The translations under genes and the position numbers were made by a program. A DNA stretch of 64,000 nt from Eucommia ulmoides (Eukaryota; Streptophyta; Magnoliopsida; Garryales; Eucommiaceae): assembly GCA_016647705.1 (NCBI GenBank), contig CM028334.1, forward strand, positions 2,790,001 through 2,854,000, given 5' to 3'. Below are positions 1 through 64,000 of this stretch, in pieces. The notes under the pieces are model-generated. The model was given only the letters and a program-made list of their open reading frames with translations, did no database searches and was not told the origin of the DNA. The number at the start of each line of letters is the position of its first letter. The stretch's first letter is position 1.

Positions 1-43
1 GGGGGAGGCGGAAGTAATGGAGAACTCTTCACAATTGAAGTAC

Positions 44-2967
<2,924 letters not shown>

Positions 2968-3388
2968 TACAAAAGCACCGGAAATTACAAAAATGAAATT
3001 GAACCCTTCTTCTCGTCTCGATCAAAGTATGCTCTGGTTTTTTTTGGTTGCTTGTGCTCACAGGAACCGACTACGATTAATTACATTTTTTGGGCCTAAA
3101 TACACAATCCTCCCCCCTTTTCTCTTGTTTTTTCGTTTCGGCCACCATATCATCTTCTAATTACAATTTCATCCCCATTGTCCGACTCTTAGAGGTAGAG
3201 ATGGGCCCGGCTTACGCGCACCTCAATGTCCGGCTCTTATCATTCCCATTGTTTCGGTCACCATATTTTTTTTTTAAGGTATATTTAGATCAGTTCGTAT
3301 GAACCTTGACTAATTACTTTTTCGGACGATCTTAAGGACATACTTCTCTATATCGACATGATACATTCATGATTAAATTAAACACTTA
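2968..3388. other. 5' flank of RPT6
   Basis: Upstream sequence of the minus-strand RPT6 start. It should hold its 5' leader and promoter, but I see no clear TATA box. Short open frames here are not gene-like. Confidence 0.4.
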
Positions 3389-4070
3389 GGTGGCGTTTGG
3401 TAACCGTTTCTGTTTCCATTCCAGCAGTGTGATGGGAATGAGATGGAAAATTCGTTTTCTTTTTGGGTGTAGAATCGCGTTTGGTAACGATATTTTTTTG
3501 TTTTTGTTTTGGGAAGGGAATTGTGTTGGGTAACGATTTTATCCTAAAATCTTTTTTTTTTTTCTTTCTGTTTTGGACTGACGGCGGTGGCGCCGGCGGT
3601 GGCTCCGGCACCGGCGGACGGCTGTGGCCCCCCCGCCGGCGACGCCGCCCGGAAGGCAATGGCCCCGTCGCCAGCGACGGCCGGAAGTGGCCGGAAAATT
3701 TCCGACCGGACGGTGACCGGCGACGGTCGCCGGAAATGGCCGGCGGGGGCGGCAGACGGTGACCGGCAACGGTCGCCGGAGATGGCCGGGGCCGGCGGCG
3801 GACGGTGACCGGAGATGGCCGGCGCCGGCGGCGGATGGTAGTCGGCCGGTAGGTGAATAGTGACCATGTGTTTTGGGAATGGAATGGGAATAATGAGAAA
3901 CAATTTTTTTTTGTTTCTCATTTCTTAAGAAAAAAGTGGGCACAATTCTCAAATGGGAATGAAATGGAAACGGAAACAAAAATTACCAAACACTATTTCC
4001 AAACAGAATTCCCAAAAATTTGGGAATGAAATGAAAATTTTTGGAATGGAAATGGTTACCAAATGGGGCC
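3389..4070. mobile_element. PIF/Harbinger-type MITE with GC-rich core, copy 1
   Basis: Non-autonomous DNA transposon. Terminal inverted repeats GGTGGCGTTTGGTAACCGTT (left) and, inverted, GGCCCCATTTGGTAACCATT (right) are flanked by a 3-bp target-site duplication TTA at 3386-3388 and 4071-4073. That duplication length and the GTTTGGT termini are typical of Tourist/Harbinger elements. The arms are AT-rich with TTTCCATTCC motifs. The centre (about 3571-3860) is extremely GC-rich with repeated CGGCGACGGTCGCCGG words. No transposase is present. Related copies lie at 26253, 29367, 38643 and 51610. Confidence 0.85.
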
Positions 4071-5603
4071 TTAATTTCTAGACTTCACTCCAAAAAAATC
4101 GAACTCTAGTTTACTATGACGAGACATCTCCCATTGCCAATCAAATTAACACATCTTGGGTAATCCTAACCTGTAGTAATATAAGAATTTTTTGCAATGG
4201 TCTTCAAATTTTACAATTCATTATTCACTCAGTACAATATTTTTTTTTTTAAAAAAATAATATGTTTTATAAAAAAAATTATTGTAATTTTTTACATTAA
4301 AAATTTGCACCAACTTCCATGTAGTACAATAACTTTGAATTTCTAAAAAGATTATTGCATGAGAAAAAAAAAATGATAAGTTTGTGAATTGTTGACTAGA
4401 ATTCCTAATAAATGACTTAAAAAATTATTAATGATGTTGCCCGAAAATGGTAACACAGTGAATTTATAGTTTTGTCCTTACGAGTTTCCATTTCTTGCTC
4501 TAGAGAGTGCTTGCATGAATTCTTAACACTGGGGGAATGTATCTTGACGAAGAACTTCCGGCATAAAAGTAAATATCTACTCGGAGAAAGAGTGTAAAGT
4601 TGATTGTGAATATCAAACTGTGCATACTTGCACTCACACTTACACAGATATTTATATAGTTCTTCATCTTTAATAGAAAGAGAGGGAGTTCCTAGTCACC
4701 AAAAGGTTACTCGCGTAATAATTACTTTGTTATTTGCGCGTCCTTCACGCCACACGAATATTCTCAAGTGATTTCGTGGTGACTCATCTTTTGCCAATGA
4801 ACTCTTCACTCAATCCTGCCCACAGGCTCCCGAGTAGGTCTCGAGCCCTTGATGCTTATGAGCTTCTTTGAACAAGTCGCTCTCCCTCTGGTAGTTTAAC
4901 CCATTTTTTCGTTAAGTGACCCATGACCAAATCCACCACCTTCAATTAAGATATTGCTTGTTCATTTTTACAAAAATATTAAAAAAGAGAGAAATTGTTC
5001 AATTTTAATTTTGCAAAATTATGAAAATGAAATACTTATTAAAACTAACATAAAGATATTTTAACGGTCCAAATTTCAGTTTAAAAGATCAACGATTGAG
5101 ATTGAACTTTTACAACCTACTACTTTCAGACTTCTCAACAACATTCAATGATTTAGATAATGCGACGAAATATTTGAAAAAAATCCACTGAAACATTTCA
5201 TACTTTCACTTTCAAACTTTGTACCCTAATTTTTTTTTCACCACCAAGCATTTGTTAGAATTCATATACACATATATGTTGTTTTCATGGTAATTACAAA
5301 AAGAAAAAAAGAAAAAAAACAAAAAAAAAAAAACAATATACTTTCTAACATTTTCTTTTTATGTTCTTAGAAATTAAACAATCCTATTATGCCTCTCCTG
5401 TCCTGTCTACCATGCATTATATGATCAAAACAAAACACTTTTCCTGTAAAAGGACACCCTGATTCCTCAACCTATCTTCAGCTTACTCTGAATACTTTCC
5501 ATCTCCTTGCCCTGTCGCTGCACAACCAAACATTCAAAAAGGAGAGAGAGAGAGAGACTATAGGGACGCGCACACATATATACACACATACACTTAGAAG
5601 CAT
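4071..5603. other. Intergenic, no gene seen
   Basis: AT-rich sequence with A/T homopolymers, a short GA tract near 5542-5556 and no coding pattern. The stretch around 4500-4960 is less AT-rich and may be an old repeat, but I cannot classify it. Confidence 0.5.
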
Positions 5604-5996
5604 TGTTCATATTGCCTTGTTTTTTCAAGGTATGAACAATAAACCGCGTATGCTTGAATAGTAAACTCGTTTTTGGGTTTTTTCATAATACCCATTTTGA
5701 AAAATAGAAGTTTCTCCTGAATGATTATCCCTTATAGTCATTTTCTAGTTTCTCCTATTTTGTGCAGAAAGATTTGTATTCTCCTATTTCAAGAAAAAAT
5801 TGTCTTTATTCTCTCTTTATTTATAGAGAGAAGTTGTAAACTTTTTACTAACAGTGAAATCCTTCGCTTCTTGCCCGTGGATGTTTCCCTCAAATTAATT
5901 GAGAGTTTTACCACATAATTTTTTTGTGTCAATTCCAATCTTCTCAATCATAATTCTTAGTTGCGTGATACTGTTTCGACCCATTATTTCCTAACA
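5604..5996 (-). mobile_element. Solo LTR fossil (LTR retrotransposon), shortened copy
   Basis: Read on the minus strand this begins TGTTAGGAAATAATGGG and ends with AACA, and matches over most of its length the solo LTR at 11106-11606 in the opposite orientation. It lies just downstream of the ASI1-like gene. It is shorter than its partner and I see no matching 5-bp flanking duplication, so it is a degraded copy. No internal retrotransposon region is attached. Confidence 0.7.
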
Positions 5997-6211
5997 TATA
6001 CTATCACACAATTATCAATTAATTTATCTCAAACAACCATGAAATAGACAGAAAGTGGAGTCTACATATTTATTTTTTTACATAAAATACGATAAATAAT
6101 AAGTTGATACGGAATCAAAAATAATTAAAAAACTCAAAACTCGACTTCTCACACTTCTTACATTCCATGAGTTATATAAATTTCTGTTCTGAAGGGCAAG
6201 GAAAACGGAGA

Positions 6212-9200
6212 TCAAAATGAGAATGTTTTTATGTTTACCGTATGTAGTGCATTCCGCCATATATCTGACTTCTCTTGTAGCGCACACCATTCTATGGCCA
6301 TCGCGTATTCGATAGTATTGGACTGGGAATAGTGCGACGTCGATACTGCTTTTCTCTTTCGAGTGATTCAAAAAAAGAAAAATTAGTAACTCGTCAATAA
6401 TAATTGTCCTCTTTCTTTTTTTAACAAATATATTGCATTTTTTTTTTCAGAATTAACTCTCTTCAAATTTCAAAAAGTTTTATCATTTTATCCCATCGGA
6501 ATAAGGGTAATATGATAAAATAAAAACTATTTGAATCCCATCTAACTGTGTGGAGTGAAACATGACAATAAAAGCGAGACGGAGGGAATATAAAAAGGAA
6601 AAAAAGAAGAGAAATTACCTGTTTTTCTCGCCGCTGCAATCCTAATTCGTTAATGACCAAATGGCCAACAAATTTGGATTCCACCGGGCCAGTTGGAATT
6701 CCTCTGCGTGCCACAACCACCCTGCCACTCGAATTTATTCTCAACAATTTCTCTTTTTTAGTAACTTTGAACTTCTGAAAATTACTATATTTCTCGCAAA
6801 AATTACTATGAATGAGTGGACTACATAAGTAAAAATTGAAATTTGTGGACTAGTGTTCACCAAGAACCCCATTTAGAAAGTGAAAATGTAAATGATTGTA
6901 GTACCTTCCATCGTCTAGCAATAGACATTTATTCTTTAATCTTGCAATAGCGGATGCTGCAGCATCGCTTGATCTAAATATAACAAGAGCTTGCCCTGTT
7001 AGCAATACATGAAATTAACTTGTGTCATACTTCTTTCATGAATAATAATCTATAAAAAGGGTTTATAGGTACACCTTTAGGTTTGTCAAATTGCATGGTT
7101 TCACATTTGTTTCAATTCCATAAAATTATAAACGTTGTTAATGACTTTGGATGAAAAATAGATTGTGCTCAGCATGTAACCGTTTAATGGGGGATATTTT
7201 TGTCATTTTATTACTCTACCACAACTTAGACGTTTCCCCTAAACTTTCCATAACAACGATTTTTCTAAAAAATAAGAAAAAGAAAAGCATTAATCATTGT
7301 TAGGGGAAGAATAGAGGAAAATGCTTAGGTTTAGCGGGATAATGAAATGATGAAAAATATACCCATTAGAAAGCTACGTGCTGAGCACAACCCATTTTCC
7401 ATTCAAAGTCATTAACAACGTTTCAATTTTGAATAATTGAAACAAATGTGAAACGGATCAAACGTGGAATTTGACAAACCTAGAGATCCACATAAACACC
7501 CACCCTAATAATGTAATTTCCCTAAAAAAAAGGAAAAAATTATTGGTATACCATAATGTGGACTACAGAATGTGTTGCGCTGTATCATCTTCACGCTTAC
7601 TTTCTCTCCAAACGCATCCCGAACCATGCCCTACAAGAAGAAAAAAAAAAAAAAGCTTAAGGAATGTATTATAGTACTAACAATTCGAATAGGCAGATTG
7701 AAATTGTCATAACAATGATTTATGAAAATCCATTCGTAAAAAGTTAAATTAGTCCAAAAAATTACCTCTACTTCCTTTGAGGTATAGGATGGGTCGAGGT
7801 TATCTAATAAGACCAAATATCCTTTTTCACGAGCTTCCTGCAATCGTTCCTCCCATGGCTGAACAGAAAATAAAAGGGGGGTTTGGTGAAAAGTCCACAA
7901 ACTTAAAAAATTTCCCATGCAATCCAAGAACCACAATAATTTTTCCAAAACTCCAAAGTTATTGCACTAACTGAAAGTTACTGCAATTTTTCACATGAAA
8001 AATTAACGTAGATGTATTGCTTAATTACTTATGCCCTCCCCCACAATTTTATTTTGCGTTTTTTGCCATAAACCCCAAATTTTGCAACCCACTATTTATC
8101 CAACCCATTCGATACAGTAACTTTTTGAGAAGTCCAATAATTTTGTTAAAAGTCCAAAGTTATTGCACTACATGAGTGAGTGCAGTGTGATGAATGGAAA
8201 CTCACTAGTTGTTTGAACCATTTGCTTGTATCCTGCAAGAACAAGAGGGTGTTATAAGAATATCCGAAGCTTCAAAAAGAACGAGGCACCGTTTCGTAAC
8301 GGTTTTTTTTTTCCTTCAGTATTTTATTGCTTTTAAGAAAAAAAATATTATAAAAGTAGTGTTTCTTTTGCACTAAAAAAATAATTTTAAAGGTAAAACA
8401 CAAATTTAGGTACTTTTTACTAAATATATTTGTCTAACTCAAATATAACGAAAGTTTTACCATTTCGGGCCTTCTTGAAACCTCGATTTTGGAATTTTTG
8501 GTGCCCATATGATGTACATCTTGCTCAACTTTATGGGAAGACTTGTTTGCTTTGTTTATATAATCATCCCTCTCAAACAGCTTTTTTTCTTCAACAGGAG
8601 AACTCTTGGCATCCAGAGTCCTTATTTTCTGTGGGGATAATCTTGAAAAATCTCGAAGAACTGCTTTCAAACCATCAATGAAAAAGAAGACCATTTTGGC
8701 ATTAAATTCCAAATCACAGACCTAATAGGAGGCAACAGTCAAACAAACATGTAGGAACACAATGGGTCTAACTCACTCTCAAAAGCTGCACTGTAAGATG
8801 AAGATTGCCCCACACTTTACATATAACTCAGAATCAAGTAACACAAGCTATGTGGGATTAAACATGCCCTCTCACGTGCAGGGTGAACTTTTGACAAACC
8901 ACTGTGAAAGGATAACGGGGGAAGGGTCCAACATTGATGGGAGATTCAACATCCCTCACGCGCAAGGTGGATTTTTTGACAACCATTGCCAACGGATATC
9001 AGGGGGCCCAACACAAGATTCAACACACTCAACATCAAACAAGAGTACTGACTCTGACACCATGTATGAACCCAATGGGCCTAATTCAGTCTCAAAAGAC
9101 GACTAGTAAGAGGAAGATTGTCTTAAGTTTTATATATAGTTCAGGATCAAGTGACACAAACGATGTGGGATTCAACAAAAGATGTACCTGCAAACTTTCT

Positions 9201-10973
9201 TTTCTTCAGTGGCCTATAATCAATTTCACCCTGAGGTGAGAAATTTTCAGAAGATTTGATTTTTTCTCTATCTTCCAGTTGATTGCATGATATATTTGCA
9301 GCCTCAGCAACACCTGAATTATCAGAAATTGAAGGAATAAATGCAAAATAATTATCAGAAAGCTTGCTTTGAAAATGAAAATTTTCATTTTCAGTCCCCC
9401 AAAAAAGAAAAAAAAATTGAAATGCCCTTACCAGAATGGTCATCTTTCCCGGTTCTTACAGCTCCTTGGGAATTTGTTCCCTTGGAAGAAAACATGAATT
9501 TCCCATTTCTCTTGAAAATTTTCGGATTTGTTACAGTCTGATTGAAGAAACATTCAACTGCAACATAATTGGAAACATTGTAATCACATCAACATGGGAA
9601 ATAACAAGGAAGTAGGAACTTTATGAAGAGGCCAAAAAGTGAGTATCATAAGAAAATCGTGATACGATATCTGAATTGCCACCCCATAAAAAAAAAAAAA
9701 AAGAGAAAAAAAAGAGGTTAATGCAGCCAATAATAAATCAAAAACTGACCAGGTAGCCCATCTATCTTATCCGCAAAGGTACCCGATATTGTGCAGTTGC
9801 CGACGTTAAAAGTACGACAGAAAATATAGTCGGCCCTTTTCAACTCTTCGGTTGATGCTTGATTGTTTCTCCTGTCCTTGGATGTGCAGGCGACCTTGCA
9901 TTTTCCACAAATGGCTTCCTAAAACAAATAACATCAGTTTGACATGGGATCAAACATTGTCTTGTCTAGTTAGTTATTATACAGGAGATCTTATTAAAAA
10001 GTCCTCATCTTATTATAAAGTCCTCTATCCTAGTTGATATCAACTATTACAATGCTAACAAGTAGTTGCTATTAACCAAAGATTTAAACAACTAGTTAAT
10101 ATTAACTAAAGGAAAGAAGGATAAAAAATGATAAGTGACCTATTAAAGGACTCCCTATTATATAATGCAATTAATAAGTTTTTTTTTAAAATATCTTTTT
10201 GTTAAAGCCTAAGGTTAGGATAGATTTGAGACAAATGAATGGATGAGATTAGATTATAGATATTTTTTAGGGAAAAATACCCACCCAAAATTTTCACACC
10301 CCTCTATTAAGACGGTTAAATTAAATTACATTTTGTACCCTTTAAGTTTCATATTTAAATTTAATTATTTACTATTTTTTACACTCTTAAATTAGAAATT
10401 CAATATAGTGCCACGTTGGGCTAAATTATGAAAAATATTGCGCTAATAAATAGGTTAATTCATGGAATAAAGTAAGCAATCAAATTGGTCATCATGACTT
10501 AAATAGGAAATATTAAATAATAAATAATGTATTAATGAAAATATTAAATATTTCAAAGGAGTTGACAGTGTTGTATGTAATTTTAAACAAGAGTAATTAC
10601 CAGAGGGGTAACATTGAAAAGGCCTTTTCCTTCTCCACAAGCTAAGAATATCTCATTTCCAAGTGGTTCGACATCTCCCAACCAATATTGTATTTCGAGC
10701 GGACGAAAAAAACCAGACAACCTTAACTTTCTTGCCGCACCTTGTCGTCTCCCATATTTTCACAAGTTTACCAATTCCAGGCTCGGGTCCATTATAATAC
10801 CATACATATACGTTGTCATAAAGGAAATACTCAATGCCATCAAAAGTAAACGACTCGTATAATCGGATGTCCTTGTTAGGGCCAACAACTTTCCTCTTGT
10901 GACCCCAACTAAAATCGTCGGTTTTATGTTTGTTTGCATCTCCAAGGTGTGACATACTATGTATATGTTGCAT
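6212..10973 (-). CDS. ASI1: ANTI-SILENCING 1-like protein (BAH domain plus RRM-like domain), with one apparent frameshift
   Basis: Homologue of Arabidopsis ASI1, a nuclear chromatin- and RNA-binding protein that allows full-length transcription of genes with heterochromatic introns. Coding exons (minus strand): 10601-10973, 9750-9918, 9432-9557, 9188-9313, 8461-8660, 8206-8232, 7766-7858, 7552-7630, 6905-6995, 6619-6721 and 6212-6355. All junctions are GT-AG and phases agree from exon 2 onward, giving about 509 residues. BAH hallmarks are YESFTFDGIEYFLYD, IGKLVKIWE and KVKVVWFF. The RRM-like part runs about residues 340-430 (GYLVLLDNLDPSYTSKEVE and GQALVIF), followed by the family C-terminal block AVSTSHYSQSNTIEYAM. 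In the BAH exon a run of seven T (plus-strand A run 10706-10712) puts the downstream family motif RPLEIQYWLG in the +1 frame; six T would keep it open. The 8660 acceptor and the C-terminal end (TGA at 6214-6212, or a further exon) are less certain. Introns contain a foldback element and a dispersed repeat. Confidence 0.85.
7049..7510. mobile_element. Foldback MITE, copy 1, in an ASI1-like intron
   Basis: Two arms of about 150 bp in inverted orientation. Shared words include AGGTTTGTCAAATT, ACATTTGTTTCAATT, AACGTTGTTAATGACTTT and GTGCTCAGCA. It lies between the exons at 6905-6995 and 7552-7630 and carries no coding sequence. Other copies are at 36176-36566 and, split by insertions, at 15244-22350. 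The long imperfect inverted repeats would let the intron RNA fold on itself. Confidence 0.75.
8757..9180. repeat. Dispersed non-coding repeat in an ASI1-like intron
   Basis: Contains two related blocks built on CACGTGCAGGGTGA, TTGACAAACCACTGTGAA and GGATATCAGGGGGCCCAA. The same words, in either orientation, recur at 25655-25975, 33085-33560, 34008-34140 and partly at 49470-49556. No reading frame or terminal repeat is convincing. It is a common, short, high-copy plant repeat of uncertain class. It fills the intron between exons 9188-9313 and 8461-8660. Confidence 0.65.
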
Positions 10974-11105
10974 TAACCCAACGTGTTCCGGTCAAAATCT
11001 TTGAAAATCTAATTGAAAGACAAACATTAAGTATTATAAATGATGCAATAAATCTAAAACAAAATTCCAAAGACAACAAATTTAAAGAACAAACAATTTG
11101 AGTAC

Positions 11106-11606
11106 TATTAGGGAATAATGAGTCAAAACAGTATCACGCAACTAAGAATTAGGATTGAGAAGAATAAAAATTGACACAAAACATTTACATGGTAAAACCT
11201 CCAATTAATTTGAGGGAAACATCCACGGACAAAAACAAAATGATTTCACTATTGGCAAAGACTTTACAACTAGTCTCTATAAACAAGGAGAGAACAAAGA
11301 CAACTTTATTTTGAAATTGGAGAATACAAATCTCTCTATACAAAATAGGAAAAACTAGGAGATGACTATAAGAGAGGATCCTTCAGGAGAAACCATGTTT
11401 TTCTCTCTGAGTTTTGGGATGAAAACTTATACAGAATCTCTCCCTATTTATAATCTCAATGAAGGGCAAGATGGGTATTACGAAAAATCCGAAAACGCAT
11501 ATTCAACTGTTCATCGACAATGTAATCACGTACTATTAACGAGCAAATTACTGTTCACACGTATGGGGGCACTGTTCACATGTTGAAAAACAAGGCAATA
11601 CTAACA
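11106..11606 (+). mobile_element. Solo LTR fossil with 5-bp target-site duplication
   Basis: A 501-bp element starting TATTAGGGAATAATG and ending AATACTAACA, flanked on both sides by AGTAC (11101-11105 and 11607-11611). The structure is that of a solo LTR left by recombination between two LTRs. It lies upstream of the ASI1-like start codon, probably inside its long 5' leader intron, and is an inverted relative of 5604-5996. The superfamily is not determinable from the LTR alone. Confidence 0.78.
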
Positions 11607-11611
11607 AGTAC

Positions 11612-13043
11612 AACAATAAGAAGAAAGCATTTGTCCCCACCTAAGTAGGGCAGAATTTAAACCATGTTATTGCCAAGGGTAGAATTTAAACCATGTTGTT
11701 GCCAAAGGACATCAATAATCACACTACATACGAGGTTTGAACAATCGATGTTAAACTACCTTGTCAATGTGAATATTAAGAAGTTTTTTTCTTTTTCTTT
11801 TTTATTTAAAAATCATTGTGGGTATTTATTTAGAAGCATGATGTTATTTTTTTATTCTTTTTTATGGAAATATTAAGTTTTCATCACGTTTGAGAAACAC
11901 AACAAATTAGTATTTTTTTTTTCAAATTCAGAAAAATATAAAATGTATCCCAAATTTCAACTTGAAAAAAAATGAAGAGCACTCACCATAATTTTGACTT
12001 GAAAAATCCAAATTATGACCATTTGAGTATTCCCACGTGTTATTATATTTCCTTAGGAGAGTTTCGTATATTATCTTATCTACATTGGAACTCACCTGAA
12101 TTGTCCCATGCTCACCTGAATCGTCCCATCTATCCTCCAGAGGAAAAATTTAGTTTCAAACCTTAGTTTGAATAGGAGATTGAAATTCTTGAATAGTGGC
12201 GATAAATAAGGCTTACACCGTTCATAAATATGGCTTGCTCCATTTTCTTAATTTTGACATTTTCTCGTTTGGGGGATAGCCCCTATTAGGATCCCCACAA
12301 TAACAAATTGTGGGTATAAAATATTTTTGTGGTATTTTTTTGGGGATTATACAGTAAAGTTTGTTCGGGTCAACTTCTATCTTAAGGACACACTCCCTCT
12401 TAAGGGCACACTCCACCACATTGGCATGCATTCGGGATTAAATTCAAGATTTAATTCCTACAGTAGAACAGCCTGGTTGAGGAGAGAGGGCACCTCCGCT
12501 TGGCTTCTTTTTTTTTGGGTAATGAAAGTCTCTTTTTATTAGAATTAGAGATGAATGCAAATGGTAACGGAATCATATACAAAAATTAAAGGAAAAAAAG
12601 TGAATATCATACAAAAAAAACATGTGAATGACACCAGAGAACAGATAAGCCCAAGAAATATAAACAAATAATTTTTTTAAGAACGATTCTTCAAAGACAG
12701 AAAACCATCAACAAAAAACGACAACAGAGTTATGATCAGAGAACAGAGGAAATACCTTGGTGATAATCAGAGAATCACTTCGGAACAAGCCAATCATTCA
12801 CGATCCTTGTCAACAAGGAATCCTACCAAAAAAACATGAACCCTAAAGGTAAAAAATGTGAAAAACCCTAAACCCAACTCGACGACAACAGAGAAACGAC
12901 AGAAATACCGGCATTTAAGAAAATAAATTTGCACAAAAGCATAGAATCACATCACTCAGCAATGCGTCATAAATGAGTTTCCAGACTGGCGTAAAAATGA
13001 GTAATAGCTTACAGGTTTGAAATGGCTAGACTGCTTCAGAGAA

Positions 13044-13077
<34 letters not shown>

Positions 13078-13416
13078 CTGCAGGCCAGGGGAGATGAAGA
13101 TGACGATTGACGAGCAGAATATATGATGGGCTATTCTATAGCCCTGCAGTTTTTCTTTTTCCGCTCCCTCACCGGGGTGACACCGAAGCAGAGAGAATAC
13201 AAGAAGTGGGTTGTACTAACATGCGCAGAGTGCGTCGGCCACCGGAGCCTCAGGGGTGAGAAACCGGACACGAAAGAGAGGGGCGCCATGCAGTGGGACT
13301 GCGTGAGTAAGTGGCACGCGAGAGGGAAGGGAGTGGGGGGTTGGGAACCTCCTTTCGCTTCAACGGCGCGTGTAAACCACTTTCTCAAAGTGGCGTAGGA
13401 CTCCACCCGTATTACT
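11612..13416. other. Probable 5' leader/leader intron of the ASI1-like gene, no coding exon seen
   Basis: AT-rich up to about 12.9 kb, then a more balanced stretch ending in a TG/AG microsatellite (13044-13077) and a GC-richer block (13130-13400). A pyrimidine-rich leader on the minus strand would suit the 5' untranslated exon of the ASI1-like gene. Overlapping open frames of 91 codons on both strands at 13123-13406 do not resemble a known protein. Confidence 0.35.
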
Positions 13417-13424
13417 CTTTATAG
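13417..13424 (-). promoter_or_regulatory. Candidate TATA box for the ASI1-like gene
   Basis: On the minus strand the sequence reads CTATAAAG, followed about 30 bp downstream by GC-richer DNA and then a CT-rich leader. It is the best core-promoter match upstream of the ASI1-like start codon. Its distance from that codon (about 2.4 kb) requires a leader intron, which is inferred and not shown. Confidence 0.35.
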
Positions 13425-13429
13425 GCACT

Positions 13430-15243
13430 GGAAAAAAGATCGGGCGAAAATTTAGGTTTTTTTTTTTTAATGATTAAAGCCTTCTTCATATTTTTGTCCT
13501 CTAGTTTAACTTGTTTTTAAAAAATATTATTTTTTAAATACTTTTATAAACATTCTTAGCCAAAAATCATTTAAAAAAAAAAATAAAGAATGAATGGACA
13601 ATTATACTCTTATATATATTTACATAAAATCTTAGTTTTTAAATTATTTTTCATTTCACTCTCTCTATTTCACTCTCTCTCATAGCCGTTTCCCCCAACC
13701 CCCAATCCCCTATCTCGATCCCACAATTGAACAATTGCTCGATCCCACAATCGAACCATTGTCGATGCCACCAAGACCGCCTTCGTCGAACGATTGCCGC
13801 TAACCACTGCTGCTTTTGCCAGATGAAGACAACGAACATTCAACCAAATCAGAAGCCGTCAATTGAGATGGTCGATTGAGAGAGAGAGATTGACGAACGC
13901 AAATCGTTATCGCCTATTTATCGAAATTTAGGTTTGATTTGTGTAGATCTATCCCCCAATCTCTCTCTCGAGTTTCGATTCCACAGTCGATTGGCGCCCA
14001 ACCACCGTCATGCTTGCACACGAAGAAACCACTGCCGAACGATTTCTTCGCTGCCTTTTTCGTCTTCGACGCCATTATCGACTCCTTCTCTGATGATGAC
14101 GACGAGCTCTCTCTCTCTCTCTCCTCAGATCTGGTTGATCGATGGGCGACGATTGTAGTGGCTGCGACGGATTTGGACGAAAACGGCGGTGACGTCAAAC
14201 GTGGCTGGAAACAAAAATGATCAGCGACGAACTGGATCTGGACAAGAGCATCGCCACAAAAGTATCCGAATCGAGTTCGAAGTTCGTCTCGCAAACTCAG
14301 ATTTAAAGTTTTCGATCTGATTTTTCAAATCTAAGATAATCGTCACCATGTTGAATGTTCGTAACGAACCTCTTGTTTGATTGATTTGTGTTTGTGAATG
14401 TTTAATTCATGATTGTTTTTTTGTGAATATTCATTCGCATAGGTTTTGTTTTTTGTTGAATGTTCATTTTTTGGTGTTGTGGTTGTTTATTGTTGAATGT
14501 TCATGTGATTAGGTTTTGTTTTTTTTGTTGAATATTGTTTGTGAATATTCATGTGGTTAGGTTTTGTTTTTGGTTGATCAATTTTGTGTTTGTGAATGTT
14601 CATTTTTTTATTTTTTTTTTTGTGTTTTTAGTTTATGAATATTCATATAAATGCATTTTCTATATGAATGTTCAGATAATGTGTTCATGAATTTTATTTT
14701 TCTCTATTTCTAGATCTTAAAAATTCTAGATCTGGAATTGGTTTGAATGTTCACATTTAATTTGCTCTCGTTATCAAATCTTTGGTTAAATGTTCTCAGA
14801 ATTGGTTTCTCTCCATTTTCTAGATGTGAATAAATTTAGATTTGAATTTTTATTAATTTTAAAAAAAACATGAACATTCACAAACTAGCAAAAAGTTACA
14901 CAAAAAATAGAAATTCATATCGTCGGAAAAATAATTTTTTTAAAATTAATTTGGTATATTTTTTTTTAATTTTCTATCAACTGTGATTGGCGTGGGATGA
15001 TTTTGATGATTTGGTGGGTTTTGAAAAAGTGAACACTCACATTTTTTAACAGAATGACATAAATTGTAAATATAGCACAATTAAGGGGCAATGACCAAGG
15101 ACTAAATTCTAAGAAGATCATGGAGACTAAAAACTTAATATAGGCATTTGGAGGATATTTTTTAATACATTCTCTTATAAGGACCAAATAATGAAATCCC
15201 CAAAATTCTATTTACTTTCCTAGGAAATGTGAGGATATTTTTA
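13430..15243. other. Intergenic; degenerate GAATGTTCAT-type repeats at about 14380-14720
   Basis: The 13660-14340 part has open frames on both strands and low-complexity CT/GA stretches, but no recognisable protein. It is followed by many copies of the loosely repeated words TGTGAATGTTCA, TTGAATGTTCAT and AGGTTTTGTTTTT. It may be a non-autonomous transposon with subterminal repeats, but I could not find terminal repeats. Confidence 0.4.
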
Positions 15244-15705
15244 GGGTTAATTACACTTTATACCCCCTATGCTTCCCATCCTCTTTCGTTGAGGGTCCGA
15301 ATTATACCATATACCCCTATGATTTTTCTTGAGATTAACCAATTGCATATTTAATCTCTCAATTTTCAGATTTATTTCGATCCCGCAATATTAAAAACAT
15401 TGTTAGTGATTTTGAACGAAAAATAAGTTATGCTCAGCACATATCCTTCTAATGAAGATATTTTTATTATCTTATCCCTTCACTAAGACGTTTTTCACCA
15501 ACATTTCATAACAACAATTCGTCTGAAAAAACAGAGAGAGAAGTCTGAATTGTTGTAATGGAAATTGATGTGGGTAAAAATCAAATAATCCCAAATCGCT
15601 CCACCTAAGCCTGCCACGTAGACCAAACGTATGACGTGTCATCAACAGCCTAAACAACAGAATTCTTGTTCAAGTCGGTCATTTTCTCAAGACTTGGACA
15701 ATTAC

Positions 15706-15987
15706 TGTAAGACTCTAATTTTAGCACGTACGTAATTTTAATTGCATTCTAGAGCATGTAGAAAAATACGGGGTGGAAATGTGCCAATTAAAATTCAAAT
15801 TAAAAGTTTAGAGGTCAATTTATAAATTTAGAAACATTCAATCCAAACTTTGGGAGGTAAATTGGCATTTAATTTCTTAATTAAAAATTTTAAGGGTTAA
15901 ATTACAATTTAAGAAAATCATAAATGTGAATTGGATTAAAATGAAGATTTAAAGAAGTTAGGGAGAGAAAAGAACAATTAAACAAAA

Positions 15988-16050
<63 letters not shown>

Positions 16051-18703
16051 GGATTTCAGGGAAAACCAACCAAATCGAGAAAACAGAGAGGGGAAGAGCG
16101 ACGTGGCAATCGGAGAAGTGGAAGAAGAACACTAAAATTCATGCAATTAAATTATTCAAGAAAAAATCGCAATCCAAAAGCCTGAAAAGAAAGAGAAATT
16201 AGAAAAAAGAAAAGAGAGAGAGGAAGGTTCAGTCGGCAGTGGGCTGTTCCGACGTGGGTGTGTGCGTGTGCTTTGCTCGTTGTCGGTGTGTGTGCGTGGG
16301 TGCGTTCTGGTTGTTGTTTCTCGTCGTCGGAGGGTGAGGGAGTGTTCGTCACCGTTTTGATCGACAGTGGGTGTGTTCCTCTGTTTTGAACCGGCGTGCA
16401 AGTGAAGGTGTGTATGTCGTTCGTCGATTCTGTGCGACGGTGCGTGGATTGCTGGTCAGTCGACGACTATGTGTGTGTGTGTATGTTCAAACATGGGGGT
16501 GTGTGTGTGAGTGTGTGTGTTGTCCTGTCGCCGTTCGTCCGACGTGCATGTGGGTGGTTGTGTTCTCTGATAATTTGTTGTGTGTAAGTGTGTGGGTGTT
16601 TTTGTTGACAGTGTGTGAGGGTGTGTGTTGTTGTGTATATGTGTGTTGGTCGTTGAGGTGGGGTGGTGAAAGAGCCGCCGGAGTTAGTGAAGAAAGAGAG
16701 AGAGTGACAGCTAGTCTGATTGCAAGCAGAAGCAAAACGAGAAAGACGGTCGTTTGCCTAAGCAGTGACAAGCCTCGCCTAGGAGGTGAAGCATCAGAAT
16801 GCAAATAGAAAGAAAAGAGAGTGTGTTCGCCTAGGCGGTGAGACGACGGCCTAGGCGATAGCGAGTCAGTAAGCGAAACAAAGAAGAGAATAAGCGTGTT
16901 CGCTGAGGCGGTGGATCCTTCGCCTAGATGGTGAGTGCAGAAGCAGAAACTAAAATTTTTAAGGAAAAAGGAAATCGACAACCGTTTCGGAACGGGTAAT
17001 ATTTCTCGTTAAATTTTATGTTTGTTAAATTTAACTACTAGCATCACAATTTCGTAACTAGAATAATAAATTTTGGAACCGTTCGTATTACTAAATTTTA
17101 TACAGTAAATTTTAACAAAGCGAAATTAGTCGAGTGATAATTTTTCATAGTAAAATGTGGGGATGGGAAAATTATGGAACTTAAGGTTTGCATTGCATGA
17201 TTAGGTTATTTTGAATAAAATATTAATTTAAGCCCTATCACTATTAGGTTCGCAGACACCGGCGTCCCGGTAGGTTTTGGACGGTGACGATTTTGCAATG
17301 CGGAGATCGAGGTGAGTGTATTGTCTTCTATGTAAATTTATAAATCTTATTTTCGTATAAATTGTGGAAAATATGGTTATTTGAAATTGATGATTTTGTG
17401 ATTTATGGATCAAGTTAGTTTTAAAAGATGGAAAATATTTTGTAGATTTAGTTGGTTTCTAAAAAGGGTGAAAAATGATTTGTTAAATCTAGTTGATTTC
17501 TAAAGGGGTGGAAAATATTTTTTTTTTGGATCGATGGGTTGGTTTTAAAGGTGGGAAAAGAATTGTGGACCAAGTCATTTGTTTTTGAGGTAGAAATTGA
17601 TGTTAGGTCCGACTATGCCATAGTACTTTCTTCTTGGAAGGGATGTGGATTATTAGCTAGGCAAAATCCGGCAAAGCGTTGTTGATTATCTGCTAGGCAG
17701 AGTCCTGCAGAGTGTTGTTGATTATCTGCTAGGTAAAATCCGGCAGAGCGTTGTTGTGACCCGTTAAGAAGACAAATCCTATGGGTGGTACGGTACCGTT
17801 GCAACTCCCGATCGTGAAATTAAAACGATCCTATGGCTAGTAGGAGAGTGGTGTGGTGTATTGTAGTATATGATGAACTGACTTGATTGATTTGAGTTGG
17901 ATATATAATACTTTAAAATGAATTGGCGTATAAATATATATATTATTTTGGTTGACTAGTGGAATATTTTTTCATGTGACAAACTGTTGGACTGGTGGGT
18001 CTAAAATATTTGGACGGGTCGATTTAAAATATTTTAAACTAGCTGTTTTTAAATATCTGGATTAATTGATCTAAAATAATCGGGTTGATTGATGTATAAT
18101 GTTTGGATTGGATATTTTCAATATATATATATATATATTGGTTTATTTCATTGGGGACAGAGAAACTGGATTTTTGTACGATGTGTGATTTTATTATATT
18201 TATATTGGGTGTTTTAAATACATTATTTCTTTACATTGTGGACAGAAGGAAATGAGTTCCGAATGTGGTGTGCGATATGTGGTATTATCGTTATATTATT
18301 TCTTTTCATTGGTGACAGTAGAACCGGATATATGATTATATTATTTTATATTTCAAAGTATGATGTATATTATTTATACTTAATCCATAAATTTTTTTTT
18401 TTTTTTTTTTTTTTTATTATGAAGACAGTAAACCGATAAAAGTTTTGGGGTTCAGGTACCGCGGCTAGGTGTGGTCCACTACTGGCACTAGGGAGAGTCC
18501 GGAGGTAGTGTCGTGTTGGAGGTGAGTCGGTCGGACGCGAACTATGGAAGGTTCGGGTATATATATATTTTATAAAGAAAATTTACAAGTAGGCGAGTAT
18601 GTTTGTATATGTGTTTATTTGGATATTCGTGGGTTGGTCCGGTAACGTCAGGTTGATGTCACGTCCTGCCTCGGGTGACGAGTGCCCGGGGTGGGGTGTG
18701 ACA
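15706..18703 (+). mobile_element. Large (about 3.0 kb) solo LTR fossil with ATTAC duplication
   Basis: Starts TGTAAGACTC and ends GGGTGTGACA, flanked by ATTAC at 15701-15705 and 18704-18708. An LTR of this size ending in TGACA fits large plant Ty3/gypsy lineages. It contains an AT microsatellite and a GT-rich stretch (16250-16660). No internal coding region is present, so the element is reduced to one LTR. The exact flanking duplication suggests it is younger than its LTR host. Confidence 0.8.
15995..16047. repeat. (AT)n microsatellite
   Basis: About 26 uninterrupted AT units inside the large solo LTR. Confidence 0.98.
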
Positions 18704-19254
18704 ATTACCGACTAAAAGCTCTCTACAATCAAGGAGGGACCAACCAATGAAACCTTGGTCGGTGTACCCACCTCAACATCCGTACTCGTGTCCAGGCTAA
18801 TTCATCCGCTATTTGGGCAACACGACCCATGGACTTCTCCATCAACATTAAAAAGCCCAGGCAAATAGCTCTAATTCCTTCACGCTCCATTTTTCTCCAC
18901 CACGTGCCGTGTTAAGGTCGATAACCGAACTTAAGGCCCTTAATCTCCAAAACACTAATCAGACTTTTTCTTATAAAAGGAAATGTGAACAGTGTTACGA
19001 TGATAATCGCTTTTAGAATATTCAAAGCATTCCTAAATTTCTCCCCCCGAGCTCTTATCTCATACCAGAGGGGATTCGCTGGGTATAACCCCAGTGGATC
19101 CTTGTGCAGGTACACATCTGGAGCTCAGGCCGGACAACGCCCAGGCCAACCCGGTCAGCTTGCAGATTGAGGGATAAAATAACGCAGAAGATTTCCTTCA
19201 CTAAGACCATCTCTAGATCACTGATAATTCTCCACATGGTTTCTGACTAGATCA

Positions 19255-22252
19255 TACTATGAGTGTAGACCATTTTCCAACACCAACAAAAATGTTTGTG
19301 GAAAATGAGAGAGGGTTGCCACATTATGGTGGACGGGTGCGGATAAAAAAGTTAGTCAATGAGAATAAGCTTAGGTTGGCAACTTGAAATATAGGAACGC
19401 CGACAGGTAAGACTCAAGAATTGGTGGATGTGATTAATAGGAGGAGGATTAATATTCTATACTTGTAAGAAACTAAGTGGGTTGGAGAGAGGTCTACAGA
19501 AATTGAGAGTACGAGATATAAATTATGGTATACGAGAAAGGACAAACATAGGAATGGGGTGGACATCATGATAAATAGGGATTTAAAGGATAGCATTGTT
19601 AATGTTAGGAGAACTGATGATAGGATGATAGTTATGAAACTGGTGATTGGAAGAGAGGTGATTAACATTATTAGTGTGTACACTCCCCAAATTGGACTGT
19701 AAAAAAATGTTAGATGAGAGTTTTGGGAGAAGATGGACGAAATCGTTCAAAATATACCTAACCAAGAAAAAATATTTAGTGGGAGAGACTTGAATGGACA
19801 TGTCGGGAAGGAAATAGGGACTTTCGAGAAAGTACATGGTGGTTATAGATTTGGGGAGAAGAATGCAATGGGTGAGATGATTTTAGATTTTGCTATGGCG
19901 TATGATTTAGTTTTTCTAAATACATGCTTCAGGAAAAATGATGAACACATTATCACATTTAAAAGTGGTTAGAGGAATAGTCAGATATATTTTATCCTTA
20001 CTAGGACAAGTGATCGTTTAATATGTAAGGACTGTAAAGTCATATCCGAAGAGAGTATTGCTACCCAACATAGACAAATGGTAATTGATCTGAAGTTTCA
20101 GGGGTGAAAAACGGGAGTCTAAGATAAGTAGGCATGCAATGATACATTGGAGAGATTTAAGAAGTGAAAAGATGGAGTTGTTTAAGGATAAAATTAACAA
20201 TAATTAATTATGAAAGAGAAATGAGGATGTGAACAAAATAATGATTGATATGACGAGTCATATTAGAGAGATAGGAAGAGAGGTTTTAGGAGTTTATAGA
20301 GGAGGAGGAGGAGGACCACGATATAAAAAAAAGTTAGTGGTGGAATAAGGAGGTCCAAACAGTTATTCGGGACAAGAATATAACTTATAAAAATGGCAAA
20401 AATATCGAAGTAGGGAGAGTTTGGAGAAGTATAAACATGCAAAAACGAAGGTGATAAAAATAATTAAGGAATCAAAATTTAGGGCGTATGATAATTTATA
20501 TAAAAAGTTAGATACAAAAGAGAGAGAGTGAGATATATTTAAACGTGCAAGACGACATAAACGAAAGACTAGAGATATTGTAAATGTCAGATGCATAAAA
20601 GACAATAATAAAAAGGTACTGATGAAAGATGAAGAGATTATGGAATGATGGAGAAGTTATTTTTATAATTTATTCAATGAGAATGACGTCGGGGAATCTA
20701 AACTAGAGTGGCCTAATTTATCTTCAAATAAGATTTATAGGTTTTATGGAAGAACTAAGGTTTCGAAAGTTAGAATAACACTAAGGAAGATGCGAATTAG
20801 AAAAATAATAGGGGCAGATGAAATCCCTGTACAGGTGTGGAAAAGTTTTGGAGATATTGGGATAGAGTGATTGACTAGACTTTTCAATGACATTTTGAGG
20901 ACTAAAAGAATACCTCACGACTGGAGAATGAGTATTTTAATGCCCATTTATAAAAATAAAAGGGATGTTCAAAATTGCATGAACTATCAGGGTATAAAAC
21001 TTATGAGTTATATTATGAAACTTTGGGAGAGAGTGATAGAATATAGAATAAAACATGAAACAAGTATAAAAGAAAACCAATTTGGATTTATACCCAGCCG
21101 ATCAACCACTGAAGCTATCTATTTACTCAGGAGATTAATGAAAAAATTTAGAGAAAAAAAGAGAGATTTACATATGCTATTTGTGGACCTGGAAAAGACT
21201 TATGATAGGGTACTCAGATAAGTTTTATGATGGGTGCTAGAAAAGAAACATGTATTCAATGTGTACATCGAAGTAATTAAGAATATGTAAGAAGGTATAG
21301 TCACTAGTATTCGAACAGGAGGAGACGATACTTATGCATTTTCTATTAATATAGGTTTATGATCATCTGTAAGTCCTTACCTCTTCGTTCTAGTGATGGA
21401 TGGACTCGCAAAACATATTCAAGATGGAGTACCTTGGAGTATGTTATTTGCGGTTGATATCATATTAATAGACGAAAGTAGAATAGGTCTTCATACTAAG
21501 TTAAAAAGATGGAGAAAAACGTTAGAGTCTAAAGGTTTGAAGGTTAACAGAAGTAAAACGGAATACATCAATTGCAATTTTAGTAATGCCATGAGAGACA
21601 GTAGTGCGGTCAAAATTGGAGACGATGAGGTACTGAAGGTTGATCATTTTAGATATTTAGATTCAATGATTCGAAACAATTGAGAAATTGAGGAGGATAT
21701 TACGCATAGCATCAAGGCAAATTGGTTAAAGTGGAAAAGTGCAGTTAGGGTGATTTGTGATCGTAGGATTCCGTTGAAACTTAAAAGAAAATTTTACAAA
21801 ACTGCTATAAGACCAATATTTCTTTATGGTTCAAAATGTTAGATGGTAAAAACAAATCATGTTCCGAAAATTGGGGTTACATAGATGAGGATGTTGCGGT
21901 GGATGAGTGAGAAGATGAGAATGAATAAAATTAATAATAAAACTATTAGAGAGAATTTAGAAATAACATCTATTGAAGAAAAAATTAGAGAAAATCATTT
22001 ACAATGGTTCGGACTAACACATAGAAGACCCATAGAAGTACCAGTGAGAAAATGTGATTTAGTTCAAGTGTAAGGGACTATTAGAGGGAGAAGTAAACTT
22101 AAGAAGACGTTAGACGAGACTATTAGAAATTATTTGGCGACATTAAACCTGATAGAGAAGATAACCCTTGATCGATCTCTATGGCGTAAGTGGATTCATG
22201 TAGCCGACCCTACATAAGTGGAATAAAGGTTTAGTTGTTGTGTTGTTGTTGT
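19255..22252 (+). mobile_element. RTE-type LINE, decayed
   Basis: Non-LTR retrotransposon with an apurinic-type endonuclease and a reverse transcriptase. Endonuclease pieces: LRLATWNIGTPTGKTQELVD, ETKWVGE, and GRDLNGHVG near 19790. Reverse transcriptase pieces: YKNKRDVQNCMNYQGIKL, QFGFIPSRSTTEAIYLLRRL and DLHMLFVDLEKTYDRV at about 20950-21220; the catalytic FADD position reads FAVD near 21452. A C-terminal block follows (RMLRWMSEKMRMNKI, ENHLQWFGLTHRRP). The 3' end has the plant RTE tail (GTAGCCGACCCTACATAAGTG) and ends in GTT-rich repeats at 22226-22252. Several stops and frame changes break the frame (for example TGA at 20648 and 20868), so it is inactive. The 5' edge is approximate. Confidence 0.88.
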
Positions 22253-22559
22253 AAAACAAATGTGGAATTTGATATATCAAAGGTGGAATTTAATAAACTT
22301 TAACATAGACATCCACCCCATACTTCAGGGACCAAAAATGTAATTTTCTCTTTGATTTTTGTAGCAGACGGATAGTAAGGAAAAGGAGGAACAATGAGAA
22401 CCCGAGTCAGGAATCTTTTCAGAAGTCTAGTGCATCCAATTAATTAATAAAACTCCCTTTCTGTGGATCCTACATTAACCTCATTACATTAATTTTCTCC
22501 TTTTTCTTGAGGAGATTGAACCTAAATTTTTTTCCAACCTGAATTTTTTATTGATATTT

Positions 22560-24345
22560 CAACTAGCCAAGCCCAATGATCTTTAACCTTCCATAGTGAC
22601 CCAAACTCTCAAAGATCAAACCTGGCATCAAGCCATGTTCAAAGAATATGATGCTTTTGTTCGCAATGGAACATGGGAGCTAGTAGCTTCTGTCTAATCA
22701 CCACGTTATTGATCATAAATGGATTTTTTGAGGAAAAAGGAAATTCTAATGGTTTTATTTACAGGTTTAAAGCTCGACTGGTTGCAAAAGATTTTCATTA
22801 ATGACCAAGTATTGATTATCATGATACTTTCAGTCCCGTTGTTAAACCCACTACAATTTGGTTAGTGCTCAATCTTGCTATACGTCGCGGTTGGTCTCTT
22901 CGTCAAATTGTTGTTAATGATGCCTTCTTACAAAGATACTTATCTGAGGATGTTTATATGTGTCAACCGTCAAGTTTCGTTGATTCCGACCATCTCATGT
23001 CTGTCGACTTTGGAAAGCTATTTATGGTCTTACGCAAGCTCCAAGGGTATGTTATCGAGAACTACACACTTTTCTTATTCCTTCTGGATTCAAAAATTCT
23101 AATGTCAATACCTCACTTTTTGTACTCAATTCTGGTGGACATCTACTATATGTTCTTGTATACATTGATGATCTAATTATTATTGGTAATGATTCATCCT
23201 TTGTAACTCGGTTTGTTGACATCTTGGCAACTCGCTTTTCACTCAAAGATCTTGGCTTGCTCTAATATTTTATTGGTGTTAAAGTTGTTCCTAACAAAGA
23301 TGGTATATTACTTTCCCAGCGACATTACATTATTGATATTCTTCCTCGAACCCGCATGACTGATACTAAGCCGGTGCAAACTCCCCTCCCAACCAATGTC
23401 AGCCTCACATTGCACTTTGGTTCTGCTTTATCTGATCCTACTCAATTTCGGGTTGTTGTAGTAAGTTTACAATATCTCTTCCTCACTCGGTTAGACATTG
23501 CCTTTGCCGTCAATAAACTCTCCCCATATGCACATCAACCAACAACTGAGCACTAGGCTCTTCTTAAAAGACTTCTCCGTTATCTTTGTGGAACTGTGAA
23601 TGATGATCTTCAGCTCTATTATGATTCTCCTCTATCCTTGCATGCTTTCTCTGATGTAGATTGTGTAGGCAACTTAGATAATTTTTCTTCTTCAAGTGTT
23701 TACATTATCTATCTTGGAAAGAATCCCATCTCATGGAGTTCCAAGAAGCAACGTACTATTGCTCGTTCTTCAACCGAAGCTAAGTATCACTCGGTTGCGG
23801 CAACAACTGTTGGACTACTTTGGGTTTTCTTTCTATTGCAAGCTCTTGGTCTTCAACTTCCTTACTGTCTGGTGGTTTATTGTGACAATATTGGGGCCAT
23901 GCAACTTTGTTCCAACCCGATTTTTCACTCCCGAACGAAACATGTTGCCACCGAATTTCATTATTTCGGTGATCAAGTCCAAAATGATATGCTTCGAGTT
24001 GCACATGTCTCCTCGACAAATCAATTAGTTGATGCATTAACGAAACCTCCTCCATGAGCACAATTTCTTTTTTTGAAAGCCAAGATTGGACTCTCTAGTC
24101 AAGATCTATCTTGAGAGGGCATAACAGAACAATTCTTTTAAATCTGTTGCAACCAAATCATATATATTTGTCTAGTTCTATTTTTCGAATTTATAATCAG
24201 ATCTCCATATATTTAGACATTTGACTAGGTTTCAAATTTCGTAATCAGATCTTCATGTATCTGGAATCTCCATATATTGACAGGTTTCAAATCTTCATGT
24301 ATACATGTTAAGAACGTTAGAAGATAAAACCATGTGACTAAAGGT
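22560..24345 (+). mobile_element. Ty1/copia retrotransposon fossil (reverse transcriptase-RNase H and 3' LTR part)
   Basis: Recognisable pieces of the copia reverse transcriptase (about 22600-23560) and a long RNase H region at 23596-24057 with SWSSKKQRTIARSSTEAKY and SNPIFHSRTKHVATEFHYF. A purine-rich tract near 24108 precedes AT-rich LTR-like sequence. Gag, protease, integrase and the 5' LTR are absent. The element is broken and old. Confidence 0.85.
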
Positions 24346-24974
24346 GTATTTTTTTTAACCCAAGCAGTATTAGTCCGGCTGACAAGAGGAGGTGTCTGCT
24401 TTCCTTGTTAACCAGCATTCGACTCTTCTGAATAGCACTCTGGGAATTAAATCTTAAATGCATCAGACTGATGTGGAAGAGTGTGCTCTTAAGATCGTCC
24501 ATTGAGGTGATTAGTTGATGAACATGTAAACTGACATGGACACATCTTATTGTAAAACTCAAAAAAAAAAAAAAGAAGGAAAAAAAGAAAAGAAAAGGTA
24601 TAGTGATTTTTCTTAATATATATTCTTCTTGAAAGAGTAGTGGATATATTTGTTTGTTTTAACTTTTAAGTGGGTTCAAAACAATTTTTTTTTTTTTTTT
24701 TCTAAAAAAATATGACACATCTCACTAGTAAAATAGCCCTCCTTTTAATTTTTTCTTTTTTTTAAAGGAAAAAAAAAAAGGTAAAAGAAAAAGAAACTCT
24801 ATCCTTCTTCCTCTCTCTTTTTTATCAAGCCACAGCCCATGCCAATCCATTGCAATTGTTGAAAAATGATATATGGTCTTAAAGTGTTACTCTTACAGCT
24901 ATTAAACGACAGGGTACTCAAATTTCTTTTTTAACTTTTAATAAATTTCACTATTATCCCCTATGACCAATATT
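24346..24974. other. Intergenic, no gene seen
   Basis: AT-rich sequence with long A and T runs. No coding pattern. Confidence 0.5.
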
Positions 24975-25170
24975 ATGTAGCTTAAGTGAAAAAAGTCGCT
25001 TGAGTTAAAACAATTGAGAGATTTCTGCAAGGTCAGAGATTCGAACCTGCAGAAAAATAATTGTTAGGAGGGACAATCACCCACCTTGAAAAACGAGATT
25101 ACTCTCACACGCTGTATGAGTGTGGAAATACACGTGAATATACCTCAAAACTATTGTCCCCTATAATTTT
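24975..25170 (+). repeat. tRNA-derived SINE-like repeat, copy A
   Basis: A possible A-box (TAGCTTAAGTG) and a B-box (AGATTCGAACCT) are spaced as in a tRNA promoter. They are followed by the family body GGACAATCACCCACCTTG and ACTCTCACACGCTG. A second copy is at 25500-25650. Confidence 0.55.
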
Positions 25171-25499
25171 AGACAAAATTAATTAAAAAAATAAAATTTA
25201 ATATAAACCCTCTCAATTATAAAAATATAGAATCAATTTCTTTTAAAAAAAATGTCCCCCCTCCAACCCTCGAATCAATCTTCTAGATCATTTGTTGACG
25301 GCATTTGAAGTCTTGGAAGATCCTTGCAAACCATATGCACAACTACATGGGAATAAGATCGTCTAAAGGCCAAAGGTAATTTGTGAGTTTGTTGGGCTTG
25401 CTCGACCCAACCCAACCAATCGAAGCCTAAAAAATGATTGAGCCCCCAAGTTACTACGAACATTAGATGTTGGTAGAATATTTAATATTTTTGTCCAAT

Positions 25500-25650
25500 T
25501 CAATATCGAGTTAAAACACTTTGAGAGATCTCTGTAAGATCAGAGGTTCAAGTTGTGAAAAAATACTTGTTGGGAAAGACTGTCACGCACCCTAAACGAG
25601 AAAGTTCTCTGTGTGAATAAGGGAACACTCGTGGGTATATATAAAAAAAG
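25500..25650 (+). repeat. tRNA-derived SINE-like repeat, copy B
   Basis: Parallels copy A: GAGTTAAAACACTTTGAGAG, B-box-like CAGAGGTTCAAGT, then GACTGTCACGCACC. Truncated at the 5' end. Confidence 0.5.
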
Positions 25651-25654
25651 GGAC

Positions 25655-25975
25655 AATTTTATTCTCTTAAGATGCCTTTTAAAAGTGAATTAAGTCTGTT
25701 GAATTTCTACATAATATCAGAGGTAGGCCTCTTGTCTGATATTAGTCTCCCCCACCCACCCACCCGGCATCCGTTCGCAATGGTTTGCTAAAGTCCACAC
25801 TACACCTGAGGGGGGCGTGTTGGAAACCACCCCGATATCCGTTCGCAGTGTTTTGGCAAAATCCACCCTGCACGTGAGGGGGCATGTTAAACCCCACATT
25901 GCTTAAACCTAGGAGCAATCCTACTCTCTCAATGTGTCTTTTGAGAGTGAATTAGGCCCATTGAGTTTCTACAAT
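25655..25975. repeat. Dispersed non-coding repeat
   Basis: Same family as 8757-9180. It has two tandem blocks each with ATCCGTTCGCAGTG-like and CACCTGAGGGGG/CACGTGAGGGGG-like words, ending GAGTGAATTAGGCCCATTGA. Confidence 0.65.
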
Positions 25976-26252
25976 TTTCATCAATAAATTATTTATTATT
26001 TCAATTTCTATGTTAACAAATTTGGTAGCTTGTTTGATTTCATTAATTAGTCCATTTATTAGTGTAATATTTTTTATATGTTTTTTGGCACATAGAGTCT
26101 TATTGTATAGAATTATGACTATCATAATAAAATATTTATTTTTCTTCAATTAATCATATTTAAGTGAAACAAAGATTTAATTATTGTTCTATAATAAAAT
26201 AAATTTCTCTCTCTAAAACTCTCGACAAATGGGTAGCGTGCGTAGAAAATAA

Positions 26253-26871
26253 GGTGGCGTTTGGTTAGTGTTCCCACTTTTTTTAACCCAACTGGAATGG
26301 GTTGGGTTGAGTTGAATTGGGTTGGGTTGAGAATTTTAAGAATAGAATTACGTTTGGTAACGACAATTTTTGTTTTGTGCTGAGAACAGAATGTGTTTGG
26401 TAACTATTTTATTTTTTTTTTAATTTTTTTTTTGTTTGGTGGTGGCCAAACGGCGGCGGCGGAGGTGGCCGGCGACGGTCGCCGGAGGTAGCTGGCGGCA
26501 GTGGAAGGTCGCCGGAGGTGGCCGGAGACGGCGGGCGGCGATGGTCGCCGGAGGTAACCGCCGACAGCGAAGGCCGCCGGAGGTGGCCGGAGACGGCGGA
26601 TGGTCGCGCGGCCGGCGGCGGCGGCAGGCGGCGGCGGGGGTGGTGGTCGGCCGGCAGATGAAGTCGGAAGTTGAGAACTTTGGGTTGAGTTTTTTGGGCA
26701 CAAAAAGAAACAATTTTTTTTTTGTTTCTGGTTTCTTTAGAATTTTGAGAATCAATTCCTATTTTTTGGGTTGGGTTGAGTTGGGTTTTGTGCGTTGCCA
26801 AACGTGTTCCCAACAATCAATCCCTAAATTTTTGGGTTGGGTTTGGTTGGGAACACTAACCAAACGGGGCC
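26253..26871. mobile_element. PIF/Harbinger-type MITE with GC-rich core, copy 2 (second subfamily)
   Basis: Terminal inverted repeats GGTGGCGTTTGGTTAGTGTT and AACACTAACCAAACGGGGCC with TAA duplicated at 26250-26252 and 26872-26874. The arms are TGGGTTGGGTTGAG-rich, unlike copy 1, but the core (26440-26650) has the same CGGCGACGGTCGCCGG words. The 187-codon open frame across the core is a low-complexity artefact. Confidence 0.85.
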
Positions 26872-27364
26872 TAATTGTCCAATTATTCTGGATCCGAAGG
26901 AAGAGCCTCTGGAACAGAAGAAAGTTCTGCTTTTTTCCGGATGAGAAGGCGGACCTGAAGTGTCTCTGTAGATACCTCATCGGTGTATTCCAGATCTAGT
27001 GCCTCCAGAGATCCGAATAACCTCTATAGGTATTGACTAGTGCATAAAAATAGGATGAAAGAGTCAAGAATATGAAGATTAAAAAATCAATTCTTGCTAA
27101 TGCCAACGGTTGACCCATAACCTTAAGATTAACCTGGTGACTAACTAGGTGGTCATAATATAAATATAATATAAGATAGGAATAATTGGGGTGGCATTGC
27201 TTCAAAGGAACCATGTGGGGAAAACACGGTTTTCCGCCGGATAAGATGGTGATGCGTGTTACCATGAATCTAAATCATATAGGTCTTTGCTTGTGCTTGA
27301 TTTAATCCCTTTTTTCCGATTATAAGAAGATAAACTTTTAGAATAAAGTATCATTAATCCCTCA

Positions 27365-27530
27365 CATCTCCTTATTCTTAATATAATTGACGGTCAGGAT
27401 CTAACTATTTTCGACTACCATAAAAAGTCATGGGTTCAATCCCATCTTCTTATTCTTAATATAATTGACGAACCGGACCCGACTATTTTTTACTACCATA
27501 AAAGATCATGGGTTCAATCCTTCCCACCAA
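27365..27530. repeat. Two tandem copies of a 78-bp unit with a tRNA B-box-like end
   Basis: Units share TTATTCTTAATATAATTGAC, CTACCATAAAA and CATGGGTTCAATCC. The last word resembles a pol III B-box, so the unit may derive from a SINE. Confidence 0.6.
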
Positions 27531-27539
27531 TCCTTCCTT

Positions 27540-29366
27540 TTTTTTTTTCTCTTCAAGATATTCTTTTTCACTATTAATATTTTGATCTTAGAATTACTTA
27601 CTATAATTTTTTTAAAGTATACATTTTCAACTTTTTATTTTTAGAAAAAATCAATTACAATTTTTAAAATTTCATATTCTTTTCCTCTAATTTATATCGT
27701 TTACAACATATTCTATGATTTATGTTATATGTAAATTAAGAATAAATATTATAACATCAAAATATTTAAATTAAAAATATATATTAATATTTTTTTTTTA
27801 GACTTAAATATGAAACTAGAAGTCTAGATGATGGTATTATCATGTCCTCCCTGCCCCACCACCACCTTCATTGAGCTTAATTTTATTTCACCTACTACTT
27901 GAATTGACAACTCTCTAGTACCTTGTCATTCTTCAAACATCAATTTTAGTAACAAGAACAACAAATCCGTCGCTAACGGCAAAAATATGTCCGAATTTAA
28001 CCTTGAAGACAGATGTTGTTTATGAATAAACATCAAATTTTTATTTTTTATTTTTTTTTGTCAGAGATCAATTCTCATAAAAAGTAATTTAAAACCAATA
28101 CAGTGGAGTGTACCTATAAAATCTTTTTAGTTGAAATACACGTAAAACTAGTCCGGATATAAAAAAAATTAAAAAAATACAAAATTTGAAAGACCCCAGC
28201 ATTGGTGGTCCATCTCCGCGGCAGACCCTAAGCCTAGGGAAGACCCAAACTAATCAATCTTTGAAAAATTTCATTATTATCTTTATGTTTTAACTGATTA
28301 AATTTTTTCATGAATCTATTTATAAAAGATATTTTTAAATTTTTTGCCTATATACTCTATGCGTTACACGTTAAAGTATTTATTTTGAAAGTCTAAAGTT
28401 ACTAGGCTAAATGAAAGTCACAATAAATTGTTCATGTAAATTGTCATGACTTTTATGTTCAAGATTTTTATGTTATGTAATGACTTCGTACTTTTAACAT
28501 AATTATTGGACTTTTATAAAATTATTTGGGTGAATAGTAAGTGATTGTTTGCAAAATATCCTTTATAAGAATCTATATAATAAATTATGAGTTTTTTTCT
28601 TTAAAATGTCCTTTTGTCAAGGATTTTGGTCGACCTCCCTCCTCCTTGGCCGAGCAGGGTCTCCTCTCCTAGTCCTGATCCTCCATTAATTGCGTAAAAC
28701 TCACACTGATTGGTCGGTTCCCCAAAAATCTCCCCAGATTAAGACTGGTCAGTTCCTCACCTCACCTATCCTCTCCTCAAAAAGGTCAGTCACTTTGTTC
28801 ATTGGGTCATTTGGACATTGTTTATTGCACCCATCCATTGTACAAGGGGCCCTTGTCCATTGCGGCCCTGCAAGCCCGGCCCATGGCCCTCGCCATCTTT
28901 CTCTGCTTTAATCATGATTTAATCAAGTTGGATTAGATCCTAACATTAACATCTAATCCTCTTGCTTCACCTATTTTGGGGCTCTCCCTATGAGTTGCTT
29001 CAAAGGTTCATGCAACACAATTTATTACATTCATGATTGGTTTATCTGCCCAGCTTGCATAACTCTCACATTCGAGAGAAAATTCGTTTGGGAACACCCC
29101 CAACAGGTTTTTTTGCAAGTCCTCAACGTACAACGGTACAAGTCAAGCTGCGAGGAGTCATATTCTCTGCCAGATAGCTCGGACAGAGATCTATTCAATC
29201 AACGTTTTTGTACTTATCAGTTAACAAGTTTTGTGCACCAACAAGTTTAAATTAATTTGAAGGAAATAAATGGATGAAATTGAATTTTAAAATTTTTTGG
29301 CGTAAAAATCCTCGTCCAAAAAAATATTTTTACCTTTTAAATTTTATATTTGTAGTTAATCACTTA
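27540..29366. other. Intergenic, no gene seen; possible LTR remnant at 28630-29250
   Basis: AT-rich to about 28.6 kb. The following 600 bp is more balanced and ends CACCAACAAGTTTAA, reminiscent of old gypsy LTRs, but lacks clear boundaries. No supported exon. Confidence 0.4.
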
Positions 29367-29947
29367 GGCCCCGTTTGGTAATCATTTTCAATCCAGAAAT
29401 TCTCATTCCATTCCCAGATTTTTGGGAATTCTGTTTGGGAATAGCGTTTGGTAATTTTTGTTTCCGTTTCCATTTCATTCCCATTTGAGAATTGTTAATT
29501 TTTGTTTCCGTTTCCATTTCATTCCCATTTGAGAATTGTGCCCATTTTTTTCTTAAGAAATGAGAAACAAAAAAAAGTTGTTTTTCATTATTCCCATTCC
29601 ATTCCCAAAACACATGATTACTGTTCATCTACTGGCCGCCTACCGCCCGTCGCAGCCCACCGTCCGGCCGGGAATTTTCCTGCCACTTCCGGCCGGCGTC
29701 GCCGGCACTGGGGGGCACCGCCATCTCCGGCGCCAGAGCCACCGCCGGCCAACCGGCAACGGAGCCACCGTCGTCAGGCCAAAACAGGAAAAAAAAAAAA
29801 TTAGGATAAAATCGTTACCAAACACAATTCTCTTCCCAAAAAAAAAATTATTGTTACCAAATGCGATTCTACTCTAAAAAAGAAAATAAAATTCTCATTC
29901 CCATCCCACTGTTGGAATAGAAACAAAAACGGTTACCAAACGCCACT
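29367..29947. mobile_element. PIF/Harbinger-type MITE with GC-rich core, copy 3
   Basis: Inverted relative of copy 1: left end GGCCCCGTTTGGTAATCATT, right end CGGTTACCAAACGCCACT, flanked by TTA (29364-29366 and 29948-29950). The GC-rich core (29630-29770) is the shortest of the five. A 40-bp stretch of the left arm is duplicated in tandem near 29455-29540. Confidence 0.82.
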
Positions 29948-30826
29948 TTAGTTTTTTTATTATTTATTATCTTTGTATAATTATAAATTAAAACAATTTA
30001 ATTTATGAACAGCAACCCGACCCAAATATCACAATTTAGACGTGACTGGTCACAGTACATCATAACCCACTTTTATGAACTCACCAACCTTCTCACGATT
30101 AGTCTAACAAACCTCCTTAGTGGTGGAACCCACCAGCCGCCAACTCTTACCTGCCACCCGGCCCCAACAAAAATCCTTTTTCTTTTCAGCAATCTATAAT
30201 TTAACTTATTTTAATTTAAAAATAAAACTCTTAATTAACTTTGATTTGTATTTTAATATGGTAATCAAGGAACCTTTATATTTCTAATTAAATACATCTA
30301 ACTAAAATTTGAATCATCTACCTCTGTCATCACCTGCCACCCACCACTGTCTGATCTCTAGAATCATATCGCTAAAGTCTAGTCACTGACCGCTAAATTT
30401 TTTTACGTACATGTAATTATTTTTTACCTATATTTTTTTAAGTGAATTTTTAATTACATTCCATTAAATTTTTTGTTACACTCATAATTTTTCGACGATT
30501 GAAAATAAAAAAATTTGTTGAATGTAACTAAAAAATAAACTAAAATGTATATTAAAAATGTTTCTAAAAAATAGTTAAATATAACTAAAAACAATTTAGG
30601 TGATCGGTAATTTTGGAGTTTCGGCGACTAGCAGTGGCTGAAATCCGTTGGGTGGTGGCAATGAGACAGTAATTGATGATTGAAGATTAATATTTTCATA
30701 AACTCAAACTAAAATTAAAATAATTATTTAAGTTGATTTTTTTTATTAATTTAATATAATTACCTCACACCCTTTCTTTTTCTCTAATACATATTCTCCA
30801 CTCCGGAGCAGAAAAAACCATTCCGT
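29948..30826. other. Upstream region of the CSE gene
   Basis: AT-rich promoter-distal DNA with one AC-type element, ACCAACC, at 30083-30089. No other feature recognised. Confidence 0.5.
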
Positions 30827-30833
30827 GGTTGGT
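30827..30833 (-). promoter_or_regulatory. AC-II element (MYB site) in the CSE promoter
   Basis: GGTTGGT, the reverse complement of ACCAACC, lies about 37 bp upstream of the CSE TATA box. AC elements are bound by lignin-regulating R2R3-MYB factors (MYB46, MYB58, MYB63 group). ACCAACC also occurs at 30083-30089 and ACCAAAC at 30946-30952. Confidence 0.55.
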
Positions 30834-30869
30834 GAAAACCGCTCTCCCTCTCTCTCTCTCTCTCTCTCG

Positions 30870-30880
30870 TATATATAAAA
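30870..30880 (+). promoter_or_regulatory. TATA box of the CSE gene
   Basis: TATATATAAAA directly after a CT repeat (30847-30868), 74 bp before the start codon. Position and sequence fit a plant core promoter with a short leader. Confidence 0.7.
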
Positions 30881-30953
30881 CACAAGTCTCTCTGTTCCAA
30901 CCCAACAAACCCCACCTAAAAGCTATACCCACCCAACCACCCGCCACCAAACA

Positions 30954-31883
30954 ATGCCGTCCGAGCCTCCACCTCCACCGGAAACACCCACCACGCCGCC
31001 CAACTTCTGGGGCGACACGCCGGAGGAGGAATACTACACCTCCCAAGGCGTCCGAAACACCAAGTCCTACTTCGAGACCCCCAACGGCAAGCTATTCACG
31101 CAATCGTTTATTCCCCTGGATCTCCCAATCAAGGGCACGGTGTACATGACCCACGGCTACGGCTCCGACACCGGCTGGCTATTCCAGAAGATCTGCATCA
31201 ATTACGCCACCTGGGGCTACGCCGTGTTCGCCGCCGACCTCCTCGGTCACGGGCGCTCCGACGGCGTCCGGTGCTACCTCGGGGAAATGGATAAGATCGC
31301 CGCCAGTTCGCTGTCGTTCTTCATCAGCGTGAGGAACAGCGAAGAGTACAGACGGCTGCCGGCGTTTCTGTTTGGGGAGTCGATGGGTGGACTGGCGACC
31401 TTGCTCATGTACTTCCAGTCGCCGCCGGACACGTGGACGGGCTTGATATTCTCGGCCCCACTCTTTGTAATCCCGGAGAACATGAAGCCATCAAAGGTAA
31501 ATTCCAATTTTCGTGGAACCAGTTTCTTCTTTGAATACGGGTGCGCGATAGATACAATTTGTTAATTCGTAATTAACTCGGATTAGATTTTAATCGTTAT
31601 TGGCCAAAAAATCAACTAAATATTAACCAAATATTAAAATAAAGAATAAAATTTAATTAAATTATATTTTATCTTTAAAATTTTAATTTAATTAAATTTT
31701 TATTTTTTCTTTTGAATTGCTAACCAATGATTCCCTTAATTTATCTATTTATTTATTTTTCACTTCTCTCCCATCCATCCTTACAGCATCTCCTGCCATC
31801 CTCCCTACGCCATCTTCTCCCGTCGGCGCCGGACCCCTGTCCACCGCCTCCCTTCTCTTCTCCTCCTTCCTCTTCTTCTATTT

Positions 31884-31920
<37 letters not shown>

Positions 31921-32793
31921 CATTTAATTTATGTTTAAATATTTTTTATTTAAAAAAAAAATTATATTTTATTAATTGAGGATTTTATTGTACAAACGCA
32001 TCCCGGCCTTGATTTATTTGAAATTTCTTTTGTCACCATGTCAAATGGGAATTTCTTTATATCTTAAAAATATAGTTGGTAACAAATAAATATAAATAAA
32101 TTAAAGGTACAAAGAGTAAAAATAAAGTAACAATTCTTCGAATACTCATTACACTTTACACCTTTTTATTTTAATATCGTGTATTAAAGAGAATAAAAAA
32201 AATAAAACAAATAATATTATTAAAAAATTCATATAATATGTTATGGGTCTAGAAATTTAATCTTTCAGATTTTACTAAATATTTACATAAAACAGAGGGA
32301 ATACACAAAACTTTAATCTTTTAGATTTTTATTTTTTTTAATTTTCTTGAAGTTGCACCTATTCATGTACGGACTCCTTTTCGGGATGGCCGATACGTGG
32401 GCAACAATGCCGGACAACAAGATGGTCGGAAAAGCAATCAAGGACACCGAGAAACTGAAGATTATCGCTGGTAACCCAAGAAGGTACACCGGCAAGCCAA
32501 GGGTGGGGACAATGAGGGAGATTGTTAGGATGACCGACTATGTCCAAAGCAACTTTGATAAGGTTACATGTCCATTTCTGACGGTTCATGGAACTTCAGA
32601 CGGGGTCACTTGCCCGACAGGCTCCGAGATGTTGAACGAGAAAGCAAGCAGCGAGGACAAGACGCTGAAGCTGTACGAGGGAATGTACCATTCTTTGGTA
32701 CAGGGTGAGCCGGATGAGAACGCTGATCTCGTGTTGGCTGACATGAGGGCTTGGATTGATGAGAGAACCGAGAGGTATGGCTCGAAAGTGTAA
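30954..32793 (+). CDS. CSE: Caffeoylshikimate esterase (CSE; monoacylglycerol/lysophospholipase-type hydrolase)
   Basis: Alpha/beta hydrolase that cleaves caffeoyl shikimate to caffeate and shikimate in lignin synthesis; the Arabidopsis protein was also described as lysophospholipase 2. Exons 30954-31496 and 32353-32793, GT-AG intron at a codon boundary, total 327 residues (Arabidopsis CSE has about 332). The start gives MPSEP, as in other CSE proteins. Diagnostic stretches: NFWGDTPEEEYYTSQGVRN, MTHGYGSDTGW, FAADLLGHGRSDG and YTGKPRVGTMREI. Predicted catalytic triad: Ser143 in GESMG, Asp264 in GTSDG and His284 in MYHSL. No signal peptide. The 856-bp intron is AT-rich with a TA microsatellite. 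The coding sequence is GC-rich in exon 1 relative to its surroundings and looks intact. An AC element and a TATA box lie upstream. Confidence 0.95.
31889..31916. repeat. (TA)n microsatellite in the CSE intron
   Basis: About 14 TA units after a CT-rich stretch. Confidence 0.95.
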
Positions 32794-33084
32794 TTGATAA
32801 TTTTTATTATTATTTTTTAAATGAAGATAAAATACTATGATTTGCTTTCTCGGTGGTCTATTTGGGTTTTGTTCATATTTATCATAGCCTTGTTGTATTT
32901 GGGGTTGTTGGATGATGTTTGTGACAGATGAACAATTATCAAAAGTTGTTTTAGTTAAATGTAATAAAGATAATGGAAGTTATTAACCTTATTGTGATTG
33001 TTTTTAGTATGACAATTGATAGATAAATGGTCATATAAGGTGGTGGTTCATCTCTTCCTAGTTAAATCACACGCCTAAATAAAG

Positions 33085-33560
33085 GATTTAAAGTGAATCT
33101 AGTATTAGAGCTATATCTAAGTCCTCCTTTTCAAGGCGTCTTTTGAGAGAGATTAGGCCAATTGAGTTGTTATTCTGGAATCCGGTGATATTATTCCTAA
33201 TTTAGCCAGCCCTTGTAGCTATATAATTAGGAGAATAGAGTCAGACTTTTCATCTAATGTTGGGCATGTTGAATCCCACATCAGTGTTAGGATCCCAATA
33301 TCCGTTCGCAGTGGTTTGTCAAAATCCACTCTACACGTGAGGAAGCATGTTGAATTTGGGACCCTCGATAACTGTTCGCAGTGATTTGTCAAAATCCACC
33401 CTGCAGGTGAAGGGACATGTTGAATCTTACATCATTTGTGTTACATGATCTTGAGCTATATATATGTCTAGGGATAATCTTCCTCTTTCAAGGCATCTTT
33501 TGAGAGTTCCTATTTCAAGGCGTCTTTTAAGAGTGAGTTAGACTCATTGGGTTACTACAG
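33085..33560. repeat. Dispersed non-coding repeat, downstream of CSE
   Basis: Same family as 8757 and 25655: TATCCGTTCGCAGTGGTTTG, TCAAAATCCACTCTACACGT and a second block TCAAAATCCACCCTGCAGGT, with flanking AAGGCGTCTTTTGAGAG/AAGGCATCTTTTGAGAG words repeated three times. Confidence 0.65.
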
Positions 33561-34007
33561 GGATCATTTATCTAATACTCAACATGAAGAAGATGCACTC
33601 AAACCACAAATAAAATCCCAGTAATGTAAAGAAAGGTAAATTTCTTCCCTTCTATCGGCTCCTTTTTTGGATGCCAAACTATTCTTGCTACTAGTGGTTT
33701 GCAAGAGAGAAAATGAAGAATTTAAATCTTGATAACACAAGCATGCAATTAAAAAAAAATAATAATACACATAATAAGTACTTACATGATTTTAGACAGC
33801 CATGTTGATTGATCCCAAGGATCACGCCAAACAGTCCAAAAGTGCAGCCAAATGCATGCATCACCAGCATTTTAGCCGATAGGGGTAAGTCTTGATAGGG
33901 GTAAGTCTTGAGCACCGGATATGCAAAATCTGAGCCAAAAAAAAAAAGGAAGCACGAGTTAAACTATGTTTCGACAGTCAAGAACATTCTCATCCAGATT
34001 TATGCAT

Positions 34008-34140
34008 GATTGTCCAAGACTTTATATATAGCCTCGGGATCAGGTAATACAAACGACGTGGGATTTTACAAACACCCTCATGCGAAGGATGGACTTTATC
34101 AAACAACCGCGAACGGATATTGGGGGCCCAATGATTCATC
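34008..34140. repeat. Dispersed non-coding repeat fragment
   Basis: Words GATCAGGTAATACAAACGA and ACCGCGAACGGATATTGGGG match the family at 8757-9180. It lies in an intron of the unrecognised locus. Confidence 0.6.
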
Positions 34141-34548
34141 TGATCCTATTTCCATCTAAGCACACAATGAAAGTCCCAAACAATTTGAAAACATGGTTGA
34201 ACAAGTGAATGTAATTTTACTAGATAAATCCCCACATAAAGGAAAGGAAACAGGGGAGAGAGCAGCAGCAGAAGGCACCGACTGCCTTGTAAGTTCTAAT
34301 TTGATAAAATCACTCCTTTCTTTCTCGTCTGAATGAGTAGAGTAATTACAGCAGATTTAATCACTGGTATTACTTATCATTGCTGCCTGGAGGGCCGCAG
34401 CTGATGAAATTAGTAAATACATTCAATCAAGAGTACCTTCATAAAGTCATCAAGCAACATTAAACCAGCGTTTTCCTGGCCATGACTCATGAGATGTATT
34501 AGTTAACTTGGGGGAAATTGAGTAAATTAGGAGGAAGAGTATGTCGTG

Positions 34549-35285
34549 TTCTACTACAACAGCAACAAAAATGTTGTCCCACCTAAATAGGGTGGGCTAC
34601 ATAAATCATTTTTGCTCCATACAGATCATTTAAGAGTCATCTCCTCAATAACTTCTAACCAATCAGATCGTTTCTAATTGTTTTCTCCCACGTCTTCTTA
34701 AGTCTACCTCTCCCCTTTTGAACAACTTCCATTTTAATTAAATCAATTTTTCGCACTGATGCACCCTCAAGTCCACGTGTCCAAACCATCATAAACTATT
34801 TTCTCTCAACTTATCATAAATGGGTGTTATTTCTAACTCTCCCTTATAATGTCATTCCTAACTTTATTCATCATTATATTACCACTCATCCACCTTAATA
34901 TACTCATTTTTACTACACCTACTTCATGAACATGTCTCGTGTTTACCGCACAACATTCTAAACCACAGAGAATTGTCGGTCTTATCACAGATTTGTAGAA
35001 CTTTCCTTTCAATTTCAATGATATCCTACAATCAAAAATCACCATCTTGACTCTATATGTAACGTCCTTCGCAATTCCTTCATTCCCTTGTAAGTATAAA
35101 ACCTAAGTATTTAAATCAAGACCTCCTAGTCTAATTTTTTTACCATGTCATCATCTTTCAAAGTATTTCCATAATTGTTATGCATGTATTCTGTCTTAAT
35201 TCTATTGATCTTTAATCCCATAAGACTCTAAACCTTTTTCTCTAATATTATAATTTAATATTAAGGCCTCTTCTAGTTTCCTATT
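34549..35285 (-). mobile_element. RTE-type LINE 3' fragment
   Basis: Minus-strand pieces ISLKLKGKFYKSVIRPTIL and MSILRWMSGNIMMNKVRN match the C-terminal region of the LINE at 19255-22252. The 3' tail near 34549-34620 reads GTAGCCCACCCTATTTAGGT and continues into GTTGCTGTTGTAG on that strand. It is 5'-truncated and broken by frame changes. It sits in an intron of the unrecognised locus, same strand. Confidence 0.82.
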
Positions 35286-36175
35286 AAACATTAATCCCTT
35301 CCACATATCTCAAGTTGAAGGGCAATACATACACACTGTAATTAGGACAGTTACCATGAGTGATTTGTCCACTCTCTTATTGATACCATTTCTGAAGTTC
35401 TGCATATAAGCATATCATATTACTCGTTATAAATTTTTCACTTGGATGCTATTGCATGTGACGCCAGAAGTTTCTAGGATTGACGAAAATTCAAATAGGA
35501 TGAATTCATATAAACTCAAACTCAAATCTGCCATAATAACATAGCATAAGAGAGCAAGGTAAAAATTACAGATACAGTTATGCATATACACACGAGTACC
35601 GTGTAGCCGTGTATAAGCATGTCAGTCAAACCGTTAACATGAACAAAATTAATTCCGTTTTTCTTTCATTTCTGGTACGCTGTACAAGCATGAATTGCTA
35701 CAATCGAACACTACCTGGTGAGAATTTCAGAAGCGAATCAGCAGCACCGATGGTAGCGCCGATTGAACATCTTCATATGTTTATATTCATATTTATCCTT
35801 CAAACAACGGCAGAAAACGAACGAAAAATTCAAAAAAAATAAATAAAAATAAAACAGCCATAGTGGAGTTGTGATAAACATGAGATTATACCAATCAACT
35901 TCGAAAACAGAAACGCCACCGCTGTGGCGACTTTGACGGTGGAAAGAGGCGTAAGGCGAGATCTGCATGGGCGGATGTGGCCTTGATCTTCGTGAATCGA
36001 GCGTCGTCGCTTCCGCCACCGGAATTCATTTAGAGAGACAGAGGGAGAGTGAGTTGTGATTTCTCTCGCAGAACATGGACTGGTGGAAATGTGGAAATGA
36101 TAAATTTGGCGGGGACTCCGGAAAAAGGAGCGGGCCTGTTTTTGATTTAGCTAAACGGGCCTACGGGCCCAATCC

Positions 36176-36566
36176 TCTTTACAAAATTATGAAATTGGGC
36201 TCAAATGAAAATAGATTGTGCTCAATAGATATTTTCGTCATTTCATCACTTCATTAAATGTAAGACGTTTTTCTATAATATTTTTCTAACGTCAATTTGT
36301 CTGAAAAATGAGAGACGAAAATCTAAATGGTTAAAAAAATATATTAAAAAAAAACATCTTAGATTTTTTATTAGAGCACTGAAATAACAAAAATATTTCC
36401 ATGAGAAATCAGCATGTTGGGAACAACTCATTTTCTATCCAAAAACATTAACATCATTTTAAATTTTGCAAAATTAAAACAAATGTAAAATTTGGGCGAT
36501 CAAATGTGTCATTTAACATACCTCAAAAGTTCACATAGACACTCGCTCTATACTTTGGGGATCATA
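36176..36566. mobile_element. Foldback MITE, copy 2
   Basis: Inverted arms share AAATAGATTGTGCTCA and, on the other side, CATTTTCTATCCAAAAACAT and AACAAATGTAAAATTTGGG with the copy at 7049-7510. No coding sequence. Confidence 0.65.
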
Positions 36567-37412
36567 AATAATTTTGTGACAGCGGATCTAGAAAAATAAT
36601 TAATGGAACAAATGCGTTTTTCTAGAGAAAAACTTTATAAATTTGATTTTTATTTTTATTTTTACAAAAAATAGAGAGATGAAAATGCAAATTTTTCGAA
36701 AAATTGAGGGGAGACTTGAGTCACCAAAGAGTACAAGGCAAGGTGACTTGGTCACTAGTTAAAAGACACATTTACCCTTTGTTCGTAAGGTAGAAATGGA
36801 ACCTCTTTAGTCAAAAAAAGGGGCCAAATGTGACTTTTTCGAGCTCACCCTAACCTAGTGTGAACTTTGAGCAACATTAATTGGGCTTACAATGTGGCGT
36901 ACTTTTTTTTTTTTTTGGGTTGATTGATATAGGCTGTTAGGTGTGAAGTTTGGGTGGCATGTAACGTGCCATGGTTGAAAGTCAAAAATGTTTTGGATGA
37001 AAAATCGACCGAAAATATACCAGAATTGTATATTTTTACGTACATGTTAGAAAGTTACAATTATGTTAATTTCAACACAGCGGTATAGAGATATGATCTA
37101 GGTATATGTAGCATGGGTTAAACAACTATTTTTTTTTTTTTTATCATTTTAAAATTTTTAAAAATCAGAACTATTAATAATTGTTATTTGATTTTCTATA
37201 TATAAAAAAAATATGTTAATACATTAAATATAATTAAAAAAATCTAATTTTACAGATGTGTTAATTTCAACGTAGTATTGTATGATACGAAATGAATGTG
37301 CATGATATGATATCTTATTATTTTTCAAATAATTTAATTTATTGACAATTTTGCAGATATGTTAATTTTAACATTGTGTTATACGATAAAGAATAAATAT
37401 GGATAACATGTG
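36567..37412. other. Intergenic, no gene seen
   Basis: AT-rich; the words GATATGTTAATTT and GTGTTAATTTCAAC recur loosely at 37060-37370. No coding pattern. Confidence 0.4.
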
Positions 37413-37474
37413 ATGCTTACGGAGAATGTGAAAAAATGATGAATATGGGTTTCCTCGATATCGCCTTTGATGTA
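37413..37474 (+). pseudogene. Relic of a PDR-type ABC transporter exon
   Basis: About 62 bp closely resembling the start of exon 13 of the PDR gene downstream (48988-49091), including the preceding intron end: ATGCTTACGGAGAATGTG against ATGCTTGCAGAGGATGTG, and ATATCGCCTTTGATGTA against ATATCGCCATTGATGTA. It corresponds to the [18 protein letters not shown] stretch with internal stops, and its acceptor AG is lost. No other PDR exon was seen around it. Confidence 0.65.
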
Positions 37475-37619
37475 CAAATGAGATCTTAAGCTAGAATAAT
37501 TAGCAAGACTGATGCTATACAATTTAAAAAATTTAATTTAAGAAAAATTAAGTGATTCAAAATTTATAGTAAGTTTTAAATGGGGATAAAAAATTAATGT
37601 GTTTTTTTCATAACCCTAA

Positions 37620-38455
37620 CGGCATGTTTGGTTGGACGAAATCGGAGTGGAATGAAATCTCATTCTGTCCTTGATTCTTATTCCATCGTTTGGTTCTCCA
37701 ATAGAATCATTTTTGTGATTATATTGGAATGAAAATTAAGAGAATGAAATTCCATTTGAAATTGGATGAAATCAAATCAAACCCAATGGAATCAAAACTA
37801 AAATTATAAAAAAAACTCATCGTTGATCCAGCCCAATCCATAAATTAGATAACAGAAACAGAAATTAAAAAATGAAAAATTTAGAATAGAAACATAAAAT
37901 TAAGAACAGAAATTGAAATTTGAGAATAGAAACGGAAAATTGAGAGCAGAAAAAGAAAATTGAGAATAGAAACAGAAAATTAGAGAACAAAAAATTGAGA
38001 GCTAAAAATTAAGAACAAAAACAGAAAATTAGATAACAGAAAATTAGTGAATAAAAAATTGAGAACTAAAACTGAAAATTGAGAACACAAATTGAAAATT
38101 GAGAATATAAACAAAAATTAAATAACAGAAACTGAAAATTGAGAACAGAAACAACAATTAGAGAGCAGAAACTCAAAAAATTGAAAATAGAAACAAACAT
38201 TAAAGAACGTAAATTTAAAATTGAATGAAATAGTAAAATATAATAAAATGAGGGAAGGAATGGAATAGTGAAATATAATAAAATTTTATTATATGGGTAT
38301 AAAGAGAATTTTATTATATTTTATTATTTCATTTTTTCTCTCATTCCATATCAACCAAACAAGTGAATGGAATAATGATTATATTGATAATTCCATTCCA
38401 TTCATTTTCCCATTTCATTTCACTCTCATTTTATTCCATCCAACCAAACAAGCCA
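37620..38455 (+). mobile_element. Harbinger-like MITE with internal 18-bp-type repeats, copy 1
   Basis: Ends CGGCATGTTTGGTTGGACGA and CCATCCAACCAAACAAGCCA are inverted repeats, flanked by TAA at 37617-37619 and 38456-38458. The inside (37860-38220) is a degenerate tandem array of AAATTGAGAACAGAAAC units. Partner copy in opposite orientation at 40999-41985. Confidence 0.85.
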
Positions 38456-38642
38456 TAAATTTTAGGAAAATTTCTCCAAAAGTCCCATAAGTGTAAAACA
38501 TCACTTATGGAAGTCCCATTTAAGGGATCTTTTTACTTTTGGGATGTGACCTAGAAAGTGATATTTTTCACTCATGGGACCTCTCACCAAGTTACCTTAA
38601 ATTTTATAGTTCATCGTTCATACAATTCAATCGAGACAGTAA

Positions 38643-39250
38643 GGTGGCGTTTGGTTAGTGTTTCCACTTTTCTGAACCTAATTGGAATGGGTTGGGTTGA
38701 GTTGAATTAGGTTGGGTTGAGAATTTTGGGAACAGAATTACGTTTGGTAACGACAATTTTTGTTTTGTACTGAGAATAGAATGTGTTTGGTAACGATTTT
38801 ATCCTAAAACTAATTTTTTTTTTTTTGGTTTGGTGGCGGCCGGACGACCGGCGAGGTGGCCGGACAGCTGCCGGCGGTGACGGAGGTGGCCGACGACGGT
38901 CGCCGGAGGTGGCCGCTGGCAGCGGAAGGTCGCCGGAGGTGGCCGGAGACGGCGGTCGGTCGCCGGACGGTGGCGGCGGCGGCGGCCGGTGATGGTCGCC
39001 GGACGGTGGCCAGCGGCGGTGGGTGGTGGTGGTCGGCCGGCAGATGAAGTCGGAAGTTGAGAACTTTGGGTTGAGTTTTTTGGGTACAAAAAGAAACAAT
39101 TTTTTTTTATTTCTGATTTCTTTAGAATTTTGAGAATCAATTCTTATTTTTTGGGTTGGGTTGGGTTGAGTTTTATATTTGCCAAACGCGTTCCGAAAAA
39201 TCAAACCCAAAATTTTGGGATTGGGTTGGAAACACTAACCAAACGGGGCC
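38643..39250. mobile_element. PIF/Harbinger-type MITE with GC-rich core, copy 4 (second subfamily)
   Basis: Ends GGTGGCGTTTGGTTAGTGTT and ACACTAACCAAACGGGGCC; TAA duplicated at 38640-38642 and 39251-39253. Closely parallels copy 2 along its whole length, including the arms and the GC-rich centre (38825-39040). Confidence 0.85.
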
Positions 39251-39860
39251 TAATTTTTTAACAAGTCTAATAATTTTGTTAAAAATTCCTATAAAGATTA
39301 TTATAATTTTTTACGTAAATTAAAATTTTAAATTCCACGTGTTACACATTTGGTTCTAGAACATTTTTAAGTTTTCATACTAAGTATCCAAATCATTCTT
39401 CTCCTTCCCTTGTATGAATTGATAGCTAAGTATAGCCGTTACTAGTTTTCTCCCCCCATTGAAGAAGGAGCCGACCTTTTGATTTTTCATTCACCCATTG
39501 AATTAGTTGAAAGAATAGGAAAAATTACACTTTTGTTTCAATCCCGTAAAATTAAAATATTATTAATAATTTTTAATTAAAAAAAAATAATTATGCTTAC
39601 CACGTGACTTTTTAATAAAAACAGAATAATATTTTTTTTCCTAACAGTGCATGAAATTAAAAGTTATTTAGTCTATACAATCAATACGCTATAATTATTT
39701 TTTTAGAAATACAAAATTACTGTAAAAAATTCAAAAGTCGTTGCATGTCATAGAAATTAGTACATTAAAAAAAAAAACCCAGTGATTTTGATGTATTATA
39801 ATAACTATAGACTTCTGAAAAAATTATTGTAATGCGTGGACTGTAAAGGCTAAAAATTTA

Positions 39861-40298
39861 GGCTCCGTTTGGTTACTCTTCCATTTCCTCTATTTTGTTC
39901 CCGCTCTCAAAATTTTGAAATTAATGCACGGAAACACGTTAGGTAATTAAACACGTTTATGTTCTTAAAATTTTGGGAGTATTTCCTAAATTTTTTAAGA
40001 ACATGAAAAACAAATATTGATTCATGTTCACTCCCAAGAAATTATTCCCACCACCACCTCGTTGTCCATCACCACCCACCGGTCACCATACATTTAAAAA
40101 AAAAAAATTACAACTAAACGTGTTTCTTGTTTCTATTCTCATAAATTTAAAAATAAAATAAAATAGAAAACTCTTTTTTATTATCAGAATATTTCAAACA
40201 TGTTTCTATTATCAGAGCATTTCAAAACAGAAACAATTTTTTTATTTTATTTTATAAAAAATAAAAAAAAAAACATTAAACAGACATCACCTAAACGG
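39861..40298. mobile_element. MITE of a third GTTTGGTT family, copy 1
   Basis: Starts GGCTCCGTTTGGTTACTCTT after TTA and contains CACCACCCACCGGTCACCAT in the middle, a block shared with 49823-50266. The right end is degraded. It lies about 230 bp upstream of the PDR promoter. Confidence 0.6.
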
Positions 40299-40523
40299 TC
40301 AAATAGATAATTTGATAATCAACAATTCCCGTTAAAAAATAATTACAAAATTCTAAATGTTTATCTATCCATCCATAAGTCAGATCAGTAGTTACCCCTC
40401 CAATACAAAAAAAAAATTATGCATCAAAAAATTATGCATCATTCGCTTACCATATTTTTCATTTTTTGGCTGTAAATAATAAATTTTCCGGAAAACAGCA
40501 AAAAGTTGTGCGCATTTAAAACC

Positions 40524-40541
40524 GCCGACCACGCCACCGAC
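40524..40541 (+). promoter_or_regulatory. Two DRE/CRT core elements in the PDR promoter
   Basis: GCCGAC at 40524-40529 and ACCGAC at 40536-40541, both RCCGAC cores recognised by DREB/CBF factors. The second lies in CACCGACAT, one base from the classic nine-base DRE TACCGACAT. They are 33-50 bp upstream of the TATA box. Confidence 0.5.
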
Positions 40542-40573
40542 ATTTCGGTACACCACCGCCTGGAGTCGCCCCC

Positions 40574-40580
40574 TATATAA
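40574..40580 (+). promoter_or_regulatory. TATA box of the PDR gene
   Basis: CCCTATATAAACG, 85-91 bp before the start codon, followed by a CT-rich leader. Confidence 0.7.
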
Positions 40581-40664
40581 ACGCCACCTCCCTCCAACTC
40601 CTCCTTCCACCCATCTCCAATTTTCGAGAATTAGTTTTATTTTCGTTGTTCTTCTCTCTCTAAA

Positions 40665-43600
40665 ATGGACGGCGGCGATCTTTATAGAGCCAGTAACAGT
40701 ATTAGAAGAGCACACAGTTTGTCTCGGACTTCACTTGAGGAAGACGACTACGAGGAGGCGCTGAAATGGGCGGCGCTGGAGAAGCTGCCGACGTTCAACC
40801 GGCTGAGCAAAGGGTTGCTTTTGGGATCAAATGGGTCCGCCGGCGAGGTTGATATTCAGAGACTTGGGCTTCAAGAAAAGAGGAATTTGGTCCAACGGCT
40901 AATTGGAGTCCCGGAAATAGATAATGAGAACTTCCTGTTGCAGCTCAAGAACAGAGTCGATAGGTAAGAATGAGTTTAGTTTGATAACACTTTTTTAAAT
41001 GAGTTTGGTTGGACGGAATGGAATGAGAGTGGAATAGAATACAAGAAGTAATAAAATAAAATAAAGAATAGAATGAAATTGTTAATAAAATCACTATTCT
41101 ATTATCTTATTTGGTTGGTATAAAATGAGGAAAAGAATGAAATAGTGAAATATAATAAAATTTTCATTATAACCTTATGAAATTATTATTTCATTCTCTT
41201 GTTTGGTTGGTATGAAGTAAGTGAAGAAATGGAATGAAATATAATAAAAATCTCATTATGCCTTTATTACAAAATTTTATTATATTTTACTATTCCATTC
41301 TTTCTCACATTTTATTATATTACACTATTTCATTCAATTTTAAGTTTTTATTCTCTAATTTCTGTTCTCAATTTTCAGTTTTTATTCTCTAATTTCTATT
41401 TCTCTTCGCAATTTTCAGTTTCCGTTCTCAATTTTCTGTTATCTAATTTTCTGTTTCTGTTCTTAATTTTTCAGTTTTTGTTATCAATTTTCAGTTTCTG
41501 TTCTCAATTTTCTGTTCTTTAAATTTCTATTTTTGTTCTCAATTTTTAATTTATGTTCTCAATTTTCTGTTTTTGTTCTTAATTTTCATTTTTTGTTCTC
41601 AATTTTCAGTTTTCGTCCTCAATTTTATGTTCTCTAATTTTATGTTTTTGTTCTCAATTTTCAGTTTATGTTCTCAATTTTTTGTTTGTATTCCCAATTT
41701 TCTGTTCTCTACTTTCTATTTATGTTCTCTAATTTTTTTTCTGTTTTTAATTTTTATTCTCAATTTTCAAAGGCTTAAATATAAGGATTATTATGTAATT
41801 TAAGATGTTGATTCCATTGGGTTGAAATTCCATTTCATCCCATCTCAAATGGAATCTCATTCCACTCTATTTCATTCCAATTGAATCACAAAAGTGATTC
41901 CATTGGAGAACCAAACAACGGAATAAGAATCGATGGTGGAATGTGATTCCATTTCGCCCTCGATTCCGTCCAACCAAACATGCCGTAATGAAAGTAAATG
42001 AGAACAAAAAACGTGTTTACCAAATGCGGAAAAAAAAATCAAGAAATAGAAACAATAACCAAACAGGGCCTAGACCCCCACCTAGGAGTCTCACAAGATA
42101 ACCACTAGGTTAAAAGTCTTGTTTGGCTTGAGGATTTTTTTATAACTATAAAAAACTCAAAAAAACAAAAAAAAAAAAAAGAAAAACCACTAGTTTTTGC
42201 TCTTGTAAAAAAAAAAAAAAAGTATTTTTATTTGGTGAGGTTTGCAGATTGTCCTTGAAACAAGTTATTTATAATTTTTTATACTCATTTTTTCCCCATA
42301 TTATTTGTTTCTTATTCTTCACTTAATATCAATTTGATCGAATCTATCGAGTTTAATGATTATTACATATGCAATTTGTATTTGATATTATATTTTTTTC
42401 ACTAAAAATATTGATAAAGACAAACAAATAAGCCCATAAAGAATAAAAATTAAATTGTTCCATAAATATAATTAAAAAAATAAAAAATAAAAAATAGAGG
42501 ACTACATAATAAGAATTTTTTTTTTGAATTTTAAAAGTACTTTTTCATAGAGCGAAAAATAAAAAATTACTTAAAAAAACATTATAAATTCTTGTCAATA
42601 TTTATTTTAATTTTTTTAAATATAATTCATGAATATGATGATTTAATTTTGTTTTAATGTTTGGTTTGGATTTGATCAGGGTTGGAATATCTTTACCCAA
42701 TATTGAAGTCAGATTTGAGCATATGAATGTTGATGCTGAAGTGTATGTAGGAAGCAGAGCCATGCCTACACTCATCAACTTTATATTTGACATAGTAGAG
42801 GTTTGAAAATTCTATTTTTTGTCGTTAAGTACCCGTTTGGCGCACAGTTCGAAAACACTGAAATCGATATTTCAATTTTTTTTTTTTTTTTTTTTTTGGA
42901 TTTTCAAACTGCGATTTGAAGTCTCCAAATGGGTCTTTAACGCGTTCTTAACTAGGGGCGGAGCTATTAAGGGTTCGGGTAGGACTTGAGCTCCCTCAAC
43001 TTTTGAATTTTTTTACTATTATCCCTGTATTTTTATAAAAATAATCAATTAAAATCCCTTAAAATTTCTTATTTTTGTCTGGAGCTCAAATCTTGCGGTT
43101 TATTATTCACCCAATTCACTTACAACTGTAACTTTTTGAAAAATCTAGTAATTATGTCAGAAGTCCAAAGTTACTGCACTACATAAAAGTCAACTGCAAA
43201 AAAAAATTATGTAAAAAATTATAGTGAATTTCATGCAGTGCAGTAATTTTGGATTTCAGAAAAAAATTACTGTAGCGCGTGAACTGTATGGGTAAAAATT
43301 TTAAATTGAGGATAAATTGTCTTTTACCCATCTACTTTGTCTAATTATCACTTTAACCCCTTCACTTCAAAAAGTTACACTTTACCTAATTCTACTTTTG
43401 AACAAAACGAGAAACTACTTTTTTTTCCCGTTTAATTTAATGAAATATACTTAAAAATTAAATCAAAATTAAAATAAATGAGCAATTTCGTCTATTTCAT
43501 CTAAAAATTGGATGAAAAATTTAATTCTATCAATTTTTAAGTATTTTTGTTAATTTAAACGGGAAAAAAATTAATTTCTCACTTTATTCAAAATTAGAAG

Positions 43601-46600
43601 TAGGTAAAATATAACCTTTTGAAGTGGAGGGTAATAAAGTGATAATTAGGCAAAATGAAAAGAGGTAAAAGGCAATTATCCTTAAATTTATGGATTATCC
43701 ACTAACCATCCTAAAATTTTACGTAAACCCGTGAATTATAAAAATATCTAATAAACTTTCTAAAAAAATTTAGCCCCCTCCTCTCAACCAATTTTCGGGA
43801 TCCACCGCTATTCTTAACTTTTTTTTTTCTCCGGTTTTAACTTGTTTATACGTTGTAAAGGGTTTCTTTAGATATATCATTCCAAGTCGAAAAAAGCATT
43901 TATCGATTCTTCACGACGCGAGTGGAATCATCAAGCCACGCAGGTAAGAAAAAATTAAAAATAAATGTTGCTTCATCTTATCAATTTTTCAAAAAAAATC
44001 CCATTAATTTGTACTCTCATATCGAATTTTCTTCATTTTTTATTTTTACAGAATGACATTGCTATTAGGTCCTCCAAGTTCTGGAAAAACTACACTGATG
44101 CTGGCATTGGCCGGGAAGCTCGACCCCTCCCTAAAGGTAAAAAATGCCTCTCAACTTTATGTTTTCTTCAGTTCAGTCCATGAACTTTCGCATGATACAA
44201 ATTTCTAACTCTGGAAATGGCAGTTTTCCGGGAGGGTGACTTACAACGGTCATAGCCTAAACGAGTTTGTACCCCAAAGAACCGCTGCATATATCAGCCA
44301 ACACGATGTTCATATGGGCGAAATGACTGTGAGGGAAACATTAGCATTCTCCGCCAGATGTCAAGGTGTCGGATCTCGTTATGGTTAGTTAATTCAGTTT
44401 ATTACTTGATTGTTTTTTCATTTTTTTTAAATTTTATTTTTATAAGACGTGAAAATTCTCGGCGTTAAAACTTTTGCAGAGATGTTAGCGGAGTTGTCAA
44501 GAAGAGAGAAAGCTGCTAACATTAAGCCTAATCCCGATATCGATGTGTTCATGAAGGCGAGTGAAGATTTTTGATAAGAAATATGTAAAAAAAAAAAAAA
44601 AAAACACTCTTAAAACTCAATTATTTTTGTCTGAAAAAAATGTTTCATTTAGTGTTTTTGTTAGTGCAGGCTGCAGCATCAGAAGGGCAAGAGGCAAATG
44701 TGATTACCGATTACGTGCTGAAGGTATTTTTTTTTCGTTCTAAGTACCCGTTTGGAGACGCTCCAAACGAGGGCATCGAAAAAATTGTTTTTCTCGAATT
44801 TGCCAAACAAGTACTAAAGTTTTTTTTTTTTTTTTTAAAAAAAAAAAACAGGTTTTGGGACTGGAAATGTGCGCGGATACTATGGTAGGGGACGAAATGA
44901 TAAGGGGTATCTCTGGCGGTCAAAGAAAACGTGTCACAACTGGTATCAGATAAAATTAATTTTTTTTAGTATAAAAAAGTGAAAAAAGACTATTGATAAC
45001 TAGTGACATTCAACAGGCGAGATGTTGGTTGGACCGGCCGAGGCGTTTTTTATGGATGAAATATCGACTGGTTTGGATAGTTCAACAACTTTCCAAATTG
45101 TGAATTGTCTCAGACAATTCATTCATATACTCGAAGGAACCGCTCTAATCTCTCTCCTTCAGCCTGCACCCGAGACGTTTGATCTATTTGATGATATCAT
45201 CCTCCTATCCGACGGCCAGATCGTATACCAAGGGCCCCGAGAGAACGTGCTACAATTTTTCGAAACAATGGGGTTCAGGTGCCCGGAGAGAAAAGGCGTC
45301 GCGGACTTCTTGCAAGAAGTATGTATGGAAAAAAATAGCGTTGAATTCTCGCAATTAATAATTGGTTTGGCAACGCTTTACCCCTGTGTGGTTTGATCTA
45401 ATTGACTTTACCCTCTGTAATATTTTCGTAAGTGCTTACAAAATACTATACAAGATAAAGTGCAATTCGGTCAAATCACAGAAGATAAAGTGCCATTAAC
45501 TCTTAAAATTTTTTGTTGGGGTTATTACTATATAGTCCTCTATTTGTTTTTTAATCCCGCTTTTAGAGCAAGTTATTTTTTAATTCTAACTTATTTTTTA
45601 GTCTTACCAGTATTTTAATTGAATTTAACTTTACTGTTGAATACAAATTCAACATGTAGTTGATATTAACTAAAGCACTAAAACCATATTCAAACGATTA
45701 TAAAATAAAGAGAAGAAAAAACGAGATAAAAAATTAGGGGTTCTTAGTGTACAATACTCAACTTTTGTTTTTTTAGTATTTTTTTTTTCCTATTTATAGA
45801 GAAACTTATTTCTAGTCCAAATGATTTATTTTGAATTAACATTTATTCTTAAGTTAACATTAACGATGAGACCGACTTATTTAACATTAACTATGTCACC
45901 TAGACCTAGGGATAGGAACGGTTCAGGTTTAGGCTAGCTTTATTAGAAACCAAAACCGTTAGATATATATTAAATCCAGAATCGAACCCTAAACCGTCAG
46001 TTTTTAGAAACCAGTTTTCAAATTGAATTGGTTAATTTTATATAAAATTAAAACCAAATCCGTAAAGCCGCAAACCCATTAATGTTTTTTTTTTTTTTAT
46101 ATATATATATTTATTAATTTTTTCTAGCAATGCAAGTTCGTAAAATTGTAAGCACAATAACAATTGAAATATAAATCATAAATTCCAAACAAAATCAAAA
46201 CTAAACCACAAAATCATTAATTGTTGCAATAAACATCCAAAACAGGATTAAAGTACAACACAAAGTTCACTTGTAAAAAAAAAAAAAAAAAAAAAAGTTA
46301 ATAGTGTAAATAGGGGTAATATATATATACACACACACACATACATACATATGAATCTAAAATAACAGAAATGAGGTTCCGTTACGCAGTTTCGTTTCAA
46401 GGTTATTATCCCAAAACCAAAACTGTTTTGGTCTTCAATTCTGAAACCAAAACCATTTGACCGGTTTCAAAACTGAACTATGCGGTTCGGTTTGGTTCGG
46501 TCACCCACTGGTTCGAGTTCAATTGCCATTCCTAATGACATCCACCGCCGGACTGCTATTGCTTGTTACCAAACTCCGACCTCCATTATTACACCGCCGG

Positions 46601-49600
46601 CCTGGCTAGTTAGACCTCCTCTGTCAATTGCCAAAATCCATAGCCTCAGTCACTGGATCTCTGACCACTAGTGGTCAGTCGATTGCCAGACCGCCGACCA
46701 TTGACTACCATCACCAACAACCACATCAAATACAAATTCCATATCTTATTAACGTGAACTCAGTAAACTCAATCTAGTTAATGTTAACTAAAAGACTAAA
46801 AAATTGGAAAAAAAAAAACTAAGGTTAAAATAATATGATTGAGTAGTTTTAAGGACAATCTACTAGATTTCTCATTTTTTTTTCTGCATTTTTTTTGAAG
46901 GTGACTTCAAAGAAAGATCAAAAGCAATATTGGGCACGGAACAAGGAGCCTTACAATTTCGTAACAGTCACCGAATTCGCCGAGGCGTTTCGGTTATTTC
47001 ATGTCGGAAGGAGACTCGAAGAAGAGCTCAATTCGCCGTTCGAAAAGAGCAAAAGCCATCCGGCCGCTTTGTCAACCGAAAAGTACGGTGTTAGCAAGAA
47101 GGACCTCCTCAAAGCCTGCATTTCAAGAGAACTCTTGCTCATGAAGAGAAACTCCTTTGTCTACTTCTTCAAGCTCAGCCAAGTGAGTCTAACCCTATAT
47201 AAAACTCTCTCTAGGGAGCGTTTGACAACGCTTATAACAAAAAAAAAGTACTTTTACGTAAAAGCGAACACAAAAATAGTGTGTTTTAAAACCACTTTTT
47301 ACTTAAAAAACGTTATCAAACTGTTCCTGAAGTTTTAAAAATGCGTTGTTTACAAAAAAAAATGTTTTTTAATCTTGTTTCAGATTTCGATTATGGCGGT
47401 TATTTGTATGACGCTTTTCTTAAGAACAGAGATGCATCGGGATTCAATGACCGATGGGCTGATATACTTGGGTGCTTTGTTCTTTGGGCTCCTTATGATC
47501 ATGTTCAACGGTATGTCGGAGATAGGGATGACCATTGTTAAGCTTCCCGTCTTTTACAAGCAAAGGGACCTCTTGTTCTATCCGCCATGGGCATATGCTC
47601 TTCCAACATGGATCCTTAAAATCCCTTTCTCATTCGTTGAAGCAGCCGTTTGGGTCTTCATTACTTACTATGTTGTTGGATTTGATCCGAACGTCGGAAG
47701 GTGAAGAACGAAAAAAGTTCATAATTTCGATTAATAATTTTTTTTAGCGGCCATTTGATTCTCTAAATTATCTTATTTTTGATGAATTAATTCGTATATT
47801 TTTTCATTTACACGAGAAAATTTCACCTGAACTAGAATTAAAATGGTTGGACAGATAATTTAGAAAATTGTTCTTAATTCTTTGCCGATGCATAGAATGC
47901 AATATGCATTTTGCACTATACATTGTGCAAAAACCTTGCCAATGCACTTGGCCATTCTTCTTGTTCTGCTGCAAACAGTCGACAACCCTAAGGAAGCCGT
48001 CGGCCAAATCAGTCCGGTTTAAACCATTTGAGTCTACTGTCCGTACCGCTCGACCGACCTAGTCAAATGGTCGAGCTTTACACCTTTTCTCAATTATCTA
48101 ATACTATGTCTGATACGGTTGACCGTTTCAAGCAGTATTTGACAAATTTGACCCCACACCTAATTTTAGCATTGTTCTCGATGAAAAGAACGGAAATAAT
48201 TTTAGTAAGAGAACATAAACACTAAAGTATAATAATTCATAAATTGACTAGTTTGTGAATTGAAAGACAAGCGAATGGGCCCTTAGTAATGATTCTGACG
48301 AAAAGAGTGTTTTTTTTTATTCCAGGTTTTTTAAGCAGTATTTGCTGCTATTATTTGTTGGTCAAATGGCTTCTGCATTGTTTCGATCTATTGCAGCGAT
48401 TGGACGGACTATGGTTGTCGCGAATACGTTCGGATCGTTTACTTTGTTATTGTTTGTCGCATTGGGCGGTTTCATCTTATCTCGAGGTACGTATTCGATT
48501 TTTGAAATTTTTTCCAAGGAATTACAACTGCGCTCCAAACGAGTCCTTAATGTTGTGATTTTTATTCTCTATAGATCTAAATCTATAACACCTTAATCAA
48601 CATGTCAAATCACCAAGAATTCTAATGTACACGTAAATTACGTACCTGGATCTGTTGCAATCAATTGACTTCTGATGCGGAATCTTGTGACAATCGATCA
48701 CGAGAAGAATACGGATCGAGAGGGTACGTAGTCTTCTTCAACCAAATCTCCAGATTTTTTCAATGGGATTTGCGATTCACTTCCAGATGGGGAGAAGTGA
48801 GCCGTCAAGACGATTTGGTATATCGAAGACCATAACCCTAATATTATTATGTATTTATATGATGTGATTAGGATACCCAAATTAATTAGATCACTTAATT
48901 TTAGCCCATTAAATTTAAATAACAAATATAATTGTGTTGATAATATGTTGACCAAAATTAAAACCAGCAAGAGTTGTATGCTTGCAGAGGATGTGAAGAA
49001 ATGGTGGATATGGGGTTACTGGATATCGCCATTGATGTATGCTCAGAACGCAATTGTGGTGAACGAATTTCTCTCCCATAGTTGGAGACATGTAAGTTCT
49101 TCGCGGGTTTTTTAAGGCGTCGTTTGGATGATCCGAAAAAAGAAACAAAATCATGATTTTAATTTTTTTTTTTTTTGAAGGTACTTCCATCAACCGGGGA
49201 GCCACTGGGAATCTCAGTCCTGAAATCCAGAAGTTTTTTTACTGAATCATATTGGTATTGGTTGGGAGTTGGGGCCATGTTTGGATTCATGCTTCTGTTT
49301 AATCTCTGCTTCACTCTGGCTCTAACTTATCTTAACCGTTGGTTCTTCTTTCCCTTTGGTTTCTCCTTTTTGAAAACACTCGAAAATAAGACCGCGTTTG
49401 GTTTTATGGAATTGGAAGTCCTGGAATTCGAATTCGAAAGAAAGGGTTCATTTCTGTTGAATCCCAGATCGCTCGTGTTACCTGATCCTGACCTATATAT
49501 AAAGCCTAGGGTAGGCGTTTTTTGAGAGTCAGTCAGGCCGATTGGGTTTTCTACAATTTCTAATTCTAATTCCGAGCCTCCTAATTCCTTACAACCAAAT

Positions 49601-52600
49601 GCGTCCTAAGAGCGATTGTAGTAAAAAGTGTTCATAATTTTGCAGCGTTTGGCAAGTCTCGAGCAATTAGTCCGAATGAGAGCCAACCGGAGGAAAATGA
49701 TGCGAATTCGTTTGCTCATGAATCCGATCAAAGGCGGAAAAAGGGAATGATTCTTCCGTTTGAACCGCATTCGATAACGTTTGATGAAATTATGTACTCT
49801 GTCGACATGCCACAGGTTCTAAGGCTCTATTTGGTTCAAAAAATTCTACTCTGTTTGGTTACTGTTTCTATTCTCTGATTTTTGTTCTTGCTTCTAAATT
49901 TTTAAGATTAATGTACAAAAATATGTTTCTGTTCCTAAATTTTTTAGAGTAATTTAGGATTAATTCTTGAATTTCTTAAGAATCTGAGAAACAAAAAAAT
50001 ATGGATTCTCATTCACTCCCACAAAACTATTCATCGGCCACAAAACTATCACCCCATGGCCACCACCATCACCTGTCGGTCACCATACATTTAAAGAGGA
50101 AAAAAATTGAACAAATATTATAATCAAACATGTTTCTTGTTTTTGTTCTCATAAATTAAATGAAACAATTTCAAAATAATGGTTGTTATCAAACAAAAAT
50201 TTTATTTTATATTCCAATTTATTGGACTTAGAAACAGAAAAACAGAAACACTAACCAAACGGCACCAAAGTTTTTGGAATCATAAAAATGAGTTTTTTAT
50301 TTTTAGTTTTTTCAGGAAATGAAAGATAGGGGGGCTGAAGGAGATAGATTGGTGCTCCTGAAAGGAGTGACCGGAGCTTTTAGGCCGGGCGTTCTGACGG
50401 CTCTGATGGGAGTGAGTGGTGCCGGAAAAACAACTTTAATGGATGTTTTGGCCGGAAGAAAAACCGGCGGGCTTATTCAGGGGAATATTCGAGTTTCCGG
50501 CAATCCAAAAAAGCATGAAACGTTTGCTCGGATATCTGGATACTGTGAACAAAACGATATTCACTCTCCTCATGTTACCGTGCATGAGTCCTTGATTTAC
50601 TCTGCTTGGCTTCGTTTGCCTCCAGAAGTTGATTCAGAAACAAAAAGGGTTTGTATTTTATCCGAAACGCTTTTCTCATTTGGTGGTTTGGAACAGAAAT
50701 CTGGGAACTGGGAACATTTCTGTTCTTTTTAGTGGTTGAGATTTGACTGTTAAATTTAACGGAAAATTGTTTGAACCACATGGATATTACAAGGGATATT
50801 TTTGACATAGCTAACTGGAATCTACAGATGTTCGTCGAGGAGGTGATGGAGCTTGTGGAGCTGAACCCATTGAGGGAGGCTCTAGTAGGGCTACCCGGTG
50901 TGAGCGGCCTATCGACCGAGCAGCGAAAGCGGCTAACCATTGCAGTCGAGCTGGTGGCGAACCCGTCCATTATATTCATGGACGAGCCAACCTCCGGGCT
51001 CGATGCTCGAGCCGCTGCAATCGTGATGAGAGCAGTCAGGAACACCGTCAATACTGGAAGAACCGTTGTGTGCACCATCCATCAACCCAGCATCGACATT
51101 TTCGAAGCCTTCGATGAGGTTATTAAAATAAAATAAAATTATAATACTCTTTTTTTTTTTTTTCTTTTCTTCCAAGATTTGTTTTCTTGATATGGATTCG
51201 AATGTAGTTACTTCTGCTTAAGCGAGGAGGAGAAGAGATATACGTGGGGCCGCTCGGTAGCCATTCCCGTCAGATGATAAACTATTTTGAGGTAAGACCA
51301 TGAATTTCAGATAAAAAAAGGCGTTCTTATTATACAGTACTCGATTTTCGGTTTGCGGATAATGTTTTTTAAAGTACTAGAAGAAATAATTGAAAAAATA
51401 AAATATCCAATATGATTCCACAATATTTACTTTACTTTCTCGAAGTCTAGCCAATTAAAAAGATCTTCTGATTTTCTCTAGTAAAAAAATTTCTTTTTAG
51501 GTGAATAGGTTTTATTTCATAAAATATAAAAATCGAACAAATAGAAAACTATTATTTATTTATTTATTTATTTAAGGAAGTACTTTTATTTTTTCGATTT
51601 AAAAAGTTAGGTGGCATTTAATAACCGTTTCTGTTTCCATTCTAGTAATGGGATGGGAATGGGATGGAAATTTTATTTTCTTTTTGGAAGTAAAATCGCG
51701 TTTGATAACGATAATTTTTTTTTTTTGTTTTGGGAAGAGAATCGCGTTTGGTAACGATTTTATCCTAAAATCAATTTTTTTTTTTTTTTTGAGATTTTGT
51801 TTTTTGGCTGGCGGCGCCGGAAGTTTCCAGGTGGCCGGCGGCGGCGGTGACCGGCCGGTGATGCCGTAGGTGACCGACGACGGTCGCCGGAGATGACTGC
51901 CGGCGGCGGATGGTGGCCAGCGCCGGCGGGAGGCAGTGGACGGTGGTCGGCCGACGGATGAACAGTAGAATTGGTTTTGAGAATGGAATGAGAATTATGA
52001 GAAACAACTTTTTTTGTTTCTCATTTCTTAAGAAAAAAATGGGCACAATTCTCAAATGGGAATGGAATGGAAACGAAAACAAAAATTACCAAACGTTATT
52101 CTCAAACAGAATTCCCAAAAATCTAGGAATGGAATGGAAAATTCTGGAATGGAAACGGTTATCAAATAGGTCTTGCTTTTTTAAACCTGAAAACAAATAC
52201 TATTTTTATTTTTAATTATTTTTTTGCTTAAGCATTTTTGAACGGTGCCCTATTTTTGAGAGGTTTTTTGCTTTACCTCTGAAGTTTAGGAGAAATCTCA
52301 CTTTAATCTGAATCGTGTTAAGTCAGTATAAATCGACAACTCCATCAATTTTTAAGACAGAAATCAGTCACGCTTCGAATATGGAATCACCCGCGTGGGT
52401 GAATTCAATCATAATAAAAATCGGAAGGATTGACTTGACATGATTTAGTACAAAGTTTAATTTGTTCAAATTAAAAGACATGGACTAAAGTGAGATTTTT
52501 CTGAAATTTCAGGGGTAGAAAGTGAACAAATCTCTATTTCTTAAGTTATTACCAAAATTTTAGTTAAGTGTCAAACACAAATTAAACACTTAATTTATAT

Positions 52601-55071
52601 CAACTCCGTACATCGAATTTAGTTGATATTAACTAAACGAATAAAAAATTATTCGGATTACCGAAAAACAAAAACAAATTAAAAGGACAATCTAATAATT
52701 TCTGATACGAAAAATATGATCCATCATAATAGGGAATCCAAGGAGTGAATAAGATCAAAGGCGGATACAATCCGGCGACTTGGATGTTGGAGGTCACAAC
52801 TTCAGCTCAAGAGATGGTTTTGGGCGTCGATTTCGCTGAACTATATAAAAACTCGGAATTATACAAGACAAACAAGGCCTTAATCGCCGAACTAAGTATG
52901 CCTCGTCCTGGTTCGAACGACATCCATTTCCGTTCACGGTACACACAACCTTCCCACATCCAATTCGCGGCTTGTTTGTGGAAACAACATCTATCGTATT
53001 GGCGAAATCCTTCTTACACTGCTGTAAGATTTCTCGTTACAACCGTCATAGGACTCATGTTCGGAACAATGTTTTGGGATCTTGGTTCCAAAAGGTAATC
53101 TAAAAACTCGACTACAATTTACCGCCTGAAATTTGCTTTTCGTATCAATTTGTTCCAATTTGACTGAATTCTGACTAAATTTATCGTCAAAGTTAGTCAT
53201 TTTTCTTGCACATAAGGGAAAAATAATGGAATAACGAAAAATGTTTGATTGCATTTATACCTTTAAGTTTGAGTTTTGTTGCATTTTGCCAATCCTGCAA
53301 AAATTGGCCGGAACTAGTTAATTGGATCAAATTGATACAAAAATCAAACTTCAGGGGTTAATTGCAAAAAAAAAAAAAAAATCCAAAAAAATGAAAATAA
53401 AAATTTATTTAAATTTTTATTAATTTGTTTTCTTAATTTACTTTGATGTTGTAGAACAAGTCAACGAGAGATGTTCAATGCGATGGCTTCTATGTATGCC
53501 GCCGTTCTCTTCTTAGGCGTCCAAAACGCTTCTGCAGTGCAGCCGGTGGTAGACATTGAAAGAACTGTCTTTTACCGGGAAAAAGCAGCCCGAATGTATT
53601 CAGCCTTGCCTTATGCCATCGGCCAGGTGACAAAATTTGCACCTCGTTTGGTTTGCAACTGCAAAAACTGTATTAAAATACGAAACATTTTTATTTTTTG
53701 TGCAGGTTGTGATTGAGCTACCCTACGTATTCGTACAAGTTTTAGTGTATGGTGTTATCGTTTACGCGATGATCGGATTCGAATGGACGGCGGCGAAGTT
53801 CTCTTGGTTCATATTCTTCATGTACTTCACAATGCTGTACTTCACTTACTATGGGATGATGACTGTGGCTGTCACCCCTAACCAAAGCATTGCCTCTATA
53901 ATTTCCTCTGCATTTTATGGAATTTGGAATGTTTTTTCAGGGTTTGTACTCCCTCGGACGGTAAGTTCAAATTTTCACTTCACGCTTTGCGCCCCCAAAA
54001 TTTAGAAGAAATTGTATTTTACTCCTTGAAGTTTTGATTTTTTTTCCCCCGAATCTTCTTCTCACAAGTTTGCTTTTCGTGTCTAATTGGCCTCATTGAT
54101 GGATTTCAGTCACCAGAATTAGTCATGTGACTTGCACATAAGGAAAAAGGGTTAATGGTATTTTACCTCCTGTGATTTGACCGATTTGCGCTTTTTTACC
54201 TTATGGTATTTTCGTCTTCACTTATCTCTTTATGTGGTTCAAACTTAACTGTAACGGTTAAATAATTAACAAAAAATTTGGGAGTGACAAGTTTGTCCTT
54301 GTACCCGATCCGACTTTAGAAAAAAGGGACGAGCGGATATTATCCGACCTGACCTATCTCGTCAAGCTCAACCCGGGGTATAAATTTCAATTGTTATTGA
54401 ATGATTTATTAATTTTAATTTTTTGAGATTTGATCATTAATTTTCACAAAAATATAACCGTCGCATTTTAGTCTGAACCACAGGGGAGTAAGTGTGTACA
54501 AATTACGATATGGGCATAAAATGTGATTCGGTCAAACTACAGTGGAGTAAAGTATAATTAACCCAAAGGGAAATGTGATGAAGAATAGTTAAATTTCACT
54601 TTGCACCCTTAAAGTTTGTGGTTGCATTTTTCTCCTACTCTCATGACAAAGTAGTTGAAATTGTGTCATTGGGCTAATTAGCAAGCAATGTGTCACTGCA
54701 CGCCTATTGAAAAAGAAAAAATATTACTTTTTTTGTTAGTGAAATTCCACTACTATTGAAAAAGAAGAAATATTACTTTTTTGTTAGTGAAATTCAACTA
54801 CTATTGAAAACAGAGAATGCCGGTGTGGTGGAGATGGTACTACTGGTCTTGTCCGGTGTCGTGGACTTTGTACGGGTTGTTTGCATCACAATATGGAGAT
54901 GTCACGGAGATGATGGACAACGGTCAAACGGTTCGTGAATTTTTGAGGACTTCCTTTGGGTGCCGGCATGATTTCCTTGGGACGGTTGCAGCGGTGGTGG
55001 TTGGTACCACGGTTCTTTACGCCACCATTTTCGCATTTTCCATCAAAACTTTTAATTTTCAAAAACGATAA
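40665..55071 (+). CDS. PDR-type full-size ABCG transporter (cluster I, ABCG40/PDR1-like)
   Basis: Plasma-membrane ATP-driven exporter/importer of hormones and specialised metabolites, built NBD1-TMD1-NBD2-TMD2. Exons: 40665-40963, 42680-42800, 43861-43943, 44052-44136, 44224-44383, 44480-44556, 44670-44723, 44852-44942, 45017-45318, 46901-47182, 47384-47700, 48326-48486, 48988-49091, 49181-49337, 49646-49815, 50316-50648, 50828-51118, 51208-51291, 52733-53094, 53455-53626, 53706-53960 and 54814-55071. They sum to 4218 bp, 1405 residues, frame open throughout. NBD1: Walker A GPPSSGKT (about residue 174), signature ISGGQRKR, Walker [12 protein letters not shown]2: Walker A GVSGAGKT (about 853), signature LSTEQRKR, Walker [17 protein letters not shown]. 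Plant PDR motifs include [30 protein letters not shown] and WWRWYYW; the end is KTFNFQKR. Exon 6 appears to use a GC donor. The sequence resembles tobacco PDR1/ABCG40 more than other PDRs I recall; the substrate cannot be told. MITEs fill introns 1, 15, 18, 19 and 21. Confidence 0.95.
40999..41985 (-). mobile_element. Harbinger-like MITE with internal 18-bp-type repeats, copy 2, in PDR intron 1
   Basis: Ends ATGAGTTTGGTTGGACGGAA and ATTCCGTCCAACCAAACATG, TAA at 40996-40998 and 41986-41988. The interior (41345-41760) is a tandem array of GTTCTCAATTTTCAGTTT-like units, the reverse complement of the array in 37620-38455. The bases after it (to about 42072, ending CCAAACAGGGCCTA) are the right end of another MITE. 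Confidence 0.85.
45319..46900. other. PDR intron 9: repeat-like filler
   Basis: 1.58-kb intron. It contains a low-complexity stretch with AACCAAAACCGTT and CGGTTCGGTTTGGTTCGGT words (45910-46530), typical of an old dispersed repeat, plus A runs and a short CA tract. No exon-like sequence. Confidence 0.5.
49823..50266. mobile_element. MITE of the third GTTTGGTT family, copy 2, in PDR intron 15
   Basis: Starts GGCTCTATTTGGTT after TAA, ends CACTAACCAAACGGCAC, with the family block CATCACCTGTCGGTCACCAT in the middle. It begins only seven bases after the exon 15 donor. Confidence 0.65.
51610..52172. mobile_element. PIF/Harbinger-type MITE with GC-rich core, copy 5, in PDR intron 18
   Basis: Arms match copy 1 (AACCGTTTCTGTTTCCATTC; right arm GGAATGGAAACGGTTATCAA). 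The core 51800-51960 has GACGACGGTCGCCGGAGATG. Termini and the TTA/TTG duplication are more diverged than in other copies. Confidence 0.78.
52262..52540. mobile_element. Small MITE in PDR intron 18
   Basis: Imperfect inverted ends: TTTTGCTTTACCTCTGAAGT with GAAATCTCACTTTAATCTGA on the left, ACTAAAGTGAGATTTTTCTG with TTTCAGGGGTAGAAAGTG on the right. No coding sequence. Confidence 0.6.
53107..53370. mobile_element. Small MITE in PDR intron 19
   Basis: Inverted ends ACAATTTACCGCCTGAAATTT and AACTTCAGGGGTTAATTGCA, with the inner words GTTAGTCATTTTTCTTGCAC and CAAATTGATACAAAAATC shared with elements at 54001-54690 and 55995-56265. Confidence 0.6.
54001..54690. mobile_element. MITE in PDR intron 21 interrupted by a second MITE (54147-54567)
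   Basis: The outer element (54001-54146 and 54570-54690) matches the 53107 family. The inner one has the inverted ends GGGTTAATGGTATTTTACCT and AGTAAAGTATAATTAACCC, with TGATTTGACCGATT and GATTCGGTCAAACTACA as second inverted pair. Confidence 0.6.
54707..54803. repeat. Tandem duplication of the 3' end of PDR intron 21
   Basis: Two copies of a unit of about 48 bp (TATTGAAAAAGAAAAAATAT and ACTTTTTTTGTTAGTGAAAT, then TTCCACTAC or TTCAACTAC) directly before the exon 22 acceptor at 54811-54813. Confidence 0.85.
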
Positions 55072-55186
55072 GACGATTTCTTTCGAGCACGGAGTGTAAT
55101 TTTTGTTATAATCAAGGATTTCCCGTGGCGTGAAAGATTGAGGTCTTAGTAGTCGTTTAGCCGTAAATAGTTATTTAGTCTAAATA

Positions 55187-56325
55187 TGTAATGGCTAAAT
55201 TGCACTTTGTATCCCTAATATTTAGGTGAAGACTCACTTTGCCCCTTGATATTTTAATGAGTTTATACCCGAGACACCTATTGTCATTTCGACAAATACC
55301 AAAAATATCTCATGTCATTTTCATAATACTTGAGACATTCTTTCTCTTTTCAGTTTGATTACTCAAGACCCTCTCCAACACATTTTATAGATAAAAATTT
55401 CCTCACAATATAATATATTTTTTTAATCTTTATTTCCTATTTCTACTCTCTCTCTTGTTTTACATTTTTTATTATTATTTTTTTAATTTTATTCTGTTTT
55501 ATTTTTTGTATGGTATTCGTAGAAATTAAAAAAAGATCAAAAGTAATAATTTAGAAAACATTAGAATATAAAAAAAACAACGAAAAAAATTACAAACTAG
55601 GATTTGAAAAATAAAAAATGAATTAAAAAAATAAAAATAAAATGAAAACGAAAACAATTTTTTTTTTTTAAATTTAAAGTTTTTTTTCTTCTTATTTATG
55701 GTTTTTATTTTCTAGTTTTTATTTTTATTTTTTTTATTTTCTATAAGCACTATATAATAAATAAAAAAAAAAGAAAGAAAGAAACAAATAAAATAAAAAA
55801 TAGAAAATAATAGAAAAAGTGAGTAAAAAATAAAAACAAAAATTAGAAAATAAAAGAATAAAAAAATGTTATAAGGGTATTTTTGTAAAAAAAAAATGTA
55901 ATTAGGGTGTTTGTTGTATTATAAAAATGATAAAATGTGATCTTTGTATTATTCGCAATGACAATGGAGTCTCAGGTGTAAACTCATATTTTAATTGTTG
56001 TAATTTGTCCCTTGAAGTTCACTTTTTGTATCAATTTGGTCCAATTGCCTGATGTGAATCAATTTTATTGTTGAAATTAGTCATCTGAATGGTTCATAAG
56101 AGAAAACTAATGCGATAAAAAAAAAAATTACATTGCAATCGGCACTCTTAAAAATTGAGTCTTGTTACACTTTGCCTATTATTCCAGCAAAAACAGTCTC
56201 CAATCAATTAATTGGCACAAATTGATATAAAAAACAAACTTTAGGGGACACATTACAATTATTGAAATGTTAGGGGGTAAAATGAGACCACACTCAAATT
56301 TGAGGGGTGTAAATTGCGATTTAGC
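55187..56325. mobile_element. Nest of inverted-repeat MITEs downstream of PDR
   Basis: The outer arms (TGGCTAAATTGCACTTTGTA at 55189 and TGTAAATTGCGATTTAGCC at 56307) enclose a second inverted pair (about 55245-55320 and 55920-55992, GTCATTTCGACAAATAC and its counterpart) and a third element of the 53107 family (about 55995-56265). The centre is A/T homopolymer-rich. No coding sequence. Confidence 0.6.
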
Positions 56326-57955
56326 CTTCCATTAATGCATGGTGTACAATTGTGGGCTTCATGCAGGCCCTTGTCCCATATCATTAATTTTGAACTTAGG
56401 GTTGGTTGTTAAAGCTTAGTGTTAGCCCATTTATTTTGGATATTAATTATGTCCATTACAATTTTGAACAGAAAACCGTCACCGGCCATGCGCATGACTT
56501 TTTTAAACAATTCCAATCTTTTCTTTCTCTCAGAATTATACATATAACATAGTATGTGTGTGTAGAAAATTTGTAAAGGGAAAAGGAAGAGTTAGAAATG
56601 TCCATAAAACGATGTTGAAAATCTTGCTTTCTTCGCAAGGCTCAAACTTGATCCAAGAGGAATACCGCATATTGAGCTCATCTCATATGTGACTATGGCT
56701 AGGCGATCATATCATCCTATATAAAAGACTTTGGCGATCAGTTGTTAGAATCAATATATACATCTTCAAATAGTTCATTTGAAAAAATAGAAACCCTTCT
56801 TATTGGATGATCATGATACTTTTCAAAAATCGAAATTATTGATCAAGAGATAAACAATATCACCATTTTTGGTCAATAAGATATCATATGTAGGATTGAC
56901 TCATTCTATACAAGAAAAAATCACAAAAAACTTTTTGATCTCCGAATTTAGGGATCCTACTTTCACACAATTCACGGCGTCCATTCGAGTTTTGCTTCTC
57001 TAGAGAAAATGAGATGCTCAAAATGAAAGTGTTCGCCAATTGGGTGTAGGACAGTTGACTTTGTAGTCCGAAATTGTAATGGAATTATTGATTTAAACTG
57101 ATCACGAAACTTTAGAATGTCATTTGTTCAAAATGATATCACGGGGACCAAAGTGAAAAATAATGGTCAAACTTTAGGGATGCAAACTGTCAAAACCCCA
57201 AAATGTAACTTCAAGTCTTTAAATTGTTCAATAAATAATTATCTCGTTTAATTAAAAAATTAGAAAGAAAAAAAAAAAAGAAAAAAAAAATAAAATCATA
57301 AAAACTAACGAAAGAGCCCTTTATAGGCATAAATTAAGTTATAAACAAAAATCTCTTATAATTGGAGGGGACCATATTCAGGCTCATTTTGGTTTTGATT
57401 GTATTTGATCGAGAGGTCTTTCGGGTTATATGCCTAAGTTTGGCGTGTTGTAAGGGAGAATCTTCTCCTTTTTATTATTAATATATTTTGGCTTATAAAT
57501 AAAAAATAAAAAATTAGAGGGGACCATATGGTCCTTTCATTACCCTTTTTATTTATTTTAATTTTCCCATTTCATCAGGAAAATGATGCATTGAATGCCC
57601 CAATTTTAAAGCTTAATTAATAATCTCATTTATTTATTTATTTGTTCTGTCCAATTGAAAAAATAAATAAATAAATTAGTTGATGTGAGAGGTTTCATAA
57701 AATGAGATTATTTTTCAGGCAACTTTGAATGAAACAATTAAAAAAAAAAAGCATGTAAAGTTTCTTCTTTAGCAAGAGATCAACACTATAATTTCAATAA
57801 GAACGACAAAATAATTAATTAATTAATTACATATAAAACCACTAATAAAACTTCAATTTCCAAATCCATGTTTTCATATGCAAATAATATGAGTTTGTAC
57901 ATGAATATTATACATTGTTGGACCACGCAATAATTAATGTTGATGTTAATATTTT
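56326..57955. other. Intergenic, no gene seen
   Basis: AT-rich DNA with A-runs and ATTA repeats (57815-57830). No coding pattern recognised. Confidence 0.45.
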
Positions 57956-58002
57956 TGTGTATGCGCGTGCGTGCACGCGTACACATATATATATGTATAT
58001 AC
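57956..58002. other. 47-bp uninterrupted alternating purine-pyrimidine tract
   Basis: Strict alternation through TGTGT, ATGCGCGTGCGTGCACGCGT, ACACATATATATATGTATAT and AC. GC-rich alternation in the left half favours left-handed Z-DNA. It lies 854 bp upstream of the dioxygenase start codon. Confidence 0.8.
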
Positions 58003-58324
58003 TATACCGTTTCATAAGCTTCCAAAAAAATTCAACTTATTTCGACTAACATATAGGATGTGAAAAGGTATCTGAATTCGACTATCTTAAAATAGGATCG
58101 ATAATATTCAGTGGCAGAGATATTAAGGGCTCAGGGCTATTGAAACTCCCCTCATTTTTTAGAATTTCTTATATATGTCAAAAAATAATAAAATCCCTTC
58201 AAAATTTACGTAAACTCTTTTGAATTATAAATATATTTAATAAACTTCTTATAAAGAAAAAATTTAGCTCGCCCCAATCAATTTTTTAAATCCTTCGCCG
58301 ATAATAATTCTCATCATTGCAAGA

Positions 58325-58755
58325 ACATTCAGTATATTATATTAGAGAGAGAGAGAGAGGGTGAGGAGATGAGACAAGAGAGTGAGAGAAATTGAGAAAG
58401 GGAGACATGAAGGGGATCCATGGTTGCTCGGTTCACCGTCGCTGGAGTAGGGAGGGGTGGGAGGGGAAGACACGAACTAGGGGAGCGGTGGGTTGGAAGA
58501 GGTGAAGACAAAAATATTTTGACCCTTTAAATTTAGAAATATTTTCAAATAGACCTATCGAATTAGTTGGAAAAACATGATAAAACTACCCAAATTTTTA
58601 AGTGAAATAACAAAAATACCCTCAGATTTGTTAAAATTTTAACTGTTGTACTTAATTCTTAAGCATAAAGGGTGTAAGTGGGGACGAAACTATCACAGGG
58701 GTGCAAAGTGCAATTCGATCTAACTACAAGGATATAAAGTGAAATTAACCCAAAT
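58325..58755 (+). mobile_element. MITE upstream of the dioxygenase, copy 1
   Basis: Shares with 60211-60652 the GA repeat, GGAGTAGGGAGGGGTGGGA, TTTTGACCCTTTAAATTTAG and the end AAGTGAAATTAACCC. The left end is missing. Confidence 0.6.
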
Positions 58756-58855
58756 AGATCTAATACTCCAATAAAACAAAAATGAAAAATAAATAGCCAT
58801 GGTAGAGAGTTTATGTAAAGCTCAAAAAACCAGAACAAAAAACTTGTAACAAACA

Positions 58856-61139
58856 ATGGGTTCCTTAACAAAACACAAACTCCCCATTATTGACCTCACA
58901 AAAGAAAACATGGAACATGGGACAAGCTCATGGTCCGAAACATGCAACCTTGTAACCCTAGCTCTTGAGAAGTATGGTTGTTTTGTGGCTCTTTTTGACA
59001 AGGTTTCAATGGAGCTTCACAATGGAGTTTTCAAGGCATTGGAGGAGGTATTTGATCTCCCAACACAAACAAAAATCCAAAACAAGTCCTCAAAACCTTT
59101 GTATGGCTATGTGGGACAAATCCCATTCATTCCTCTCTATGAAAGCATGGGGATTGACTATGCAAACACAATCGAAGGCCTTCAATCCTTTGCTGAAGTT
59201 ATGTGGCCGACTGGCAACGACGGTTTCTGGTAATCTCAATCTTTTTTGCTTATCTATTTTTTAAATTTGACATGTAATTTTGTTGATGAAAATCACATAA
59301 CCTTATCAACGTGAAGTCTTGCGATTAAGCCCTTGTGAATTTAACTGTTAAGGTAGTGTTTAGGAGCACAAATTGAATTTTGAATTTGAAATGAGCGCAT
59401 GTAGATTTTAAGATTTTTGACTTGATTTGATTTTATTTTAATTTAAAATTTTAAAAACTTTAATTTCACGTAAACAAACGCGATCTTAAAATTGGAAAAT
59501 TTGTACTTACTTTCTCGTGTGAAAGGAGAAGTATTGTGCGCGCCCGTGCATACCATGTATTTCGTGAGATTACGTGAATAAATTTCTCCTTATGCATGTA
59601 ATTCATATTTGTCAAGTTTTTTGTGAATCTTTTCACCTATTGATATTTTCTTTTTTCAAAGAACAAACTAGGCTTTATATTTCTCCATATTTCTCAATAA
59701 TTACTCTTTCAACCCCCCCTTTTTTTTTACTTATTTATGTGAAGTGAAACTCTGCTCTCCTACACCAAACTAGTAGCCGAGTTAGAACAAATGGTGGTGA
59801 AAATGGTGTTCGAGAGCTATGGTATGGAGAAGTACTATGATTCCCATTACCTCAAAACGGCGACCTATCTGAGTCGAGTCATGAAATACAAAGGACTCAA
59901 AACGAAGGAGAACAAACTAGGGTTTGTCTCCCACACAGACAAGAGCTTCATGTCTGTTCTTCATCAAAATCAAGTCAACGGGTTGGAGATCAAGGCTAAA
60001 GATGGAGAGTGGTTTGGCGTTGACTATACACCTTCATCCTATGTTGTCATGGCCGGCGATGCATTAATGGTGAGTATTAACTTACATTAATTTACACTTT
60101 ACCCCCCCAAAACTACTCTTTATTTTATTTGAGTGTCGGTTTAAAATATTTTTTTGTACTTTTCACAATATAACTAAAAAGTTTTTGCTTTTGGGAATGA
60201 CATATTTGGGTTAAATTCACTTTGTACACCTGTAATTAGATCAAATTGCATTTTGCATCCCTGATGGAGGTAGCTATTGTGGAGGAGACTTGGAGAAGAG
60301 AGAGAGAGAGAGACGAACAGGAATAGGGGAGGGGAGGTGGCGCGTTGGTTGCTTAGTTAATCATCTCCGGAGCAGGGAGGGGAAGACGAACATGAATAGG
60401 GGAGAGGGTTTGGAAGAGATGAAGGGCTGAAAATATTTTGACCCTTTAAATTTAGATTTTTTTTAAATAAAGCTCATGGAATTAATTGGGACAAAATTAC
60501 TCTTATTTTTTAAGTGAAATGACGAAAATACACTCAGTTTTGTTAATTTTTTAACTGTTGCCTTAAGTTTTAAGCAATCTGTACAAAAATTTTATAGGAG
60601 TGCAAAGTACAATACGATCTAATTACAGGAGAACAAAATAAAATTAACCCGGAATATTTTGTTCAACAGTTTGAACTGATTCTTTTGATGTTCACTAATT
60701 TAACCTTTCCTTTTTCCCTTTGACATGATATTATATGGTTTGAATTGGGGGTATATACATACATACATCCATACATATATATATATATATAGGGGATGGT
60801 CTTTGATCGTTCATTATGGCGTAAATGGATCTATGTAGCCGACCCTACTTAAGTGGGACAAAGACTTAATTATTGTTGCTGTTGTTGTAGGCATGGAGCA
60901 ACGGCAGAGTACACTCTCCTCATCACCGAGTGATGATGAATAGTGAGAGCGAAGAAGATAGATACTCCATCGGCCAATTCTCATTCATGGAGGGGATTGT
61001 ACGGACACCAGAAGAGCTTGTGGATGAAGATCACCCATTGATGTTCAACCCATTTGATCACCTTCAGTTTCTCGAGTTCTTCAGCAGAGAAGAGAATCGG
61101 AGACTTGAATCCGCCCTCAAAACCTATTGCGGTGTTTAA
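58856..61139 (+). CDS. AOP1-like 2-oxoglutarate- and Fe(II)-dependent dioxygenase
   Basis: Soluble oxygenase of the plant DOXC/AOP group (related to glucosinolate AOP proteins, but AOP1-like members are widespread and mostly uncharacterised). Exons 58856-59229, 59745-60069 and 60891-61139 give 315 residues, open throughout, all GT-AG. Start MGSLTKHKLPIIDLTKEN matches the family N-terminus. Iron ligands: His188 and Asp190 (FVSHTDKS) and His245 (SPHHRVMM). 2-oxoglutarate contacts: Arg257 and Ser259 (RYSIGQF). Family blocks: LYGYVGQIPFIPLYESMGID, VMKYKGLKTKENKLG, NQVNGLEIKAKDGEWFGV and the C-terminus SALKTYCGV. AATAAA at 61152 may be the polyadenylation signal. The exon 3 acceptor directly follows a LINE tail. 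Substrate unknown. Confidence 0.93.
60211..60652 (+). mobile_element. MITE in dioxygenase intron 2, copy 2
   Basis: Inverted ends GGGTTAAATTCACTTTGTAC with TTAGATCAAATTGCATTTTG on the left and GTACAATACGATCTAATTAC with AAATAAAATTAACCC on the right. The centre is a GA-rich, GGGAGGGGAAGACGAA-type block. Same orientation as 58325-58755. Confidence 0.7.
60793..60889 (+). mobile_element. RTE LINE 3' tail fragment at the exon 3 acceptor
   Basis: Matches the last 100 bp of the LINE at 19255-22252: TTATGGCGTAAATGGATCTA, GTAGCCGACCCTACTTAAGT and GTTGCTGTTGTTG. It is severely 5'-truncated. The terminal TAG at 60888-60890 is the splice acceptor of exon 3. Confidence 0.85.
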
Positions 61140-62254
61140 AGACAAATTTGTAATAAAATAATTTGGTTTTTGTTTGTTAAGTGTGTGTGAGAAGTGTGTG
61201 TTTGTGTGTGTGAGAGAAGTGTGATAACAAGAACATATATGTGTATTTACATTAATTGATTTCCAAGACTTCAATGTTGATGTTTACATGTTTCCTAAAA
61301 ATTAAACTGTTAATCACATATAAATATAGTTATGTAAATTAAGTATTGAAATGGTATATCTCTTGTGTCTAAAGGTGCTATATCAATTATATGTATGAAA
61401 TTTGGGTACAAAAAATGACTAAACTTAACTACTTTATAAGTGAGAGTGTGAAATTTTTAGGTAAAATTTTTTCCTCTTATATATTTTTTAAATTCATCTC
61501 AACCATCCAATTTCTTCAAATTAATCAAAATTAATTAAAAAAAAAAAGTCATCATTTATTAATAGATTATTGAATTGTATCTGTTTTCTCATTTTTTTTC
61601 TCGGTACGCAAATGATTATATTAGAACAGAGGAGATGAGTCTTCTTCACTACACGATAAACTTTACCGTGTAACTTGCGAGACCCTCCACAAACACAATA
61701 CAAAAATCTATACCATGAAAAGTAGGCTCCCATAACACACTGAAGGAGGGTTTTCCAAGTGCCAACACACTGTCACTTAGCTAACTTTTGTGGCTTGAAT
61801 CTAGACACCTAACAACCAATACACGGCTCAACTATACACACAGTTATTATTGTGGCATTATCACAATAAGTCATATATATATACACAACCAAAACAATAA
61901 ACAAGACATATATCAGCTGCAGACACACAAAACTGTATCTTATCAAAAACACACTGAGAAAACACAACACTTTCAATGGCTTATTGTAGAGAAGTCCAAT
62001 AAGGGATGTCCAGGCTGCTCCATCCTGTCTTGAGTGCCCCAAAATGCCGTGATAAAAAATGTTTGTTGGCGATGTCAAATACTCTATGGACTATGTTGCA
62101 CAGGTCAACACTCTTATATACCCCTTCCCCCTCCATAATACGTACCATCAACTCCCAACATCACTAGCTCCTTCATTACAACTACCATCAACTAGGCTAG
62201 TTAAACTTAAAAAGGATACAATTGACTATTTCTCTTTGTTTCTCCACACACACA
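61140..62254. other. Downstream of the dioxygenase: 3' UTR then intergenic
   Basis: Polyadenylation signal candidate at 61152 and a GT/GA-rich 3' UTR to about 61250. The rest is AT-rich with no supported gene; short frames near 61810-62080 overlap on both strands and are not gene-like. Confidence 0.5.
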
Positions 62255-62281
62255 CCCCCCCCCCCCCCCCCCCCCCCCCCC

Positions 62282-62318
<37 letters not shown>

Positions 62319-62319
62319 G
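62255..62319. repeat. Composite microsatellite: C28, (CA)n, (TA)n
   Basis: A run of 28 C (62255-62282) is flanked by ACACAC on both sides and by (AT)n at about 62293-62319. Confidence 0.95.
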
Positions 62320-62389
62320 TCACAACAGATTTAAAAATTTGATTGTGTAGGGATAATTTTGTTTCTGTAGATTAATATAAATATAAAAT

Positions 62390-63770
62390 ATATATATTTA
62401 TAATTAACCTTATATCTAATACCTAATTGGAGACGAAAAATTAAATTAAAGAAATAATATAAAAGAGAAAATATAATATACAAAAATTATGAACATATTA
62501 AATTTAGTAATAATAATAAAATATTAAATTTATAAAAATTAAATTAAAAAATAATATAAAAGAGGAAATAGAAATAATATCGACATTAAATTTACAAAAA
62601 ATATTGAAATAATACATGCACATTAATTTTTTTAATAATACTAAAACATTTAATTTATAGAAATTAAATTAAAAAATAATATAAAAAATATATAATGTAC
62701 GATAATTATAAAGATTAAATTTATTAAAGTTATATAAATAATACATCAACATTAAATTTAGTAATTATACTGAAATATTATACGTAGAAAATATTATAAA
62801 AATAATATATCTAAATTAAATTTAGTAATAATACTATTTTATTAAATTCTGTAGATAATATTTGAAATTTAAAGTTATTAATAATACTGAAATATTAACT
62901 TTACATAAGTTAAATTAAAAAATAATATGAAAGAGTAAATATAATATACAAAACTTATGGACATTAAATTTATGAAAATTATTGAAATAATATAATATTA
63001 AATTTATTAAAAGTACTGAAATATTAAATTTATAAAACTTAATTAAAGAAATAATATAAACGAAAAAATATAATATATGAAAATTATGGACTTTAATTTA
63101 CTGAAATTATAGAAATAGTATATGAACACTAAATTTAATAATAATAATAAAATATTAAATTAAAAAAATAATATAAAAGATAAAATATAATATATGAAAA
63201 TTATGGACATTAACTTCATGAAAATTATAAAAATAATATATGCTCATTAAATTTAATAATAATATTGGAATGTTAGATTTATAGAAATTAAATCAAAAAT
63301 ATAGTATAAAAGAGGAAATATAATATATATAAATTATAGACATTAAATTTTTAGAATTTATAAAAATAATATATAGATATTAAATTTTGTAATAACAGAG
63401 AAATATTTAATTTACAGACATTAAATTTAAAAAAATATATATAAAAGAAGAAATATAATATAAAAAAATTGTGGACACTAAATTTATAAAAAAAATATAG
63501 AAATAATAAATCGATATTAAATTTAGTAATAATGCTGATACATTGAATTTATAAAAAAATAAATTAAAAAAATATAAAAAAGAAAATATAATATATGAAT
63601 GTTATGAATATTAAATTTACATAATTTAAATTAAATAATTAAAATAAAGAGAAAAATGTAACATATGAAAATTATGGATATTAAATTTATAAAAATTATA
63701 GAAATAATATATGGATATTAAATCAATGATACTGAAATATTAATTTATTGAAATTAAATTAAAAAATATT
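62390..63770. repeat. Diverged AT-rich tandem array, period about 125 bp
   Basis: The motif AATAATATAAAAGA recurs near 62453, 62550, 62676, 62920, 63050, 63168, 63298 and 63433, each followed by AATATAATATA and GACATTAAATTTA, then ATTAAATTTAGTAATAATACT. Units are heavily diverged and carry no coding sequence. Confidence 0.7.
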
Positions 63771-63798
63771 ATTATTTTTTTTTTTTTTTAATACGGGG

Positions 63799-63823
63799 AA
63801 TCACCCCATAACAAGGGGTGATT
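63799..63823. other. 9-bp perfect hairpin
   Basis: AATCACCCC and GGGGTGATT separated by seven bases, between a T-run and a purine-rich tract. No downstream gene is visible; function unknown. Confidence 0.4.
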
Positions 63824-64000
63824 GTGGTGGAGGGAGAGATAAAGGTTTGGTGAAAAGGGGGAGAGAAAGAGAGAGAGTTTTAGAGGAAGAAAAAAGAAGA
63901 AAAAAGGAAAAGAAATAAAAAAAAGAAAAAAGAAAAAGAGAAAATTGAATAAAAAATAAAAAAATAGAAGATTATGATTTTGCTGTTTAATTCTACTAGT

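Follow-up and report, generated by a model that had tools for sequence, protein, structure and literature searches.

The end of an RTE-type LINE directly abuts a native splice acceptor in a predicted dioxygenase gene and may supply its upstream signals

The window, by which we mean the whole 64,000-nt stretch of DNA analysed here (C10:2790001-2854000 of a 947-Mb genome), contains a gene whose three coding exons (Table 1) join in an intact frame of 315 aa. Both the 2OG-FeII_Oxy and the DIOX_N domains of the translation score above the curated cut-off (PF03171, E 6.7e-22; PF14226, E 4.9e-9). The HxD...H iron triad and the RxS motif are complete (H188-D190, H245, R257-S259), with catalytic roles that we presume from the family. 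The first-pass annotation had placed His245 and Arg257 in exon 3, and the joined translation bears this out. Among solved structures the best relative, aligned over residues 1-312, is deoxypodophyllotoxin synthase (8ci9, E 1e-74), and the predicted product is a plant AOP/deoxypodophyllotoxin-synthase-like 2OG/Fe(II) dioxygenase.

Three paralogous exons 3 (L030, L032, L034) follow downstream within 27 kb, at G000:C10:2857176-2877610, and form with the gene a tandem dioxygenase cluster extending beyond the window. The family has another, larger cluster, made up of 11 of the 20 paralog rows (L033, L035, L040-L048), which fall into one 0.8-Mb stretch (G000:C17:39.40-40.22 Mb). Intron 2 carries an inverted-end element of some 450 bp at 60203-60656, whose ends (60208-60262 and 60596-60650) are 80% complementary. 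A copy related to it is found at 58421-58756, about 100 bp upstream of the start codon. Together with the LINE tail described below, the inverted-end element makes about two-thirds of intron 2 repeat-derived. Further along the window, a C run followed by CA and TA repeats (62258-62320) is possibly assembly-sensitive simple sequence, and 62420-63780 is occupied by a long array of degenerate direct repeats, very rich in AT and in many places spaced by about 120-130 bp.

Table 1. Coding exons and candidate splice features of the dioxygenase gene (positions in the window).
Feature	Position	Strand	Remarks
Exon 1 CDS	58856..59229	+	ends in phase 2; 2OG/Fe(II) dioxygenase
Exon 2 CDS	59745..60069	+	HTD motif = residues 188-190; intron 2 donor 60069|60070, GTGAGT
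Older candidate branch point (inferred)	A 60698 of CTAAT	+	pyrimidine-rich to ~60722; 94 nt upstream of AG 60792, 192 nt upstream of AG 60890
(TA)8 run	60776..60791	+	left border of insertion; last A = first base of LINE match
TAG at 5' junction, possible competing acceptor	60790..60792	+	+98 nt, frameshift, stop after ...GMVFDRSLWRKWIYVADPT
3' end of 5'-truncated RTE-type LINE	60791..60887	+	last ORF codons, TAA stop 60850-60852, short 3' UTR, TTG tail
TTAAT candidate branch point	60866..60870	+	inside tail; A60869, 21 nt before intron end
TAG acceptor	60888..60890	+	AG native; first T possibly from element
Exon 3 CDS	60891..61139	+	contains His245, Arg257, stop

The 97-bp LINE match reported in the first-pass annotation exists, and starts two bases upstream of the position given there. 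At least 39 other near-full-length matches to it occur in the genome (84-91% identity, E 5.8e-32 to 4.9e-25), besides one partial match, and these counts are lower bounds as only the best candidates were scored. Two further copies of the tail lie in the window itself, at 22168-22253 (+, 83% identical) and 34551-34611 (-, 79%). Upstream of the tail, homology to further copies goes on for 25 to 2000 bp in all 39 listed other copies, unlike in the window copy, which stops at 60791. A reverse transcriptase domain (RVT_1) was found upstream of the shared tail in both longer copies scanned (L053, E 1.7e-8; L076, E 3.3e-15). The tail opens with the final codons of the element's ORF (a typical copy reads ...RSLWRKRIHVADPT-stop), and its 3' end is (TTG)n; (TTG)n or (TTGATG)n ends are reported for seven of the seven flowering-plant RTE families in Table 3 of PMC3747384. 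The upstream continuation of the copies, RVT_1, the C-terminal codons and the TTG end together lead us to identify the 97 bp as the predicted end of a 5'-truncated RTE-type LINE inserted in sense.

Tobacco TS SINE and potato RTE LINE are described as sharing about 100 bases and the TTG end (PMC3747384), and the source of the 97 bp might likewise be a TS-like SINE with the same 3' end as the RTE LINE. We regard this as improbable, given that every other listed copy continues upstream and that those inspected or translated are LINE, although the 97-bp fragment alone cannot tell the two sources apart. A SINE origin would concern the source of the fragment only and is compatible with the explanation preferred below.

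The window copy differs from the majority of the 39 listed copies at 9 of 97 sites. One of these is private (60831), one is found in a single other copy (60879), and the remaining seven occur in 4 to 18 copies, for which reason the insertion age is poorly fixed. Exact flank duplications of 7-20 bp border 12 of the 33 other copies with a placeable 5' end, compared with about 3% of 6800 mismatched pairings used as control; the other 21 show a flank match of only 3-6 bp by the strict test, and the six remaining listed copies were omitted since they extended as far as the fetched DNA did. The best exact flank match of the window copy is TAGG, which is within chance, as about 56% of mismatched flank pairs match over at least 4 nt. 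We therefore dropped this 4-bp duplication as proof of an insertion boundary; a search left of the element for an exact duplicate of the right flank longer than TAGG found none. With no duplication to fix it, position 60791 may mark either where the element originally inserted or where a later deletion ends, and of the two boundaries it is the 3' one that is informative.

At the 3' boundary the last TTG, the TAG and the first base of exon 3 follow each other without a gap, exactly as the first-pass annotation had described, and the tail makes up the entire stretch directly upstream of the acceptor, in agreement with its claim that the LINE supplies the tract there. It had also suggested that the LINE possibly supplied the AG itself. 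Tails followed by TAG are not rare in the genome: of the 40 listed copies, counting that of the window, 34 have a T right after the final TTG, 19 a TA and 6 a TAG. However, the bases after TTG vary among these copies, which argues that the element ends at TTG, perhaps with one additional T, and that the AG lies outside it. The 3' flank of a target-primed insertion, moreover, is target DNA. An AG stands at the identical codon boundary in all ten paralogous acceptors examined (L030-L039, those of the 20 paralog rows in which the match reaches the start of exon 3), and none of the 20 paralog loci, each taken with about 1.5 kb to both sides of its match, contained a hit to the LINE tail. The rest of the window's intron 2 was likewise without a match in these 20 loci. 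We rejected a LINE-supplied AG on the grounds of the paralogous AGs and the variable bases after TTG, and consider it hardly credible. The variable bases after TTG, the AG in ten of ten paralogs and the absence of the tail from the 20 loci instead show that the AG at the exon 3 boundary is ancestral and was retained.

The idea that the native acceptor had been replaced consequently holds in part: the upstream context was replaced by the LINE, whereas the AG, judging from paralogs and genomic copies, was kept. The replaced bases just upstream of the AG now form a U-rich TTG tract, and the replacement would extend to the branch point as well. As a result, 97 bp of LINE separate the older 3' region of the intron from the AG.

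The exact pattern of tail plus TTGTTGTAG has 34 occurrences in the genome, window included, and none in the reversed control. Reading about 260 bp downstream of the other 33 places gave 25 open peptides of at least 20 aa, and none of the nine peptides scanned had a Pfam match. No second case of a tail at an acceptor was seen in this way; the check is insensitive, because nine of 25 peptides were scanned and exon 3 of the window, as positive control, reached only 18.9 bits against the curated cut-off of 23. Three of the 33 places (L101, L102, L120) have the same right flank (ATAACTTATAGG...) and look like one insertion spread by duplication.

The usual acceptor is the first AG downstream of the branch point. 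Downstream of the AG at 60669 there is none until 60792, followed by AGs at 60838, 60853, 60863 and 60890. The predicted products of the first four are 252, 267, 262 and 234 aa long, and only the use of 60890 yields 315 aa. Upstream of the insertion, a CTAAT close to the consensus persists ahead of a pyrimidine-rich stretch, and this older candidate branch point might still reach AG 60890, with the LINE as a passive spacer between them. It meets AG 60792 first, however, and three more AGs precede 60890, so that under the first-AG rule the necessary distance of 192 nt with four skipped AGs appears unlikely, and so does this explanation. As the first AG after the older CTAAT shifts the frame to a stop, functional mRNA probably needs signals inside the tail; by the same rule, use of 60890 would require a branch point after 60863.

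The sole YTNAY after 60863 is the TTAAT with A60869. In the corresponding positions of the other listed copies, TTAGT, which contains an extra AG, is found in 31 of 39, TTAAT in seven and another sequence in one; G occupies the column of A60869 in 32 of 39, including L055, in which the preceding A is missing. A YTNAY motif is likewise offered by eight of the 39 other listed LINE copies, so the TTAAT version of the window copy is not special. A60869 is a common variant, and selection for it cannot be shown.

In several properties the site is within the range of its paralogs. The T fraction at -25 to -4 before 60890 is 0.59 (paralogs 0.32-0.77). TGTAG as it ends at 60890 also occurs in two of the ten paralogous acceptors, and TTAAT at 17-37 nt in four. 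A point against the site is its AG-free stretch of only 27 nt (paralogs 18 to >80). Another count qualifies the weight of the motif: four of the ten (L030, L033, L034, L036) have no YTNAY at 12-60 nt within the AG-free stretch, so that the rule is loose and the motif by this standard dispensable. In the window, 14% of 6227 AGs have a YTNAY at 15-40 nt, and four of the 6227 pass all four thresholds that we took from the values of site 60890 itself, which makes that number descriptive only.

Alternatively, most transcripts may use AG 60792 or retain intron 2, in which case the locus would be an early pseudogene. No other AG comes between the older branch point and AG 60792, which is preceded by TATATATAG|G, with no YTNAY at 12-60 nt; its use would cause the frameshift and read the LINE's own last codons up to the LINE TAA stop. 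For a young insertion, a frame left intact by chance would not be very improbable: in simulated neutral decay, the CDS stays free of stops with a probability of 0.53, 0.21 and 0.07 at 2, 5 and 9% divergence, and an intact frame is therefore weak proof of function. Among the ten paralogs, L036 and L037 do have an exon 3 stop and look like pseudogenes. Against a crippled gene stand the three exons, which join in an intact frame with the catalytic residues, and the nine differing sites of the window copy, with the reservation on age given above. In exon 3, pairwise pN (0.23-0.39) is lower than pS (0.60-0.83) against all eight paralogs compared, with pS near saturation, so that the ratio is uninformative on the time after insertion. 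We interpret the gene as likely functional and its loss through missplicing as rather unlikely, though less so than the passive role of the LINE considered before.

The explanation we favour, to which we assign a probability of roughly 60%, is that the LINE tail abuts the native AG and supplies its upstream signals, with exon 3 joined at 60890. A 5'-truncated RTE-type LINE has ended up in sense directly upstream of the native AG of intron 2, and exon 3 would since be joined by means of the LINE's U-rich TTG tract and the TTAAT branch point in its 3' UTR. We infer splicing at 60890 with these signals because the older branch point meets four earlier AGs first, all of which truncate the product. 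A share of the transcripts may instead be joined at 60792, with no productive outcome.

A broader generalisation is considerably more tentative, and in our estimate doubtful. The (TTG)n tail of this LINE family, in sense, could be a near-complete portable acceptor that needs only a downstream AG, and an essential acceptor could here have come to depend on one such tail for its branch point and its U-rich tract. The TTAAT variant, lacking the competing AG, would have helped, and a switch would result between 60890 (functional mRNA) and 60792 (a truncated product with a LINE C-terminus).

The locus is a clean candidate in which a transposon lies at distance zero from an essential acceptor and the reading frame is without visible damage. 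It separates the local needs of the spliceosome (branch point and tract, here putatively LINE-derived) from the native parts (AG and exon start). If RNA data agree, plant RTE tails would be capable of serving as ready-made acceptor contexts, which bears on predicting the effects of intronic LINE insertions.

The case adds an example to the known phenomenon of transposon-derived splice signals; its peculiarity is that the element gives the upstream context only and neither AG nor exon. In terms of TE-derived acceptors, the TE forms the tract before the AG and does not supply the AG. In Alu exonization, retroelement sequence takes part in splice-site recognition and creates new exons, while the LINE tail here refits the upstream side of an existing acceptor. 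Mouse L1 exonization, as described in PMC2176070, also involves retroelement sequence in splice-site recognition and creates new exons, whereas the front of an existing acceptor is rebuilt in the dioxygenase gene. Among plants, the exonization of Ds1 (PMC5432752) resembles our case in that a gene is provided with acceptor signals by a transposable element; Ds1, according to that account, comes with acceptors of its own and contributes part of itself to the mRNA, while the native AG and the exon of the dioxygenase gene are unchanged and no element sequence is needed in the mRNA. In our limited search of the literature on TE exonization and acceptor depletion, we came across no plant RTE tail directly next to a native acceptor.

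The element itself agrees with RTE-clade plant LINEs such as RTE-1_STu, as presented in PMC3747384, in its TTG-repeat end, the reverse transcriptase domain of the two longer copies scanned, its 5' truncation and the exact flank duplications of 12 of its 33 other placeable copies. It differs from the RTE-1_STu type (PMC3747384) in that the window copy has only 97 bp and no long target-site duplication. In mammals, TEs are reported to be depleted near acceptors and biased towards antisense, and those inside the depleted zones to be shorter (PMC3088655). The fragment described here is likewise a short TE beside an acceptor, but departs from the pattern given in that source in being a LINE fragment in sense, at distance zero, and in a plant.
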